From Thalassolituus sp. (lineage in GTDB: Bacteria > Pseudomonadota > Gammaproteobacteria > Pseudomonadales > Oceanobacteraceae), in NCBI GenBank assembly GCA_006212115.1, contig PDUK01000002.1:1-64000 (forward strand): a DNA stretch of 64,000 nt, given 5' to 3'. Under the pieces are notes generated by a model. The model did no database searches. It saw nothing but the letters and a program-made list of their open reading frames with translations, and was not told the origin of the DNA. The position numbers and the translations under genes are program-made. This document shows, piece by piece, positions 1 to 64,000 of this stretch; positions within the stretch are counted from its first letter, which is position 1, and each line of letters begins with the position of its first letter.

Positions 1-37
1 GCATTATCTCCTATTTTCCGCGCGAGTATATTTAATA

Positions 38-1273
38 TTAAAAATTATCTTTAATCCATTCTTTTATGCGGCCAAATGGATTTTTTTTATCTTCTTGAAT
101 CACTTTATTTCGTGATTTTTTATATTCCTGCCCTGCGGCATATAAAAGTAGTCCAACTGCAGTGGAATATATTGGATTATCAATCTCACCACTCAGTCCG
201 GAAACACCAACCGGGCGAGCTAAACGAACCGGCATATGGAAAATTTCTTCCGCCAGTTCGACAACACCTTCCATCTTCGAAGTGCCACCTGTGAGGACAA
301 TTCCTGCAGCAATTAGATCCTCAAAACCACTGCGTCGTAATTCTGCTTGTATCAAAGTGAATAATTCGTCGTAACGTGGCTCAACAACTTCGGCTAACGC
401 CTGACGAGAAAGATCTCTTGGTGGCCTGTCGCCAACACTTGGCACCTTCACCGTTTCGTCCGCTTTGGCTAGCTGAGTCAACGCGCAGGCGTATTTCATT
501 TTAATTTTTTCGGCGTGTTGAGTCGGCGTCCGAAGTGCCATAGCAATGTCGTTGGTAACCTGATCACCCGCAATCGGAATAACCGCGGTATGACGAATTG
601 CCCCTTCCGTAAAAATGGCAATGTCAGTGGTGCCACCACCGATATCAACCATACACACACCCAACTCCCTTTCATCGTCTGTCAAAACGGAGTAGCTGGA
701 GGCCAATTGCTCAAGAATGATGTCGTCAGTTTCAAGATTACAACGCTGAACACAGCGCTCGATATTCTGAATTGCGTTTACCGAGCCCGTTACCAGATGC
801 ACTTTTGCCTCTAGTCGGACACCCGCCATACCAACAGGTTCTTTGATACCTTCCTGGCTATCAACAACGTATTCCTGGGGCAGAACATGAAGAATCGCCT
901 GATCCTGCGGGATAGCAACAGCCTGAGCTGCGTCAATGACACGATCAATATCCATCGCCGTCACTTCACGGTCCTTAACCGCGACAATGCCATTCGAATT
1001 CATGGAGTGAACATGGCTTCCCGCTATCCCCACATACACTGAATGGATGGTACAACCGGCCATTAATTCGGCTTCTTCTATCGCTCTCTGAATCGATTGA
1101 ACAGTCGACTCAATGTTGACCACGACGCCTTTTTTCATGCCCCGGCTCGGACAGCTACCGAGGCCAACTACCTCGATATTTCCATCGACATCAACCTCGC
1201 CAACTAAGGCGACGACTTTCGATGTACCGATGTCCAAGCCGACCAGCATGCGTTTCTGCTGCGTTGTGTTCAT
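38..1273 (-). CDS. ftsA: Cell division protein FtsA
   Basis: Actin-like ATPase that tethers FtsZ to the inner membrane and recruits later divisome proteins. It begins with the typical MLVGLDIGTSKV phosphate-1 segment, has the second nucleotide motif CMVDIGGGTTDIAIF near residue 210 and the adenosine motif IVLTGGTSKMEG near residue 330, and ends with a basic amphipathic helix (FGRIKEWIKDNF) that fits the membrane-targeting tail. The ATG at 1273 overlaps the ftsQ stop (TGATG) with an AGGAG upstream; a TTG one codon earlier is possible but less likely. 411 residues is normal for the family. ftsZ would be expected just beyond the left edge, the next gene in transcription order. Confidence 0.97.
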   Translation of the reverse strand: MNTTQQKRMLVGLDIGTSKVVALVGEVDVDGNIEVVGLGSCPSRGMKKGVVVNIESTVQSIQRAIEEAELMAGCTIHSVYVGIAGSHVHSMNSNGIVAVKDREVTAMDIDRVIDAAQAVAIPQDQAILHVLPQEYVVDSQEGIKEPVGMAGVRLEAKVHLVTGSVNAIQNIERCVQRCNLETDDIILEQLASSYSVLTDDERELGVCMVDIGGGTTDIAIFTEGAIRHTAVIPIAGDQVTNDIAMALRTPTQHAEKIKMKYACALTQLAKADETVKVPSVGDRPPRDLSRQALAEVVEPRYDELFTLIQAELRRSGFEDLIAAGIVLTGGTSKMEGVVELAEEIFHMPVRLARPVGVSGLSGEIDNPIYSTAVGLLLYAAGQEYKKSRNKVIQEDKKNPFGRIKEWIKDNF

Positions 1274-2052
1274 CAACCTTTCTCCTGCTTTTCACGCCAG
1301 GCAATAGCGGCGCCTTTTCCGTATCTTAAATCGACGGCTGCGACCTCATCGGAAGGCAGTCCGGCAATCAATTTTTTCAATCTCAGTGCGCGCTGTTCGA
1401 GTTGGGAACGACCAATCTGAACTTGCCACTGGTTGCTGAGAGTCATACTCAGAGAACCAGTGTCAGACACTGTTAATTGTTCGATTTTTATATTCTCTGT
1501 ACCCATCGCCTGTTGAATAAGACGAAAGTGTTTAATCGAGTCTGACAGGTATTCACTATTTCCTGTCACCACTGTCAGATTATCGACATTTAAATGCCCC
1601 GGTATCGCCATTAAGTCGCCACGAATTCCAATTAATTGACGCCCATTCCAAACCGCCATTGGAATATCTTCAGAAACGGTAATTTCAATATAATCTGGCC
1701 AGCGTTTCCGAACCTGTACATCTTTAATTAAGGGCATATTTATGAGGACGTCATAAACCGCATTTAAATCCGCAGAATAGAACCCTTCACCTACCACCCA
1801 GGAAACTTGCTTCTCAAGGTCTTGCGCATTCCAGACAATCATGTCCCCGCGAACGTCTACCTGATTGATCACCCAATGATCCATCAGCTGGCGAGAGCCG
1901 AGAAATAGCCCCCCCAGTACAATCGGCAAAGCCAACCAACCGAGTAATGATGCTTTCAACCAATCAGGCTTCACCAGTTTCAGGCTGCGCTTTGGTTTTG
2001 GTTCAACCTTGCGCGTCGCACCTCTACGGGCGGCAGACTTCTTACTGCTCAT
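1273..2052 (-). CDS. ftsQ: Cell division protein FtsQ
   Basis: Bitopic divisome protein that bridges early and late division proteins through FtsL/FtsB. It has a basic cytoplasmic N-terminus (residues 1-33), one membrane segment at about 34-53 (LLGWLALPIVLGGLFLG), a POTRA domain (VNQVDVRG through VRKRWPDYIEI, about 60-130) and the periplasmic beta domain. The 259-residue length is usual. The start lies inside the end of ddl (11-bp overlap) and the stop overlaps ftsA, so it is probably translationally coupled on both sides. Confidence 0.95.
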   Translation of the reverse strand: MSSKKSAARRGATRKVEPKPKRSLKLVKPDWLKASLLGWLALPIVLGGLFLGSRQLMDHWVINQVDVRGDMIVWNAQDLEKQVSWVVGEGFYSADLNAVYDVLINMPLIKDVQVRKRWPDYIEITVSEDIPMAVWNGRQLIGIRGDLMAIPGHLNVDNLTVVTGNSEYLSDSIKHFRLIQQAMGTENIKIEQLTVSDTGSLSMTLSNQWQVQIGRSQLEQRALRLKKLIAGLPSDEVAAVDLRYGKGAAIAWREKQEKG

Positions 2053-2968
2053 GGCGTTGTTTTGCCTCTGCGAGTAAGCGTGTTACCAATTCTGCAAACT
2101 CAATACCCGCGGCACGTGCTGCCATAGGAACAAGACTATGGTCAGTCATACCCGGGCTGGTATTGGCCTCCAATAACCAGAAGCTACCCTGCTCATCCTG
2201 CATCACGTCAATTCGTCCCCAGCCTGCTGCACCGAGAACATTGAATGCTTTCAGGGCGAGCTCTTGCAGAGCACGCTCTTCCGATTCTTCCAATCCGCAA
2301 GGCAGGAGATACTCGGTATCGTTTGACTGATACTTGGCGTCATAGTCATAGAATTCATGGCTTGTGCGCAGTTGGATAACAGGCAAAGCTTCCCCGTCGA
2401 CAATCGCAACGGTAAATTCGCGACCTTGTACCCAGCGTTCGGCTAACACCAGGCCATCGTATTCGCTGGCATACTGATAACTACTGCGTAATTCATCGGG
2501 ACTGTGCACACGACGCATACCAATACTGGAGCCTTCGCGTGCAGGTTTTACGATTGCGTTAGCCGCGAGAGATGTATTAATCGCCTGCCAATCAGACTGT
2601 TCATCCAATAAGTAGGCTTGTGGAGTAGGAAGTCCAGCGGCCATCCAGATCATTTTGGTCCGCCACTTATCCATCGCCAACGCCGATGCCATTACGCCAC
2701 TACCGGTGTAAGGCTTATCCAACCACTCCAATACACCCTGAATAGTACCGTCCTCTCCACCTCTTCCGTGCAGAGCAATAAAAGCGACATCGAAATCCAG
2801 CTCGGTAAGCTGACTGATGGCGTGCCCCTGAATATCAACCCGAACAACATTGCCACCGATGCTTTCTAACGCATCGGCCACGGCATTACCGCTGCGCAAT
2901 GAGACTTTTCTTTCGGCTGAAGTACCGCCCATCAATACGGCGATTTTTCCTAGCTGATCCATGCTCAT
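2042..2968 (-). CDS. ddl: D-alanine--D-alanine ligase
   Basis: ATP-grasp ligase that makes the D-Ala-D-Ala dipeptide used by MurF. It begins [20 protein letters not shown], the N-terminal signature of DdlB, followed by the [14 protein letters not shown] segment near residue 65 and the metal/ATP segment [20 protein letters not shown] near residues 255-275. 308 residues matches the short DdlB form encoded in dcw clusters. The ATG shares an ATGA overlap with the murC stop. Confidence 0.96.
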
Positions 2969-4419
2969 TCCTCAACCTCCGCCAGCCAGTCGCTGAGGTT
3001 TTCTGCGATATTCACCGCAATACCGCCAATATCTCCTGCGCCCTGCGTCAGTAATAAATCACCCGGACGTAACATGCTCTGTAGTGGTGTTCTTAAAGAT
3101 TCATCACGCTCAATAAATACCGGATCAACAGTTCCACGTTGACGGATTGTTCCGCACATAGATCGGCCATCCGCACCCGCAATCGGCTTCTCGCCAGCTG
3201 GGTACACTTCCATCAAAAGGAGAACATCGGCATCACTCAGTACACGCACGAAATCCTCGTAGAGATCGCGAGTACGGGAATAACGGTGAGGTTGAAAAAC
3301 CATCACAAGACGACGGTCAGGGAAACCTTTCCGGATCGCATCCAGTGTTACTTCCAGTTCACGTGGGTGGTGACCGTAATCATCAACCAGCATGACGTCG
3401 CCATCGCCAAGTGGCACAGTGCCGTTGATCTGGAAGCGACGGCCGACTCCTTCAAACTTTTCAAGCGCGCTGACAATGGCTGTCTCATCGACACCTTCAT
3501 CTTCAGCAACGGCGATGGCGGCCAGCGCATTCAGAACGTTATGTCTACCCGGCATTCTCATACGAACAGCTAACGGTGTTTCTTTGCCCGGACGATGTAC
3601 GTTAAAGCTGGTAAATATGCCGTCTTGCTGTAGGTCGGTAGCACGATAATCTGCGTCGTCGGAGAAACCGTAAGTTGTTATCTGGCGGCTGATTTCCGGG
3701 AGAATGCTGCGGACGTTGTCATCATCAATACATACCACTGCGAGTCCGTAGAAAGGCAGATTATGAAGAAACTCGATAAAGGTGTTTTTGAGTTTTTCGA
3801 AGTCCCCACCATAGGTACTCATATGGTCCGCATCGATATTCGTGACGATGGACACCATAGGTTGAAGGTGTAGAAAACTCGCATCGCTTTCATCAGCTTC
3901 CGCGACTAAATAACGACTCAGACCCAGCCTCGCATTTGTACCAGCACTGTTCAGTTTGCCACCGATAACAAAGGTGGGGTCCAGCTTTGCCTCTGCAAGA
4001 ACAGATGTAACAAGACTCGTTGTTGTTGTTTTGCCATGCGTTCCAGCTACGGCAATTCCATGTCGGAATCGCATTAATTCAGCAAGCATCTCTGCACGAC
4101 GAACGATAGGAACCCGACGTGCCAGCGCCTCGCGCACTTCTGGATTTTCCTCATCAATGGCGGTCGACACGACAAGTACATCGGCCTCACTGACATTCTC
4201 AGGTCGATGTCCGATAAATACGTTAGCGCCAAGCATCGTCAGACGCTGAGTAACCGTTGAGTCTTTCAGGTCTGAACCGGTAATCTGGTAGCCTTGATTC
4301 AGCAGTACTTCTGCAATACCGCACATACCGGCACCGCCTATGCCGACAAAATGGATTACACGAATCCGGCGCATTTCGGGAATCATATTTACTATATCTG
4401 AGGGATGCTTATTGCTCAC
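2965..4419 (-). CDS. murC: UDP-N-acetylmuramate--L-alanine ligase MurC
   Basis: Adds L-alanine to UDP-MurNAc, the first step of peptide stem assembly in the cytoplasm. The Rossmann segment [18 protein letters not shown] and the ATP loop [10 protein letters not shown] (near residue 115) are intact. I place the start at a GTG (4419), because it sits seven bases after an AGGAGG and gives an N-terminus ([20 protein letters not shown]) like other MurC proteins; an in-frame ATG at 4443 would lie deeper inside murG and lacks such a site. The GTG lies 8 bases inside the end of murG. About 484 residues. Confidence 0.95.
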
Positions 4420-5479
4420 GAGCGAACCTCCTGATCTGTTCAACTACTTTTTCAGTTGCATCAGTCATAGCTAAGGCTCGTGCTTTGATTGACATATCGC
4501 GCAGTAACGCACGATCTTCTGTTAGGAGCTGCCATTGCTGGGCCAACCATTCCGGAGTAAGGTCAACCTGCTGACGAATTATTGCTGCCCCTTCTTTTTG
4601 AAGGTACTGGGCATTTGCTGTCTGGTGATCATCTACGGCGTGAGGGTATGGAACGAAAATCGCGGCGCAACCAGCAGCGGCCACCTCGGAAACTGTTAGC
4701 GCACCCGAGCGACAAACGATTAAATCAGCCCAAGCATACGCGGAAGCCATATCATCGATGAAAGCGGTTACCTCGGCCTCCACTTTGGCTTCGCTATACT
4801 GTTCTGTTACCTGCTCAATGTTACGCTTACCAACCTGGTGCCGTAATTCAGGGCGCTGCTCTTCCGGCAATGACATCATGGCTTCCAGTACCGAGTTATT
4901 TAAAGCCACCGCACCCAAGCTGCCGCCCACGACTAATACACGTAAACGACCATCGTGAAATTCGCGAGTATCAGGTGCTGGAATATTTACCACATCCTGT
5001 CGAACAGGATTACCAGTCACTAACGCACCTTCTAATGCACCAGGGAACGCCTGCATCGCCACGGTCGAAAAACGCTGCAGTAATTTATTGGTCATCCCAG
5101 CAAATGCGTTCTGCTCGTGGATAAGCAGTGGAATACCACGCAACCACGCTGCAACACCACCAGGACCCGTTGCGTATCCACCCAAACCCATGACAACCAA
5201 AGGTTTAACCTGACGAATAACCGCCAACGCTTGTTTAACTGCTTTCATAATTCTTAGCGGCGCAGTCAGCAGACCCAATTTACCTTTTCCACGAAGGCCT
5301 GCAATGTCGATAGTGTGCAGCGGAAAGCCATTGGCAGGAACCAATTCAGCCTCGATACCTGCCGATGTTCCCAGCCAATGAATTTCAAATCCCTCTGCCG
5401 CCAGCGCATGCGCGACTGCGAGAGCGGGGAATACATGTCCCCCCGTACCACCGGCCATCATGAGGACTACTTTACTCAT
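4409..5479 (-). CDS. murG: MurG, lipid II-forming GlcNAc transferase
   Basis: Transfers GlcNAc from UDP-GlcNAc to lipid I on the inner face of the membrane, giving lipid II. It starts [20 protein letters not shown], the conserved glycine-rich loop 1; GGSLGA (near residue 190) and the UDP-binding segment [15 protein letters not shown] (near residue 265) follow. The start at 5479 is preferred over an upstream in-frame ATG because the protein then begins at the family N-terminus. It overlaps the ftsW end slightly; 356 residues is standard. Confidence 0.96.
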
Positions 5480-6635
5480 TGTTGCCCTCCTCTTGATTCT
5501 CTTTTGTTGTCTTCGCCAGCTGTGTTTCGTACGCAATACGCATCACAATTCCGACCATGGCACAGCACATTAACAAGCTGCTTCCGCCGTAACTGAAGAA
5601 AGGTAATGTCAGCCCTTTTGTTGGCAGCAGACCCGTGTTCACACCAAGATTAATTACGATCTGCAAGCCAAGCAGTGCTGCCAGTCCGGTGGCTACAAAG
5701 GATGCGTACATCAATCCTTGCTTCTGAGCTTCCCAGGCGATATTCCAGACACAGGCAACGAGGTATCCCAGCAAACCAAGGGCAACCAAGCCACCCAAAA
5801 GGCCGGTTTCCTCTGCCCAGATTGCAAATACAAAATCCGTGTGCGCCTCTGGTAAGTAAAAGAGCTTTTGCACACTCTCACCGAAGCCAACTCCAAACAG
5901 TTCACCACGGCCGAATGCGATAAGAGACTGAGTTAATTGATAACCCGTACCGTAAACATGTTCAGGTGCCCATGGATTCAGGTACGCCATCAAACGATTA
6001 ACCCGATAGTCTTCACTACCGACGACTAGTACACCAATAACGATGGTTGCAAAGGTAAGCAGAAAAAACTGTCCGGCTTTTACGCCACCCAGGAACAGCA
6101 TAATCATGGCCGCACCGAGCAATACCACGACAGCACCAAAATCGGGTTCCATCAGCAACAAGCCAACCATAGCGCCCAGAATGCCAAGTGGTTTCAGAAA
6201 TCCTGACCACTGACTCTTTACTTCCTGTTCGCGGCGAACCAGATAGCCTGCGACATAAAATACCGCCCCGACCTTCGCCAGCTCGGATGCCTGTATTTTA
6301 ATAATGCCAAGATTCAGCCAACGCTGACTGCCATTTACCTCATGTCCGATTCCGGGAACAAACACGAGGATAAGGCTCAAAATTCCGGCAACCAGCAGCA
6401 AGCCATCGAACTTCGCCCATCGAGCCATCGAAATCTGCGACGTTAAATACGCAACCGCCACACCGAGAATCAGATAAACCGCGTGTCGAACGGCGAAATA
6501 AGCGGAATTACCTGTGTAGTCCTCTGCTATACCCGTTGATGCTGAGGCCACCATCAACCATCCCAGCACCAGCAGTGCAATCCATGGGTAAAACAGTGAG
6601 CTGTTCTGCTGCCAACGCAATGCATCCAGTGTCAT
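5472..6635 (-). CDS. ftsW: Lipid II polymerase FtsW
   Basis: SEDS-family glycosyltransferase that polymerises septal peptidoglycan together with FtsI. It is a polytopic membrane protein with about ten hydrophobic segments and the SEDS hallmark regions GHEVNGSQRWL near residue 105, AHTDFVFAIWAEETGLLGG near residue 275 and LPFFSYGGSSLL near residue 355. The ATG at 6635 overlaps the murD stop (ATGA) and has GGAGG seven bases upstream, so I prefer it to an earlier in-frame codon at 6653. About 387 residues. Confidence 0.96.
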   Translation of the reverse strand: MTLDALRWQQNSSLFYPWIALLVLGWLMVASASTGIAEDYTGNSAYFAVRHAVYLILGVAVAYLTSQISMARWAKFDGLLLVAGILSLILVFVPGIGHEVNGSQRWLNLGIIKIQASELAKVGAVFYVAGYLVRREQEVKSQWSGFLKPLGILGAMVGLLLMEPDFGAVVVLLGAAMIMLFLGGVKAGQFFLLTFATIVIGVLVVGSEDYRVNRLMAYLNPWAPEHVYGTGYQLTQSLIAFGRGELFGVGFGESVQKLFYLPEAHTDFVFAIWAEETGLLGGLVALGLLGYLVACVWNIAWEAQKQGLMYASFVATGLAALLGLQIVINLGVNTGLLPTKGLTLPFFSYGGSSLLMCCAMVGIVMRIAYETQLAKTTKENQEEGNNE

Positions 6636-8002
6636 GACAGACCCTCCACGCACTGCACGAAATACTCACCGCGCTGAACATAGTTTTTAAACTGATCGAA
6701 GCTGGCGCAGGCCGGAGAAAAAAGAACAACATCGTCAGCGTTTGCAGCCAGAGCGGCATCATTAAGAGCCTCTGACAGCGTGTTGTATTGCAGCACCTTT
6801 GTGTGTCCTGATAAAGCCGCAGCCAGAATTGCCTTATCCGCACCAAACACATAAGCACCGGCGACCCGATTGGTGCAGGCAGCAGCGAGTTCAGTAAATG
6901 TCTGCCCTTTACTCTCACCACCGGCGATCAACCAGAGAGAACCCTGAGTCAGCGGCGCGAGTCCCTCAATAGCTGCAACCGTCGAGCCTTCATTCGTGCC
7001 CTTTGAATCGTTGATGTAATCCACGCCAGCAGCAGTTGCGACGTGCTGGCAACGATGATCAAGCCCCGTAAATGAGGTCAGTGCAGGTAAACAATCAGAG
7101 AGATCAATATCGATTCCCTCAACATCGAGAGCATCGACGAATGCGAGCGCAGCAAGCGCGTTAGCAACGTTGTGCATCCCACGTATTTTTAGTGCCGATG
7201 CATCAATTAACGGATCAGAGCCCTTACACAACATAACTCGACCCGACTCGCGAATAAGACCGAAGTCTGCCGCAGCAGGCGTATCGAGACTGAAATGACT
7301 GCTTTTATTTGCGCCAGACAGAACTGGAATGGTGTGATCATCGTTTCCATTAATCACAACATGTTTAGCGCCCTGAAATATGCGTTGCTTGGCGCGCTCG
7401 TAATCTGCCATCCCCGCATAGCGATCCATATGATCTGGCGAAATATTCAGAATCCCGGCGACGTCGGCATTCAGATTCCTTGTTGTCTCCAGCTGAAAAC
7501 TTGATAGCTCCGCTACGTATACTTGAGAGTCATCTTCCTCAGATAAGAGATCAAGGACAGGCAAACCGATATTGCCGCAGGCCGTTGCACGAACACCTGC
7601 CTCATTAAGCAAACTTGCGACCAGCGTAGTAACGGTGCTTTTTCCGTTTGATCCGCTAATCGCAATTAAAGGCTTCGTGCGGTATTCAGAAAAGAGTTGT
7701 ACGTCACCCGAGATAACCACACCACGCTCTTTCGCTGCTTGGAAAACCGGAGTGTTAACGCTGATCCCCGGACTGACCAGTAGCTCGTCAAACTCAGATA
7801 GGAACTCAGCTGTAAGCAGACCAAGGGAAATGCTGATGCCCGGAAATTCTTCTTTAATAGCATCAATACCAGCCAGTTCACTGCGAGTATCACACAAGCT
7901 GAATGTCAGACCTTTCGACTGGCAGAAACGCGCACACGACAGACCCGTCAGCCCAAGGCCGATGATCAGATAGTGCTTGTTATTCTTACTGCCAGTCATC
8001 AT
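6632..8002 (-). CDS. murD: UDP-N-acetylmuramoyl-L-alanine--D-glutamate ligase MurD
   Basis: Mur ligase that adds D-glutamate to UDP-MurNAc-L-Ala. The N-terminal segment YLIIGLGLTGLSCARF, the P-loop ISGSNGKSTVTTL (near residue 115) and the ligase motif NISPDHMDRY (near residue 185) are all present, as is the C-terminal VVLFSPACASFDQFKNYVQR typical of MurD. 456 residues. Two consecutive ATG codons (8002 and 7999) could serve; a GAGAG lies just upstream. It lies 22 bases after mraY. Confidence 0.96.
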   Translation of the reverse strand: MMTGSKNNKHYLIIGLGLTGLSCARFCQSKGLTFSLCDTRSELAGIDAIKEEFPGISISLGLLTAEFLSEFDELLVSPGISVNTPVFQAAKERGVVISGDVQLFSEYRTKPLIAISGSNGKSTVTTLVASLLNEAGVRATACGNIGLPVLDLLSEEDDSQVYVAELSSFQLETTRNLNADVAGILNISPDHMDRYAGMADYERAKQRIFQGAKHVVINGNDDHTIPVLSGANKSSHFSLDTPAAADFGLIRESGRVMLCKGSDPLIDASALKIRGMHNVANALAALAFVDALDVEGIDIDLSDCLPALTSFTGLDHRCQHVATAAGVDYINDSKGTNEGSTVAAIEGLAPLTQGSLWLIAGGESKGQTFTELAAACTNRVAGAYVFGADKAILAAALSGHTKVLQYNTLSEALNDAALAANADDVVLFSPACASFDQFKNYVQRGEYFVQCVEGLS

Positions 8003-8024
8003 GAATCTCTCGTTATAACCGTTA

Positions 8025-9107
8025 TCAACGAATTTTTAGTGTTGCCAGACCGACCAACACCAAAACGATGGTGATGATCCAGAAACGCACAATAACCCGA
8101 GGCTCTGGCCAACCCTTTAACTCGAAATGGTGGTGCAATGGCGCCATACGGAAGATACGTCGGCCAGTCATTTTGAAAGACGCAACCTGCAGGATGACGG
8201 ATACGGTTTCCGCAACGAAAATACCGCCCATAATAAACAGTACGATTTCCTGACGAATCACAACCGCTACGATCCCCAGAGCAGCACCCAATGCCAGCGA
8301 GCCTACGTCGCCCATGAAGACCTGCGCTGGATAAGTGTTAAACCAGAGGAAGCCGATTCCCGCACCCACAATTGCAGCGCAGAACACAGCCAGCTCACCT
8401 GAATCAGCGATATAAGGAATATGCAGGTAGTCTGCAAAATTAACGTTGCCCGCCAGGTAAGCACACACACCAAGGGCTGCGGCCACCATGACCGTTGGCA
8501 TAATCGCCAGTCCGTCCAGGCCATCCGTCAGGTTCACAGCATTACTCGACCCAACGACGACGAAGTAAGTCAGAACGATAAACATCATGCCAAGTTGCGG
8601 CATAACATCTTTAAAGAAAGGAACGACCAGCTGAGTTTCCTGTGGGGATTGCGCACTGTAGAAAAGATAAGCACCGGCGATCAGTGCCAAAACAGACTGC
8701 CAGAAGTACTTCCAACGACCCGGTAAACCGCGCGAATTTTTCTCAACGACTTTACGGTAATCATCGACCCAACCGATCGCACCGAAAGCCAGAGTCACCA
8801 GTAATACCAACCAGACGTAACGATTTTCAAGGTCACCCCAAAGTAGAGTACTGAGCGCGATAGACAGTAATATCAGAGCACCACCCATGGTTGGCGTACC
8901 CGCCTTACTTAAATGCGACTTCGGACCCACTTCACGGATCGCCTGACCAATCTGATATTCGCGTAATTTGCGAATAACAACAGGGCCAAGAATCAGCGCA
9001 ACTGCCAATGCTGTTCCTACAGAAAAAATTGCTCTCAGAGTCAGATAGGTCACCACGCCGAAACCGGAGTGATATTGGGCAAGCCATTCACCGAACCAAA
9101 GTAACAT
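8025..9107 (-). CDS. mraY: Phospho-MurNAc-pentapeptide translocase MraY
   Basis: Integral membrane transferase that moves phospho-MurNAc-pentapeptide to undecaprenyl phosphate, forming lipid I. Around ten hydrophobic segments are seen, with the catalytic aspartate motifs GWVDDYRK (near residue 117) and [10 protein letters not shown] (near residue 193), [10 protein letters not shown] (near residue 267), and the triple-histidine loop [14 protein letters not shown] (near residue 325). 360 residues equals the family norm. The start follows the murF stop directly, with an AGAAGGGG site. Confidence 0.97.
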
Positions 9108-10469
9108 TTATTTTTCCCCTTCTTCTGTCAGTGAACGGACCACTTGATCCATTCCAGCACTGCGCGACCCTTTAACCAGTACGGTATCGCCTGCTTCTGT
9201 TGTTGTTTTTACGTAGTCTGCAACCGCTTCACGTGTTTCAAACCAATAAGCGTTATCACCGAATACATCAGTTGCGTGTTTGCTGAGCGGGCCGGTTGCG
9301 ACCAGCGTCTGTATGCCTTTGTCATGTGCATAGCGGCCTACCCGCTCGTGCATCGCAGCTGCTGACTCGCCGAGTTCACCCATGTCACCCATTACAAGGA
9401 TCTTATTACCTTGAGCCAGCGCCAGAACATCGATGGCGGCGCAGAAAGATTCCGGGTTTGCGTTATACGCGTCATTGAATATGGTCTGCCCGTTAACGCC
9501 GTCACATACTTCAAGGCGACCAGAAAAGGCCGTTGCCTGCTCAAGGCCCGCTTTAATTTCTGCCAACGAAAAACCAAGATGAGTTGATGCTGCGGCAACG
9601 GAAAGTGCATTCCGGACGTTATGCACTCCAGCCAGAGACAAAAACAATGACACTAATCCCGCTGGCGTGTGCAATGTGAATGCGCTTCCCTCCAAGGACT
9701 CCTGGATATCGGTCGCATAGACATCTGAAGGCTGATGTAAGCCGAAAGAGATGACTTTTTTGGATCCGGCGCGTGATACCCAATCGCTAAAGAAACGATC
9801 ATCGGCGTTCAAGATGACAGCGCCGTCAGCCTGTACCGAATCTATTAGCTCGCCTTTCGTTTGTGCGATGTTTTCTATCGAACCAAACCCCTCAAGATGG
9901 GCCGGTACAACATTCGTCAGAATGCCAACCTCAGGTCGGGTCAATTCTGCCGTGTACGCAATTTCACCGACACCACTCGCACCCAGCTCAATCATCGCCG
10001 CCTGATGTTCAGGTTCAATGGACAGTAATGTTAGTGGTGCACCAATATGATTATTAAGGTTCCCTTTCGTAATCAGAGTCTCGTAGCGCTGTGCTAAAAC
10101 AGAGCCCATCAGCTGTTTTACTGTGGTTTTACCCGCGCTTCCCGTAACCGCGACAACACGACCACTGAATTGATCCCGGTGCCATGCGGCCAGATCCGCC
10201 AAGGCGCGCAGTGTATCGTCGACTTTAATTTGAGCAATTTCAGTGTCGAGCGGACGCTCAGTCAGTACCGCAACCGCCCCCGCATCTGTTGCCTGAGAGG
10301 CAAACTCATGCCCATCAAAACGCTCGCCTACGAGTGGGATATACAAACTTCCTGCTGTCAGAGTGCGGGTATCCGTTGAAACGGAATGACATTCTGTTTG
10401 CGGATTTCCAGACAGGATTTCACCATTCGTTACTTCAGCAATCTGTTCGACTGTTGGACTAAGCAACAT
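9108..10469 (-). CDS. murF: UDP-MurNAc-tripeptide--D-Ala-D-Ala ligase MurF
   Basis: Adds the D-Ala-D-Ala dipeptide to the UDP-MurNAc tripeptide, completing the pentapeptide. The P-loop VTGSAGKTTVKQLM (near residue 110), KGNLNNHIGAP, and the C-terminal motif FNDAYNANPESF (near residue 330) are characteristic. 453 residues. The ATG has a strong AGGAGG site and lies 11 bases inside the end of murE. Confidence 0.96.
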   Translation of the reverse strand: MLLSPTVEQIAEVTNGEILSGNPQTECHSVSTDTRTLTAGSLYIPLVGERFDGHEFASQATDAGAVAVLTERPLDTEIAQIKVDDTLRALADLAAWHRDQFSGRVVAVTGSAGKTTVKQLMGSVLAQRYETLITKGNLNNHIGAPLTLLSIEPEHQAAMIELGASGVGEIAYTAELTRPEVGILTNVVPAHLEGFGSIENIAQTKGELIDSVQADGAVILNADDRFFSDWVSRAGSKKVISFGLHQPSDVYATDIQESLEGSAFTLHTPAGLVSLFLSLAGVHNVRNALSVAAASTHLGFSLAEIKAGLEQATAFSGRLEVCDGVNGQTIFNDAYNANPESFCAAIDVLALAQGNKILVMGDMGELGESAAAMHERVGRYAHDKGIQTLVATGPLSKHATDVFGDNAYWFETREAVADYVKTTTEAGDTVLVKGSRSAGMDQVVRSLTEEGEK

Positions 10470-11928
10470 GATCGCCTCCTGCTGAACGGTAACCTAACGA
10501 CAGCAATACAGCGGCATCACTGTATTCGTTTCTTATGCCCATAATTTCCTGATAATTTTCATGTCCTTTACCAGCAATCAAAACAACACCGGACGGTGCC
10601 GTTTTTTCGATTGCTTGGGTAATTGCAGACGAGCGATCATGGATGTAATAAAAATCCAGAGCTTCATCTACAGAGGAAATATCGTTAAAGATTTTTTCTG
10701 CCGACTCCGTGCGGGGATTATCGTCGGTCACCCAGACCTGATCCGCCAGCGAAGCTGCGATTGCCATGAGAGGACGCTTACTTGCGTCACGATCACCACC
10801 GCATCCAAACACGACAGTTAAAGGGCTGGCGACAGCCTGCAGACTTTTAATGACACGTTCCAGTGCGTCTGGAGTATGAGCGAAGTCGACAACAGCGCGA
10901 GCGCTGTCTGGCCGGGTATACAGAGCCATTCTGCCTGCGACCGACCGCAATGAATCGGTGCAATTTGCCGTTGTGCTAAAGTCTTCCCCCGTTACTGCGA
11001 GTGCAGTCAATGCCGCCGTCACGTTAGCAACATTAAAATCTCCCAGCATTGGAAGGTAGATACGCGACTTACCCCAAGGCGTAAACAACTCAGCCGACAT
11101 TCCGTCCGCCTGGTGCGACACCTTATCAATGAGCACATCAGGGCTGTTAACTGAAGAGGACGACAACGTCAGATGGCGACTGCAAAGATCCGCTTTTTCG
11201 AGCAAGCGGCGGCCATATTCATCATCAATATTAATGACCGCTGACTCAGACACACCCTGCGAAAATAACTGTGCTTTTGCTGCAAAGTAACTTTCCATAT
11301 CACCGTGATAATCGAGGTGATCCTGAGTAAGGTTCGTCAACACAGCAACGTCGAATTTGATTCCAGCAACACGTCCTTGGTGCAAACCGTGCGAAGACAC
11401 CTCAATAGCCGCGGCCTGAACACCTGCATTCGCAAATTGGTCTAATAAGCGATACACAACGCAGATATCCGGCGTTGTATTGCGCGTGCTTTCCAGATTC
11501 GGCCACACGCCATTGCCGAGCGTACCGATAACACCGCAGCGCTTACCCCGAGCATCGGACAACTGTGCAATAAACTGAGTAACCGAAGATTTTCCATTGG
11601 TACCCGTCACGCCATAGGTCGTCACCGATTGATGACCTGAATAACGAACACCCAACCACTGCGGCAAGTACTGAGTCAGATCTGCCACCGGAAAAACAGG
11701 TGTGGTACCCAAGCAATAAAAGGCGTCGATTCCTTCCGCCAATACAGCAACGGCTCCGGCGTCGACCGCAGCCTGTATAAACTCCTGACCATGCGCACTG
11801 GTACCGGCACGAGCAATAAAAACGTCACCCGACGTAACATCACGGCTATCCGCATGAATATGATTAAACTCACGATCCCACTCAGGGGGGACAAAAAGGC
11901 TGTCTGCAACCATAACTGAGAGTTTCAT
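10459..11928 (-). CDS. murE: UDP-MurNAc-L-Ala-D-Glu--meso-diaminopimelate ligase MurE
   Basis: Adds the third amino acid of the peptide stem. The P-loop GVTGTNGKSSVTQF (near residue 108) and the substrate-selecting motif DDNPRTES (near residue 400) are visible; DNPR is the signature of enzymes that use meso-diaminopimelate, as expected for a Gram-negative. The ATG at 11928 gives the normal N-terminus (MKLSVMVADSLF); an earlier in-frame codon at 11955 lies inside ftsI and is less likely. About 489 residues. Confidence 0.96.
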   Translation of the reverse strand: MKLSVMVADSLFVPPEWDREFNHIHADSRDVTSGDVFIARAGTSAHGQEFIQAAVDAGAVAVLAEGIDAFYCLGTTPVFPVADLTQYLPQWLGVRYSGHQSVTTYGVTGTNGKSSVTQFIAQLSDARGKRCGVIGTLGNGVWPNLESTRNTTPDICVVYRLLDQFANAGVQAAAIEVSSHGLHQGRVAGIKFDVAVLTNLTQDHLDYHGDMESYFAAKAQLFSQGVSESAVINIDDEYGRRLLEKADLCSRHLTLSSSSVNSPDVLIDKVSHQADGMSAELFTPWGKSRIYLPMLGDFNVANVTAALTALAVTGEDFSTTANCTDSLRSVAGRMALYTRPDSARAVVDFAHTPDALERVIKSLQAVASPLTVVFGCGGDRDASKRPLMAIAASLADQVWVTDDNPRTESAEKIFNDISSVDEALDFYYIHDRSSAITQAIEKTAPSGVVLIAGKGHENYQEIMGIRNEYSDAAVLLSLGYRSAGGDHVA

Positions 11929-13643
11929 CGCGCCCCCCCAGCAACCTGCAACCAACTGTCCTGTGCCGGTGCATCAGGAATTACCTGACGCAATCTCAAA
12001 GCCTGCTCCATAACACGGGAAAATACAGGGGCCGCGACTTCTCCACCGTAATATTCCTTTCCCTGCGGTTCATCAACAATCACCACAAGAACAAGATCAG
12101 GATCAGAAAGAGGCGCAACCCCAGCAAAAACGGCGGTATATTCCGAATCTTCATATCCAGAACGACCCACCTTGTGTGCCGTACCAGTTTTGCCACCCAC
12201 TTGATAACCTTCAACGGCTGCACGTTGTCCGGTTCCCTTTGGCCCGACCACTGTGCCTAACATCTTCAATACCTGCTTAGCGGTATCCTCAGACATCACT
12301 GGTTCACAAGGTTGCTGCCCAACCTGAGAAAGCAATAAAGAAACTGGTTTACGGCAGCCGTCGGTGAAGCTGGTATACGCTTCAGCCAACTGCAATGGTG
12401 AAACAGAAAGACCGTATCCATAAGATACGGTCGATAAACGCAGATCATCCATTTGTTCGGGGTAAGGCATCGCCCCTACTGCCTCACCGGGAAAACCCAG
12501 CGTTCCGGGACGACCCAATCCGGCATGATTAAAGAACGTCCATATAGATTCCGGCCCCAGATCCTGAGCCAGTTTCGACACGCCAACGTTACTGGATTTA
12601 GTGATAATACCAGTCAGGTCCAGATCACCGTAATTACGATGATCGCGTATTGCTTTGTTTTTTACCCGAATCCAACCCGGCGCTGTATCGACAATTGTGT
12701 TGGCATCGTAGCGTCCACTTTCCATTGCCGCTGCAACAGTAAAAGGCTTCATCGTCGATCCGGGTTCAACCAAATCGGCAATGGCGCGATTACGCATACT
12801 TGTAGGATTTAATTCCGCACGATTATTTGGGTTGTAAGATGGCTGGCTAACCAATGCCAGAACCTCACCCGTTTTTGCATCCAGCATCACTGCGCTGCCC
12901 GCAGTTGCTTTATGAGACTGCACAACCGCTTTTAATTCGCGATATGCAAGATATTGAAGACGCAAATCCAATGTCAGTTGAAGGTTGTGACCTGGCTCAG
13001 CAACTGCTTTCACTCCCAGCTGCTTAATCACGTTTCCGTACAGATCTTTTACAACCTGACGCGAACCTTCACTTCCGGAAAGATAGTCATCAAATGCCAG
13101 TTCAAGTCCTTCCTGTCCCTGGCCGTCGATATTCACCAAACCGAGAGTATGAGACGTCACTTCGGCTGCAGGATAGTACCGCCGATAATCATTATCGGCG
13201 TACAAACCAGCAACTTTTTTACTCAGAACACGCTCTGCGAGTTCAGGCTGAACCTGTCGTTTAATAAAATAGAAACTTCTGCCCTGACGCGCTGCGCGTG
13301 AAACACGACGCTTTAATTCGGCGCTGTTTAAGCCCAGCATTCTTGCTACATCAGAAAGCGCATTAACATCGACTTGTTGCGGATTAACCCACAGCGTTGT
13401 CACTGGAGTACTCACCGCCAGCGGCTCGCCAAAACGATCAGTAATCATGCCACGGGTTGCCGGCTGCACTTCACTGCGCACAGTCCGCTTTTCGCCTTGT
13501 TCAAACAAGAAAGGTTGCTCAACGGTATGGAGCATGACCAGACGCCCACCGACCACAACAAGCAGAAGCGCGAACACCGCCAGCACGAGCGTAAAACGCC
13601 AGCGTTGGATACCTTCGGTCTGAGGTTGCTCTTGTGTGCTCAT
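11925..13643 (-). CDS. ftsI: Septal transpeptidase FtsI (PBP3)
   Basis: Class B penicillin-binding protein that crosslinks septal peptidoglycan with FtsW. It has a short cytoplasmic tail, one membrane anchor (about residues 17-36), the pedestal domain with RGMITDRFGEPLA near residue 64, and the transpeptidase domain. All three active-site motifs are present: S296-T-M-K299, S350-S-N352 and K485-T-G-T488. 572 residues is normal. The start overlaps the ftsL stop by one base (TGATG). Confidence 0.97.
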   Translation of the reverse strand: MSTQEQPQTEGIQRWRFTLVLAVFALLLVVVGGRLVMLHTVEQPFLFEQGEKRTVRSEVQPATRGMITDRFGEPLAVSTPVTTLWVNPQQVDVNALSDVARMLGLNSAELKRRVSRAARQGRSFYFIKRQVQPELAERVLSKKVAGLYADNDYRRYYPAAEVTSHTLGLVNIDGQGQEGLELAFDDYLSGSEGSRQVVKDLYGNVIKQLGVKAVAEPGHNLQLTLDLRLQYLAYRELKAVVQSHKATAGSAVMLDAKTGEVLALVSQPSYNPNNRAELNPTSMRNRAIADLVEPGSTMKPFTVAAAMESGRYDANTIVDTAPGWIRVKNKAIRDHRNYGDLDLTGIITKSSNVGVSKLAQDLGPESIWTFFNHAGLGRPGTLGFPGEAVGAMPYPEQMDDLRLSTVSYGYGLSVSPLQLAEAYTSFTDGCRKPVSLLLSQVGQQPCEPVMSEDTAKQVLKMLGTVVGPKGTGQRAAVEGYQVGGKTGTAHKVGRSGYEDSEYTAVFAGVAPLSDPDLVLVVIVDEPQGKEYYGGEVAAPVFSRVMEQALRLRQVIPDAPAQDSWLQVAGGAR

Positions 13644-13894
13644 CAGTGAAACACCTGTGTGTGTTCGGGTTCTTGCATGCCCAGACGCTTACGCGCCAGT
13701 GCGTCAATTCGTCCGTGTGCCGTTAAAGTACTTTTTTCCAGTACCAAACGACTGTATTCCTGTGCGAGCGCCTGACGCTCAGCATCGGCTTTCTGCCATA
13801 CCTGCAGTAATTCGCGATTCCAGGTAACAACGCTCAATTGCAGTACTGCAGAAACCAGCACAGCCCCCCACAATACGGTCTGCCCTACAGTCAC
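13643..13894 (-). CDS. ftsL: Cell division protein FtsL
   Basis: Small bitopic divisome protein that pairs with FtsB and FtsQ. The 83-residue product has one membrane segment at about residues 5-23 and then a periplasmic heptad-like helix ([20 protein letters not shown]), the expected layout. It uses a GTG start that overlaps the rsmH stop (GTGA), which may keep its expression low and coupled. Sequence conservation in FtsL is poor, so the call rests mainly on position and architecture. Confidence 0.93.
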
Positions 13895-14829
13895 GACAGG
13901 CGCTCGGCGATTCTCAATACGGCGCTGCGTGCTCGCTGGTTACGCTCAATCTCTTCGCGTCCCGGCATAATCGCTTTGCCTATTTTTTTCATTGTTTTAC
14001 CAAGCTGATCTTCCATTACAGGCAACCCCGGTGGGAGATCCTTGCCTTTTTCCTGCGCACGGATAAATCGCTTAACCATCCGATCTTCCAGCGAGTGGAA
14101 GCTGATAACCGATAGACGACCACCCGGCAAAAGCAGATCGACACTGTCGGCCAGCACATTTTCCAGATCACCCAGCTCGTTATTCACTGCAATGCGAATA
14201 GCCTGAAAAGCACGAGTCGCTGGGTGTTTGTGTTTTTCCCAAGCAGGATTTGCTTGCTTAATAATTTCAGCCAGACGCGACGTACGTGTAATGTCTTCCG
14301 TCTTGCGCGCTTCTACCAAGGCCCGAGCCATACGCTTTGCGAAACGCTCTTCCCCATATTCCTTCAGAACACGAGCAATTTCTGCCTCGGCCGTTTCGGC
14401 TACCCACTCTGCTGCACTCAATCCAGCGTCGGGATTCATGCGCATATCAAGTGGACCATCCTTCATAAAACTGAAACCACGCTCGGCGTCATCAAGCTGA
14501 GGCGAGGACACGCCAAGGTCCAGCAAAATGCCGTTTACCTGATTAATACCGATACGAGCCAACTCGTCCTTCATATCCGCAAAACTGGACTGCACAATAC
14601 GGAAGCGCGCATCTTCCGCTTCGAGTTCTTTACCACTGGCAATTGCCAGTGGGTCTTTATCAAAACCGATCAATTTTCCATTGTTGGATAGCTTGCTTAA
14701 CAGCAAGCGACTGTGACCACCGCGGCCGAATGTGCCGTCGACGTAGACCCCATCAGGATCGACAACGCATCCGTCAACGGTTTCGTGCAATAAGACAGTG
14801 GTATGGGCGAGATCGGACAAAAGACTCAC
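13891..14829 (-). CDS. rsmH: 16S rRNA (cytosine-1402-N4)-methyltransferase RsmH
   Basis: S-adenosylmethionine-dependent enzyme that methylates N4 of C1402 in 16S rRNA; formerly MraW. The N-terminal [19 protein letters not shown], the SAM motif [16 protein letters not shown] near residue 30, [20 protein letters not shown] near residue 103, and the [15 protein letters not shown] segment near residue 240 are diagnostic. 312 residues. It has a GTG start overlapping the mraZ stop (GTGA). Confidence 0.97.
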
Positions 14830-15281
14830 AATGAAATACTCATAATCTGTTCTGAGAGCTGACTCTCATCGTTCGCCTGCTCCAGATACTCGTCGCGAGT
14901 ACCCTCCCACGCTTCTTTACTCCAGAGCTCCAATTTCTTGCCCTGGCCAATCATCACGGTCTCTTTCGTCAGGCCTGCATATTCACGCAGCGACGCTGGC
15001 AACAAGATCCGACCGCTGCCGTCGATTTCCACATCAGTCGCGTGCCCCACCAGCAAACGCTGAATGCGGCGAGCGCGAGGGTCGAAAGAAGGCAGCGCCG
15101 TAATCTTGGCTTCGATGTCTTCCCACTCATCGATCGGATAAATCAACAGAGAACGCTCTTCGGTATCGATCGTCACGACCAAGCGGCCACCACAAAGCAC
15201 CGCCAGTCGTTCCCGGTACTTAGCCGGGATCGCCAGGCGCCCTTTGGCGTCCAGATTGATCGTATTCAAACCGCGAAACAT
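14826..15281 (-). CDS. mraZ: Transcriptional regulator MraZ
   Basis: First gene of the dcw cluster; a two-SpoVT/AbrB-domain protein that binds direct repeats in its own promoter. It begins [20 protein letters not shown] and repeats the fold with [20 protein letters not shown] near residue 87; the duplicated DxxGR motif is the family signature. 151 residues. The start has an AAGGAC site. Likely autoregulation is supported by the repeats at 15320-15364. Confidence 0.97.
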
Positions 15282-15319
15282 GCGTTCGTCCTTAGTCGAC
15301 TCAAAGGTGGAAGTGGGTA

Positions 15320-15364
15320 AGCACTAACCTGCACTTACTCCCACATTCCCCCACTATTCTCCAC
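15320..15364 (-). promoter_or_regulatory. MraZ-box direct repeats (five units, 10-bp period)
   Basis: Read on the minus strand, five pentamers lie exactly 10 bp apart: GTGGA (15364-15360), GTGGG (15354-15350), GTGGG (15344-15340), GTGCA (15334-15330) and GTGCT (15324-15320). GTGGG-type units with 5-bp spacers are the known MraZ target in E. coli. They lie between the predicted -10 and the mraZ start, so bound MraZ should repress the dcw promoter. The last two units are degenerate. Confidence 0.85.
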
Positions 15365-15372
15365 AATTAGAC

Positions 15373-15401
15373 ACTATAGGAATCAGAATGCACCTTTGCA
15401 A
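15373..15401 (-). promoter_or_regulatory. Predicted sigma-70 promoter of the dcw operon (PmraZ)
   Basis: On the minus strand a TTGCAA (15401-15396) is followed after 17 bases by TATAGT (15378-15373). Each hexamer matches consensus well, the spacing is ideal, and the MraZ boxes start about 10 bases downstream. No better promoter is visible upstream of mraZ. Confidence 0.75.
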
Positions 15402-15459
15402 GCATTTGGATGGCTTGAAAACAGCTATTTTTGTTAATAAACACAAGGACTTAGCAGGG

Positions 15460-15486
15460 GTGGGGGAAATGGTGGGAGGAAGTGGG
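15460..15486 (+). promoter_or_regulatory. Second GTGGG cluster on the opposite strand
   Basis: Three GTGGG units occur on the plus strand at 15460-15464, 15472-15476 and 15482-15486, with periods of 12 and 10 bp. They resemble MraZ boxes but face the divergent DUF502 gene. One of the two intervals is off register, and the segment is generally G-rich, so this may be chance. Confidence 0.35.
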
Positions 15487-15583
15487 GAGTAAAACCCGAA
15501 CTAGTGTTTCAACCTGCGCATGATAGTTAAAGTAACTTGTTAAGTTAGTACCCACTTACACGTCATTTAGACATTTTTCTTAT

Positions 15584-15781
15584 ATGAGAGTGACCACTAA
15601 CAAACTAACGTTCTTACAGTCGGCCCAGGCGCAGCAATATCGTCCAATTGGCGTACACAGTCTACCCTTTTCGGATATCACGAACGTCATTATTGGAAAA
15701 CGCATCGGGAAACTTCGCGACACCTTCGCGCTCGAAGGGATACACTCTGACTACATCAAACGGAATTCTGACTTTTTATGA
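15584..15781 (+). CDS. Possible small upstream ORF coupled to the DUF502 gene
   Basis: A 65-codon frame that ends with an ATGA overlap onto the DUF502 start codon. The product shows no recognisable domain. No Shine-Dalgarno sequence precedes its ATG, but none precedes the DUF502 ATG either, so translational coupling is conceivable. It may equally be a chance frame in the leader. I report it because the stop-start overlap is exact. Confidence 0.2.
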   Translation: MRVTTNKLTFLQSAQAQQYRPIGVHSLPFSDITNVIIGKRIGKLRDTFALEGIHSDYIKRNSDFL

Positions 15782-16467
15782 AACGACTGTTACTGCGGCC
15801 TTTTATCAAGGGCTCCATGGTACTGCTCCCTCTGCTTGTTACTGTCTGGCTGGTCTGGTCGGTGCTGTCCTCCATGAATGACCTCGGAGTACGGGCACTC
15901 GAATTGCTGCACCCAGAACTGGTACTGTTCCCCGGAATGGGGGTGGTGGTCATGCTGATCACGCTTCTGGCGGTCGGCTTAGCCTTTCAACTCAACCCGA
16001 TCAACTGGGTGTACGAATACGTAGAGGATGCATTTTTACGACTTCCTCTCGTAAAAACCTTATACGGTGCAGTAAAAGACTTTGCTGCCATGTTCGATGG
16101 TGATAAACCCAAGGCGCAGCAAGTGGTTCTGGTGGACATGCCGGATATCGGCAAACTGGTTGGGTTCGTCACGGCTGATCACGTCCCCGAGCAAGTCGCA
16201 GAGAGCGCTCACGAAGAAACGCTTTACGCTGTTTATCTGCCCATGAGCTACATGGTGGGCGGCTATACGCTGTTTTTGCCGCGTGAAAGACTGACATTTG
16301 TAGATTGGTCAGTCGAAGATGCAATGCGCTTCGCCGTAACCGCTGGCATCTCACAAAGCCAACCTCGCCACCGCCATCATGACGATCACGACGAATCGCA
16401 ACCATCAGACGCTCCGATTTCCGATGCGCCGGTAACAAAGGACAACCCGCAAGCACGCGGCGCATAG
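15778..16467 (+). CDS. DUF502 family inner-membrane protein
   Basis: Unknown-function membrane protein. Two hydrophobic segments at about residues 10-32 and 48-70 are followed by the conserved DUF502 stretch (LPLVKTLYGAVKDFAAMF near residue 88, then VGFVTADHV and TLFLPRERLTFVDWSVEDAM). The last 35 residues are hydrophilic and include an His/Asp-rich run (RHRHHDDHD) that could bind metal. 229 residues. It is divergent from mraZ and ends 28 bases before the convergent bioA. Confidence 0.85.
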   Translation: MKRLLLRPFIKGSMVLLPLLVTVWLVWSVLSSMNDLGVRALELLHPELVLFPGMGVVVMLITLLAVGLAFQLNPINWVYEYVEDAFLRLPLVKTLYGAVKDFAAMFDGDKPKAQQVVLVDMPDIGKLVGFVTADHVPEQVAESAHEETLYAVYLPMSYMVGGYTLFLPRERLTFVDWSVEDAMRFAVTAGISQSQPRHRHHDDHDESQPSDAPISDAPVTKDNPQARGA

Positions 16468-16495
16468 GAAACAGCGCGGCGAACCAGGGCACGAC

Positions 16496-17794
16496 TCACA
16501 CCGCGAGCGTGCTCTCCAATGCGCCCACCATATTGCTGGTCAGGTAAGCCAGATCGCCATCACCCATCACAAAAGGTGGCATGACGTAAAAATTATTTGC
16601 GAAAGGTCGAACCCAGATTCCCCGATCAACACACGCTGGCTGCAATCGCGCCGTATCGACTGGCTGTTCAAGTTCGATAACACCAATAGCGCCCAGAACA
16701 CGTACATCAGCCACGCCCTTCAGGCCGCGCGCGGGGGCGAGTCCCTTTTCAAGAGCTGCTTCAATTCGGGTTACATGGGCCTGCCAGTCACTCTCCATCA
16801 GCAGGTCGAGGCTGGCACACGCCACCCTGCATGCCAACGGATTCCCCATAAAGGTAGGCCCATGCATAAAGCACCCCGCCTCCCCCTGACTGATGACCTC
16901 GGCGATTTCAGCTGTCGCGAGGGTCGCGGCCAGTGACATATAGCCACCGGTGATCGCTTTGCCGACACACATAATGTCAGGGAGCACATCCGCATATTCG
17001 CAGGCAAACAATTTACCCGCTCGACCAAAGCCCGTAGCAATTTCATCAGCAATAAGAAGCACACCGTACTGATCGCACAGCGCTCGTGCCTGACGTAAAT
17101 ATTCGGGATGATAAAAGCGCATCCCCCCTGCCCCCTGGACAATAGGTTCTAATATCAGCGCCGCAATCTGCTGGTGATTATCTTCCAGGCAACGCTTCAA
17201 CGGCGTCATGTCTTCTGGATTCCAGGGCTGATCAAAGCGCGTAGCGGGCTCAGGAACAAAAAACTGTTGTGGCAATATGCCGCTGAAAAGATGGTGCATC
17301 CCACGACGCGGATCGCAGACTGACATCGCCCCAAGAGTGTCACCATGGTATCCGCGCTCCAGTGCAAGTAGACGCGTCCGCCCCGTCTCACCTTTGGCCT
17401 GCTGGTACTGAATCGCCATTTTGATGGCGACTTCGACCGATACAGAACCTGAATCCGCAATAAACACCTTACCCAGCCCATCGGGAGTCAGTGCAACCAA
17501 ACGCCGCGCCAACTCAATCGCGGGACCATGCGTAAGGCCACCAAACATAACGTGGCTCATACGCTCGGCCTGCTCAACCAATGCGGCATTGAGAGTCGGG
17601 TGGTTGTATCCATGAATGGCACACCACCAGCTGGACATACCGTCGATCAACTCCCGTCCATCCTGAAGTTTCAGACGTACACCAGAGGCACTGACCACAG
17701 GCCATATACGGCCGGGCTCGGTCATTGAACTGTAGGGATGCCAGACGTGCTCACGATCGTAATCAAGGTCAGGCTGCACGAAGGGATTCGACAT
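16496..17794 (-). CDS. bioA: Adenosylmethionine-8-amino-7-oxononanoate aminotransferase BioA
   Basis: PLP enzyme that converts 7-keto-8-aminopelargonate to 7,8-diaminopelargonate using SAM as amino donor. The N-terminal HVWHPYSSM, SSWWCAIHGYNHP near residue 54, ADEIATGFGR near residue 250 and CVGKAITGGYMSLAAT with the PLP lysine near residue 280 are typical. 432 residues. An AAGGAA site precedes the ATG. It is transcribed away from bioF, with a BirA-like operator between them. Confidence 0.96.
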   Translation of the reverse strand: MSNPFVQPDLDYDREHVWHPYSSMTEPGRIWPVVSASGVRLKLQDGRELIDGMSSWWCAIHGYNHPTLNAALVEQAERMSHVMFGGLTHGPAIELARRLVALTPDGLGKVFIADSGSVSVEVAIKMAIQYQQAKGETGRTRLLALERGYHGDTLGAMSVCDPRRGMHHLFSGILPQQFFVPEPATRFDQPWNPEDMTPLKRCLEDNHQQIAALILEPIVQGAGGMRFYHPEYLRQARALCDQYGVLLIADEIATGFGRAGKLFACEYADVLPDIMCVGKAITGGYMSLAATLATAEIAEVISQGEAGCFMHGPTFMGNPLACRVACASLDLLMESDWQAHVTRIEAALEKGLAPARGLKGVADVRVLGAIGVIELEQPVDTARLQPACVDRGIWVRPFANNFYVMPPFVMGDGDLAYLTSNMVGALESTLAV

Positions 17795-17861
17795 CGCATT
17801 TCCTTATCTGTTTGGCCGTTAATAACGCGTTCCGGTCGAGAATGACCCAACTACCTACCAA

Positions 17862-17894
17862 CTGTAAACCTAATAGCGGTTCACCGGTTGACCA
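17862..17894. promoter_or_regulatory. BirA-type biotin operator
   Basis: CTGTAAACC (17862-17870), a 15-base spacer and GGTTGACCA (17886-17894) match the known BirA operator halves TTGTAAACC and GGTTTACAA at 8 of 9 and 7 of 9 positions, with an allowed spacer length. It lies in the divergent bioA-bioF spacer. A TTGACC at 17888-17893 inside the right half could be the -35 of the bioF promoter (-10 GATATC at 17911-17916, weak), so binding would block transcription when biotin is plentiful. Confidence 0.75.
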
Positions 17895-17948
17895 CTACCG
17901 GATTCCCCCTGATATCCTGCAGCCTTTCAGATTCTTTGCGGATACATT

Positions 17949-19121
17949 ATGGGCTGGCAAGATCGCTTAACGACTGCCTTACAACAGCGACAGGCCAATC
18001 AACTGGAGCGTCAGCGACGCACCTTACACTCGGCTCAGGGCCCTGTCGTTTCAGACGGCACTCGCTCGTTAGTGAACTTTTGCAGTAACGACTATCTGGG
18101 CCTTGCCGCAACAGGCGGTACAGACCTGGCCCGCGCTGCCGAAAAATGGCAGTTCGGCAGCGGTGCATCACATATGGTTTGCGGTCACAGCAGCTCGCAT
18201 CACGCTCTCGAAGAGGAACTTGCCCGACTGACCGGCTACCCCAAAGCGCTTCTGTTCTCGACCGGCTTCATGGCGAATATCGGCGCTATCAGTGCGCTGG
18301 CTCAGCGCGGCGATCTGATCATTCAGGATAAGCTAAACCATGCGTCCCTGTTAGATGGAGCGCAACTCAGTCGCGCGCGAATGACGCGCTATCGTCACCA
18401 GGATTACGATCAACTGACACAACTCCTCCAGAATTCGATACCAGATACACCGGCTCAGACCCTGGTCGTCAGCGACAGTATTTTTAGCATGGACGGTGAT
18501 CTCGCAGATATTGAACGTTTGAGTCATATATGTACGGATCACGATGCCCTCCTTATGGTCGATGATGCTCACGGCTTGGGAGTACTGGGCGAACAGGGCT
18601 GTGGCGTGCGTGGTCATTTCAACCTTGCACCCCAGCAACTGCCTGTTTATGTCGGCACTCTGGGTAAAGCCCTCGGGGGCTATGGCGCTTTTATCGCAGG
18701 CGAAGAGACCGTCATTGATTACCTGACGCAGTTTGCTCGTTCCTATATTTACACCACAGCATTTCCTCCTGCGATTGCCGAAGCGATGCTCGGTAACATT
18801 GAGCGCGCACGAGATAATCAACTGCGCGAGCAGCTCAGCGCCAACATTCAACAGTTTCGCACAGGAGCAACTGACGCTGGCTTACCACTAATGGCCTCCG
18901 ACAGCCCAATTCAGCCTCTGTTAACCGGCGACAGCCAACGAGCACTCGATATCAGTGAGCGAATTCGTCGATCCGGCTACTGGGTCACCGCGATTCGTCC
19001 CCCAACTGTTCCGCAGGGAGAAGCGAGGCTGCGCGTAACACTCAGCGCCGCTCACACCACAGACCACATAAAAGGCTTATTGGATGCTCTGACTCAGGCC
19101 TGGCATGAGGCCCAGTCATGA
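17949..19121 (+). CDS. bioF: 8-amino-7-oxononanoate synthase BioF
   Basis: PLP enzyme that condenses pimeloyl-ACP with L-alanine. NFCSNDYLGLA near residue 38, GSGASHMVCGHSSSHHALEE near residue 72, MVDDAHGLGVLGEQGCGV near residue 200, and the PLP lysine motif YVGTLGKALGGYGAF near residue 236 are all present. 390 residues. It is the first gene of bioF-bioH-bioC-bioD, with an ATGA overlap to bioH. Confidence 0.96.
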   Translation: MGWQDRLTTALQQRQANQLERQRRTLHSAQGPVVSDGTRSLVNFCSNDYLGLAATGGTDLARAAEKWQFGSGASHMVCGHSSSHHALEEELARLTGYPKALLFSTGFMANIGAISALAQRGDLIIQDKLNHASLLDGAQLSRARMTRYRHQDYDQLTQLLQNSIPDTPAQTLVVSDSIFSMDGDLADIERLSHICTDHDALLMVDDAHGLGVLGEQGCGVRGHFNLAPQQLPVYVGTLGKALGGYGAFIAGEETVIDYLTQFARSYIYTTAFPPAIAEAMLGNIERARDNQLREQLSANIQQFRTGATDAGLPLMASDSPIQPLLTGDSQRALDISERIRRSGYWVTAIRPPTVPQGEARLRVTLSAAHTTDHIKGLLDALTQAWHEAQS

Positions 19122-19951
19122 CCATTATGGGGCACCCGAACTCACCGTGGGAAAAAATAAGCGGCCAGAACAAGCCCGGCACGCCGGTCTGGCTTTGGTT
19201 GCCCGGCTGGGGATTCAGCGGTCATATATTCAGTGATTTGTTCGACGCGCTTGATGGTGAACACTGGATCGCCGACTACCGTAGTGTCGACAGTAAATTC
19301 GTCGATATATCTCAACACCTTCTCATTACCGCTCCGCTGGCTGAGTCCCGCATCTGGGTTGGCTGGTCTCTTGGCGGCGCTCTGGCAATGCGCGCTGTCA
19401 CAGATAACACGGAATCGCCACCGAGCTCTGCTCAAGACAGAGTCATCACACTTGCGACTGGTGATTGTTTTATTCGACCAGACGCCGCGTCGACAGAAGG
19501 GACGCCATTGCAAGGGATGCCCAAAGCCGATTTCTCCGCCTTCCGAGAAGCACTGATTCAGTCTCCCACGACCGGAATGAAGCGCTTTACCGGACTCTGC
19601 GCAAAGGGCGCAGAAGATCCACGTAATCTGATGCGAGACTTATCTTCCACACTGTATGCCGCTGATAACTCAGTAATACAGACATTGAACTGGCTGGAAT
19701 ACGAAGCACTCACTGCAAACCAGAGTGAGCACAAACTGCACGCTCAGGCGGTTGACGCCCTTCATATCTACGGCACCCATGATGCTCTTAATCCGATCAA
19801 AATGACTCCCGCCCTATGCAGCCCGGGTAAGAGTCACTGTTTCTTTCTGGAAACCGCTGGCCGACAACACCTGCTTGATACCCTGCAATCAGTAGCTACC
19901 GACATCCCTTCAGCCTCCATTTTATCGGGAGGCGCTGATGCCAAGTCGTGA
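19118..19951 (+). CDS. bioH: Pimeloyl-ACP methyl ester esterase BioH
   Basis: Alpha/beta hydrolase that removes the methyl group from pimeloyl-ACP methyl ester, ending the BioC-started pathway. LPGWGFSGHIF (oxyanion region), nucleophile S84 in VGWSLGGALA, an Asp in YGTHDALNP near residue 226 and the catalytic His in GRQHLLD near residue 255 form the triad. At 277 residues it is slightly longer than E. coli BioH. Position between bioF and bioC supports the role over a generic hydrolase. Confidence 0.88.
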   Translation: MTIMGHPNSPWEKISGQNKPGTPVWLWLPGWGFSGHIFSDLFDALDGEHWIADYRSVDSKFVDISQHLLITAPLAESRIWVGWSLGGALAMRAVTDNTESPPSSAQDRVITLATGDCFIRPDAASTEGTPLQGMPKADFSAFREALIQSPTTGMKRFTGLCAKGAEDPRNLMRDLSSTLYAADNSVIQTLNWLEYEALTANQSEHKLHAQAVDALHIYGTHDALNPIKMTPALCSPGKSHCFFLETAGRQHLLDTLQSVATDIPSASILSGGADAKS

Positions 19952-20753
19952 TAAACAGCAAGTCGCCCGGCAATTTAGCCGCGCCGCCACCAGCTATGAT
20001 CGTGCCGCTGGTATTCAACAGCGGGTTGTCACGACACTTTTGGAGCAACTCAAACAGGATTCGCTGGACACTCCGTCTAGGCATACTGGGATGCTCGCCG
20101 GACACTGGCTCGATATTGGTTGCGGCACGGGGGTCGCATTACCGCACCTTCGTCATATGGGCGCCAGCACCGTGACCGGCGTCGACCTCGCGGAAGGCAT
20201 GCTTTCTGTCGCCCGCGCGCACTCTGATGACCAGACCCAACTGATTCTTGCCGATGCAGATCACCTACCAATGGACGATCACTGCGCTGACGGCCTGATT
20301 TCCAGCCTGATGCTGCAGTGGAGCGAGGCCCCCGTCACAACCCTGACGGAATGGCACAGAGTCCTGAAGCCGCGGAGTCCGGTTGCCGTTGCCACCCTAC
20401 TGCCGGGCACCCAGTCAGAGCTTCTACAGGCATGGCAACAAATTGATGATCGCCAACACATCAACGACTTCATCTCCCGTGAGAACATCATCGAGGCGTT
20501 TACGCAGGCAGGATTCGTAGTTGAGCATACGCAGAGCGAGCGCCTGACTGAGCACTACGCCTCCATGACGCAATTATTACGCGGACTGAAAGACATTGGC
20601 GCTACCAATGTGAATGCCGGGCGGAGAGCCGGGCTCGGAGGACGACAAGCGCTAAAGGAATTGGAAGAGGTTTATCCAACGGAAGAGGACAATGGCAATA
20701 TCCGCTTTCCTCTTAGTTATGAGGTACTTTGGATTTACGCCCGGACAGTCTGA
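19938..20753 (+). CDS. bioC: Malonyl-ACP O-methyltransferase BioC
   Basis: SAM-dependent methyltransferase that caps malonyl-ACP so that fatty acid synthesis can build the pimeloyl chain. It begins DKQQVARQFSRAATSYDRAA, the BioC N-terminal signature, and has SAM motif I LDIGCGTGVALPHL near residue 57. 271 residues. A GGGAGG site lies five bases before the ATG, inside the end of bioH. Confidence 0.94.
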   Translation: MPSRDKQQVARQFSRAATSYDRAAGIQQRVVTTLLEQLKQDSLDTPSRHTGMLAGHWLDIGCGTGVALPHLRHMGASTVTGVDLAEGMLSVARAHSDDQTQLILADADHLPMDDHCADGLISSLMLQWSEAPVTTLTEWHRVLKPRSPVAVATLLPGTQSELLQAWQQIDDRQHINDFISRENIIEAFTQAGFVVEHTQSERLTEHYASMTQLLRGLKDIGATNVNAGRRAGLGGRQALKELEEVYPTEEDNGNIRFPLSYEVLWIYARTV

Positions 20754-20818
20754 CACCACACGACTTCACACCAGACCCGATATTGGATTTCACATCGAAA
20801 CGCACGCCGGAAACCGCA

Positions 20819-21517
20819 ATGAAACGTTACTTTTTAACCGGTACAGATACAGACGCAGGAAAAACACTGATCAGTGCTGCGCTTCTTCAACGCGCCGCTT
20901 CTGAGGGGCTCAGTTGTTTCGGCCTGAAGCCCATCGCATCTGGCTCGGATCGCACACCGCAAGGGCTACGTAACCGTGATGCACTATTGCATCAGCAATA
21001 CTCTTCTCCCCAGCAGAACTACGCAACTCACAACCCGGTAACACTGGAACCCGCGATCGCACCCCACATTGCTGCGGCTCAAGCCGGTATCCACCTTACC
21101 TGCGACTCATTGGTCACAGCTTGTCAGAGTGGTTTAGAACACTCAGTTGATTTTCAGCTAGTGGAGGGAGCTGGAGGTTGGCTGGTTCCCCTCAATGACG
21201 ATGAAACCCTTGCGGATTTCGCTACCCAGCTCAACGCGAGCATCATTCTGGTTGTCGGTATTCGACTCGGCTGTATCAACCACGCTTGCCTGAGTGTCCA
21301 GGCTATTCGCCAGAACGGACTCAATATAGCCGGCTGGGTTGCCAATGGCATCGATCCGGACATGGAAGCACAAGCCGATAATCTGAATTATCTCGACCAG
21401 TGGTTCGCCCGCGAAAAGATCCCGTGTCTCGGTAAGATTCCTCACATTGCTGACATCAATCCGTTCGATCCCAACTCACTACAGCAAGTGAGCGAACGAC
21501 TGCAACTACCGGAGTGA
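20819..21517 (+). CDS. bioD: Dethiobiotin synthetase BioD
   Basis: ATP-dependent carboxylase that closes the ureido ring of dethiobiotin. The start at 20819 puts the P-loop (YFLTGTDTDAGKTLISAALL) at the N-terminus as in other BioD; an in-frame ATG at 20729 would add 30 unrelated residues and overlap bioC. The GLKPIASG segment near residue 37 and the VEGAGGWLVPLND segment near residue 115 are conserved. About 232 residues. bioB, which would finish the pathway, is not in the window. Confidence 0.95.
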   Translation: MKRYFLTGTDTDAGKTLISAALLQRAASEGLSCFGLKPIASGSDRTPQGLRNRDALLHQQYSSPQQNYATHNPVTLEPAIAPHIAAAQAGIHLTCDSLVTACQSGLEHSVDFQLVEGAGGWLVPLNDDETLADFATQLNASIILVVGIRLGCINHACLSVQAIRQNGLNIAGWVANGIDPDMEAQADNLNYLDQWFAREKIPCLGKIPHIADINPFDPNSLQQVSERLQLPE

Positions 21518-21623
21518 ATGTCTCCCCCAATACATTAGCAATCAGGTGAATAGGTGCATGCCGTGACGGACATGAAGTGCCTTGCTATAGTTACAGATAT
21601 CGTAATTCAGTAGTCGAGCACCC

Positions 21624-22628
21624 ATGACCACCCCGCTGAGCAAGCGCCTGCAGCACTTTATTCCCTTTGATGAGTGGCCCGAAAGTATTATTGAGGAGTT
21701 GTCACCTCACTTTCGCCTCCACCAGCTGAGTGCACGTAAAATACTTTTCAAGCGCGGACAGGACGACGAAGAATGCCACTTTCTGCTAGAAGGCAGCATT
21801 GATCTCGCTGACGACAATTTTAACGTCAATACCATCAGTGCCGACGATGACGATAACTTTATGGCGCTGGACAGCACTCATAGCGTTCACCGTTACACTG
21901 GTATCACCCAAACGCCGTGCAACGTCGTCTCAGTCAAACGCGGCTATCTGGACTTAATCTCGACTTGGTCGGAATTCTGTCAACACACAGGTGAGCAGGA
22001 TGCGGACGACGAGACCGATTGGCTGGAACGCCTGATCACCTCAGAATTGTTCGCTCGTATTCCACCGGCCAACATCCAGAAACTACTTTCCCGCTTTGAG
22101 GAGCTGCCCGCTGCTCTGGGCGACGTAATAGTGCGCGAGGGAGAGATTGGCGAACATTGCTTCGTTATCAAAACCGGCAGCGCCCTGATCACCCGCAAAC
22201 AAAATCAACAGGATGAGACTCTGGCGGTACTGAATCCCGGAGATCTCTTTGGTGAGGATGCACTGGTCAGCCAGCTACCCAGAAATGCCACAGTAACCAT
22301 GACGACCAGTGGCACACTCGCGCGACTCGCTAAAGATGATTTTGATCCGCTACTGAAAAAGCCGGTACTCAACTACCTGCCTGAATCCAAGCTCAACACT
22401 TTAATTGATGAAGCGGATACAGGCGTAATCATCCTCGACGTACGGCACTCGCAGGAATCCAACGCGTCGCCTATGGTCAGGGCCCGCAGCGTGTCACTGT
22501 CAACGCTCCGGGAAACCCTTAAAACCTTTGAGCGCGATTTTATTTACGCCATCGTTGGTGGAGGGCGCGCCGAAGCGGCGGCCTATATTCTCTCTGAAGC
22601 CGGATTTGACGCCCGCGTCGTCACATGA
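21624..22628 (+). CDS. Tandem cyclic-nucleotide-domain protein with degenerate rhodanese tail
   Basis: The 334-residue product has two cNMP-binding-like domains: residues 25-115 (RKILFKRGQDDEECHFLLEG) and 140-240 (GDVIVREGEIGEHCFVIKTG, then LNPGDLFGEDALVSQLPRNA). A rhodanese-like fold follows from about 265 (GVIILDVRHSQES to AAYILSEAGFDARVV). The usual active-site cysteine loop reads IVGGGRAEAAAY, so sulfurtransferase activity is unlikely. No DNA-binding domain or membrane segment is seen. It overlaps the next gene by ATGA. Probably a regulatory or sensor protein; ligand unknown. Confidence 0.7.
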   Translation: MTTPLSKRLQHFIPFDEWPESIIEELSPHFRLHQLSARKILFKRGQDDEECHFLLEGSIDLADDNFNVNTISADDDDNFMALDSTHSVHRYTGITQTPCNVVSVKRGYLDLISTWSEFCQHTGEQDADDETDWLERLITSELFARIPPANIQKLLSRFEELPAALGDVIVREGEIGEHCFVIKTGSALITRKQNQQDETLAVLNPGDLFGEDALVSQLPRNATVTMTTSGTLARLAKDDFDPLLKKPVLNYLPESKLNTLIDEADTGVIILDVRHSQESNASPMVRARSVSLSTLRETLKTFERDFIYAIVGGGRAEAAAYILSEAGFDARVVT

Positions 22629-23485
22629 GCAGATCATACAGGGACAAGTCACTATGGGTGCGAAGGCGCTTCTGGCTTGCCCTGTTCGCCTCCCTTAGCC
22701 TGCACCTGCTACTCCTTCCAGACCTGCAACTTACCGAGGATACCGAACCGGCCCCCCGGGTGATTCTGGCGACGCTCAAAACAGAGACTGCACTACGCAC
22801 TGATAAAACCGATGAGTCCGGTGTTCTTGAAACAGAGTCGCAGCCTCTGCGCGAAGCCACAGCTGCCAACAGGCCTGGTACACCGCCAGAGCCCAAGCTG
22901 ATTACCCAAGCACCTGCCGCTACACCTGCTGCTACACATACAAAGGTTCCTCGCGCGCCGTCCGAGCCCGTGGTCTCTCAAGCAACCCGAACTGAACCAA
23001 CCCGACCTCAACAAACCCAAATACAGCCAAAGCAGCTCGATGCACCTACGCCGACCACAAAAAATAGCCATGATGCTGTAGAGGCAAAAGTCGAAGCTAC
23101 GCCCCAGACAACGGTCGAGCCAACAGTTGAAAAAGTGGTTAAGGCTCCACCGATGACAACACAAAGCCAACCGCAGGGTCGTTTTTCCGGCAACGATGAA
23201 GTATTCAGCGATCCCAGAGAGCAGCAATACTACGAGCAGCTGATGGCACACCTGCGTCAGAAGCTCCCTGCCCATCCAGCTGGTATTCAAGGAAAAGTCC
23301 GCCTGCAGATCACCATCAAATACGGCGCAGTGATAACGGCAGTCGATGTGCTCTCAAGCAGCGGCAACCCACTAACCGATGAATGGGCAAGGCGCGCTGC
23401 GCTGGCGATCAGCCCAGTACCATCGGTTCCATCGCATCTGTCTCAGCCTTATTATTTCAGACCAACACTCTTTCTGAGCGAGTAA
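22625..23485 (+). CDS. TonB-like energy transducer protein
   Basis: A short cytoplasmic N-terminus, one membrane segment (about residues 15-31, FWLALFASLSLHLLLLP with the SxxH-like SLHL), a long Pro/Thr/Gln-rich periplasmic linker (about 45-190) and a C-terminal TonB-type fold (GKVRLQITIKYGAVITAVDV near residue 220, ending YYFRPTLFLSE). No exbB/exbD or receptor gene is adjacent, so the partner is not evident. The stop-start overlap with the upstream cNMP-domain gene suggests one transcript. Could be a TonB paralogue or an unrelated TolA/TonB-fold protein. Confidence 0.65.
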   Translation: MSRSYRDKSLWVRRRFWLALFASLSLHLLLLPDLQLTEDTEPAPRVILATLKTETALRTDKTDESGVLETESQPLREATAANRPGTPPEPKLITQAPAATPAATHTKVPRAPSEPVVSQATRTEPTRPQQTQIQPKQLDAPTPTTKNSHDAVEAKVEATPQTTVEPTVEKVVKAPPMTTQSQPQGRFSGNDEVFSDPREQQYYEQLMAHLRQKLPAHPAGIQGKVRLQITIKYGAVITAVDVLSSSGNPLTDEWARRAALAISPVPSVPSHLSQPYYFRPTLFLSE

Positions 23486-23580
23486 CCGCCAACAGATTTG
23501 CGACCAAGTGGTCGATTAGCTGAAACCTATACAGGTCTGTACAATCTCATAGCATTCGACCTTATTCATGGAGATCACGA

Positions 23581-25422
23581 ATGCTGGACAGCGGCATCTT
23601 GGCGTTCGCATTTATCGGACTAATTTCATTTGCCAGCCAATGGTTGGCATGGCGAGTCAAACTACCTGCCATCCTTTTCCTGCTCGCCTCTGGCCTGATC
23701 ATAGGTCCCGTCTTACAAGAGTTCGATCCGGATGCGTTGTTTGGCGACCTGCTCTTCCCACTGATATCACTCGCGGTCGCCATTATTCTGTTTGAAGGCA
23801 GCCTGACGCTCGACCTGAAAGAAATACGTAATCAGAAAGGCGTCGTACAAAAGCTGATCACCATCGGTGCGGCCATTACCTGGGCCGTGGTTGCTGTCAC
23901 TACACACTTCCTGTTCGGATTAAGCTGGGAACTCAGCATTCTCTTCGGAGCGTTGACAGTAGTGACTGGGCCAACTGTGATTGTGCCTATGCTGCGAACC
24001 GTCCGCCCGAATGCCGACGTCGGCAACATCCTACGCTGGGAGGGCATTCTCATTGATCCGCTTGGCGCGCTTCTTGTCGTTGTCGTGTACGAGTTCATCG
24101 TTGCGCAAGGGCAAGCGGAAGGCATCTTGAGCGGCATGATTGCCTTCGTAGAGATTATCGCTTCAGGCACCTTTTTCGGCCTGGCCGCTGGCTGGATTCT
24201 GGGCTTTATTCTTAAACGTCGCTGGGTACCTGAATATCTCGAGAACATGGCGACCCTCGTGATGGTGTTTGCGAGCTTCAGTATCGCTAATTTGCTGGCG
24301 CACGAATCCGGATTACTGGCCGTCACCCTTATGGGAATGTGGCTCGCAAATCAAAAAGACATCCGAATCCGCGACATCCTGAACTTCAAAGAACACCTCA
24401 CCGTAATGCTGATTTCCGGTCTGTTCATCATTCTGGCAGCTCGACTGACACTGGACGACCTGCTCGCACTCGGCTGGATGCCGCTGGCCCTGCTCGCAGT
24501 GATGCAATTTGTTGCAAGGCCATTATCAGTATGGGTATCAGCGATTGGTAGTAGCCTGAGCTGGCAGGAAAAGTCGCTGCTCTCCTGGATTGCACCTCGT
24601 GGTATCGTCGCCGCAGCTGTATCGGCTTTGTTTGCAATCAAGCTAGAGCAGTCCGGAGAATCCGGAGCAAGTATTTTGGTGCCGCTGACCTTCTCTGTCA
24701 TTTTCGGCACAGTGGTACTACAGAGTGCCTCCTCGCGCTTTATCGCACGCTGGCTCGGCGTCGCAGAGCCCCCGCCCAACGGCTTTCTGATTATTGGAGC
24801 CAATACCGTCGCCCGCGCGGTCGCCGGAGAGCTGAAGAAAAACAATGTCGACGTCCTGCTGACCGATTCTAACTGGGACAATATCCGCACAGCACGCATG
24901 GAAGGCTTACCGACGTTTTATGGAAATCCCGTTTCTGAATACGCCGAGCAGCGCCTCGATCTGGTCGGATTAGGAAAACTACTGGGTATGTCCCCCGAAC
25001 GCAGCCTTAATACCGTTGCAGGAATGCGCTTTGGAAACGAATTCGGACAGCACAACATATACGCTCTACGAACTTCCAGTGACGCTCGTCTATCGGAGAT
25101 GCATCTTGATGGTGCAGAGCACCGGGGCCAGTATCTCTTCAACGAAACACTCACCTACAGCAAGTTTTCCAGCATGCTGGCGCAGGGGGCCGAGCTGCAT
25201 TCGACTCAGCTCAGTGAAGAGTTCACATGGAATGATTTTCAGTTACAAAATGGCAAAGATGCCATTCCTTTATTCGCAATCACGAACGATTACAAGGTTA
25301 TTACAAGAAAAATTGGTCATGAATTTACGCCACAAAATGACTGGAAAGTGATTAGTCTGTTCACCCCGGCATTGATTTCGCTCCATGATCAGGGGACTTC
25401 TAGGAGTGCTGATACACAGTAG
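23581..25422 (+). CDS. CPA1-type cation:proton antiporter with cytoplasmic nucleotide-binding-like domain
   Basis: Predicted inner-membrane Na+(or K+)/H+ exchanger. About twelve hydrophobic segments fill residues 1-390, including LVVVVYEFIVAQGQ and SLLSWIAPRGIVAAAVSALF. From about residue 400 a Rossmann-like TrkA-N domain starts (NGFLIIGANTVARAVAGELK), which in related proteins senses NAD(H) or similar. 613 residues. A GGAGAT site precedes the ATG. Ion specificity cannot be read from the sequence; a role in salt or pH balance would fit the osmolyte genes nearby. Confidence 0.82.
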   Translation: MLDSGILAFAFIGLISFASQWLAWRVKLPAILFLLASGLIIGPVLQEFDPDALFGDLLFPLISLAVAIILFEGSLTLDLKEIRNQKGVVQKLITIGAAITWAVVAVTTHFLFGLSWELSILFGALTVVTGPTVIVPMLRTVRPNADVGNILRWEGILIDPLGALLVVVVYEFIVAQGQAEGILSGMIAFVEIIASGTFFGLAAGWILGFILKRRWVPEYLENMATLVMVFASFSIANLLAHESGLLAVTLMGMWLANQKDIRIRDILNFKEHLTVMLISGLFIILAARLTLDDLLALGWMPLALLAVMQFVARPLSVWVSAIGSSLSWQEKSLLSWIAPRGIVAAAVSALFAIKLEQSGESGASILVPLTFSVIFGTVVLQSASSRFIARWLGVAEPPPNGFLIIGANTVARAVAGELKKNNVDVLLTDSNWDNIRTARMEGLPTFYGNPVSEYAEQRLDLVGLGKLLGMSPERSLNTVAGMRFGNEFGQHNIYALRTSSDARLSEMHLDGAEHRGQYLFNETLTYSKFSSMLAQGAELHSTQLSEEFTWNDFQLQNGKDAIPLFAITNDYKVITRKIGHEFTPQNDWKVISLFTPALISLHDQGTSRSADTQ

Positions 25423-25427
25423 CCAGA

Positions 25428-25444
25428 GGGGCCAGTCCGGCCCC
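25428..25444 (+). terminator. Hairpin after the antiporter gene
   Basis: GGGGCC (25428-25433), a five-base loop and GGCCCC (25439-25444) form a GC stem six bases after the stop codon. No T-run follows, so it may be a weak terminator or a 3'-end stabiliser. Confidence 0.4.
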
Positions 25445-25697
25445 GTCGCAATATAACAAAAACGGACAAAAAAAGAACAATCATTCAATTGGCGCGTAAA
25501 GACCAATAAAAAGTTATCCTTATTTTTGTTGATAAAACTATCCATAGCCCCCGGTTTATCTACTATTTCAGCCACAATGAGTCTTTTTCCGCCATTTTCG
25601 GATCGGTATGTTGCGCAAAATGACATTGTGTCGTGTACCACCACGGCGCACTCTGGCGGTACTCACCACTAATAACAAAGTAGTAGTTAAGCTCCAA

Positions 25698-26672
25698 ATG
25701 TATTCATTAAAACCTCACGCAGAGACCCTACAGGCTCTGCGACGGTTGATGCCTCAGAAGGAATTGCGTAAGTCAGCCCCAAAACTCTCTGCCACCGGAG
25801 AAGGACTCCAGGGCAGTACACCTGCACTTCTGCAGGTATTGAAAACCTTGGGTGACAGTGAGCTGTCGACCAAGCTTCCAGAGGTGTACCTGGAGTATGG
25901 CCAGATCCTGGCAATGCAAAGCCAGGCACCTATTGGCAACCTACTGGAACTGTTCCAGTCGATGTGCGCACAAATCAGTACATCAGAGCGTCCGTTTGAT
26001 CTGCACATTCTCGACGACGGCCAGGTCAGTCACTGTGAATTTTTCTGGAAGAAAGACCCAACCCGCGTTCCCTCTCCAGAGCTATCGGAGCTGTTGCTGT
26101 CATACGGCTACACCATTGGCAGTAACCTGCTGCAGGGCCTAACGGATCAACTGTCGGTGTTCCTGCCGTATAATGCACCAGAACACGCCGAGGAATACGC
26201 CAAGTACGCACCGATGAAGGTGACCTTTGGTGCGCCCTACTTTGCAGTGCGGTTGCCTTCACAGTTTCTGACTCAGGCACTGGTGATTCGTCCATCGAAT
26301 TTTCAGCCCCAAGGCGTGCTTCGCCCAGCTCACATCATTGCCCAGAAGGCCTCAAACCTGCTGCGCGCCGACCTGGCCAATCCGCCATCCCTGAACGAGC
26401 TGTCGGAAACCCTCGGCTTAACTGAACGTACATGCAAACGCCGACTTCAGGAATCCGGGACGCATTACCAGCAATTACTTGCTGATATGCGCCTGGTGCA
26501 AGCCAGCTTCTGGCTCAGCCGTCGTATGTATAACGTCAGCCAGGTTGCCGAGCTGCTGGGTTACTCCAGCGTGGCCAACTTCTCGAAGGCCTACAAGAAA
26601 TGGAGCGGCTTCTCGCCAACCCACGCCAAACAGGGTCTGCCAATTCCAGACAACCGTCCTAACCCTGTCTGA
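25698..26672 (+). CDS. AraC-family transcriptional regulator
   Basis: C-terminal AraC/XylS DNA-binding domain at about residues 225-320 with two helix-turn-helix units (LNELSETLGLTERTCKRRLQ and VSQVAELLGYSSVANFSKAY, ending WSGFSPTHAKQ). The N-terminal 200 residues resemble the effector domain of OruR/ArgR-like AraC members; no ligand motif is readable. The start at 25698 (MYSLKPHAETL) is the first that gives a family-like N-terminus; an in-frame ATG at 25608 is the alternative. Target genes are unknown. Confidence 0.8.
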   Translation: MYSLKPHAETLQALRRLMPQKELRKSAPKLSATGEGLQGSTPALLQVLKTLGDSELSTKLPEVYLEYGQILAMQSQAPIGNLLELFQSMCAQISTSERPFDLHILDDGQVSHCEFFWKKDPTRVPSPELSELLLSYGYTIGSNLLQGLTDQLSVFLPYNAPEHAEEYAKYAPMKVTFGAPYFAVRLPSQFLTQALVIRPSNFQPQGVLRPAHIIAQKASNLLRADLANPPSLNELSETLGLTERTCKRRLQESGTHYQQLLADMRLVQASFWLSRRMYNVSQVAELLGYSSVANFSKAYKKWSGFSPTHAKQGLPIPDNRPNPV

Positions 26673-26683
26673 CCTGACAGTCT

Positions 26684-26711
26684 GCAGCCCCCAAGTGCGC
26701 TTAGGGGCTGC
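26684..26711 (+). terminator. Hairpin downstream of the AraC-type regulator
   Basis: GCAGCCCC (26684-26691) pairs with GGGGCTGC (26704-26711), and the inner AAG/CTT can extend the stem around a four-base loop. It sits 12 bases after the stop codon. There is no T-run, so termination strength is uncertain. Confidence 0.5.
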
Positions 26712-26757
26712 GCCTCAGCTCCCCTGCCCACTATTCTGATCTGCACCAGAATTTTGT

Positions 26758-26786
26758 GTGAACCCCTGCCACGAAAGCGCTATAAT
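26758..26786 (+). promoter_or_regulatory. Probable promoter of gcvTHP
   Basis: A perfect TATAAT (26781-26786) lies 72 bases upstream of the gcvT start. The -35 at 17 bases (GTGAAC, 26758-26763) is poor, suggesting dependence on an activator. The leader carries a small hairpin (CGACC-GA-GGTCG) but no glycine riboswitch core. Confidence 0.5.
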
Positions 26787-26858
26787 TGCCGCCTTTTTGT
26801 CGACCGAGGTCGGCATCTCATCCTATGGCGTACGGCGCCTCAATGATCAGGATCGGAC

Positions 26859-27935
26859 ATGGGCAAAAAAACCCCTTTGTATGACAGCCACATTGAAGCC
26901 GGTGGCAAAATCGTAGACTTCGGTGGCTGGGACATGCCTATCCACTACGGTTCCCAAATCAAAGAACACAATGCTGTGCGCGAAGCCGCAGGCATGTTCG
27001 ACGTTTCGCACATGACGATCGTCGATGTGAGAGGCCCCGACGCTACTGCGTATTTACAGGCGCTGCTGGCGAATGACGTCGCAAAACTGAAAGAAACCGG
27101 CAAAGCACTCTACACCGGGATGCTCAATCAGGATGGTGGTGTCATCGACGACCTGATTGTTTATCGCATGGACGGCTGGTACCGCACCGTCGTGAATTGT
27201 GCGACTCGTGAAAAAGATCTCGAATGGATGACGGCGCATACCAAAGGCTTCGATATCAGCCTGACCGAGCGCCCTGAATTGGCAATGATTGCCGTACAGG
27301 GCCCTGAAGCCATTGGCATGGTGCAAAAAGTCCAGTCAGAAGCAGCCGAGCTGATCGATAGCCTGAAAGTATTCCAGGGGCTAGCGCATCACGGCTGGTT
27401 CTTCGCTCGCACAGGCTACACTGGCGAGGACGGACTCGAAATTATGGTGCCGCAGGAAAACGCTGCGGACTTCTGGACACAACTAGTTGAAGCTGGCGTG
27501 CAGCCATGTGGACTGGGTGCACGGGATACACTGCGCCTAGAGGCCGGTATGAATCTGTACGGCAACGATATGGATGAATCCACCAGCCCTCTCGCGGCAG
27601 GTATGGGCTGGACCATCGCCTGGGAACCGACAGATCGTGACTTTATCGGACGCGCTGCCCTCGAGCAGGAAAAAGCCGCCGGTACGCCAATGAAACAGGT
27701 CGGTCTGGTACTGGAAACCCGCGGGGTTATGCGTTCACATCAGCGTGTCGTTGCTGGTTCTGGTGAAGGTGAAGTCACCTCGGGGACGTTCTCACCCACA
27801 CTCCAGTGTTCCATCGCCATCGCCCGCGTGCCGGCCGATACGGGTGACACTGCGCAGGTCGATCTGCGTGGCAAGCTAACCGATGTTTCCGTGATTAAAC
27901 TGCCGTTCGTCCGCAACGGTAAAAAATTATTCTGA
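26859..27935 (+). CDS. gcvT: Glycine cleavage system aminomethyltransferase (T-protein)
   Basis: Transfers the methylene carbon from the H-protein aminomethyl arm to tetrahydrofolate and releases ammonia. It begins [20 protein letters not shown] and contains AGMFDVSHM near residue 45 and [13 protein letters not shown] near residue 190, all typical of GcvT. 358 residues. An AGGAT site precedes the ATG. First gene of gcvT-gcvH-gcvP. Confidence 0.97.
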
Positions 27936-27959
27936 TTATAAATACTTGGGAGAAACACT

Positions 27960-28343
27960 ATGAGCAATATTCCAGCCGACCTGAAATACGTCGCCTCACA
28001 CGAATGGATCCGCGTTGAAGCGGACGGTACCGTGACCGTAGGCATCACTGATTTCGCCCAGGATCAGTTAGGCGATGTTGTCTTTGTTGAGTTGCCAGAA
28101 GTGGGCAGCACAGTTGCAGCAGACGACGATATTGCTGTGGTTGAATCGGTAAAAGCGGCATCTGACATTTACGCACCGCTGGCAGGCGAAATCATCGCCG
28201 TTAACGACGATCTGGCTGACGAGCCAGAAAAGGTCAACGAGGACCCATATGGAGAGGCGTGGTTCTTCAAAATGAAATTGGCTGATGCCGCTGACCTGGA
28301 CGGTCTGCTAGATGCTGATGGTTACTCTGCCGTCTGCGAATAA
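27960..28343 (+). CDS. gcvH: Glycine cleavage system H-protein
   Basis: Lipoyl carrier that shuttles the aminomethyl group between P, T and L proteins. The lipoylation site is K65 in [13 protein letters not shown]; the N-terminal [13 protein letters not shown] and C-terminal [10 protein letters not shown] are conserved. 127 residues. A GGGAG site lies upstream, 24 bases after gcvT. Confidence 0.97.
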
Positions 28344-28373
28344 CAGTATTAATTTTCTTACTCAAGGTTACTC

Positions 28374-31289
28374 ATGAGCAATCCCTCTCTCAGACAACTG
28401 GAACAACGCGATAACTTTGTCAGTCGCCATATTGCCTCGGACGGCGCAGGTTACGACAGCGCCGAGGAGTCAGCAATGCTCGACGCCATCGGTGCGGAAT
28501 CTCTGGAATCACTGACCAGTGAAATCGTTCCCGAGGACATCCTACGTCCCGCGTTCCTGTCATTGGGAGAGGCGATGCCTGAAGCGCAGGCTCTGGCCCG
28601 TCTGAAAGCCATCGCGAGCAAGAACAAGGTATTTAAGAGCTACATCGGCCTTGGTTATCACGATGTCATCATGCCGCCTGTTATTCTGCGTAATGTGCTG
28701 GAGAATCCGGGCTGGTACACAGCTTACACGCCTTATCAGCCCGAAATTGCGCAAGGTCGACTGGAAGCGCTGTTGAATTTCCAACAGATGGTCATCGACT
28801 TCACCGGGATGGAACTGGCGAATGCCTCGCTCCTGGACGAAGGAACCGCCGCGGCAGAAGCCATGGCCATGACCAAACGCTCGGTAAAGAAGAATAAGTC
28901 GAACACCTTCTATCTCGACGAAAACTGCCTGCCTCAGACTATCGACGTTGTAAAAACACGCGCCGAAGCATTTGGCTGGGAAGTGATGGTTGGCCCAGCC
29001 TCCGCTGCTGCCGACCACGATGTGTTTGGTGCTCTGTTCCAGTACCCCGGACGTCAGGGCGAAGTTACCGACTTCACGGATGTGATTGCTGCTCTTCACG
29101 AAAAGAACGCACTCGCCGCAGTTGCCAGTGATCTGATGGCTCTGGTGAAACTCAAAGCGCCGGGCGAAATGGGCGCAGACATTGTTCTGGGTAATGCGCA
29201 GCATTTTGGCGTGCCGATGGGCTTTGGTGGTCCTCACGCGGCCTTCTTCGCAACACGTGACGCGTATAAGCGTTCGATTCCCGGCCGTATCATTGGCGTA
29301 TCGATCGACGCTCAGGGCAATCAGGCGCTGCGTATGGCGCTGCAGACGCGTGAGCAACATATCCGCCGTGAAAAGGCCAACTCAAACATCTGTACTGCAC
29401 AGGTACTGCTGGCCAACCTGAGCTCATTTTATGCCGTGTATCACGGTCCTCAGGGACTGAAGACCATTGCTAGCCGCATCCATCGCCTGACGGATATTCT
29501 GGCGTTGGGCCTCGCTGACAAAGGCGTTGATGTCGTTAACACCACCTGGTTCGACACACTGACTCTCCGTGTGTCTGACCGCAGTGCACTACTGCAACGC
29601 GCCGAGCAAGCGGGCATCAACCTGCGTAACGATGCTGAACTCGGACTGGGTAATGACACGCTCGGCGTCACACTGAGTGAGAAAACAACCGCAGGCGACA
29701 TCATCGAATTATTCGATGTCATTCTTGGTGAAGGTCATGGTCTCGATGTTTATGATTTGGATGCGCGCATTGTCGACGCCGACGCGCCAAGCATTCCTGA
29801 GTCAGTACAACGTCACTCACCATTCCTTGAGCACCCGACGTTCAATCGCTACCACACAGAGCATGAAATGCTGCGCTATATGAAGCGCCTCGAGAGCAAA
29901 GACCTGGCAATGAATCACTCGATGATCACGCTGGGCTCATGCACCATGAAGTTGAACGCTACGACGGAGATGATTCCGGTCACCTGGCCAGAATTCTCGA
30001 ACATTCACCCATTCGCACCCAAGTCGCAAACACCGGGTTATGAGCAACTGGTCGCAGAGCTGGACGGCTACCTGCGTGATATCACAGGCTTCGACGCCAT
30101 CTGCATGCAGCCAAACTCCGGCGCTCAGGGCGAGTACGCTGGCCTGCTGGCGATTAAGAAGTATCACGAAAGCCGCGGTGAAGGTCACCGTAACGTTTGT
30201 CTTATCCCGCGCTCGGCCCACGGTACGAATCCAGCTTCTGCACAGATGGCGTCCATGCGTGTTGTTGTCACCGAGTGCGATGAGCAGGGCAACGTCGATT
30301 TTGATGATCTCAAACAGAAAGCAGAAGAGCTGTCTGATCAGCTGTCCTGCCTGATGCTGACTTACCCGTCGACGCACGGTGTCTACGAAAAAGGCGTAAA
30401 AGATATCTGTGCTCTGATCCACCAGCACGGTGGTCAGGTTTACATGGATGGCGCGAACCTGAACGCACAGGTTGGCGTGACTCAGCCCGGCTTCATTGGT
30501 GCCGATGTGTCACACATGAACCTTCATAAAACCTTCGCTATCCCACACGGTGGCGGTGGTCCGGGTATGGGCCCAATCGGTGTAGCGGCACACCTTGCAC
30601 CCTTTGTCGCAAACCATACTGTTCGCCCGATTGAGGATGCATCAAAAGGGAATGGTGCAGTGTCGTCAGCGCCATATGGCTCTGCAAGTATCCTCACCAT
30701 CAGCTGGATGTACATCACTCTGATGGGTAGCGAGGGTTTGCGTACTGCAACCCAGAATGCGCTTTTGAAAGCCAACTATCTGGCCAAGCGTTTGTCCGGA
30801 CACTACCCAATTCTGTATTCAGGCCTGAATGCGCGCGTCGCGCACGAGTGCATCGTCGATCTGCGTCCGATCAAAGCCGAAACCGGCGTGACGGAAGTAG
30901 ACATCGCGAAGCGCTTAATGGACTACGGCTTCCACGCACCGACTATGTCGTTCCCTGTGGCTGGCACCTTTATGATCGAACCAACAGAGTCCGAAAGTAA
31001 GGCCGAGATTGATCGTTTCGCAGACGCCATGATTGCGATCAAAGGTGAAATCGAAGCCATTCAGCGCGGTGAACTGGATGCTGAAAGCAACCCGCTCAAG
31101 CATGCACCTCACACGGCACTGGTCGTCACAGGTGAATGGGACCGCCCATACACTCGTGCGCAGGCAGCGTATCCGACACAGGATCTGGGCGCGCACAAGT
31201 TCTGGCCAACCGTGGGTCGCATTGATGACGTCTACGGCGACCGTAACCTGATCTGCTCTTGTCCAGCGATCGAGAACTACGAAGACTAA
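28374..31289 (+). CDS. gcvP: Glycine dehydrogenase (decarboxylating), P-protein
   Basis: PLP enzyme that decarboxylates glycine and loads the aminomethyl group on GcvH. The single-chain form (971 residues) carries both halves: the N-terminal FVSRHIASD and [20 protein letters not shown] region, and the C-terminal catalytic half with the PLP lysine in [18 protein letters not shown] near residue 718. The next gene is convergent and shares a terminator. No gcvR/gcvA regulator is adjacent. Confidence 0.97.
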
Positions 31290-31305
31290 GTCTTCCTCGA
31301 CTCGG

Positions 31306-31342
31306 AAACGAAAAAGCCCGCAGAATGCGGGCTTTTTCGTTT
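31306..31342. terminator. Bidirectional terminator between gcvP and the GGDEF-EAL gene
   Basis: AAACGAAAAAGCCCGC and GCGGGCTTTTTCGTTT form a 16-bp stem with an AGAAT loop, giving T-runs on both strands. It serves gcvP on the plus strand and the convergent gene on the minus strand. Confidence 0.92.
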
Positions 31343-31356
31343 GTGCATAACGCGCT

Positions 31357-34041
31357 TCAACTGTCTTTCAATCGAAACTTATCCTGATTATCAACCGCCA
31401 TCGACAGATGGCGGCGGCGCATCGTAAAAGGATGCTGAGAATGGCTTTGCAGCCACTCACCGAGCTTGCGGCTATCAATAGGTCGCGAGAAGAAGAATCC
31501 CTGAATCTCCTCCCCACCCAGCTCAAGGACTTTATCGAGATCGTTGCGGCTTTCTACGCCTTCAACAATAACGGATAACTTCAGACCGTGTGCCAGAGAG
31601 ACAATACTGGAAAACAAACCCTCGCCGCCGTTTCTCAAACCAGCGACAAAGGACTGATCGATTTTAAGCGTATCGAGCGGGAAGTCGCGCAGGTAGCTGA
31701 TTGAAGAGTAACCGGTTCCAAAGTCGTCGATGGATATCTTCACACCCATATCACGCAGCGCCCCCAATACCTGACGAATGTGCATCACGTCACCAGCAAA
31801 CACAGACTCGGTCAACTCAAGCTCAAGGCGCGACGCTGGCATTCCCACGCTCGCAAGAATGGTGGCAACGTCATCAATAAAATCCTGCTGGCGCAACTGC
31901 ATAACCGAGATATTTACGGCAACCCGCAGGTCACTGTCCGGTGTTTCACGCATCAGGGTTTCACACGCCTTACGCAAGATGTTGCGCCCCATCGCGGGCA
32001 TCAGGCCAGATTCTTCAGCTAGCGGGATAAAGGTTCCCGGACTGATCTCAACATCTCTGACCGTATCACGCCAGCGAGCCAACGCCTCGAAGCCGGTCAA
32101 CTCGCCGCTCTCGACCGAAACAAAAGGCTGCATCGCTATGTTGATCTGATCATGCTCAATCGCGTGGCCCAGTGCCTGCACTAACTGCAGTCGCTCTACC
32201 GCTTCATAGCCCCACTGCTCGTTATAAACGGACACACCAGTTTTATAAGACTTAGCCCGATAGACAGCGATATCGGCGTGTTCAAGTAGCTGTTCAGCCG
32301 TTTTACCGTGTTCAGGACAGAGAGCCACACCAACGCTCGCACCAAGCGATACAGGGCCGCTCTCGAGCTCGATAGGACGTTTCAGATCGTTCACCAGCTC
32401 AATTGCAAATGCTTCCGCATCACGAGCTGACACTTCTCTTCGCTCGAGAATCACAAACTCATCGCCACCCCAGCGGGCACAGATCACCTCGTCAGAGCAG
32501 GTCTCGGACAGCCGATCTGCAATCGCCTTCAGGACCTCATCACCGGCAAGGTGGCCCAAGCCATCGTTAATTTCCTTAAAGCGGTCGAGATCGAGCAGGT
32601 AAACCGCAAAGCCACCGCTCTCTTCTTCCTGCTCCTGCAGCGCATCACTCACCATACGGGAAAAATAATAGCGGTTGCCCAACCCAGTGAGCATATCGTG
32701 GGTAGCCTGATAATTGAGCTCTTGCGTACGCTCTTCAATTTGGTGCTCGAGGTTAGAGTTCACTTCGGTCAGTCGTTCTCGCGCATCCGTCAGCTCGCCG
32801 TTGAGCGCCTTCATTTCTTTTGCTCTGAATTCAGTCAGTTTCTGCAGTAGCTTGCCTCTTTGCGACTGCACGGCCGAGCGATGAATATTCTCAACGATGA
32901 TCAGCATACTGATGGATGCCAGCATCCCCAGCGATACCATGGACCAGACTTCTTCCTTCGAGAACAGAATCAATACGGGTGGCACCAGACACATGGCGCT
33001 GTTGAGATAAAGAAGCAGTCGGTCACTAGTAATCCCAACGGTACTGATCACGGCAACCACGATGAACATGCCGCTGACCACACCCAGACTAAAGCCCGTC
33101 ATAATGTCGTGGAACAGCACCAACAGCGCGTACCAGGACAATTGGTTAATGACGATTCCAAGACCAAACAGAATGCGCCAGTCGCGCAACCTCAAGCGCT
33201 TGGGGTTGTCGACATGAGCGATAAACCCAGCCGTTCTCAGAGTCTGTACGGACAGATACGCCAGCAGCCAGCTCCACAGCATGCCCTCTGACTGTTCAGC
33301 ACCGAGTGTCACCACCAGAAAGAAAGCAGCCACGGCCTGCATCATGACAGCAGGCGTCGAATTCGAATGAATGGAATACACCAGGCGTCGTTTGAAGCCC
33401 TCTTCGGACATATCCGGCTCACCCGCCACGACACGCGCCTTACGCGCACGGAACGCGGACATATCCTTGCGGTATAGCCAGGTGTAAGTACCAAACTCCA
33501 TGAATAACAAAGCAATACCGCACAGCCCGAACGCAATCACGGACTCATCCCCCAACATCGTCAGCTGCACGGATAAGGGCAACAGGTTGAAGGCCATCAG
33601 AGCCATCCCCTGTCGCGGGAACAACGAGAAGGGCAAGCAATGGGCGTAAACAACCACGATGAAAATCGATACGGCTATCAGGCGGGTTTGAGAATCGAGC
33701 GTTGGCAGAATATCTATCGCCACCAGATTCCAGGCCGATATGATGGCCACAATCATATAGGTCAGATGGCGACGATCCTGTTCTGGCTGGCGATCTTCAG
33801 GTTTCTTCTGGATATAGCGGTAGGCGTAGACCGCCGGCACGAGATAAAACAGCAGCATGGCACTGGTGAGTTCCCAGTACGGCCAGCCCGTCCGCGCAGT
33901 TACCATCGATAGCGCAGCAGAGCTGAACAATAAGCCAACAAGCGCAGCGCCGCAGCTGCGTTTCATTAGTGCGAGTGTTCTCTCTTCGATAAATTCGGAG
34001 CTTCCAGAGAGACTACTCGGATAGAAGTTTGGCGTTGCCAT
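31357..34041 (-). CDS. Membrane GGDEF-EAL protein (cyclic-di-GMP turnover)
   Basis: Predicted to make and/or break cyclic-di-GMP. Residues about 30-385 hold roughly ten hydrophobic segments in two groups; a coiled coil follows (about 390-440, ELTDARERLTEVNSNLEHQI). The GGDEF domain is intact (WGGDEFVILERR near residue 525), and so is the EAL domain (GFEALARW near 650, ELTESVF, IDDFGTGYSSISYL near 770, VEGVES). No RxxD inhibitory site stands out before GGDEF. 894 residues. Both activities look possible; which dominates cannot be told. Confidence 0.9.
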   Translation of the reverse strand: MATPNFYPSSLSGSSEFIEERTLALMKRSCGAALVGLLFSSAALSMVTARTGWPYWELTSAMLLFYLVPAVYAYRYIQKKPEDRQPEQDRRHLTYMIVAIISAWNLVAIDILPTLDSQTRLIAVSIFIVVVYAHCLPFSLFPRQGMALMAFNLLPLSVQLTMLGDESVIAFGLCGIALLFMEFGTYTWLYRKDMSAFRARKARVVAGEPDMSEEGFKRRLVYSIHSNSTPAVMMQAVAAFFLVVTLGAEQSEGMLWSWLLAYLSVQTLRTAGFIAHVDNPKRLRLRDWRILFGLGIVINQLSWYALLVLFHDIMTGFSLGVVSGMFIVVAVISTVGITSDRLLLYLNSAMCLVPPVLILFSKEEVWSMVSLGMLASISMLIIVENIHRSAVQSQRGKLLQKLTEFRAKEMKALNGELTDARERLTEVNSNLEHQIEERTQELNYQATHDMLTGLGNRYYFSRMVSDALQEQEEESGGFAVYLLDLDRFKEINDGLGHLAGDEVLKAIADRLSETCSDEVICARWGGDEFVILERREVSARDAEAFAIELVNDLKRPIELESGPVSLGASVGVALCPEHGKTAEQLLEHADIAVYRAKSYKTGVSVYNEQWGYEAVERLQLVQALGHAIEHDQINIAMQPFVSVESGELTGFEALARWRDTVRDVEISPGTFIPLAEESGLMPAMGRNILRKACETLMRETPDSDLRVAVNISVMQLRQQDFIDDVATILASVGMPASRLELELTESVFAGDVMHIRQVLGALRDMGVKISIDDFGTGYSSISYLRDFPLDTLKIDQSFVAGLRNGGEGLFSSIVSLAHGLKLSVIVEGVESRNDLDKVLELGGEEIQGFFFSRPIDSRKLGEWLQSHSQHPFTMRRRHLSMAVDNQDKFRLKDS

Positions 34042-34336
34042 GATCTGTGACCTGCATGAACGGGCTTATTATTTTTTTGCTCACTATCAACAGTCGCTGG
34101 AACGCGGTCTGTCGATGTCGTGTTGCCATATTGTCGGTAAAAGATACTCCATCCACTGTGATCTGCTTAACACTTGTTCGTTTTTTTAATTCATCTTTAC
34201 GTTCAGCACGCGCGAATACTGTCCAACCTGTCACCCATTGAAGAATTAATCGCAAATACGACTACAATAGACTTGCATGTGCAAACAATTCGTATTTATA
34301 ATCTGCACCCTACTATCATCTAGTGAGACAAAGACA
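34042..34336. other. Divergent spacer between the GGDEF-EAL gene and bfd
   Basis: About 295 bases with no supported gene. It is AT-rich on the bfd side, where a good promoter is visible (34273-34302). I see no clear Fur box, tRNA or repeat here. Confidence 0.6.
34273..34302 (+). promoter_or_regulatory. Predicted promoter of bfd
   Basis: TTGCAT (34273-34278), 18 bases, then TATAAT (34297-34302), about 35 bases before the bfd start. The -35 lies within an inverted repeat TTGCA-TG-TGCAA (34273-34284), which could be a regulator site; it does not match a Fur box. Confidence 0.6.
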
Positions 34337-34537
34337 ATGTACGTATGTATCTGCAAGGGAGTGACTGACCGTGACATCATCGCCGCTGCCGAACAAGGTG
34401 CGACACGCATGAGTCAGTTGAAAGAATGCACCGGTCTTGCTAGCCAATGTGGCAAATGTGCGGGGGATGCTAAAGCCATCTTCAAAGAAGCAAAGCAGAC
34501 TGCAGCCCAGATGAGTAATCTTTTCTCCGCAGCATGA
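34337..34537 (+). CDS. bfd: Bacterioferritin-associated ferredoxin
   Basis: Small [2Fe-2S] protein that reduces the bacterioferritin core to release iron. The cysteine pattern CIC near the N-terminus and CGKC near residue 34 (with TGLASQCGKCAGDA) is the BFD-like fold signature. The start at 34337 (MYVCICKGVTDRDI) gives the normal 66-residue protein; an in-frame ATG at 34277 would overlap the predicted promoter. bfr lies 192 bases downstream on the same strand. Confidence 0.92.
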   Translation: MYVCICKGVTDRDIIAAAEQGATRMSQLKECTGLASQCGKCAGDAKAIFKEAKQTAAQMSNLFSAA

Positions 34538-34681
34538 TTGAATGCTATCGATTTGCACTTTTACACCCAGTAATACCTTAACAATTCTCATTTTTGCCGT
34601 TTCTCAGCGCTGGAAACGGAATCGTTTTCAGTCCCCCACTTTTTTTACCTGAATTCGCTGAAAGCCTTTGACGGCGGCCTT

Positions 34682-34727
34682 TCGGACTCTTCACAATGAA
34701 GGGTAAATCACCGATAAGAGAGTCCGA
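34682..34727 (+). promoter_or_regulatory. Inverted repeat that covers the bfr ribosome binding site
   Basis: TCGGACTCT (34682-34690) is the exact reverse complement of AGAGTCCGA (34719-34727), separated by 28 bases and ending two bases before the bfr ATG. The right arm contains the purine stretch (AAGAGAG) that must serve as ribosome binding site, so the folded mRNA would hide it. This could give translational control of bfr. Confidence 0.55.
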
Positions 34728-34729
34728 CG

Positions 34730-35209
34730 ATGAAAGGCGACGCAAAAGTAATCGAACACCTGAACGCTGTTCTGGCGAATGAACTGGTCGCAATCAACCA
34801 ATACTTTTTGCATGCACGCATGTACAAAGATTGGGGCCTGAAGAAAATTGCCGACCATGAGTACCACGAGTCTATTGACGAAATGAAGCACGCTGATGTG
34901 CTTATCGAGCGTATTCTCTTTCTAGAAGGCCTGCCTAACCTACAGGATCTCGGGCGTCTGATGATTGGCGAGAACACCAAAGAGATGATCGAGTGCGATC
35001 TGCGACTTGAGCTGCGCGCCGTGCCAGACCTGAAAGATGCGATTGCCTACTGTGAAGAAGTCAAAGACTACGTCACCCGCGATATGCTCAACAAAATTCT
35101 GGAATCGGAAGAAGAGCACATCGACTGGCTGGAAACCCAGCTGGGCCTGATCGAGAAGATGGGCATAGAGCGCTACCAGCAAGCTCAGCTCGAAGAAGAC
35201 GAGCACTGA
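34730..35209 (+). CDS. bfr: Bacterioferritin
   Basis: Heme-containing ferritin that forms a 24-subunit iron store. All ferroxidase ligands are in place (E18, Y25, E51, H54, E94, E127, H130), as is the heme-ligating M52. Length 159 residues is typical. It follows bfd, its release partner. No strong promoter is evident in the gap, so it may be co-transcribed with bfd; the leader hairpin just before the start may add control. Confidence 0.96.
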
Positions 35210-35250
35210 TCACCCAACTGTCGGTCCTTCGGATCAAAGCATCAGCACTG

Positions 35251-35287
35251 AAAAAGCCCCACCAGATCGCATCTGATGGGGCTTTTT
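35251..35287. terminator. Bidirectional terminator between bfr and the beta-propeller gene
   Basis: AAAAAGCCCCA and TGGGGCTTTTT flank a further CAGAT/ATCTG stem with a C-A mismatch between, giving a long hairpin with A and T runs on either side. Works for bfr (plus) and the convergent gene (minus). Confidence 0.9.
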
Positions 35288-35305
35288 AGTTTCACGACCG
35301 GATGA

Positions 35306-36601
35306 TCAATACAAAGACAGCCAATCTGCCTTGAGCATCCCCTCGCGGATACGTTGTGGATGGTTACCCACATCGATACGCTTAATTTCTTCACGGGTCG
35401 CGTAATTAATCACCGAAACCTGGTCGGTTTCACTCCACGAGATCAGGCAGTTCTCGCCACTGCGATCCGACACAGCCCAATAGGCTTTTTTACCGAGTCC
35501 CTCAAGCAAGGTGTACTCAAAGGTTTCGCGGTCAACGATGGCAGCGTAGTCATCCATAGTGCCTGCAACACAAAGAGCCGAATCGTCCGCGCTCATCGCC
35601 AGACCGTGGTGCGCCGAGTCATTCACGTAATAAACCTTAGGCAGGTAAGGTACATGGTTCGGCAGTTCAGCCAGACGTGTGATGGTTTCAGTTTCCATAT
35701 CGAACTCAACAAGACCATGCAGGAAGGACAACTGGAAGTAGAAGTAGCGGTAGTCGCTGGTGTGTGCCATCGGACGAATCGACGGGCTCAGATCACCCAG
35801 TCCTGCTTCTTCGAGCTTGGCTTTGATGTCGATGTCCTTAACGATCTCTTCGGCTTCCGTGTCATAGACAATGAACTTACGCTCACCACGCGTCGTGTCT
35901 CGCAGCACCTTACCGTCGAAAGGCATAAACACGAAACCAATACTGGAGTGATAGATGTACTTGCCGTCGTCAGAGTACAGATTCTCATGCGGTGAATTAC
36001 CCGTAGGGAAGCGACCCTCTTCTTCACCTGTGTAGACATTCAACAGATGAACGACACTACCCGTTGAGGCAGATACCGCAACCTGAGTGCCATCTGGCGA
36101 TAAGGCCATGTGATCTGAACGGACACCGTCAACTTCAAATCGCCATACGACTTCGCCATTATCCAGGTCCAGTGCCACGACATCAGCAAAGCTAGGACGG
36201 GAAACGATCAGGAGCTCACCGTCATTGGTACTGTACATGTCATCAACGTACTGATCATTACCTTCACCGATCAGCTGACGAATGCCAAGGAACACGGTAT
36301 AGCGCCAGAAATCAGCCTTAATCTCTTCCATGCGCTCTTCGTAATCAGGAATACCGTTTACGCGGCCCAGGATTTCGTAGTTGTCACCGTCGATAACGTC
36401 GATGGTACCGTCCCAATTGTTACCAACGAAGATGGCGGGTCTCAAACCGTCGGAGTAATCCGGCGATTCCTCAACGACCTCTTCCTCCTCAACGGGAGTG
36501 TCAGGAAACAACCAATCGAACCAGCCAGCTGACGCTGGCGCAGAAAATACAGCGGCGGCAGAAGCAAACGCGACCGCCATACCTGTTTTACGGAAATTCA
36601 T
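35306..36601 (-). CDS. Secreted beta-propeller-like protein of unknown function
   Basis: A signal peptide (MNFRKTGMAVAFASAAAVF then SAPASAG, cleavage near residue 25) is followed by an acidic stretch (EEEEVVEESPDYSD) and then repeated blade-like units such as IFVGNNWDGTIDVIDGDNYE, MALSPDGTQVAVSASTGS, LYSDDGKYIYHSS, LAMSADDSALCVAG and VSVINYATREEIKRIDVGNH. These resemble YVTN/lactonase-type seven-bladed propellers. No cofactor or catalytic motif is seen. 431 residues. Probably periplasmic; function unknown. It is a single-gene unit ending at a strong shared terminator. Confidence 0.7.
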   Translation of the reverse strand: MNFRKTGMAVAFASAAAVFSAPASAGWFDWLFPDTPVEEEEVVEESPDYSDGLRPAIFVGNNWDGTIDVIDGDNYEILGRVNGIPDYEERMEEIKADFWRYTVFLGIRQLIGEGNDQYVDDMYSTNDGELLIVSRPSFADVVALDLDNGEVVWRFEVDGVRSDHMALSPDGTQVAVSASTGSVVHLLNVYTGEEEGRFPTGNSPHENLYSDDGKYIYHSSIGFVFMPFDGKVLRDTTRGERKFIVYDTEAEEIVKDIDIKAKLEEAGLGDLSPSIRPMAHTSDYRYFYFQLSFLHGLVEFDMETETITRLAELPNHVPYLPKVYYVNDSAHHGLAMSADDSALCVAGTMDDYAAIVDRETFEYTLLEGLGKKAYWAVSDRSGENCLISWSETDQVSVINYATREEIKRIDVGNHPQRIREGMLKADWLSLY

Positions 36602-37044
36602 AGTAACCCCGGGGTTTTATTATCTTTATTTTTTATGAGGCGAATACGCCATTCCCCATGCTAAAACCTTGCTGTAAACCAACTCAATAGCGTGGCCAGA
36701 TATACCATATGAATGCCGTTTTCTGGCCTGAATAGTCATTCGATGGAGTGATGACATTCTGCACACAAGTGGAACACACGCCCTATTAGGAAGCATAAAC
36801 ATTCTTTTAAACCTGGCCTGTGCCTCCAATGAACCCGTCACTACAACCGGAATTTATTTCGAGCCCGATACTCTTGCCGTCTCTGCACAATTTTTTAACC
36901 GGTGAAAGAAAAGCAGCAACCTCATGAAAAGTTTCGTCTTTTTTCTTATCTGCCAGAGATCTCAGAATCCATCGCCCCCTAAAGATCCGCCGATCTGGCC
37001 TGTCCGTTGCAGCACCATGAGGTAACGTGCGGGAAGGAGACTCT
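36602..37044. other. Spacer between the propeller gene and the ectoine operon
   Basis: About 440 bases without a credible gene: short frames here lack ribosome binding sites and domain character. It should contain divergent promoters for both neighbours, but I cannot point to a good -35/-10 pair. No tRNA or repeat seen. Confidence 0.5.
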
Positions 37045-38205
37045 ATGTCTGACATCTGGCAAGACACCATCGAATTCGGTAAAGAAGTTCGTCATCGACT
37101 TCACATGAGCCCGGAACTCAGCTGGGGAGAGCACAACACAGCCGAGACAATCCGAACGCTCCTGTCGGAACTAGGAATACGATGGAAATCCTGCACCCCA
37201 ACAGGCACTGTCGCCATCATCAACGAGAATGGCTCTACGCCAGCCATCGCCTTACGGGCCGATATTGATGCCCTCCCCATTCACGAAGCCACATCACTGG
37301 AGTGGGAATCGACCACCCCCGGTCACATGCACGCCTGCGGCCACGACGGACATACAGCCACTCTGCTCGCCGTTGCGAAATGGTTAAAATCACATGAGGA
37401 TCAACTGAAACGGCAGGTTATTCTGTTGTTCCAACCCGCAGAAGAAGGGGGTCACGGTGCCAGAGAAATGATCAAAGCCGGTGCCCTTGAAGGAGTCAGC
37501 GAGATATACGGCTGGCACAACTGGCCTGCCCTCCCTTACGGCACTATGGCGTGTCCCGATGATCTGGTGATGTGCGGCAATGGGACGTTCGACATTCAAC
37601 TGAATGGTAAAGGCGGCCACGCCAGTCAACCCGAAGCCTGCGATGACCTGGTACTCGCGGGCTCCGCAATCGTTGTCGCTCTGCAACAGATCGTAAGCCG
37701 ACAATTGCCGCCACAAACAAACGCCGTTATCAGTGTCACTGAATTTCACACTGGAAATGCGCCCACCGTCATGCCCGATGAAGCACGACTTTCCGGGAGC
37801 ATCAGAGTACCGGATGAAGACACCCGATCCCGCATTAATAAGGCAATATCCAACACAGTACAGCATACAGCTGCGGTGTATGGCATCGAATGTGAGGTAA
37901 CACACCATCCGCGCTATCAGGCAACCATCAACCACCCTGAACAAGCCAGAACAGCACGGGAAGCATGGACTGAGCAGCGTGGTCCTGAAGGGCTGCAACA
38001 TGGGAACCCGATGCCCGTTATGGCATCCGAAGACTTCAGTTATTACCTCAGATATATCCCCGGTGCATTCGCACTGATAGGAGGTGATGATGGTCAACGC
38101 TACCCTCACCCCTGCCATAGCCCTAAATACGATTTTAATGACAGGCTGATAGAGGATGTCTGTCGCTGGTTCTGCAGACTAACCGGAATGCGCACCCCAC
38201 CCTGA
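37045..38205 (+). CDS. doeB2: M20-family amidohydrolase, likely N-acetyl-diaminobutyrate deacetylase (DoeB2 type)
   Basis: Metal-dependent deacylase of the M20/aminoacylase group. Metal-site motifs are GHMHACGHDGHTATLL near residue 96, QPAEEGGHGAREMI near residue 134 and a late SEDFSYYL near residue 329. In this operon the expected substrate is N-alpha-acetyl-L-2,4-diaminobutyrate, formed by ectoine hydrolase. The usual DoeB is an AstE/AspA-like protein; this fold is different, so the assignment rests on context and on the existence of M20-type DoeB2 proteins. The ATG at 37045 has a GGAAGGAG site five bases upstream; a GTG at 37027 is less likely. 386 residues. Confidence 0.75.
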   Translation: MSDIWQDTIEFGKEVRHRLHMSPELSWGEHNTAETIRTLLSELGIRWKSCTPTGTVAIINENGSTPAIALRADIDALPIHEATSLEWESTTPGHMHACGHDGHTATLLAVAKWLKSHEDQLKRQVILLFQPAEEGGHGAREMIKAGALEGVSEIYGWHNWPALPYGTMACPDDLVMCGNGTFDIQLNGKGGHASQPEACDDLVLAGSAIVVALQQIVSRQLPPQTNAVISVTEFHTGNAPTVMPDEARLSGSIRVPDEDTRSRINKAISNTVQHTAAVYGIECEVTHHPRYQATINHPEQARTAREAWTEQRGPEGLQHGNPMPVMASEDFSYYLRYIPGAFALIGGDDGQRYPHPCHSPKYDFNDRLIEDVCRWFCRLTGMRTPP

Positions 38206-38252
38206 AATTTTCTTCTGATATGAATATTTTTAATTAATCAGAGGAAATATCT

Positions 38253-39527
38253 ATGACTATTTTCGAACAACGCGAATCCAATATTCGCGCGTACAGCCGT
38301 GTCTATCCGGTAACATTTAAATCTGCAAAAAATGCTCGCCAGACCGATGAAAATGGAAAGGTGTATATCGACTTTTTTGCCGGTGCCGGTGTGCTTAACT
38401 TTGGCCACAACAATGCCAATATGATTGCTGCGATGATTGACTATATGCAGAACGATGGCGTGCTTCACAGCCTCGATATGCAGACGAAAGCGAAGGCGGA
38501 GTTTATGCAGACCTTTGAGGAGGTCATTCTTAAGCCGCGCAGCATGCCTCATAAAATCCAGTTTATGGGACCAACCGGAACCAACGCAGTAGAGGCAGCC
38601 ATGAAGCTTGCACGCCGCGCAACGGGTCGACAAGAGATTCTCGCCTTCAGCAAAGGATTTCATGGCATGACACTGGGGGCACTGGCAGCAACCGCGAATG
38701 CGTATTTCCGTAATGCAGCGGGAGTGCCGCTGAATCATGTACGTCATGAAGCATTTGGTTGTTCAACTCCGTGTGCTGGCTGTAACCAAGGGTGTGGACT
38801 GGAAAATCTTGATCATATCCGAGCACGCTACAAAGACCCCTCTTCCGGGCTGGAGGCACCCGCTGCTATTTTATTGGAAACCATTCAGGCAGAAGGTGGG
38901 GTCAACGTTGCCAGCAAGCAATGGCTGCAAGGCATTGCTGCTCTGGCAAAAGAACTTGGCGCACTATTAATCGTCGATGAAATTCAGGTTGGCTGCGGTC
39001 GAACTGGCTCGTATTTTAGTTTCGACGATATGGGTATTTCACCTGATATCGTCTGTATGGCAAAAGGCATTGGTGGCGTGGGTACGCCTATGGCGATGAA
39101 TCTGGTTCACCCGGATATCGATAAGCTCTGGTCGCCGGGAGAACATACCGGAACCTTCCGAGGCCAGAACCTTTCGTTTGTCGCGGGTAAAGTGGCGCTC
39201 GACTATTTCCGACAAGACGACCTGATGGAAGACGTTAAGAAAAAACACGATGTCGTTGAACAACACCTGATGCCGTTACTGCACGCGGATAAATCTCTGC
39301 AATTGCGTGGCAAAGGATTAATCTTCGGACTCGACATGGGAGACGGCGAACGCGCCGCAGCGGTCGTTTCCGAATGCTTTAACAAAGGACTGATTATCGC
39401 AGCCTGCGGAACCGGAGGGCGTGTTCTCAAAATCATTCCGCCATTGACCATTCCTGTCAGTGATCTTATCGAAGGCCTCGATACATTGATCAGCGCCATC
39501 AACAGCGTTATGGAGGAAGCAGCATGA
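38253..39527 (+). CDS. doeD: Diaminobutyrate transaminase DoeD (class III, EctB-like)
   Basis: PLP transaminase expected to convert L-2,4-diaminobutyrate to aspartate semialdehyde. It closely resembles EctB (DFFAGAGVLNFGHNN near 41, GPTGTNAVEAAMKLARR near 106, LIVDEIQVGCGRTGS near 239, PLP lysine K271 in CMAKGIGG). Its operon with ectoine hydrolase favours a breakdown role over ectoine synthesis; ectA and ectC are absent here. Unusual: cysteines 170, 174, 177 and 181 form C-X3-C-X2-C-X3-C in a loop where EctB proteins, from memory, have none. 424 residues; AGAGGAA site. Confidence 0.82.
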   Translation: MTIFEQRESNIRAYSRVYPVTFKSAKNARQTDENGKVYIDFFAGAGVLNFGHNNANMIAAMIDYMQNDGVLHSLDMQTKAKAEFMQTFEEVILKPRSMPHKIQFMGPTGTNAVEAAMKLARRATGRQEILAFSKGFHGMTLGALAATANAYFRNAAGVPLNHVRHEAFGCSTPCAGCNQGCGLENLDHIRARYKDPSSGLEAPAAILLETIQAEGGVNVASKQWLQGIAALAKELGALLIVDEIQVGCGRTGSYFSFDDMGISPDIVCMAKGIGGVGTPMAMNLVHPDIDKLWSPGEHTGTFRGQNLSFVAGKVALDYFRQDDLMEDVKKKHDVVEQHLMPLLHADKSLQLRGKGLIFGLDMGDGERAAAVVSECFNKGLIIAACGTGGRVLKIIPPLTIPVSDLIEGLDTLISAINSVMEEAA

Positions 39528-40825
39528 TTGAACGCGATGATATGACTTTCCCACATTCTGAATACGTACGCCGGATCGAAGAATTGCGCGCCCGTATTGA
39601 GGAACGCCACCTGGACGCCGTGGTCATTTCCGATCCGGAAAATATCATGTACCTCACCGACTACCAGACAACGGGTTACAGCTTCTTTCAGGCCTTGGTA
39701 GTCCCCTTAGAAAAAGAACCTTTTATGATCACCCGAGCGCTCGAGGAGTCCAATGTTATTGCCCGGACCTGGGTCGATCTGACCCGTCCATACCCGGATA
39801 CCGGTGATGCCATGCAGATGCTGGTCGATGCGTTGCGTGAATTTGGTCTCGCCAATAAGCGTATCGGCTACGAACGCAACAGCTATTTCTTTCCCGCCTA
39901 CCATCAGGATGTGATTCATACCTCACTGAAAGACGGCAAACTCATGGACTGTTTCGGTATCGTCGAAGAAGGTCGTGTGTGTAAATCAGCCGTTGAAATT
40001 GAATTAATGAAACGTGCGGCTAAAGCGACAGAGGCGGGAATGGCCGCCGGGATCGAGGCCTGTCGCGCAGGCGTCAGTGAAAATGAAATTGGCGCAGCAA
40101 TCAGCGCAGGTATGTTTGCGGCTGGCGGAGAGGTCCCCGCGGTGATGCCGTACGTGACTTCCGGACCTCGTACCATGATTGGTCATGCCACCTGGGAAGG
40201 TCGCATCGTACAGCCGAATGAACACGTATTTCTTGAGGTGGGTGGCTGCTACCGTCGCTATCACACCGCGATGATGCGTACGGTCATGTTAGGAGAGCTG
40301 ACGGATTCCATGTATCAGGCACAAGAGACCATGAAACGTGCGTTAGATGCCGTACACACTATGGTTCAGCCAGGCATGACGGTATCGGATGTCGATAATC
40401 TGGTACGTAATATTATTTCTGACAACTCGGTCGGTGCCCGCCTTATAACCCGCTCAGGCTATTCCATTGGGATCGCCTTCCCACCAAGTTGGGACGAGGG
40501 TTATATCGTCAGCCTGAAACAGGGTGAAGGAACCGTATTAAAAGAAGGCATGACCTTCCATCTTATTCCATGGATGTGGGGCATTGACGGCGATAAAACC
40601 TGTGGTATTTCCGACACGATTTACGTCACGGACGAAGGCTGTAAATCCTTCTTCAACATGGAGCGGGATTTCACCGTCAAACCCGATCAAGGAGTGACAA
40701 AAAGTGATGACAGCGCTGCTTGTATCGACCTAGATAGCGCACGCAGTAAAAGCACAGCCAGCCAAACGTCGCCGGACACCGCCAAGGTATCCGGTAAAAA
40801 ACAAAAAGCTGGCACAAGCGCCTGA
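39524..40825 (+). CDS. doeA: Ectoine hydrolase DoeA (M24-like fold)
   Basis: Opens the ectoine ring to N-alpha-acetyl-diaminobutyrate. The protein has the creatinase/aminopeptidase-P two-domain layout (ISDPENIMYLTDYQTTGYSF near residue 35; pita-bread domain from about 155). The usual M24 metal ligands are lost: the first Asp is Glu (E238 in VFLEVGGCYRRYHTAM), the second is Ala, and the His/Glu motifs read GYSIGIAFPPSWDEGY and MTFHLIPWMWG, as expected for a metal-free DoeA/EutD enzyme. The ATG overlaps the doeD stop with GGAGG upstream. A hydrophilic tail of about 40 residues after 390 (Ser/Lys/Thr-rich) is longer than I expect for the family. Confidence 0.85.
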   Translation: MIERDDMTFPHSEYVRRIEELRARIEERHLDAVVISDPENIMYLTDYQTTGYSFFQALVVPLEKEPFMITRALEESNVIARTWVDLTRPYPDTGDAMQMLVDALREFGLANKRIGYERNSYFFPAYHQDVIHTSLKDGKLMDCFGIVEEGRVCKSAVEIELMKRAAKATEAGMAAGIEACRAGVSENEIGAAISAGMFAAGGEVPAVMPYVTSGPRTMIGHATWEGRIVQPNEHVFLEVGGCYRRYHTAMMRTVMLGELTDSMYQAQETMKRALDAVHTMVQPGMTVSDVDNLVRNIISDNSVGARLITRSGYSIGIAFPPSWDEGYIVSLKQGEGTVLKEGMTFHLIPWMWGIDGDKTCGISDTIYVTDEGCKSFFNMERDFTVKPDQGVTKSDDSAACIDLDSARSKSTASQTSPDTAKVSGKKQKAGTSA

Positions 40826-40835
40826 GGAGATCACT

Positions 40836-42194
40836 ATGCTGTCACCTATAAACCCAACAACGGGAGTACCCCTTCCAGAGGCCTATTCGCTGACCGACTC
40901 TGAAGCAGAAAGCATTATTAATAAAGCCAACATGGCGTTTCCAGCGTGGAAAGCGCTGGCTATTTCTCAACGTGCAATATTGCTGAAAAAGGTCGCTCAA
41001 GGCTTACGACTTCAACAAAGTCGTTTAGCCGAATTGATGGCTGAAGAAATGGGAAAACCTCTTCGCGAAGGACTGGCAGAAGTTGAGAAGTCCGCTTTTT
41101 GTGCAGAATACTACGCCGACCAGGCTGAAACTTTTTTATCATCCGAAGCACTCCCATCGGATGCCCGGGAAAGCTATGTCTGCCACCAGCCACTGGGCAC
41201 CGTGCTTGGTATCCTCCCCTGGAACGCACCTGTGTGGCTTGCGCTGCGATTCCTGGCACCGGCACTGATGGCAGGCAATACCTGCGTAATGAAACCCGAC
41301 CCGAATGTGCCAGCCACGGGCGCATTACTGACGGAAATATTTCAGTCGATACTGCCTGCTGGAGTCATGGAAAACCTGCCCATCACCACAGATATGGTAG
41401 GGGCCGCAATTGATCATGCTGCGATTAAAGCGGTGTCTTTCACGGGCTCCAGCGCGGCAGGTCAACAGGTCGCTGCGCGAGCAGCGGCCGGTCTTAAACC
41501 TGCAGTACTGGAGTTAGGAGGCTCTGACCCTTGCATCGTTCTTGCCGATGCGGATATTGAAAAAGCCTGCGATGTCATCACACTCTCGCGCATAATCAAC
41601 GCCGGGCAGTCCTGTATTGCGGCGAAGCGGATTATCATAGAAGAACGTATCTACGATACCGTCGTAGCCGCATTAAAAGCACGTTTCGATGCCCTGACGC
41701 TAGGTAATCCTTCAGAGTTGAATGAGGCCATTGGGCCGCTTGCCCGTGAAGATTTACGCAAGCAACTTCATGGGCAGGTTATGCGCTCAGTTGAAATGGG
41801 AGCTACCTGTATTACGGGTGGGGAAATTCCGTCAACCGACGGATTTTATTATCCCCCCACTTTACTGGGTGATGTTTCACCGGACATGGCTGTATTCTCG
41901 GAAGAGACATTTGGTCCGGTATTGGCACTCTGCAAAGCCACCGACTTTGATCATGCCTTGGCACTGGCAAACCAAACCGAATACGGTCTGGGCTCCAGTA
42001 TCTGGACAACTAATGAGGTGTTTTCCAAACGCGCGGCATTAGAGTTGAACGCTGGGCAGGTAGCCATTAATGGCATTGTCAAAACCGACCCACGCCTTCC
42101 TAGTGGAGGCATAGGAAAATCCGGTTACGGGCGCGAGCTAGGCCCACATGGTATTCGCGAATTCGTGAATATCAAACAGGTCTGGGCTGCCTGA
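40836..42194 (+). CDS. doeC: NAD(P)-dependent aldehyde dehydrogenase DoeC (aspartate-semialdehyde dehydrogenase)
   Basis: Expected to oxidise aspartate semialdehyde to aspartate, the last step of ectoine catabolism. The ALDH motifs are present: LGILPWNAPVWLALRFLAPA near residue 129, the glycine motif FTGSSAAGQ near 203, LELGGSDPCIVLADAD near 227 and the catalytic cysteine in NAGQSCIAAKR near 261. 452 residues. GAGGAGAT site, 10 bases after doeA. Succinate-semialdehyde dehydrogenase is the closest alternative by family. Confidence 0.82.
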   Translation: MLSPINPTTGVPLPEAYSLTDSEAESIINKANMAFPAWKALAISQRAILLKKVAQGLRLQQSRLAELMAEEMGKPLREGLAEVEKSAFCAEYYADQAETFLSSEALPSDARESYVCHQPLGTVLGILPWNAPVWLALRFLAPALMAGNTCVMKPDPNVPATGALLTEIFQSILPAGVMENLPITTDMVGAAIDHAAIKAVSFTGSSAAGQQVAARAAAGLKPAVLELGGSDPCIVLADADIEKACDVITLSRIINAGQSCIAAKRIIIEERIYDTVVAALKARFDALTLGNPSELNEAIGPLAREDLRKQLHGQVMRSVEMGATCITGGEIPSTDGFYYPPTLLGDVSPDMAVFSEETFGPVLALCKATDFDHALALANQTEYGLGSSIWTTNEVFSKRAALELNAGQVAINGIVKTDPRLPSGGIGKSGYGRELGPHGIREFVNIKQVWAA

Positions 42195-42216
42195 GCAGAT
42201 CTCCATCCAAACAAAA

Positions 42217-42238
42217 ACCGGGCACTGCCCGGTCGTTT
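42217..42238 (+). terminator. Terminator of the doe operon
   Basis: ACCGGGC (42217-42223), loop ACT, GCCCGGT (42227-42233), preceded by an A-run and followed by CGTTT. A compact GC stem 23 bases after the doeC stop; the T-run is short. Confidence 0.7.
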
Positions 42239-42280
42239 GAAGATCGGAAAGGTTACTGACCGGTGATTGCTCGGGATCGA

Positions 42281-42379
42281 AGGCTCGGAATTGAAAGCTC
42301 GGGGCGTGCGCAGCATGGATGCTGCGCCCGAGCCTACAAGGATGTATTCACGGCGTCCCCGGGATTCAATACCGAGCCT
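42281..42379. repeat. Nested palindromes in the doeC/ggpPS convergent spacer
   Basis: AGGCTCGGAATTGAA (42281-42295) and TTCAATACCGAGCCT (42365-42379) are reverse complements with one mismatch. Inside lies a second hairpin: 42297-42316 pairs with 42319-42333 as a 15-bp stem (GCTCGGG and CGCAGCAT parts) with a five-base bulge and a two-base loop. On the minus strand this inner hairpin is followed by TTTCAATT, so it can act as the ggpPS terminator. Confidence 0.7.
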
Positions 42380-42408
42380 CGCCCGGTAAACTCTCTATCA
42401 ATATGCGC

Positions 42409-44691
42409 TCAAGCTACAGACGTCAGCCCTGCACGATCGCCTTTGCCATTTTTACGGGCGCTAGCGGCTACTTCGGATAAAAATTCTTTTCCCCAGTAGT
42501 CAATATCATAATAACTGACCACATCGTACGCCTCGGCCATACGTGCAGCCGCATCATCAGGGTGGATAGAAAGAGCAAAATAACATGTCTCCGCCATTTC
42601 CGCGGGATCGTGTGGGTTACACAGTACCGCGCCTTTCACTTCGGCGGCTGCGCCGGCAAATTCCGACAGAACAAGTACCCCTTTACCCGAGGTTTGCCCC
42701 TGAGTCGCAACGTATTCTTTAGCGACCAGATTCAGACCATCGCGCAATGGTGTAATCCACATTACATCCGCCATAGCGTAGTAGGCGACCAGTTCATCAA
42801 ACGGCACCGCGCGGAAGAAGAATTGCACCGGCGTCCAGCCAACCTGTGCGTATTTACCATTGATTCGCCCTACCGCCTGCTCGATTTCGCTTTGTAGCTC
42901 ATCGTACACCGTCATCTCTTTTGCAGCCGGAACGCAGACAGTCACCAGAGTCACTTTCCCGTGAAGCTCAGGATGTTCTTCTAGTAACCGTTCAAATGCG
43001 TCCAGTTTGGCGGGGATCCCTTTGGTGTAGTCCAAGCGCTCTACTGACAGAACCAGTTTCACACCCTGAAGTTCATCACGTAACTCTTCCATACGCTGCT
43101 GAATATCTGGCTTGTCAAGTGCCGTCTCAACGCGATTAAGATCAAGTCCCACAGGATGAGCACCCAACGAAATAATTCGGTCGTTGACTTTAATTTGAGT
43201 CGTCATTTCATCAAGACCGACAGCACAGCCATACGTCAGGAAGCGCGGCGCACACCCCGTACGCTCGACCACGTCAAATGGCATAACGCCTTTGGCAACA
43301 TCGATAAAGTTTTCTGACTGGCGTGGAATATGGAAGCCAATGTAGTCGCATTGTAGCAAGCTACCGACGATTTCTTTTCTCCATGGCAGGACATTAAAGA
43401 CGTCTGCTGATGGGAAATAGGTGTGATGAAAGAATGCTATATTCACATCCGGGCGCAGCTCGCGAAGATAAGCAGGCACCATCCACAAGTTGTAATCATG
43501 CAGCCATACCGTCGCACCTTCCGCTGCCTCGCAGGCCGCCTGTTCTGCAAACTTTCGGTTTACCTCACAGAACACATTCCAGTGATCTTCTTCGAAGCTC
43601 GCTCTTTCCCAAAAGGTATGCAAAGTTGGCCAGAAGGCTTCTTTCGAGAAGCGTTTGTAAAAGATATCCACTTCCTCTTTCGATAAGCCCACACGAGCGG
43701 CGATCAGGTTGGGATATTTTTCTTTATCAACATCGGTATGTGTTTCGAATTTTTTCAAACTCTCATCTTTGATTGACCACGCGACCCAAGCGCCTTTTTT
43801 ACCGTCTTTAAAGAAGCTCGCTAAAGTCGGAATAATGCCGTTTGGAGAACGATGTGGGCGGCGTTTCATCTCGCCGTCTTCGATGTATTCTTCATACGGC
43901 AAACGATGATAGACAATCACCAGGTCGGAGCTACCGGGTGTCAGTTCATCCCGGCTTTCTGCATCAATACCTTCTGTACCCAAAAAGCCAAAGTGACTGA
44001 ATGCTTCGAGAATACCGCCTGCTCCGGGTGCGGAAGCATGATAAACACGCGCCCTCCCTTCTGTTGCTGAAAGGAGTCCTTTTTCGGATTCTCCGACACA
44101 CACGCCAATGAAATCATGCTCATACATAGAAAGGTCATTCAATGTATCGCCCGCCACCATGACATCAGATTTATCAATGTTCAGGTGTTCTATAAGAGCT
44201 GTGAGCGTCGAGCCTTTATTGACATTACGCGGCAGAAAGTCGAGATATAAATCAGCAGAATACAGAACGTCACAGTTCAGCGATTCACCGATTTTTTCAA
44301 TTTCTTCGCGATGCTTTTCCATCACATCCGGCGCGACAAAATACGAACAGCGACGCTCTTGTGGTACATCCTGACGCACAAGACCTTCGATGTGTTCTAC
44401 CGCGGCATGAATCGTGTACTCACCCGGCCATTTATCATCAATACGGGACTGAACCTCGACCACCGCCTGTAAGTTCTCGCCATCCACAACCGTACAGCCG
44501 ACATCACTGATAATGTAGTCCGGCTGGGGGATGGTCGGGTCTGCTAATAAAGGCATGACGGACTCAAGTCCGCGCCCGGTGACAAAAATGAGATCAATAT
44601 CAGGATGGGCAGCGATCAGCTGATAGAGCTGCTGGCGCTGTTCAGAAGAACCACCAAGAAATGTACCGTCGAGGTCTGTTGCAAGTAACAT
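42409..44691 (-). CDS. ggpPS: Glucosylglycerol-phosphate phosphatase/synthase fusion (GgpPS type)
   Basis: Two-domain enzyme. Residues about 1-240 are a HAD phosphatase (MLLATDLDGTFLGGSSEQR, with VMVAGDTLNDLSMYEHDFIG near 180). Residues about 265-745 are a GT20 synthase (LVIVYHRLPYEEY, FFHHTYFPSADVFNVLPW near 455, LSVERLDYTKGIPAKLDAF near 550, PLRDGLNLVAKEYVATQ near 650). This phosphatase-first order is known from GgpPS proteins such as that of Stenotrophomonas rhizophila; trehalose OtsA/OtsB fusions are the alternative, but the neighbouring GH13_18 gene favours glucosylglycerol. The ATG at 44691 follows a GGAG; a GTG at 44712 is possible. 760 residues. Confidence 0.82.
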   Translation of the reverse strand: MLLATDLDGTFLGGSSEQRQQLYQLIAAHPDIDLIFVTGRGLESVMPLLADPTIPQPDYIISDVGCTVVDGENLQAVVEVQSRIDDKWPGEYTIHAAVEHIEGLVRQDVPQERRCSYFVAPDVMEKHREEIEKIGESLNCDVLYSADLYLDFLPRNVNKGSTLTALIEHLNIDKSDVMVAGDTLNDLSMYEHDFIGVCVGESEKGLLSATEGRARVYHASAPGAGGILEAFSHFGFLGTEGIDAESRDELTPGSSDLVIVYHRLPYEEYIEDGEMKRRPHRSPNGIIPTLASFFKDGKKGAWVAWSIKDESLKKFETHTDVDKEKYPNLIAARVGLSKEEVDIFYKRFSKEAFWPTLHTFWERASFEEDHWNVFCEVNRKFAEQAACEAAEGATVWLHDYNLWMVPAYLRELRPDVNIAFFHHTYFPSADVFNVLPWRKEIVGSLLQCDYIGFHIPRQSENFIDVAKGVMPFDVVERTGCAPRFLTYGCAVGLDEMTTQIKVNDRIISLGAHPVGLDLNRVETALDKPDIQQRMEELRDELQGVKLVLSVERLDYTKGIPAKLDAFERLLEEHPELHGKVTLVTVCVPAAKEMTVYDELQSEIEQAVGRINGKYAQVGWTPVQFFFRAVPFDELVAYYAMADVMWITPLRDGLNLVAKEYVATQGQTSGKGVLVLSEFAGAAAEVKGAVLCNPHDPAEMAETCYFALSIHPDDAAARMAEAYDVVSYYDIDYWGKEFLSEVAASARKNGKGDRAGLTSVA

Positions 44692-44874
44692 AATTTTCTC
44701 CGCTGTCCGCACGCTGACATTTCAACTGAAATACATTTTGTGTTGACTGCAGCGCGGGTTAATTAACAACCAGTGTGCGACCGCAATTATGGAGATACTA
44801 CGATGTACCGCCGGGTCAGGGCGGCTGGTATCATCGAGCGATTGTAGAAGTACAATCAGAGGCAGCGATGCTTT

Positions 44875-46149
44875 TCAGCCTGAAGCTGCCTGAGACGGTG
44901 TCGTTTCCTGCTCGTCAAAATGCTCACTTTCATCAGGATGCATTTCTAACGCAGTAGGCGTCGTTCTTACCATAGGTACGAATTGGGCAGGATCGCCTGT
45001 CGTCTCGTCCTTAGTTCTCTGATGCATTTTCCATACCGCCACCAGAAACAATGTGCCCTGAACTGCGGCAAAGTACACAGGCAGTGCACTTGCGCCGGTC
45101 ATAGCCATCAGTTGCCCACTCAGGGCAGGACCAATTGCCGCACCAATACCGTGCACTAATAGCAAAGCACTGCCCCCAGCGAGAATGTCGTCGTTGTCCA
45201 GATGATCAATCAGGTGTGCGACCGCTACCGGGTAAACCGCAAACGCCAAACCTCCGTAGAGTGCGATAGAGGCATACAACAATTCGACGCTGGCGAATGA
45301 TGCTGGAACAATCAGCAGCGCCGAAATCGCCGCAAATGCAACGATACCGGCGAGTACCCGACGTCGGTCAAACCGGTCGGACAAGCGTCCGATAGGATAC
45401 TGCAGCAATGCCCCGCCTATGATGCCCGCCGTTACGAAGGTCGCAATCTGACCAGTGGACAATCCGATGCGAGACGCATACAACGCACTCATCCCCCAGA
45501 AGGCCCCCATGGCAAGACCGGATAGCAGAGCGGCGCTGATTGCCACAGGCGCTATGCGCCATAAAAAACGTACCCCAAGGCGCTTCACCTGCTGCACCTC
45601 AGGCGGCCCGAAACGAGTCCCTGCCACCGGCACCAGAGACAGCGTGACCAGCATCGACGCTAATGCAAATAGTAGGTAACTGGACGCTGGCGCTAACGAA
45701 ATAAACTGTTGTGATAATGCCAGAGCCCCAAGATTCACCACCATGTACACGGCAAATACTTGTCCACGATGTTGAGCGGGCGTGGTGGAATTAAGCCAAC
45801 TCTCGATGACGGTATAGAGGATCACCAATGCCGTTCCCGTCAGCACGCGCAGTCCCCCCCACGCCCAGGCCGTGGCGAACACATCGTGCAACATTACCGA
45901 AACCGAGCCGACCGCAGCACACATTGCGAACGTTCGGATGTGCCCTACCCTGCGAATAAGTGGTAAGGCGAGAAACGTACCCACGAAAAAGCCGACAAAA
46001 TAACCGGACATAATGAAGCCCATTGCCTGGTCGGTGAAGGCCTCTTCGCTGCCACGCACCGCCAGTAGGGTATTCAATAGCCCGCTGCCGAGTAGTAATA
46101 ATGTCACGCCCGCCAGCAACGAGAATATCGGACGAATTTGTCTGATCAT
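44875..46149 (-). CDS. MFS transporter (YcaD-like)
   Basis: Twelve predicted membrane segments with the MFS loop motif between segments 2 and 3 (LPLIRRVGHIRTF) and its repeat (IGRLSDRFDRRRVLAG near residue 255). The C-terminus is an acidic tail of about 40 residues. It lies between the GH13_18 phosphorylase and the ggpPS fusion on the same strand, so transport of glucosylglycerol or a related compound is a reasonable inference, but substrate cannot be read from the sequence. 424 residues. Confidence 0.75.
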   Translation of the reverse strand: MIRQIRPIFSLLAGVTLLLLGSGLLNTLLAVRGSEEAFTDQAMGFIMSGYFVGFFVGTFLALPLIRRVGHIRTFAMCAAVGSVSVMLHDVFATAWAWGGLRVLTGTALVILYTVIESWLNSTTPAQHRGQVFAVYMVVNLGALALSQQFISLAPASSYLLFALASMLVTLSLVPVAGTRFGPPEVQQVKRLGVRFLWRIAPVAISAALLSGLAMGAFWGMSALYASRIGLSTGQIATFVTAGIIGGALLQYPIGRLSDRFDRRRVLAGIVAFAAISALLIVPASFASVELLYASIALYGGLAFAVYPVAVAHLIDHLDNDDILAGGSALLLVHGIGAAIGPALSGQLMAMTGASALPVYFAAVQGTLFLVAVWKMHQRTKDETTGDPAQFVPMVRTTPTALEMHPDESEHFDEQETTPSQAASG

Positions 46150-46184
46150 TTGAAATCTAAACCTTGAACAACGACTGTTTCAGA

Positions 46185-47627
46185 TCAACAAGTGTAGGAT
46201 ATTTCTTCCAGCGTTTCGGTATCGAGATAAGTAAGTACCGAAGTATTGAAGTTCAGATCAACAAATACCTCGCAATAATACTCACCATGTCGCCATGCCA
46301 TGTGCACACTGCTGTCGTTGCTTGAATGCAGTTCAAAGTGACCGTCAAACGCTGGGTAGTTGGAGCGGAACTCCATTAACGTAAACAGACGCTTAACCAC
46401 TGGGGAAGACAACGATTCTTTGGCTTCATCCAGACTGTAATAATGTCGGTTAATATCTCGCAGCTCACCGGTTTCAGCCATCAGGTCTTCATCGTTCACT
46501 CCTGCCAGCAATCCAACGTAATACACCTGCGGAATACCCGGTGTAAAAAACTGAATCGCGCGAGCAGCAATGTAAGCATCATCATTCTGCATCAAGGCAT
46601 CGTAAAAGGTGCAGGTGATCTGATAAATCGCCCCAACGCTATGAATGTTAGCTGCAGACTTACGCATAATTGGATCGGCACTGCGCTGCTGTAAGTTATC
46701 AATCAAGGCTTTAATTCGTTCGTCAGGCAGGACACCCTCAACATCCGGAATGCATATACCATCGTGAGTATCCAGCACGGTGACCATGTTGCGTGGGCAC
46801 ATACGTAGCCAATGTTTCAGATACACGCTGTTCGCATCCAATAGAGAAAACAGGACCAGCGGAGGCAAGGCGAACCCATACGGGTGCATATCACGGCGAC
46901 TGATGGCGTATTGATAACTGCTGTGGTCGTGGACCTCAGGCAAGCAACGCGCCCCGTGCTTTTGTGCGACGGAATTCACCCAGTCGAGATTACGGTAAAC
47001 ATCGGGCTCCACCAGAAAACAACTGCTGCCAACCCGTTTGGTGGTATAACCAAATGCATCGAGACGAAATAATTTAACGCCTTTAGATGCGAGAAAGGCA
47101 ATGTACTCTTCCATCAGCTCGTAGGTCGCATCGGACTCGTAATTCAGATCAATCTGTTGCTCGGTGAACGTACACCAGACGCGCTCTTTTGAACCATCGG
47201 CGAAGGTAATCTCGCGAAACGGCTCTTTTTCTTTACGGATATGAATCTTCGCCATGTCGTCGGGGGAGAACTCGCCCATTTTATCGACGCGTACAAACAG
47301 ATCTGCGTATTTCGACTGGTCTTTATGCTGAAGGAAGTCTTTGAACTCCTCAGACTCGTCAGAGATGTGATTTACAGTCAGGTCAGCGCACACATCGAAC
47401 TGGGCAGCAATGCGCTCTATATCGGCCCAGTTACCATACGCAGAGTCGACTTCCTTGTGTGTCAGCGGTGAAAATCCGGCGTCGGCGTTCGACGGGTAAA
47501 AAGGCAGAATGTGAACGCCACCCACAGCGGTGTCGAGGTACTGCTCCATAAAGCCCGCAAGGTCTTTGAGGTCTTTACCGATCCGGTCGGGATAAGCGAT
47601 AAGTTGTACTGCGTTTCTCAGTGACAT
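46185..47627 (-). CDS. GH13_18 phosphorylase, likely glucosylglycerol phosphorylase
   Basis: Sucrose-phosphorylase-family enzyme. It keeps the family catalytic set: nucleophile D190 (LFRLDAFGYTTK), acid/base E231 (CLPEVHDHSS) and transition-state aspartate D289 (LDTHDGICIPD); VNHISDESEEF near residue 85 is also typical. Members of this subfamily include sucrose, sucrose-6-phosphate, glucosylglycerate and 2-O-alpha-glucosylglycerol phosphorylases; the last is known from Marinobacter adhaerens. Presence with ggpPS favours glucosylglycerol. 480 residues; strong GAGGAGGG site. First gene of the three-gene operon. Confidence 0.8.
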   Translation of the reverse strand: MSLRNAVQLIAYPDRIGKDLKDLAGFMEQYLDTAVGGVHILPFYPSNADAGFSPLTHKEVDSAYGNWADIERIAAQFDVCADLTVNHISDESEEFKDFLQHKDQSKYADLFVRVDKMGEFSPDDMAKIHIRKEKEPFREITFADGSKERVWCTFTEQQIDLNYESDATYELMEEYIAFLASKGVKLFRLDAFGYTTKRVGSSCFLVEPDVYRNLDWVNSVAQKHGARCLPEVHDHSSYQYAISRRDMHPYGFALPPLVLFSLLDANSVYLKHWLRMCPRNMVTVLDTHDGICIPDVEGVLPDERIKALIDNLQQRSADPIMRKSAANIHSVGAIYQITCTFYDALMQNDDAYIAARAIQFFTPGIPQVYYVGLLAGVNDEDLMAETGELRDINRHYYSLDEAKESLSSPVVKRLFTLMEFRSNYPAFDGHFELHSSNDSSVHMAWRHGEYYCEVFVDLNFNTSVLTYLDTETLEEISYTC

Positions 47628-48059
47628 AGTGCCCTCCTCTGTTATTACCCTAACGCAAACCCATGACGATTCACTTTTACGACTGGTATGGGCTCGACGT
47701 TCTGGTCATTCTGTGATGGTCGAGGACACAAAAGGTTCATGCTTTTTCCTGAACCAAGCCAGCACCCATGCGGGTATATCGGTTGTGGTATGGGAGGGGG
47801 TGAGCTGCGCTATCCAATTGACCTGCAAGGGATTTTCGGGTATTTTCGCGCCCAACGAAAAAGGCAAATGTTATGTAGAGTCAGTTGCGTATGGCACTGG
47901 CCAAGATCTGATTGACAGGTCTTCTATCTTCATACAGACGGGCAGTGGCACACATGAACTTCATAGTCTCACTGCTCAGAGGTCTGCATCTGAGGACACC
48001 CCTTGACCCCGGACTTCTGCCTGCACTGAAAGAGTTTCTGAATTAAAGGCGATTCCCTA
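47628..48059. other. Divergent spacer between the phosphorylase gene and mqo
   Basis: About 430 bases. A 125-codon plus-strand frame (47629-48006) starts right at the divergent start codon but has no domain character and I do not accept it. Visible signals are an inverted repeat GGTTCA/TGAACC (47734-47739, 47750-47755) and a TTGACA at 47912-47917 that lacks a good -10. It should hold promoters for both directions. Confidence 0.5.
47734..47755. promoter_or_regulatory. Short inverted repeat upstream of the glucosylglycerol operon
   Basis: GGTTCA (47734-47739), 10 bases, TGAACC (47750-47755), about 110 bases upstream of the phosphorylase start. The arm length is short, so this is only a candidate regulator site. 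Confidence 0.25.
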
Positions 48060-49541
48060 ATGACGACAGAAAAGGTCGATGTACTGCTCGTAGGCGGCGG
48101 TGCGATGAGTGCAACCCTGGGTACACTTCTGAACAGATTGGACCCATCCCTGAAAATTACACTGGTTGAGCGCCTCGACCATGTCGCTCACGAGAGCACC
48201 GACGGCTGGAACAACGCCGGTACCGGCCACGCTGGCTACTGCGAACTGAACTACACGCCGCAAACCGCAGATGGTGACGTAGAGATTGATCGCGCTCTGT
48301 CTATCAATGCGAACTTCGAAATTTCTCTCCAGCTCTGGAGTTACCTGGTCCGTCAGGGTGGCTTGCCGGAACCAGAGAACTTTATCAATACGACACCGCA
48401 TATGAGCTTTGTATGGGGTGAGGACAACGTCGCTTTCCTGCGTCGTCGTCATGAAAAGCTGAGTGCCCACCATCTTTTCAAAGAGATGGAATACTCAGAA
48501 GATCCAGCGGTTCTCAATGAGTGGATGCCACTCGTTATGGAAGGCCGTGATCCTGATGAGAAAGTGGCAGCGACCCGCATCCCTCACGGTACCGATGTCG
48601 ACTTCGGCTCCCTCGCTCGCAACATGGTGAAGAGCCTGCAGGAGAGTGACAACTTCAACCTGCTGCTCAGTCACGAAGTGAATGACTTTGACCATGCCAA
48701 AGACGGCAGCTGGCACGTGCGAGTAAAAGATCGTACCTCTGGTAAGTCCAAGACCATCCATGCTGACTTTGTCTTCCTTGGTGCCGGTGGTGGAGCACTG
48801 CCTCTGCTGCAGGAGTCCGGAATTGATGAAGCGGATGGCTACGGTGGCTTCCCGGTATCCGGCATGTGGCTGGTGTGCAAAGACCCTGCGATCGTCGCCC
48901 GTCACAGCGCGAAAGTGTACGGTAAAGCTGCTATTGGCGCGCCGCCAATGTCGGTTCCTCACCTTGATACACGAATCATCAACGGCGAACCTGCGCTATT
49001 GTTTGGCCCATTCGCGGGTTTCACCATGAAGTTCCTGAAGTCTGGTTCAAAGCTCGACCTGCTAAAGTCTGTCAGCGTCAGCAATTTGATGCCAATGGTG
49101 GATGTCGGTTTCAACAACATGGACCTGACCAAGTATCTGATCAGCGAAGTACGCCAGTCTCACAAAGAACGTGTCAGCACGCTGCGCGACTACTTCCCGG
49201 ACTGTAAAGCCGACGATTGGACTCTGGCACGCGCCGGTCAGCGTGTTCAGATCATTAAGAAAGATGGTAGTGGCCGCGGCAAACTGGAATTCGGTACCGA
49301 GCTGGTTGCTGCGAAAGATGGCTCGTTGGCGGCGCTGCTTGGTGCCTCTCCCGGTGCCTCTGTTGCTGTACAGGCTATGATTGAAGTTCTGGAGCGCTGC
49401 TTCCCTGAGAAAATGGCAGCAGGCTGGGATAAGCGTCTGAAAGAGATGATTCCATCGTACGGTGAATCACTGAAGACAGATGCGGCTCTTCTTGAGAGTA
49501 TACGTTCAGACGTACTGGACACGCTCAAAATCGGCGAATAA
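48060..49541 (+). CDS. mqo: Malate:quinone oxidoreductase
   Basis: FAD-dependent, membrane-associated enzyme that oxidises malate to oxaloacetate and feeds electrons to the quinone pool. The N-terminal dinucleotide motif VDVLLVGGGAMSATLGTLLN and the Mqo segment ERLDHVAHESTDGWNNAGTG are intact, as are GHAGYCELNYTP and NTTPHMSFVWGE. 493 residues. Oxaloacetate production pairs metabolically with the oad genes 2 kb away. Confidence 0.96.
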   Translation: MTTEKVDVLLVGGGAMSATLGTLLNRLDPSLKITLVERLDHVAHESTDGWNNAGTGHAGYCELNYTPQTADGDVEIDRALSINANFEISLQLWSYLVRQGGLPEPENFINTTPHMSFVWGEDNVAFLRRRHEKLSAHHLFKEMEYSEDPAVLNEWMPLVMEGRDPDEKVAATRIPHGTDVDFGSLARNMVKSLQESDNFNLLLSHEVNDFDHAKDGSWHVRVKDRTSGKSKTIHADFVFLGAGGGALPLLQESGIDEADGYGGFPVSGMWLVCKDPAIVARHSAKVYGKAAIGAPPMSVPHLDTRIINGEPALLFGPFAGFTMKFLKSGSKLDLLKSVSVSNLMPMVDVGFNNMDLTKYLISEVRQSHKERVSTLRDYFPDCKADDWTLARAGQRVQIIKKDGSGRGKLEFGTELVAAKDGSLAALLGASPGASVAVQAMIEVLERCFPEKMAAGWDKRLKEMIPSYGESLKTDAALLESIRSDVLDTLKIGE

Positions 49542-49558
49542 CACGTTCGCGGTTAAGC

Positions 49559-49587
49559 AAAAAAACCAGGTACTGCCTGGTTTTTTT
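49559..49587 (+). terminator. Terminator after mqo
   Basis: AAAAACCAGG (49561-49570), loop TACTG, CCTGGTTTTT (49576-49585) with further A and T runs outside. It lies 20 bases after the mqo stop and just before the end of the convergent MgtC-like gene, so it may serve both strands. Confidence 0.92.
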
Positions 49588-49594
49588 ATGCCCG

Positions 49595-50110
49595 CTATTC
49601 CCCGTGTGTAAGCGGCTTTTCTTTCGCCCTATCTGGGTCTGCTCGTCTATCCCTTTCCACCTCAGCCTCTGCCGAGTCCGGAGAAGAATGGGCTTCTTGC
49701 TTAATGACACCGCCAAATTGCAGCACCAGGAAGTTAATCACAGAGAGCGTAATCGCAATCTCATAATGGCTGTAGGCAACAGAAACCCCTATGGCACCCG
49801 TATTCCAGATACTGGCGGCAGTCGCGGTACCGGATACATTACTGCCTTTTTTAAGGATAGCGCCACCGCCGATAAAGCCAATACCTGTGATCAGACCGTA
49901 CATCACCTTCGCTTCTGCAGCTGAACCACTGTATACCTGCATAGCAAGAAGCATGTAGCCGCATGATGCAACGGACACCAATGGAAACGTTCTCAGTCCC
50001 ACTCCTTTGCTGCGCAGTTCGCGATTTACAGCGACAGGAACCGCCAACAGGAACGCAATGCCCAGTCGGATAAAATGATCCAACATCTGAGCCCACTCTA
50101 TCTCTGTCAT
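49595..50110 (-). CDS. MgtC/SapB family membrane protein
   Basis: Small inner-membrane protein with four or five hydrophobic segments and the MgtC core (AVPVAVNRELRSKGVGLRTF near residue 23, GLITGIGFIGGGAILKKG near 73, TAASIWNTGAIGVSVA near 99). The ATG at 50110 has a GGGAGAG site; an in-frame ATG upstream adds 34 residues without family character. 171 residues with a charged C-terminal tail. Family roles include magnesium stress and ATPase modulation; the specific role here is unknown. Confidence 0.85.
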   Translation of the reverse strand: MTEIEWAQMLDHFIRLGIAFLLAVPVAVNRELRSKGVGLRTFPLVSVASCGYMLLAMQVYSGSAAEAKVMYGLITGIGFIGGGAILKKGSNVSGTATAASIWNTGAIGVSVAYSHYEIAITLSVINFLVLQFGGVIKQEAHSSPDSAEAEVERDRRADPDRAKEKPLTHGE

Positions 50111-50210
50111 TGCACTCTCCCTTTGTGGTCGGCGGAATTCGCCAAGTATGAAACCCATACCACTCAGTTCGAACACAAAGCCTGACCACAGTTCCGCTTT
50201 TTCACAAAGC

Positions 50211-50245
50211 AAAAAAAAACGGCACCTTTGCGGTGCCGTTTTTTA
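50211..50245 (-). terminator. Terminator of the oad operon
   Basis: On the minus strand ACGGCACC and GGTGCCGT form an 8-bp stem (50219-50226 with 50232-50239) with a CGCAAA-type loop, followed by a long T-run (A-run at 50211-50219 on plus). It lies 16 bases after the oadB stop. Confidence 0.92.
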
Positions 50246-50260
50246 TTCTGCAGAAGACGA

Positions 50261-51571
50261 TCAGCCGAAGAAGGAGATCATCACACCCGCCGCAACCGCC
50301 GAACCGATTACACCCGCTACGTTCGGGCCCATCGCGTGCATCAGCAGGAAGTTCTGACCGTTGGCTTCCAAACCCACTTTGTTCGACACACGTGCCGCCA
50401 TCGGTACTGCGGATACACCGGCAGAACCAATCAGTGGGTTGATAGGATCCTTCGACAGCGCGTTCATAATCTTCGCCATCAGGACACCCGCCGCGGTACC
50501 AACCATAAAGGCAACCAGACCCAGAACAATAATCGCCAGAGTGCTGCCATTCAGGAAGGCGTCTGAACTCATCTTGTAGCCCACAGACAGACCGAGGAAG
50601 ATAGTCACAACGTTAATCAGTGCATTCTGAGCGGTATCGCTCAGACGCTCTACTACGCCAGACTCTTTCATCAGGTTACCAAAGCAGAACATACCCAGCA
50701 GAGGTGCTGCTGATGGCAGCAGAACCGCAACCAGTACCAGTACCGCAATTGGGAAGACAATCTTCTCGCCCTTAGACACAGTACGCAGCTGGCTCATGGC
50801 GATCTGACGCTCAGACTCAGTCGTCAGAGCCTTCATAATTGGTGGCTGAATCAGCGGTACCAAAGCCATGTAGGAATAGGCTGCAACGGCAATCGCACCC
50901 AGCAGTTCAGGCGCAAGCTTCGATGCAATAAAGATCGAGGTCGGACCGTCAGCACCACCGATAATACCAATCGCTGCCGCCTGCTGAACGGTGAAGTCCA
51001 TCAGACCAGCATCAGTCAGCAGAACCGCACCCGCAACTGTACCGAAAATACCAAACTGAGCAGCGGCGCCCAGCAGCAGAGTTTTCGGGTTAGCCAGCAG
51101 TGGGCCGAAGTCAGTCATGGCGCCTACACCCATGAAGATCAGCAGCGGTGCAACACCACTGGCAATCGTCATGCTGTAGAAAACGTACAGCATGCCACTG
51201 TCGTATCCGAGGGCAGAACCCAGTGCGACGGCTTTCTTGTAAACAAGACCCTGCACTTCGTAGACTTCTTTATAAGCCGCAAAGACTTCTTGCATACTGG
51301 CATTGGCTGCCAGACCAAAAAGCTGAGCGAATTCACGGAGAACGTTAGCGTCTCCAGAGCGAATCGCCGCTTCCGCTGCCGACCAGCCCATACCCGCGCT
51401 CGGGATATTTACCATCAGCGTACCGACAGCAATAGGCAGGAGAAGCAGTGGTTCAAAGCCTTTTTTGATGGCCAGGTACAACATACCGAAGGCCACCAAC
51501 ATCATGAACGCCTGGCCCGGCTCGATGTGAGCGATACCAGTGTCATTCCATAGTCGGAGTAAACTTTCCAT
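50261..51571 (-). CDS. oadB: Oxaloacetate decarboxylase beta subunit
   Basis: Integral membrane subunit that couples decarboxylation of carboxybiotin to Na+ export. Multiple hydrophobic segments, the [20 protein letters not shown] segment near residue 205 and [18 protein letters not shown] near residue 335 match OadB. 436 residues. Third gene of oadG-oadA-oadB. Confidence 0.95.
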
Positions 51572-51584
51572 CAGTCAGCCCCCA

Positions 51585-53357
51585 TTAACCCAGCGTGTAG
51601 AGGGTATCACCCACTTTCACAGCAGCGCCTTCCGCAGCTGTCACACTGCCAACGGTTCCTGCACGAGGTGCGCGGACTTCTGTTTCCATCTTCATGGCTT
51701 CCAGAATGATTACCACGTCGCCTTCGTTCACAGCCTGACCTGGCTGAACCAGAACTTTCCAGACGTTACCTGCCAGTGGCGCAGTAATTGGATCACCACC
51801 GCCAGCAGCAACAGGCGCTGCTGCAGCGTTGCCAGAGTCGCCACCGAATGACATAGGCGCACCATTCACTGGAGCCAGTTCAGTCACGTCACCGCCGTCA
51901 TCAACCTTAACCACGTACTCGTTGCCATCAACGGTGACCGTGAAGGTGTCTTCGTCAGCGCCTTTTGGAGCTGGCTCGAAGGCATCTGGGTTGTTGCGAT
52001 TTTCGAGGAACTTAGGAGCGATCTGCGGGAACATAGCGTAGGTCAGAGCGTCATCGATCTTGTCAGCAGACAGTGCGATGCCTTTCTCTGAAGCCAGCTT
52101 CTCAACGTCAGCAATCACTTTGTCGAGTTCGTTCTCGATCAGGTCTGCAGGACGACAGGTGATGGCTTCTTTACCGTCCAGAACGCGGGCTTGCAGCTCA
52201 GCGTTCATGGCAGCAGGTGCCGCACCGTATTCGCCTTTCAGGATGCCCTGAGTCTCTTTAGAGATAGACTTGTAACGCTCGCCAGTCAGAACGTTCAGTA
52301 CTGCCTGAGTACCTACGATCTGTGAGGTTGGAGTCACCAGCGGGATGTGGCCCAGATCCTCACGAACACGTGGGATCTCTTTCAGAACGTCGTCGAACTT
52401 GTCAGACGCGCCCTGCTCACGCAGCTGGTTTTCCATGTTGGTCAGCATGCCGCCTGGTACCTGAGCAACCAGGATACGGCTGTCTGTGCCGCGCAGTGCG
52501 CCTTCAAACTTGGAGTACTTCTTACGTACTTCACGGAAGTAAGCAGCGATTTCTTCGATCAGCAGCAGATCCAGACCGGTATCACGATCAGTACCCTTCA
52601 GAGCCGCAACGACAGATTCAGTCGCTGTGTGACCGTAAGTCATGGACATTGAAGAGATAGCGGTATCAACACGGTCAATGCCCGCTTCAATCGCTTTCAG
52701 GATGGTCATGTCAGACATGCCAGCCGTAGCGTGCGCGTGCAGTTGAACTTCGAGGTCAGTCTGAGACTTCAGACGAGAAACCAGCTCGTAAGCTTCGTAT
52801 GGAGTCAGGATGCCTGCCATGTCTTTGATGGCGATGGAGTCAGCACCCATGTCTTCGATCTGCTTCGCCAGATCGATCCAGGATTCCAGTGTATGTACCG
52901 GGCTGGTTGTATAAGACAGCGTACCCTGCGCGTGTTTGCCCTGCTTCTTAACAGCTTTCAGAGCTGTTTCCAGGTTGCGCGGGTCATTCATTGCGTCAAA
53001 TACGCGGAAAACGTCTACGCCATTGGTTGCAGCACGCTCTACAAACTTCTCTACCACGTCATCAGCATAGTGACGGTAGCCGAGGAGGTTCTGACCACGC
53101 AGCAGCATCTGGTGCTTGGTCTTTGGCATGGCCTTCTTGAATTCACGGATACGATCCCACGGATCTTCACCGAGGAAACGGATACAGGAATCGAATGTCG
53201 CACCGCCCCAGGATTCAAGTGACCAGTAACCTACCTGATCAAGTTTTTCAGCGATTGGGAGCATGTCATCAATACGCATGCGAGTAGCCAGAATAGACTG
53301 GTGTGCGTCACGCAGGACGACGTCGGTGATACCTAATGGTTTTTTGGAATCGGTCAT
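51585..53357 (-). CDS. oadA: Oxaloacetate decarboxylase alpha subunit (biotin protein)
   Basis: Carboxyltransferase that moves CO2 from oxaloacetate to biotin. The N-terminal TIM-barrel domain starts [18 protein letters not shown], contains [14 protein letters not shown] near residue 48 and [11 protein letters not shown] near residue 208; the C-terminal biotinyl domain has the modified lysine in [14 protein letters not shown] near residue 552, after a Gly/Ala-rich linker. 590 residues. It needs biotin, which the bio genes at 16.5-21.5 kb help make. Confidence 0.96.
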
Positions 53358-53419
53358 GGGTTATGGCCTTTTCTTCCGTAGACGTTTTTAATTAACGTTA
53401 GTTCTTCTTATATCGCACC

Positions 53420-53668
53420 TTACTTTTGGCGGGCACGATGCTCTTTTACTGCCGCAGATAATACCTTTAACAACTGCGGATCCACCCCTGTGGTCTGTGG
53501 CGCTGGGGCTGGTGTAGCCGCTGGCACTTCTACCTCAGGAGCAAGTTTGTTCACAATTCTGGACATGGCACCGGTTACGAACACCAGCATTGTCAAAAAG
53601 ACAAAGACGACGCCCATACCGAAAATCATCAACTCCACGCCTTGTGATACGACGCTTGGCTCAGCCAT
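53420..53668 (-). CDS. oadG: Oxaloacetate decarboxylase gamma subunit
   Basis: Small subunit that assembles OadA with OadB. One N-terminal membrane segment (GVELMIFGMGVVFVFLTMLV, about residues 9-30), a Pro/Ala linker and a short basic C-terminus, as in OadG. The ATG at 53668 has a GAGGAG site; an earlier in-frame codon at 53725 would add 19 residues. 82 residues, first gene of the operon. Confidence 0.9.
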   Translation of the reverse strand: MAEPSVVSQGVELMIFGMGVVFVFLTMLVFVTGAMSRIVNKLAPEVEVPAATPAPAPQTTGVDPQLLKVLSAAVKEHRARQK

Positions 53669-53908
53669 GCAACGCTCCTCTGATTGGTCTGTGTGGATCT
53701 TTCCGTTTCCATCTGCCGGACGCAATGCGCCCTACCTATGGTTCCGGCAAGCTGCGGTAGAGTACTGAACTTACACAACTAACGCAACGGCCTAAAGCGG
53801 CCACTCAAAGCCGCGTCAAACCTGTCCGACATAACGACAAATAGCGCCTGCGCAAGCCTTTCACGTATACTCGTCGCCCAGTCAATTCCTCCTTGTTTAC
53901 GGCGAAAT

Positions 53909-54916
53909 ATGTTTACCGGCGACCTTCCCTTCCAGGCTGTTCATAACTCAGGCGAGATGCCATACATTGCGTTGGCGCCGATGGAAGGCCTTATGGACGG
54001 GACATTTCGTGAGTTACTGACAGCGGTAGGCGGAATCGATCACTGCGTCACCGAATTTATACGGGTCACACAGCAGGTCTTCCCAGAGAAGGTGTTCTAT
54101 CGTCTGTGTCCCGAACTGCATAACGGTGGACGCACACTCGCGGGCACCCCTGTACATGTTCAACTGCTGGGTAGTGATCCAGAGTTCATGGCTGCCAATG
54201 CCGCCAAAGCCGCGAGCCTTGGGGCCTCAGCAATCGACATGAATTTTGGGTGTCCTGCGAAAACGGTGAATCGGAGTCAAGGCGGTGCAGTGTTGCTTCA
54301 GTACCCGGATCTGCTTCACCGCATCGCCACAGAAGTCCGCAAAGCCGTTCCGGCGCATATTCCTGTCAGCGCCAAAATGCGGCTGGGTTTTAAAGACAAA
54401 ACGCTGGCACTAGAAAACGCAGCTGCTTTGGCGAACGGCGGCATTCAATGGCTAACCGTCCACGCCAGAACCAAAACAGAGGGATATCGCCCGCCTGCCT
54501 ACTGGAGCTGGATCGCCGAAATCAAGAAAGTCGTTGATATCCCTGTGCTCGCCAACGGTGAAATCTGGACACCAGAGCAGGCGATTCAATGCCAACAAGA
54601 GAGCCATTCAGATTTACTGATGATTGGCCGGGGACTGGTGGCTACGCCTGATCTTGGGCACATCATCAAAGACCCCGACTACCAACCGATGAGTTGGCTA
54701 CAGCACCTAAGCCTGCTAGAGAAACTATCCGAATCTTTGCAGGACCTCACCGATAAGCAACTCACGGACCGATTAAAGCAGTGGCTGCATTACTTCTCGA
54801 TGCACTCGCCGATCATCAAGGAAGTCTTCGATCAGGTAAAAAGAGAAAAAGACCGCGCGACATTTTTCGGCGCTCTGGATCGGGCTAAGGTCAGCCTATC
54901 TGTGGAACATACTTGA
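53909..54916 (+). CDS. dusC: tRNA-dihydrouridine synthase (DusC type)
   Basis: FMN enzyme that reduces uridines in tRNA. The FMN segment IALAPMEGLMDGTFRELL, catalytic cysteine motif IDMNFGCPAKTVNRSQGGA near residue 110, and LTVHARTKTEGYRPP near residue 190 are clear; EGLMDGTFR and the short C-terminal helical domain point to DusC rather than DusA or DusB. The start could be the ATG at 53957, which gives a more usual N-terminus. 335 residues as listed. Confidence 0.9.
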   Translation: MFTGDLPFQAVHNSGEMPYIALAPMEGLMDGTFRELLTAVGGIDHCVTEFIRVTQQVFPEKVFYRLCPELHNGGRTLAGTPVHVQLLGSDPEFMAANAAKAASLGASAIDMNFGCPAKTVNRSQGGAVLLQYPDLLHRIATEVRKAVPAHIPVSAKMRLGFKDKTLALENAAALANGGIQWLTVHARTKTEGYRPPAYWSWIAEIKKVVDIPVLANGEIWTPEQAIQCQQESHSDLLMIGRGLVATPDLGHIIKDPDYQPMSWLQHLSLLEKLSESLQDLTDKQLTDRLKQWLHYFSMHSPIIKEVFDQVKREKDRATFFGALDRAKVSLSVEHT

Positions 54917-54951
54917 TAAATAATTCCTATCAGGTGAATCATTTCATTCAA

Positions 54952-54972
54952 ATATGAGAATCACTCTCATAT
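54952..54972. promoter_or_regulatory. Fur-box-like palindrome upstream of the DUF2061 gene
   Basis: ATATGAGA (54952-54959), five bases, TCTCATAT (54965-54972). The centre TGAGAATCACTCTCA matches the TGATAATNATTATCA Fur pattern at about 11 of 14 positions. It lies 50 bases before the DUF2061 start. Confidence 0.45.
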
Positions 54973-55022
54973 CGATAGCATTACCTCATCAAATCGACGC
55001 CATATGACAGAGGTAACACCCG

Positions 55023-55244
55023 ATGACCAAAACAATCAGCTTTGCCGTAATGCACTTCGCTATCGCCTTCAGCGTCGCTTACCTCCTGAGCGGCAGTTTT
55101 GTGATTGGCGGCGCCATCGCGATCGTTGAACCAGCAGTCAACACCGTCGGTTACTACTTCCATGAAAAACTGTGGAATCGCCAAAGCCAGAATCGAGGCC
55201 AGAATCAAAACCAGGATGAGATAACCGTCGGCGTAACGGCCTAA
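55023..55244 (+). CDS. DUF2061 family small membrane protein
   Basis: 73 residues with two hydrophobic segments (about 7-23 and 27-45) and the family pattern KTISFAVMHFAIAFSVAYLL ... SGSFVIGGAIAIVEP ... VGYYFHEKLWNR. A Gln/Asn-rich tail follows. Function unknown. A Fur-like palindrome lies upstream, so iron-dependent expression is possible. Confidence 0.8.
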   Translation: MTKTISFAVMHFAIAFSVAYLLSGSFVIGGAIAIVEPAVNTVGYYFHEKLWNRQSQNRGQNQNQDEITVGVTA

Positions 55245-55248
55245 AAGA

Positions 55249-55265
55249 GTGCCTGTTTCGGGCAC
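55249..55265 (+). terminator. Short hairpin after the DUF2061 gene
   Basis: GTGCC (55249-55253), loop of seven, GGCAC (55261-55265), immediately after the stop codon. No T-run, so weak on its own. Confidence 0.35.
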
Positions 55266-55300
55266 GCTAAAACACCGCCCAACTCTGAATAACTCATACG

Positions 55301-55345
55301 GCCCGCAAAACCAGCAGCTATCTGTTATTCAGAAGCGGGCTTTTT
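55301..55345 (+). terminator. Possible terminator before the convergent cmoB end
   Basis: GCCCGC (55301-55306) and GCGGGC (55335-55340) followed by TTTTT. The loop of 28 bases is long. A competing inverted repeat GAATAAC/GTTATTC overlaps it. Confidence 0.45.
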
Positions 55346-55347
55346 CG

Positions 55348-56352
55348 CTAAGGCGATTCTGCCAGCACCACTACGCGTAAAGGAGCGGGATATCCTTCGG
55401 CGGTTTTATTGCTGTCTTCCGGATCAAGAAAATCCGGCAATGAGTTGAAGCGCATCCAGTCGGTGCTACGTTGCTCATCCAAAGAGGTCTGATTCAGATC
55501 AACGACGCGGGCGTTGCGTAAACCAGCCCGACGACACCACAACAACAAGGTCTCCACAGAAGGCAAGAACCAAACGTTTCGCATCATGGCGTAGCGATCT
55601 TCTGGCATCAGTACCTCGCCCAGCTCACCTTCAATCACGAGAGTTTCGAGCACCAACTGCCCACCCGGACGTAAGGTATCCCGGAGTTCCTGAAGATGAT
55701 CGATGGGGGATTTACGATGGTAAAGCACCCCCATGGAAAAGGTAGTATCAAAGGCGCGTAAACGTGCGGGCACATCTTCCATACGCAGTGGCAGAAGATC
55801 GATATTCAGCTTGCCAAGTGCCCGTTCTGCGTAGCGTTTGTACGCCTGAAACTGCATCAGAAATAAACGTGACGGATCAATACCCACCACTCGTCCAGCA
55901 CCTTCACCCAGCATGCGCCACATGTGGTAGCCAGAACCACACCCCACATCCAGAATGTTGCGCCCGGTTAACGGAGCAAGATGCGGTGCGACCCGATCCC
56001 ACTTCCAATCAGAACGCCACTCGGTATCCACGTGGGTATCGAAAAACTGAAACGGCCCTTTGCGCCAGGGCATCAAACCGCGAAGCCCAGCTTCAACGGT
56101 CGACGCATCATTCTCTGACAGTCCCGCCTTGGTAAGACGAAGATCATGCGCCGTGAGATCACACTGATCGGGCGTGATCTCAGGCAAAGAATTCAGAGCC
56201 GTTAACCAACGCGCCTGATCGCCATGCTCTTTGTCGTGCAAAAATAATTGCAGCTGCTCGGGCAGTACCTGCCCCCAAGGTGCAAACTTCCCGTCTTGTA
56301 AAAAGGCGTGCACATCATCAAACCAGGGAAGTAAGGAATCGTCGGTTGTCAT
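55348..56352 (-). CDS. cmoB: tRNA U34 carboxymethyltransferase CmoB
   Basis: Uses carboxy-SAM to convert ho5U34 to cmo5U34 in tRNA. RKGPFQFFDTHVDTEWRSDW near residue 95, SAM motif NILDVGCGSGYHMWRMLGEG near 130, FSMGVLYHRKSPIDHL near 205 and the C-terminal TSLDEQRSTDWMRFNSLPDF are hallmark CmoB segments. 334 residues. It follows cmoA by two bases. Confidence 0.96.
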   Translation of the reverse strand: MTTDDSLLPWFDDVHAFLQDGKFAPWGQVLPEQLQLFLHDKEHGDQARWLTALNSLPEITPDQCDLTAHDLRLTKAGLSENDASTVEAGLRGLMPWRKGPFQFFDTHVDTEWRSDWKWDRVAPHLAPLTGRNILDVGCGSGYHMWRMLGEGAGRVVGIDPSRLFLMQFQAYKRYAERALGKLNIDLLPLRMEDVPARLRAFDTTFSMGVLYHRKSPIDHLQELRDTLRPGGQLVLETLVIEGELGEVLMPEDRYAMMRNVWFLPSVETLLLWCRRAGLRNARVVDLNQTSLDEQRSTDWMRFNSLPDFLDPEDSNKTAEGYPAPLRVVVLAESP

Positions 56353-56354
56353 AG

Positions 56355-57080
56355 TTATTTGATCGCGAGATAAGAGACAAAATTAAAGCACTGATACCAA
56401 CGGATCACGTTAGAAAAACCAGCATCCAGCAAGCGTTGACGATGAACGTCTTCGGTTTCAGGAATCAGAACATTTTCAATGGCACTGCGCTTTTGAGCGA
56501 TTTCAAGATCGGAATACCCGTTGGCTCGTTTGAAATCATGGTGCAGTGTGTCCTGAATCGACTGTTCATCCTCAGAAAAAGCGATTTTCTCGGACAAAAT
56601 CAGCGCTCCACCCTGGCAGGTAGCCGCCGCGATATTGGATAACAGAGCCAAACGCTGCTCCGGCGCAATAAACTGCAACACAAAATTCAGTGCCGTGACC
56701 GAGGCATTTTCAATCGGATATTCGCAGATATCGGCGCACACCAAATCCACGGCTGGGCCGTCGTCATCCAACGCCAGATAATGACCAGCACGCTCGAGCA
56801 TGGATTCCGAATTATCAATGCCGATGATCCGACAGCCTTCCGCCGTCAGGGCGTGACGCATCGCTAACGTCACCGCGCCCAGTGAGCAGCCAAGATCGTA
56901 AATATTGGTATGAGATTTCGCATAACGCGCGGCGATAATGCCGGACATAGCGACCGTCTCGGCGTAGCCGGGAACAGACCGCTTAATCATGTCCGGGAAC
57001 ACTCGGGCTACGGCGGTGTTGAATTCAAAGTCGGCTACGCGATCATGTGCCTGAGTATAAATATCGTCGCGCTCACTCAT
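56355..57080 (-). CDS. cmoA: Carboxy-SAM synthase CmoA
   Basis: Makes carboxy-S-adenosylmethionine from SAM and prephenate for CmoB. It shows VARVFPDMIKRSVPGYAETV near residue 24, the SAM motif IYDLGCSLGAVTLAMRHAL near 59, and the C-terminal RWYQCFNFVSYLAIK, all family signatures. 241 residues. ATGA overlap with the rmuC stop. Confidence 0.96.
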   Translation of the reverse strand: MSERDDIYTQAHDRVADFEFNTAVARVFPDMIKRSVPGYAETVAMSGIIAARYAKSHTNIYDLGCSLGAVTLAMRHALTAEGCRIIGIDNSESMLERAGHYLALDDDGPAVDLVCADICEYPIENASVTALNFVLQFIAPEQRLALLSNIAAATCQGGALILSEKIAFSEDEQSIQDTLHHDFKRANGYSDLEIAQKRSAIENVLIPETEDVHRQRLLDAGFSNVIRWYQCFNFVSYLAIK

Positions 57081-58699
57081 GATGGGGTCTCGCTGGAGGC
57101 TTTCGGTTCTGACACTGGCTCAGATACAGAGTCGGACAGCAGCTCAAACTCTGCTTGCTGCTCTGATGTAGGTTTTGACGCCCGTGTTTGTGCTTGTGCT
57201 TCGTACAGGTCGTGCTCAGAGTTGGCTTCTTCCACCAGCGCCTTGGCCATTTCTTTCTTGGCGCGCACACCAAGTTTGCGGAACTGATCGGCCTGATTAA
57301 TCAGGTTACCGCGACCGCCCTTGAGTGCTTTCCAGGTGTCATCGTAGGTACCCTGTACGGTATTGATCTGACGCCCCATGGTTTCCATGCGCTCAACCAC
57401 GATAGCCAGCTTGTCGTAAATTTTACCGGCTTGGTCCGCGAGTTTTTCCGTGCTTTTATTGCGACGTTCAATCGCCCAGATACTGGCGACGGTCCGCAGT
57501 GTCGCAAGTAAGGTCGTGGGTGTGACGACCACAATACGACGCTCAAAGGCTTCGTTAAACAAGTTATCGTCGTGTTCAAACGCGACCATAAACGCAGGTT
57601 CTACCGGCATAAATAAGAAAACAAAATCCGGTGAATTTAATCCATCCAGCTGCTGATAGGCCTTCTCGCTGAGGCTACGAATATGCTGGCGAATGGCCTC
57701 AACATGGCGACGAGCACACTGCTGTCGTTCTGCATCGCTGTCCGCATTTACCATGTCAGTGTAGGCATTCAGTGAGACTTTTGAGTCGACCACAATGTGT
57801 TTGTCATCGGGCAAATTAATGATGACATCCGGGCGGAAACGTTTGCCGTCATCGTTATTTAATGACTGCTCACGGATAAATTCTTCGCCTTCGCGCAGAC
57901 CGGACTTTTCCAGTACCGTCTGCAGGACCATTTCACCCCAGTTACCCTGAGTTTTCTTCTCGCCGCGTAACGCCGTCGTCAATGCGTGCGCTTCGGCGCT
58001 CATTTGCTGATTCAGCTTGTGCAGCTCGCCAATCTGAGCCTGCAACGACGCCCGATCTTTGGCATCAGCCACATACACGTCTTCGACTTTCTTTTTCAGT
58101 CCATCCAATTGCTCACGGAACGGATTCAGTAAAGTATTGATGCCCTGCTGGCTCTGCTCACTGAACTGTTTGGTTTTCTGATCAAAAATCTTTTGCGATA
58201 GGTGTTCAAATTCTTTCAGCAATTGCTCGCGGGATTCCTGAATCACCGCCAGCTTTTCATCGGCGTTACGCTGCTCCTGCTGACGTGCCTCCTGCTCAGT
58301 CGCAAGTCGCGCCTGAACCTCATTCAGGTTTTGCTGCAACTGCAATACCTTGTTCTCGGTGTCCGTCAGGCGTTGCGCCAGAGCCTGCTCCTGACGTTGC
58401 AACGCTCCCAACTTTTCCTGCTCTCGCGCCAATGCCAACGCAGCGTCTTTCTCTTGAGCACGACTCTGATGTAACTGAGACTTTTCATCTTCAAAGTCCA
58501 CCAGCAAAGACTCTTTTTCATCTTTTAATCGATTAAGCTGCTCCAGCAACCTGTCCTGCTCCACCGCATTATTTACAACCTGCTGGGAGGCCCTGCGATC
58601 TCTGGCCAGCCAGCCAAGAGAAACCGACAGCAGGACAAAAACACCGAAAAATAAAATGAGTGCGTAGGACGGCATCCCGGACAGGACAGAATCAATCAT
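57077..58699 (-). CDS. rmuC: RmuC family protein
   Basis: Predicted nuclease-fold protein linked to limiting recombination at inverted repeats. One N-terminal membrane segment (about residues 9-27), a long coiled coil (about 40-170), then the RmuC core: GNWGEMVLQTVLEKSGLREG near residue 252, HIVVDSKVSLNAYTDMVNA near 304, FLFMPVEPAFMVAFEHD near 365 and TPTTLLATLRTVASIW near 397. The last 40 residues are Ser/Glu-rich. 540 residues. Confidence 0.93.
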   Translation of the reverse strand: MIDSVLSGMPSYALILFFGVFVLLSVSLGWLARDRRASQQVVNNAVEQDRLLEQLNRLKDEKESLLVDFEDEKSQLHQSRAQEKDAALALAREQEKLGALQRQEQALAQRLTDTENKVLQLQQNLNEVQARLATEQEARQQEQRNADEKLAVIQESREQLLKEFEHLSQKIFDQKTKQFSEQSQQGINTLLNPFREQLDGLKKKVEDVYVADAKDRASLQAQIGELHKLNQQMSAEAHALTTALRGEKKTQGNWGEMVLQTVLEKSGLREGEEFIREQSLNNDDGKRFRPDVIINLPDDKHIVVDSKVSLNAYTDMVNADSDAERQQCARRHVEAIRQHIRSLSEKAYQQLDGLNSPDFVFLFMPVEPAFMVAFEHDDNLFNEAFERRIVVVTPTTLLATLRTVASIWAIERRNKSTEKLADQAGKIYDKLAIVVERMETMGRQINTVQGTYDDTWKALKGGRGNLINQADQFRKLGVRAKKEMAKALVEEANSEHDLYEAQAQTRASKPTSEQQAEFELLSDSVSEPVSEPKASSETPS

Positions 58700-58706
58700 G
58701 CAAGCA

Positions 58707-59393
58707 TTACCCTAACAATTGGTTTAATGAATCAATCACCAGATCGGGGGCACTGCCACGGATATCTTCCCCGTGGTTATAGCCATACGTCACGGCAACA
58801 CTTGCGACACCAGCGGATTTCGCAGCCTGAATATCGGCACGCGAGTCCCCCACCATCAGAGTGTTCTCAACACTGATACCCAGTTCCTTGCACGCATGCA
58901 GTACAGGTACCGGCGACGGTTTTCTTTCGGAGAGATCATCTCCGCAAAGCAAAAATTCGAAGTGCGAATCCCACCCCAACGACGTAATCAAGGGCTCAGT
59001 AAATTGTCGTGGCTTATTGGTTATCAGGACTTTTTTCCCTGTCGCCTGCAGAAATTCCTGAACGCCGGGAAAAGCTCCTGTAGCCTGATGAAGACAGCGC
59101 ATATAAGCCGAATCAAAATACTGACGGGCATTGGTCACCTGCGCCTGCATCAATGTTTTTGCAGCGTCCTCGTCACCATCTGCGAGCGCACGTCGCACCA
59201 GCATATCGGCGCCATCACCAACCCAGCGCGCCACCCGTTCGGAACCCGCCAGAGACATGCCGAGGATACCCAACATGCTATCTACCGCCTTCGCGAGGTC
59301 AGGCACGCTATCAATCAAGGTGCCATCCAGATCGAGCAATAACAGCTCCGGCTGATTATCGCCAGTCAAGGCACAGACGGTGGCATTAAACAT
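58707..59393 (-). CDS. gph: Phosphoglycolate phosphatase
   Basis: HAD-family phosphatase. Motif I LLLDLDGTLIDSVPDL at residues 18-33, motif II VLITNKPRQF near 120 and motif III MVGDSRADIQAAKSAGV near 175 are complete. 228 residues matches Gph, and the usual gamma-proteobacterial partner rpe lies just upstream (2-base gap). Confidence 0.9.
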   Translation of the reverse strand: MFNATVCALTGDNQPELLLLDLDGTLIDSVPDLAKAVDSMLGILGMSLAGSERVARWVGDGADMLVRRALADGDEDAAKTLMQAQVTNARQYFDSAYMRCLHQATGAFPGVQEFLQATGKKVLITNKPRQFTEPLITSLGWDSHFEFLLCGDDLSERKPSPVPVLHACKELGISVENTLMVGDSRADIQAAKSAGVASVAVTYGYNHGEDIRGSAPDLVIDSLNQLLG

Positions 59394-59395
59394 AA

Positions 59396-60070
59396 TCAGC
59401 TACCGACCTTAGCGATTTCAGCACGCATATTTTCGATGACTGTTTTATAGTCAGGCGCATTAAAAATCGCCGAACCGGCAACAAACATATCCGCACCAGC
59501 CGCGTAAATTTCACCAATATTATCGACCTTCACACCACCATCGATCTCCAGGCGGATGTCGTAACCGGACTCGTCGATCTTCTTACGTGCCTCACGCAGT
59601 TTATCCAGGGTCGCAGGAATAAAAGACTGCCCACCAAAACCGGGGTTTACTGACATCAACAGCACAACATCGAGTTTATCCATCACATAATCCATGTAAT
59701 GCAACGGCGTTGCAGGGTTGAAAACCAATCCGGCTTTGCATCCCGCCGCTTTGATCAGTTGCAGGCTGCGGTCAATGTGATCCGAAGCTTCAGGGTGAAA
59801 GGTAATGTAGGTCGCTCCCGCCTCGGCGAAGTCACCAATCATCCGATCCACCGGACTGACCATCAGGTGCACGTCGATCGGCGCAGTGACGCCGTGATTA
59901 CGCAACGCCTTACAAACCATAGGGCCGATAGTGAGGTTGGGGACGTAATGGTTGTCCATGACATCAAAATGCACAACGTCAGCTCCCGCTGCGAGTACGT
60001 TGTCCACTTCTTCACCCAGACGGGCAAAGTCGGCTGACAGGATCGAGGGTGCGATTAAGCATTCCTTCAT
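59396..60070 (-). CDS. rpe: Ribulose-phosphate 3-epimerase
   Basis: Interconverts ribulose-5-phosphate and xylulose-5-phosphate in the pentose phosphate pathway. The N-terminal [35 protein letters not shown] near residue 34, [15 protein letters not shown] near 138 and [12 protein letters not shown] near 174 are typical. 224 residues. First gene of rpe-gph-rmuC-cmoA-cmoB. Confidence 0.97.
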
Positions 60071-60198
60071 TGTTTGGTTTCCACGGCTGTAAATTCAGCC
60101 GCTATTGTACGTGCTCCCCTGCGCCTGTGCCACGCATCATCCGGAATGCTTTTTGCTGTAGATTTGTACCGTTAACAATACGTGATTTTTCTGACGCT

Positions 60199-61290
60199 AT
60201 GACATCCTTGCCCTCTGTCCTGTTCGTCCTATCGCTGATAAGTATGTTCCCCTTCACATACGTGCATGCCGAGGACGATACATCAGCCCCCGGCAGCACC
60301 GAAACCTCGGATGATGCAGAGCAAGCTCCGGCTCCCGTGAGTCCCATGCGCGCAACGCCCTATCCTGCTTCCGAGCGCCATCAGAGCCTGATAGAGCACA
60401 TGACTCTGTTTCAAAGGGCAGAGGAAGTCATCACTCTCATCGCCGACGGCAACGGTGCGGCTGATTCGTTTTACGGCTTATTCCTGCGGGAGCGCAGTGG
60501 TAATCCGCAAGGAGGCGCTCTGATACTACACGACCTCGGTCAGCATGCTCACTGGCCAGAACTGGTAGCCCCCTTGAGAGAAGGATTAATCGAGTCGGGC
60601 TGGACCACACTGGCCATAGAACTCCCCAGCCCACCGGTGGATCGTCTGCCCGTCAGGCAGCCACAACAAGAAGTACCGTCAAGCGCAGAGACCGAAGAAA
60701 ACGATCAGGCTGACACTCCGCAAAGCCCATCAGAAGAATCGCAAGAAGAACCATCAAACGCCACTCTGGACGATCGGGAAGAACAGGAAACCAATGAGGT
60801 AGCAGGCACGACGGAAGAAACCACAGGTCCGTCGGTGGAAGAACAACGTCAAATGTACACCGGCAGCATGACAGCACGTATCAACTCGGGCCTCAGTTAT
60901 CTGGCAAGCCGCGGGCAACTTAACAATGTCATTATCGCTCATGGTGACGCTGCCGTGTGGGCTGCTGGTATTGTGCAAGCGCGCCAACGCGAGACAGAGA
61001 ATGCCAATGGCATGGTGCTGATCATGGTAGATGCACGCGAGCACCCTCTCAGCCCGCTGAGGTTAAATCAGATACTCGACACACTTGAAATCCCTGTGCT
61101 GGATATTCTTACCACCGACGCACGCTCTACCGAATGGCAGGACCAACAACGGCTGGGCGCAATGAAGCGTAAACATCGCTCTGGGTATCAACAAATACGC
61201 CTGTCGAGTGCATCAGCTGATAGCGTCACTGTGCTTCGCCGGATTCGCGGCTGGCTGAAAACCAACGCTGCTGGAACCGAACTGCCCTGA
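60199..61290 (+). CDS. DUF3530 family secreted protein
   Basis: Predicted periplasmic alpha/beta-hydrolase-like protein. Signal peptide about residues 1-25 (SVLFVLSLISMFPFTYVHA), then LFLRERSGNPQGGALILHDL near 98 and a C-terminal half (GLSYLASRGQLNNVIIAHGD near 232, LMVDAREHPLS, VLDILTTDARSTEWQDQQ). Between about residues 150 and 225 is an acidic, Glu/Ser/Thr-rich low-complexity insert. The ATG at 60199 is chosen because it starts the signal peptide; an upstream in-frame ATG at 60049 lies inside rpe. 363 residues; role unknown. Confidence 0.75.
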   Translation: MTSLPSVLFVLSLISMFPFTYVHAEDDTSAPGSTETSDDAEQAPAPVSPMRATPYPASERHQSLIEHMTLFQRAEEVITLIADGNGAADSFYGLFLRERSGNPQGGALILHDLGQHAHWPELVAPLREGLIESGWTTLAIELPSPPVDRLPVRQPQQEVPSSAETEENDQADTPQSPSEESQEEPSNATLDDREEQETNEVAGTTEETTGPSVEEQRQMYTGSMTARINSGLSYLASRGQLNNVIIAHGDAAVWAAGIVQARQRETENANGMVLIMVDAREHPLSPLRLNQILDTLEIPVLDILTTDARSTEWQDQQRLGAMKRKHRSGYQQIRLSSASADSVTVLRRIRGWLKTNAAGTELP

Positions 61291-61314
61291 CATTCGCCAA
61301 ATCTCTTCTAAACT
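61287..61314 (+). promoter_or_regulatory. Possible promoter of the chemotaxis-like/ODP pair
   Basis: CTGACA (61287-61292), 16 bases, TAAACT (61309-61314), 34 bases before the GTG start. Both hexamers are fair matches; the -35 overlaps the stop codon of the preceding gene. Confidence 0.4.
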
Positions 61315-61347
61315 CTGTGCAACGATGAAAACTTTTGGAGAGCAACC

Positions 61348-61956
61348 GTGGCCGTTCCGATATTTATAACCGCCGCCAGTGTCTCAGCTGAGCTGCATCA
61401 GGCAATGACAGAAGCGCGCGGCCTCGCACTGACGGCAAAGAATGCACGAGCCGTCGCAGTGCGGGCGGGCAGTAAAACGGTAGGGTTCCGGGCCATTACC
61501 GATTTTATCGAAGAATTGGCCAGCGCCATCATTGCGCAATCCCGGGTGATTAATCACCACGCAGAAAAGCTGTCCAATCAGGCAGTGGTGGCCTGGCAGG
61601 CAGAAAATGCCATCACGTTCTTCCGGGAGGTAGAACGTGAGAAGCCTGAACATCTGGCCTCTATTCAGCCCAGAATCCGTGAATGTGACCAGAATCTCGC
61701 CAGTCTCGACCACGAACTGCAGATAGGCCTGCGTGATCTGATTGGTCAGATTGATGAAAGTAATAAACATATACGCACTGCGAATCTGATTGCGACTTCC
61801 AGCCATGTCGAGGCGGCCACCGCCGGAGATTTCCGGGAACAGCTGGAAGTGATCGCCGACAACATCCGCAAGACCGCTGACCGCATTGCCAGCCACCTGC
61901 ATCGCGCCAACAGCCTTCTTAGCCAGAATCACAGGGAACGAAAAATCGCATGTTAG
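61348..61956 (+). CDS. Soluble helical protein resembling a chemotaxis-receptor signalling domain
   Basis: 202 residues, almost all helical, with no membrane segment. The N-terminal ARGLALTAKNARAVAVRAGS and RAITDFIEELASAIIAQSRV resemble short cytosolic chemoreceptor-like proteins seen beside ODP sensor genes; the rest has heptad character (LREQLEVIADNIRKTADRI type). I see no classical hairpin-tip motif, so it may not bind CheA/CheW. GTG start with a GGAGAG site. It overlaps the following ODP gene by 7 bases, which suggests a two-protein sensor unit. Moderate confidence in the gene, low in the function. Confidence 0.6.
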   Translation: MAVPIFITAASVSAELHQAMTEARGLALTAKNARAVAVRAGSKTVGFRAITDFIEELASAIIAQSRVINHHAEKLSNQAVVAWQAENAITFFREVEREKPEHLASIQPRIRECDQNLASLDHELQIGLRDLIGQIDESNKHIRTANLIATSSHVEAATAGDFREQLEVIADNIRKTADRIASHLHRANSLLSQNHRERKIAC

Positions 61957-62687
61957 CCACAGTACTCTACGAAGACGGTGATCACCGCTGGATCATGTTT
62001 ACCCGCGACCCGGGTAAACCCGATGCCATAAACAACACTAACCACTATCTGGTACAGAGTGGGACTGAAGCCATTCTCCTTGATCCTGGCAGTATCGAGA
62101 TGTTTGCCCCAATGCTGTCATCAGTCCTGAAGTACGTTCCGGCCGACAACATTACCCGCATGTTTGCCTCACGTCAGAGCCCGGATATTTCCTCTTCACT
62201 GGGACTTTGGGATCAAGCATTACCGAATGCTTCCTTGTTTGCGCCCTCGCTATGGGAGGGTTTCCTGAAGCACTTTGGGATGACCAACATTCATTACAAG
62301 CCCATCCCAGATGAAGGGATGACGATGACTCTGGGCCACACTCAACTTCAGTTTATTCCGGCTCACTACCTGCCCTCTCCGGCTAACTTCCATGTTTGGG
62401 ATGCTAAGGCCGGTATTCTGATGAGCGGCGATGTCGGCACTGCACCAGAGGAGCCTGGCTCTTCGCACTGGGTGGACAGTCTCGACCGACACATACCCAA
62501 AATGAAAAAGTACCATCAGCGTTGGATGCCGTCTGATGCAGCCCGTCAGGACTGGATTCGCCGGGCCAAAGCCATGGATGCCAAGATTCTTGCACCGCAG
62601 CATGGACGTCTGTTTAAAGGACCGCAGGTGAACGAATTCCTTAACTGGTTTGAGCAACTTCCTGTCGGGGTGGCGGTTCACAGCTAA
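61950..62687 (+). CDS. ODP-type metallo-beta-lactamase-fold protein with altered metal site
   Basis: Related to the oxygen-binding diiron proteins (ODP) and flavodiiron beta-lactamase domain. It has TNHYLVQSGTEAILLDPGS near residue 30, AHYLPSPANFHVWD with H139, LMSGDVGTA with D161 and LAPQHGRLF with H218. The N-terminal metal motif, normally H-x-[DE]-x-D, reads R75-Q-S77-P-D79, so two expected ligands are missing. 245 residues. Could still bind one metal, or act as a non-binding scaffold. Confidence 0.75.
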   Translation: MLATVLYEDGDHRWIMFTRDPGKPDAINNTNHYLVQSGTEAILLDPGSIEMFAPMLSSVLKYVPADNITRMFASRQSPDISSSLGLWDQALPNASLFAPSLWEGFLKHFGMTNIHYKPIPDEGMTMTLGHTQLQFIPAHYLPSPANFHVWDAKAGILMSGDVGTAPEEPGSSHWVDSLDRHIPKMKKYHQRWMPSDAARQDWIRRAKAMDAKILAPQHGRLFKGPQVNEFLNWFEQLPVGVAVHS

Positions 62688-62688
62688 C

Positions 62689-62796
62689 AGACCAGAACTC
62701 AGGCCAGAGCACCGCATGCGCGACACCTAACACGCGCGACACCTAGGGAGTAGCGTGTTAGCATGCGGCGCATCTACTCTAGGGCTATTCTGGTCT
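62689..62796. repeat. Nested inverted repeats in the spacer before the phzF-like gene
   Basis: Three nested pairs: AGACCAGAA (62689-62697) with TTCTGGTCT (62788-62796); CCGCATG (62712-62718) with CATGCGG (62762-62768); CTAACACGC (62727-62735) with GCGTGTTAG (62753-62761). All are perfect. A 12-base direct repeat GCGCGACACCTA also occurs at 62718 and 62734. The element fills nearly the whole spacer and could be a terminator, an mRNA structure or a remnant of a small palindromic element. Confidence 0.65.
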
Positions 62797-62810
62797 AAGG
62801 CACATCTGGC

Positions 62811-63632
62811 ATGGACTTACCGATTTTTCAAATTGACGCGTTTACTTTGCAAGGCAGCAAGGTACTCAGTGGAAACCCCGCTGCAGTTATACCACTGAAT
62901 GAGTGGTTGGCTGACGAACTCATGCAGATGATCGCGACAGAGAATAATCTGTCAGAAACCACTTTCTTCGTTAAAGAAGACGACACCTATCACCTTCGCT
63001 GGTTCACTCCCAGCAACGAAGTTGAGCTGTGTGGTCACGCCACCCTGGCCTCCGCGCATGTGATTCACCAGATATTAGATGACGATCGCCCGGTTCTGCA
63101 TATGTCCTGTGTTGCTGGTGATATAAGCGTCAGCGTGATCAATGAGGATAGTTTGACCCGGTATCGGCTAGACTTTCCCAACAGATCTCCAGAATTGTTA
63201 AAAGGCAAACGCGCCCTGAATAAGATCAGCAAGCTTCTCGGCGTAAACGTGCTGGAGTTACATCAGGATCGGGATCTGATCGCCGTCCTCGAGAATGAAC
63301 AGGCTGTTCGCGACTGCCAGCCTGATTTCGCTGGCCTGAAAGAATATGAGTGCTTTGCCCTGGCGATCACCGCACAATCTGACGATAAAGAGATCGACTT
63401 TGTCAGCCGCTTCTTCGCACCCAAGCAGGGAATCGATGAAGACCCGGTAACCGGATCATCATTTTGCTCACTCGGCCCACTCTGGTCTGCCAAACTCGGA
63501 AAGGACCAGTTAAAGGCGCGTCAGATCTCGTCTCGAGGTGGCGACGTAGAATTGCAGGTAAGCGAGAACACAGTTGGAATTATCGGGGCAACATACCATT
63601 ACATGCAGGGTGTCATTCGCATTCCCGAGTAA
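62811..63632 (+). CDS. PhzF-family isomerase-like protein
   Basis: Member of the PhzF/YddE fold with two similar halves. The N-terminal FQIDAFTLQGSKVLSGNPAA, the active-site glutamate E49 in NNLSETTFF, the ELCGHATLASAHV motif near residue 73 and DEDPVTGSSFCSLGP near residue 216 are all present. 273 residues. There are no phenazine genes nearby, so the substrate is unknown. Confidence 0.85.
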   Translation: MDLPIFQIDAFTLQGSKVLSGNPAAVIPLNEWLADELMQMIATENNLSETTFFVKEDDTYHLRWFTPSNEVELCGHATLASAHVIHQILDDDRPVLHMSCVAGDISVSVINEDSLTRYRLDFPNRSPELLKGKRALNKISKLLGVNVLELHQDRDLIAVLENEQAVRDCQPDFAGLKEYECFALAITAQSDDKEIDFVSRFFAPKQGIDEDPVTGSSFCSLGPLWSAKLGKDQLKARQISSRGGDVELQVSENTVGIIGATYHYMQGVIRIPE

Positions 63633-63693
63633 TACCAACAGACGTTGTCTGAATGTTTAACGCCCAACGCGGAAAAGAGCTACACTCTAGTTC

Positions 63694-63984
63694 ATGGTAT
63701 CCAACACCGCACTGCCCCCTATCATACTTCCTCCCACTCAGATTCCTGAGGGACAGCGGCCACCTGTAAACAAGCCGGAGGATCGCAATCGCGAGATTAA
63801 GGATGAGGCGCAACGTCCGCAGCGGGTCGATTACATTCCCGCCATACCCGACGATGAAGAACTTGAGAGACTGAGCCAGTCATACCGCAACGACAGACTA
63901 TCAGGACCGACGTCCGCCTATGGCGAGGTTGCCGACCTGAGCGACGTAGAAAACCGCGGCCGGCTGCTCGATATATTTGCTTGA
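63694..63984 (+). CDS. Small protein of unknown function
   Basis: 96 residues, highly charged, with a Pro-rich start (ALPPIILPPTQIPEGQRPPV) and a C-terminal half with the character of a short conserved helix (SAYGEVADLSDVENRGRLLD). No signal peptide, membrane segment or known domain. It stands alone before the right edge. I regard it as a real gene on the basis of its composition and clear open spacing; function unknown. Confidence 0.55.
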   Translation: MVSNTALPPIILPPTQIPEGQRPPVNKPEDRNREIKDEAQRPQRVDYIPAIPDDEELERLSQSYRNDRLSGPTSAYGEVADLSDVENRGRLLDIFA

Positions 63985-64000
63985 ATTAAGGAGCAACGAC

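Follow-up and report, generated by a model that had tools for sequence, protein, structure and literature searches.

The window, a stretch of 64,000 nucleotides from a MAG of the genus Thalassolituus, carries two convergent operons, doeB2-doeD-doeA-doeC on the plus strand and ggp-MFS-ggpPS on the minus strand. This facing layout had been described in the first-pass annotation, and we recovered all seven genes as open frames, both in the ORF list and in profile searches of the window. Each half is already known on its own.

Genes of the two facing operons

The gene doeB2 (37045..38205, plus strand) encodes N-acetyl-diaminobutanoate deacetylase, as judged from 625 bits with NF038260 (cut-off 550). 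Its open frame extends from 37027 to 38205 and a start at 37027 is possible; translation probably begins with the ATG at 37045, which is preceded by GGAAGGAG at 37032 and agrees with the earlier placement. The next gene, doeD (38253..39527, plus strand), encodes a diaminobutyrate transaminase (subfamily PRK09264, 590 bits, cut-off 438). Its assignment to EctB of ectoine synthesis was rejected, as it reached 514 bits against an EctB equivalog cut-off of 552; ectC, on another contig of the same genome (C185), is immediately preceded by a different gene that has 45% identity to DoeD. For doeA (39524..40825, plus strand), an ectoine hydrolase of the DoeA_2 type, the score with NF038259 (‘ectoine_DoeA_2’) was 792 bits with a cut-off of 575, and the best solved relative is 6twk, the ectoine hydrolase DoeA. 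The last gene, doeC (40836..42194, plus strand), encodes an aldehyde dehydrogenase (Aldedh, PF00171), presumably aspartate-semialdehyde dehydrogenase; it reached no equivalog cut-off among those displayed (best 459 versus 730), and the name is therefore taken from its place in doeBDAC. With doeA and doeB2 above curated cut-offs, the operon is predicted to serve ectoine degradation of the doeBDAC type. Its four genes, all on one strand, follow the order reported for Methylotuvimicrobium alcaliphilum 20Z and Methylophaga (PMC7192451), where the cluster, as here, comes without a transporter and without an asnC/enuR regulator. Unlike here, the accessible part of that paper mentions neither glucosylglycerol (GG) genes beside the cluster nor sigma54 control, and the word glucosylglycerol is absent from it.

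The gap between the operons contains a terminator-like hairpin (42216..42234, minus strand; 0.4 expected in shuffles). Beyond it, ggpPS (42409..44712, minus strand; ATG at 44691 being the likelier start, judged by eye) encodes a fused glucosylglycerol-phosphate phosphatase and synthase, with an S6PP-type HAD phosphatase domain at the N-terminus (PF05116) and a synthase domain at the C-terminus (TIGR02398, 753 bits, cut-off 569). Immediately upstream is a gene for an MFS transporter (44875..46149, minus strand), an arrangement found on the same strand in 47 of 80 GgpPS loci. The third gene, ggp (46185..47627, minus strand), belongs to GH13_18 and passed the NCBIfam model of sucrose phosphorylase (TIGR03852, 503 versus 334). 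We rejected this name on the evidence of solved relatives and pocket residues. The nearest solved chains, 7xdr and 7xdq (873 and 871 bits), are labelled glucosylglycerol phosphorylase (GGP); 9j1u, also at 873 bits, is labelled sucrose phosphorylase, yet its first 102 residues are identical to those of the Marinobacter salinexigens GGP, and the next sucrose phosphorylase follows at 461 bits. Moreover, all 16 checked pocket residues of the M. salinexigens enzyme (MsGGP) are conserved in ggp, and overall identity to that enzyme is 76.6%. By these sequence comparisons, the predicted product is nearer to GGP than to sucrose phosphorylase. The first-pass annotation had seen here a complete module for making and using GG; its identification of ggpPS and ggp held up against profiles, solved relatives and pocket residues, whereas the transporter could be placed only at the family level, in Pfam MFS_1 (PF07690), its closest NCBIfam model (PRK03633) falling under the cut-off.

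The fused GgpPS, the GH13_18 GGP and the identical pocket residues are shared with the ggpPS-ggp pair of Marinobacter (PMC10873239, PMC11787520). In the accessible parts of those papers, however, ggpPS is immediately upstream of ggp, and a DoeA was not found in the isolates, whereas the window has ggp-MFS-ggpPS with doe adjoining; promoters lie outside their analysis (the word ‘sigma’ is absent from these parts).

Two further contigs of the assembly, C163 and C213, carry near-copies of doe and ggp genes, 74-97% identical, with broken frames in doeB2, ggpPS and ggp. A second, paralogous system was set aside; the copies probably come from a relative binned together with this genome or from assembly noise.

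Recurrence of the ectoine-GG pairing

What is new here is the recurrence of the pairing of ectoine degradation with GG genes. Among 390 genomes of the order searched for DoeA_2 and GG-phosphate synthase, 26 had both, and in 22 of these the two were linked within 4.2 kb (spacing 1.6-4.2 kb); with six nearer relatives added, none of them linked, the count becomes 22 of 32 linked and 10 of 32 unlinked. Four arrangements occur across four families: convergent, divergent and two co-directional ones, and the genes flanking the block differ between lineages. The first-pass annotation had named conserved linkage of doeA and ggpPS in relatives as one test of its reading, and the neighbourhoods bear this linkage out: within the genus, 5 of 9 genomes have the two linked, and outside it the pairing is seen again in three further families, where orientation and gene content differ. 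In a class-level sample of 369 genomes both families were present only in the window's genome, and the linkage counts given here are those of the order. We found no doe genes near ectC (0/14). In the open-access PMC literature we found no paper that treats doe and GG genes as a pair or that places GG under sigma54/NtrC; the accessible part of PMC5668215 contains both terms, but for different organisms.

It might be argued that the operons are chance neighbours in the ordinary synteny of a young genus, with no functional coupling. On one hand, the ggp-mqo junction is better conserved within the genus than ggpPS-doeC, being retained in 8 of 8 genomes where it is visible, including the unlinked G002, G006 and G007, and convergent operons have only a terminator in common. 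On the other hand, random placement within 4.2 kb has a chance of about 0.2% per genome, and the pairing recurs in other families with different flanks. We thus consider mere neighbourhood very improbable.

A more serious, though still unlikely, alternative is that the locus is a general solute-turnover island, in which doe and ggp are catabolic and serve on osmotic downshift or in carbon recycling, nitrogen has no special part, and ggpPS is present because its product gets turned over. Both doe and ggp are degradative, and ggp-ggpPS pairs are common without doe, ggp lying within 700 bases of GgpPS in 26 of 80 loci. As far as the accessible parts of the two papers go, MsGGP is inhibited as salt rises (PMC10873239), and methylotrophs are reported to cleave ectoine when adapting to osmolarity changes (PMC7192451). 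However, several linked blocks (L118, L124) join doe to ggpPS without an adjoining ggp, which suggests that synthesis of GG, not its breakdown, is the constant partner of doe. Neither would turnover predict the -24/-12 elements and NtrC-like boxes described below.

Promoter-like elements upstream of doe and GG genes

A sigma54-type -24/-12 element, TGGCCTGTCCGTTGCA (36996..37011, plus strand), lies 34-49 bases ahead of the doeB2 ATG and matches 9 of 11 consensus positions, including GG-N10-GC. When Thalassolituus genomes are aligned, TGG-N8-TTGCA upstream of doeB2 is unchanged in every one (7/7); this pattern matches once in the whole window (3.5 expected by chance). The conserved GG-N10-GC near the start thus marks a predicted sigma54-dependent doe promoter. 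Scores of at least 9/11 within 300 nt were found before doe in 7/7 Thalassolituus and 4/4 Ketobacter genomes, in comparison to 1 of 28 doe-only genomes (28 of 32 scored; in four the doeB2 start was missing or off the fetched stretch) and 4.2% of 708 control regions; the positive control, glnA, scored at least 9 in 11/11. Upstream regions were anchored at the start of the tblastn match, not at proven start codons. Unbiased EM motif discovery also recovered the doe element; its shuffles retained three-base blocks and were few (5 for doe, 3 for GG), and the real runs had more EM starts than they did. Before doe, a score of 9 was reached in only 1 of 9 genomes of Zhongshania proper and in 1 of 7 other genomes with both pathways, a set that includes the linked G139. 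The NtrC-like box before doe is weak in the window (9/12, a score reached by 23% of controls) and reaches at least 10/12 in 3 of 7 Thalassolituus genomes.

Two side observations belong here. Several Zhongshania genomes have a TGGCAC-type match at the doeB2 start, oriented to ggpPS, which may be due to chance; and EM gave a weaker motif in doe-only genomes (LLR 81 versus 56-62 in shuffles).

On the GG side, unbiased EM (59 regions, 57 distinct) found a GG-N10-GC element in Marinobacter, Alcanivorax and Zhongshania, and a model trained with one lineage left out confirmed it in 12/12, 2/2 distinct (of three) and 8/8 regions, respectively. Under plain consensus scoring of Marinobacter (15 rows, 14 distinct), just two of the 15 reach 9 and 12 of the 15 at least 8, the latter a level reached by 17.5% of controls; C at -26 is frequent in these sites. 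Elements of the -24/-12 type are present in GG regions of Zhongshania, Alcanivorax and Aestuariicella, and 2 of 6 Pseudomonas regions also show a score of 9 together with NtrC 10-11. The window's genus had none before the ggp operon (0/7, best scores 0-7 of 11; 0/6 under the left-out model), nor did the left-out model find any in Ketobacter (0/4). A Ketobacter ggpPS match, TGGTGCATTTTTTGCT, was not counted as a clear promoter, since it overlaps an NtrC-like box and fails that model. By eye, the regions upstream of doe and of ggp in the window have no motif in common, and the predicted control is seen in this genus on the doe side only.

NtrC-like boxes of at least 10/12 precede GG genes in 8 of 14 distinct Marinobacter regions, 3/4 Ketobacter, 3/12 Zhongshania and 1/3 Halieaceae, in 0/2 Alcanivorax and 0/2 Aestuariicella, and in 3.4% of controls. 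In G220, doe and ggpPS have divergent elements with a single box between them. NtrC itself is encoded in 12 of 13 genomes, among them that of the window. The patterns scored, -24/-12 elements (TGGCACnnTTnTTGC) and NtrC boxes (TGCACCAnnnTGGTGCA), are those of the sigma54/NtrC nitrogen regulon (PMC8743547, accessible part), which that paper treats in E. coli; in many GG elements here, C stands at -26. Compatible-solute exchange was not found among sigma54/NtrC targets in the literature searched.

It is conceivable, although rather improbable, that the pairing is functional and sigma54-dependent while answering to a signal other than nitrogen, through a different enhancer-binding protein that answers to carbon, surface or stress cues. 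Before Thalassolituus doe and before the GG genes of Alcanivorax, Aestuariicella and most Zhongshania, NtrC-like boxes are weak or missing despite the -24/-12 elements there, and a FleQ-like site is reported at the sigma54 promoter of H. elongata ectC (PMC3187862, accessible part). Yet Marinobacter, Ketobacter and G220 have boxes of 11-12/12, a level that none of the 708 control regions attains, although among random 450-base windows drawn from these loci 15 of 2000 score 11. The loci have no local activator gene in common.

A possible exchange of compatible solutes

We propose that the locus is one case of a module for exchanging compatible solutes that has recurred in several lineages. DoeA, DoeB2, DoeD and DoeC would convert internal ectoine via acetyl-diaminobutyrate and diaminobutyrate to aspartate, returning its nitrogen; GgpPS would make nitrogen-free GG, and GGP would phosphorolyse it once superfluous. 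Nitrogen limitation, acting through NtrC and sigma54, may switch on ectoine disposal together with, in several lineages, GG synthesis, so that turgor would be maintained during nitrogen recovery. We put the chances of this exchange at about even; nitrogen control is what we infer from the promoter-like elements. The more specific proposal, of a nitrogen-responsive module in four arrangements, probably put together on several occasions in marine Gammaproteobacteria, with sigma54 and NtrC as trigger and the osmolyte pool as a nitrogen store, is put forward more tentatively, at slightly less than even. The switch by nitrogen supply suggested in the first-pass annotation thus gains support from sigma54-type and NtrC-type elements, while in its own genus these point to the doe side only and several genomes with both pathways have them unlinked.

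The pathway logic of doe is shared with ectoine catabolic clusters under EnuR/AsnC or NtrYX control, the latter an NtrC-family system and a positive regulator in Ruegeria pomeroyi (PMC5924519). Those, unlike here, are large uptake-catabolism operons of Alphaproteobacteria, without GG genes in the accessible part of that paper.

If the proposed nitrogen control holds, it would account for the failure of salt alone to induce GG when Marinobacter salinexigens was grown on peptone. Ectoine is a big nitrogen pool of salt-grown cells, and marine oil-degraders are frequently nitrogen-limited. Osmolyte choice in these bacteria would then be governed by nitrogen, and nitrogen limitation in salt would be a candidate GG-inducing condition for Marinobacter.

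Paired genes and their linkage within Thalassolituus

All seven genes that the first-pass annotation had named, doeB2-doeD-doeA-doeC (doe, ectoine degradation, plus strand) and ggp-MFS-ggpPS (glucosylglycerol, GG, minus strand), were found as open frames in the window, and its observation of paired doe and GG genes is confirmed. Curated cut-offs were passed by doeB2, doeA and the GG-phosphate synthase domain; doeC and the MFS protein owe their names to context only. The window's ggp bears the NCBIfam label sucrose phosphorylase; its nearest solved chains are Marinobacter GG phosphorylases, and it keeps 16/16 of the MsGGP pocket residues that we took from PMC11787520. Both systems are already known, doeBDAC from methylotrophs (PMC7192451) and GgpPS with the GG phosphorylase GGP from Marinobacter (PMC10873239). 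We found no report of doe-GG pairing, or of sigma54 control of GG, in the open-access literature.

The source MAG (3.28 Mb, 84.5% complete, 4.9% contamination), in which the window is positions 1-64000 of contig C144, also encodes ectoine synthase (contig C185) and NtrC (contig C189). Its contigs C163 (locus L077) and C213 (L078) hold near-copies of doe and ggp genes, with 74-97% protein identity and broken frames, which probably come from a co-binned relative and would make the MAG mixed.

In the window the convergent doe and ggp operons meet at a terminator-like hairpin, and thus the junction itself gives no sign of shared control. The convergent doe/ggpPS pair is present in 5/9 genomes of the genus (G000, which is the window's, G001, G003, G004 and G008). 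Both gene sets lie 0.8 Mb apart on one contig in G006 and on separate contigs in G002; in G005 a bacterioferritin gene adjoins the ggpPS end and doe sits on a different contig, and doe is absent from G007. Because the junction of ggp with mqo, at the far end of the GG operon, is intact in 8/8 genomes where it is visible, linkage within the genus is ordinary by itself. At 5643-8360 of the G006 locus L074, about 2.7 kb of other DNA separates MFS from ggpPS. The ggpPS of L101, L102 and L103, loci labelled Amphritea, Moraxellaceae and Magnetococcales, groups among Thalassolituus ggpPS at 81% identity, as a result of either transfer or misbinning.

Pairing beyond the genus

We confirmed 447 loci when named genomes with GgpPS were scanned and retained the best 80, of which 12 have complete doeBDAC within about 10 kb: four from Thalassolituus, four from Zhongshania (doeBDAC divergent from ggpPS), three from the Ketobacter genus g61 (L121, L143 and L171; doeBDAC-ggp-ggpPS on one strand) and one from an Alcanivoracaceae MAG (L124; doeBDAC-MFS-ggpPS on one strand). 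Among 390 genomes of the order, the DoeA_2 (ectoine hydrolase) family was found in 58, GG-phosphate synthase in 39 and both in 26, with a doe-GG distance of 1.6-4.2 kb in 22 of the 26; G348 is counted as linked, as a contig end cuts its match but the pair is visible in L184 and L227. The unlinked genomes are G006, G072, G239 and G274. Six further genomes with both families among the 55 nearest relatives (G002, G005, G024, G028, G029 and G032) are all unlinked, giving 22/32 overall. By our own count linkage occurs in 4/8 lineages with both families; with a chance of random close placement of about 0.2% per genome, this corresponds to about 1e-9, provided that the lineages are independent. The window's genome alone had both families in the wider class sample.

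In eight linked loci of the three other lineages, no gene outside the block is shared from one lineage to another, and no Thalassolituus flanking gene that was searched for adjoins the blocks of those lineages. Trees of doe (33 rows) and of ggpPS (71 rows) both keep the arrangement groups apart; Thalassolituus doe clusters with that of Ketobacter (support 100), but the ggpPS of the two do not cluster. Well-supported branches require linkage to have been gained or lost at least four times in the doe tree and at least twice in the ggpPS tree, so the pairing likely arose several times. doe was never found near ectC (0/14 genomes, two of them uninformative owing to a short doe contig). The pairing is recurrent and goes beyond what synteny explains.

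Promoter-like elements before the two operons

Sigma54-type -24/-12 elements (GG-N10-GC) were scored over 11 consensus positions, in agreement with the consensus in PMC8743547. One such element, TGGCCTGTCCGTTGCA, precedes doe at 36996-37011 in the window. TGG-N8-TTGCA is invariant in the aligned upstream regions of seven Thalassolituus (mean column identity 54%), at a variable distance to the start; it occurs once in the window versus 3.5 expected, and the evidence therefore lies in position and conservation, not in number. Scores of at least 9/11 within 300 bases of doe were found in Thalassolituus (7/7), Ketobacter (4/4) and two of the three genomes G220, G258 and G348 (the G258 element sits at 399), and in 1/9 other Zhongshania, 1/7 other genomes with both pathways, 1/28 doe-only genomes and 4.2% of 708 control regions. 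Run on the doe upstream regions of 24 both-pathway genomes, EM with no pattern set in advance gave GaAcaacCt.TGC (LLR 119 versus 55-60 in five shuffles); its matches are mostly the -24/-12 sites in Thalassolituus G002 and G006, Ketobacter, G220 and G348, and it chose other places in the window, G003 and G004. The bprop-doeB2 gap also holds an inverted repeat, GGCCAGA...TCTGGCC (36694-36728), partly kept in G001, G004 and G008.

Upstream of the first GG-operon gene (59 regions, 57 distinct), EM gave cGGcACaaatcCTGCa (LLR 252 versus 73-76 in three shuffles), which is GG-N10-GC, as at doe. With the tested lineage excluded from training and 729 control regions as reference, the model matched Marinobacter (12/12, p up to 0.015), Zhongshania (8/8, p up to 0.018), Alcanivorax (2/2 distinct, p 0.004), Halieaceae (2/3), genome G239 and locus L120, and more weakly Aestuariicella (p 0.02-0.04) and Spongiibacter (0.04); no match was found in Thalassolituus (0/6), Ketobacter, Pseudomonas and genus g2 (0/4 each), locus L123 or a second Halieaceae group (0/3). 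By plain consensus, GG regions scored at least 9 in Zhongshania (10/12), Ketobacter (4/4), Alcanivorax (2/2), Aestuariicella (2/2, both 11/11), Halieaceae (2/3), Pseudomonas (2/6) and only 2/15 Marinobacter rows, and in none of seven Thalassolituus.

Several features of these regions were seen besides. The Aestuariicella loci L108 and L109 share the window's order ggp-MFS-ggpPS, with an 11/11 sigma54 match 47-48 bases upstream of the ggp match. The window's ggp and mqo are divergent, and the stretch between them at 47628-48059 includes a block conserved in 8 genomes, in which a sigma70-like TTGACC-N17-TATTTT was seen by eye at 47818 for mqo. In Zhongshania L112, L114 and L115 a conserved gene lies directly upstream of ggp; in L114 this gene encodes an AraC-type regulator that carries a DJ-1/PfpI domain and may place GG breakdown under separate control.

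NtrC-like boxes of at least 10/12 were found in GG regions of Marinobacter (8/14 distinct), Ketobacter (3/4), Zhongshania (3/12), Halieaceae (1/3) and Pseudomonas (2/6), and in none from Alcanivorax (0/2), Aestuariicella (0/2) or Thalassolituus (0/7); before doe they occur in 3/7 Thalassolituus, 1/4 Ketobacter and 1/28 doe-only genomes, against 3.4% of controls. A score of 11 was reached by 0/708 control regions, yet by 15/2000 random windows. In G220 (L179) a single 11/12 box lies between the doe-directed and ggpPS-directed -24/-12 elements, 72 and 77 bases away, and G258 and G348 repeat this layout with wider spacing and boxes of 10 and 9. As a positive control, glnA was located in 11/13 genomes; its sigma54 scores are at least 9 in 11/11, with NtrC boxes of 8-11.

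Nitrogen supply and a proposed solute exchange

The authors of PMC10873239 did not succeed in inducing Marinobacter GG by salt or at 45 C; the media named there contain peptone and yeast extract, and thus ample nitrogen, and the same authors list nitrogen starvation among known solute-inducing conditions. In halophiles, ectC is reported to have a sigma54 promoter and nitrogen supply to affect solutes (PMC3187862), and NtrYX control of ectoine catabolism is known in Ruegeria (PMC5924519).

Candidate sites stand on both arms in Ketobacter, G220, G258 and G348, and on the GG side only in most Zhongshania. Thalassolituus has one on doe only, so an increase in GG there would need another promoter. 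The idea that the locus is a solute switch set by nitrogen supply thus gains promoter-like elements at doe and finds none on the GG side in Thalassolituus; such a switch is plausible, with one-sided sequence support in this genus. With the enzymes established by family, and the pairing and promoter-like elements established as well, we infer a mechanism leading from nitrogen limitation to ectoine-GG exchange. Under nitrogen limitation phosphorylated NtrC would activate sigma54 transcription of doe, whose enzymes would convert ectoine to aspartate and recover its nitrogen; GG made by GgpPS would take the place of ectoine, and GGP would remove it later.
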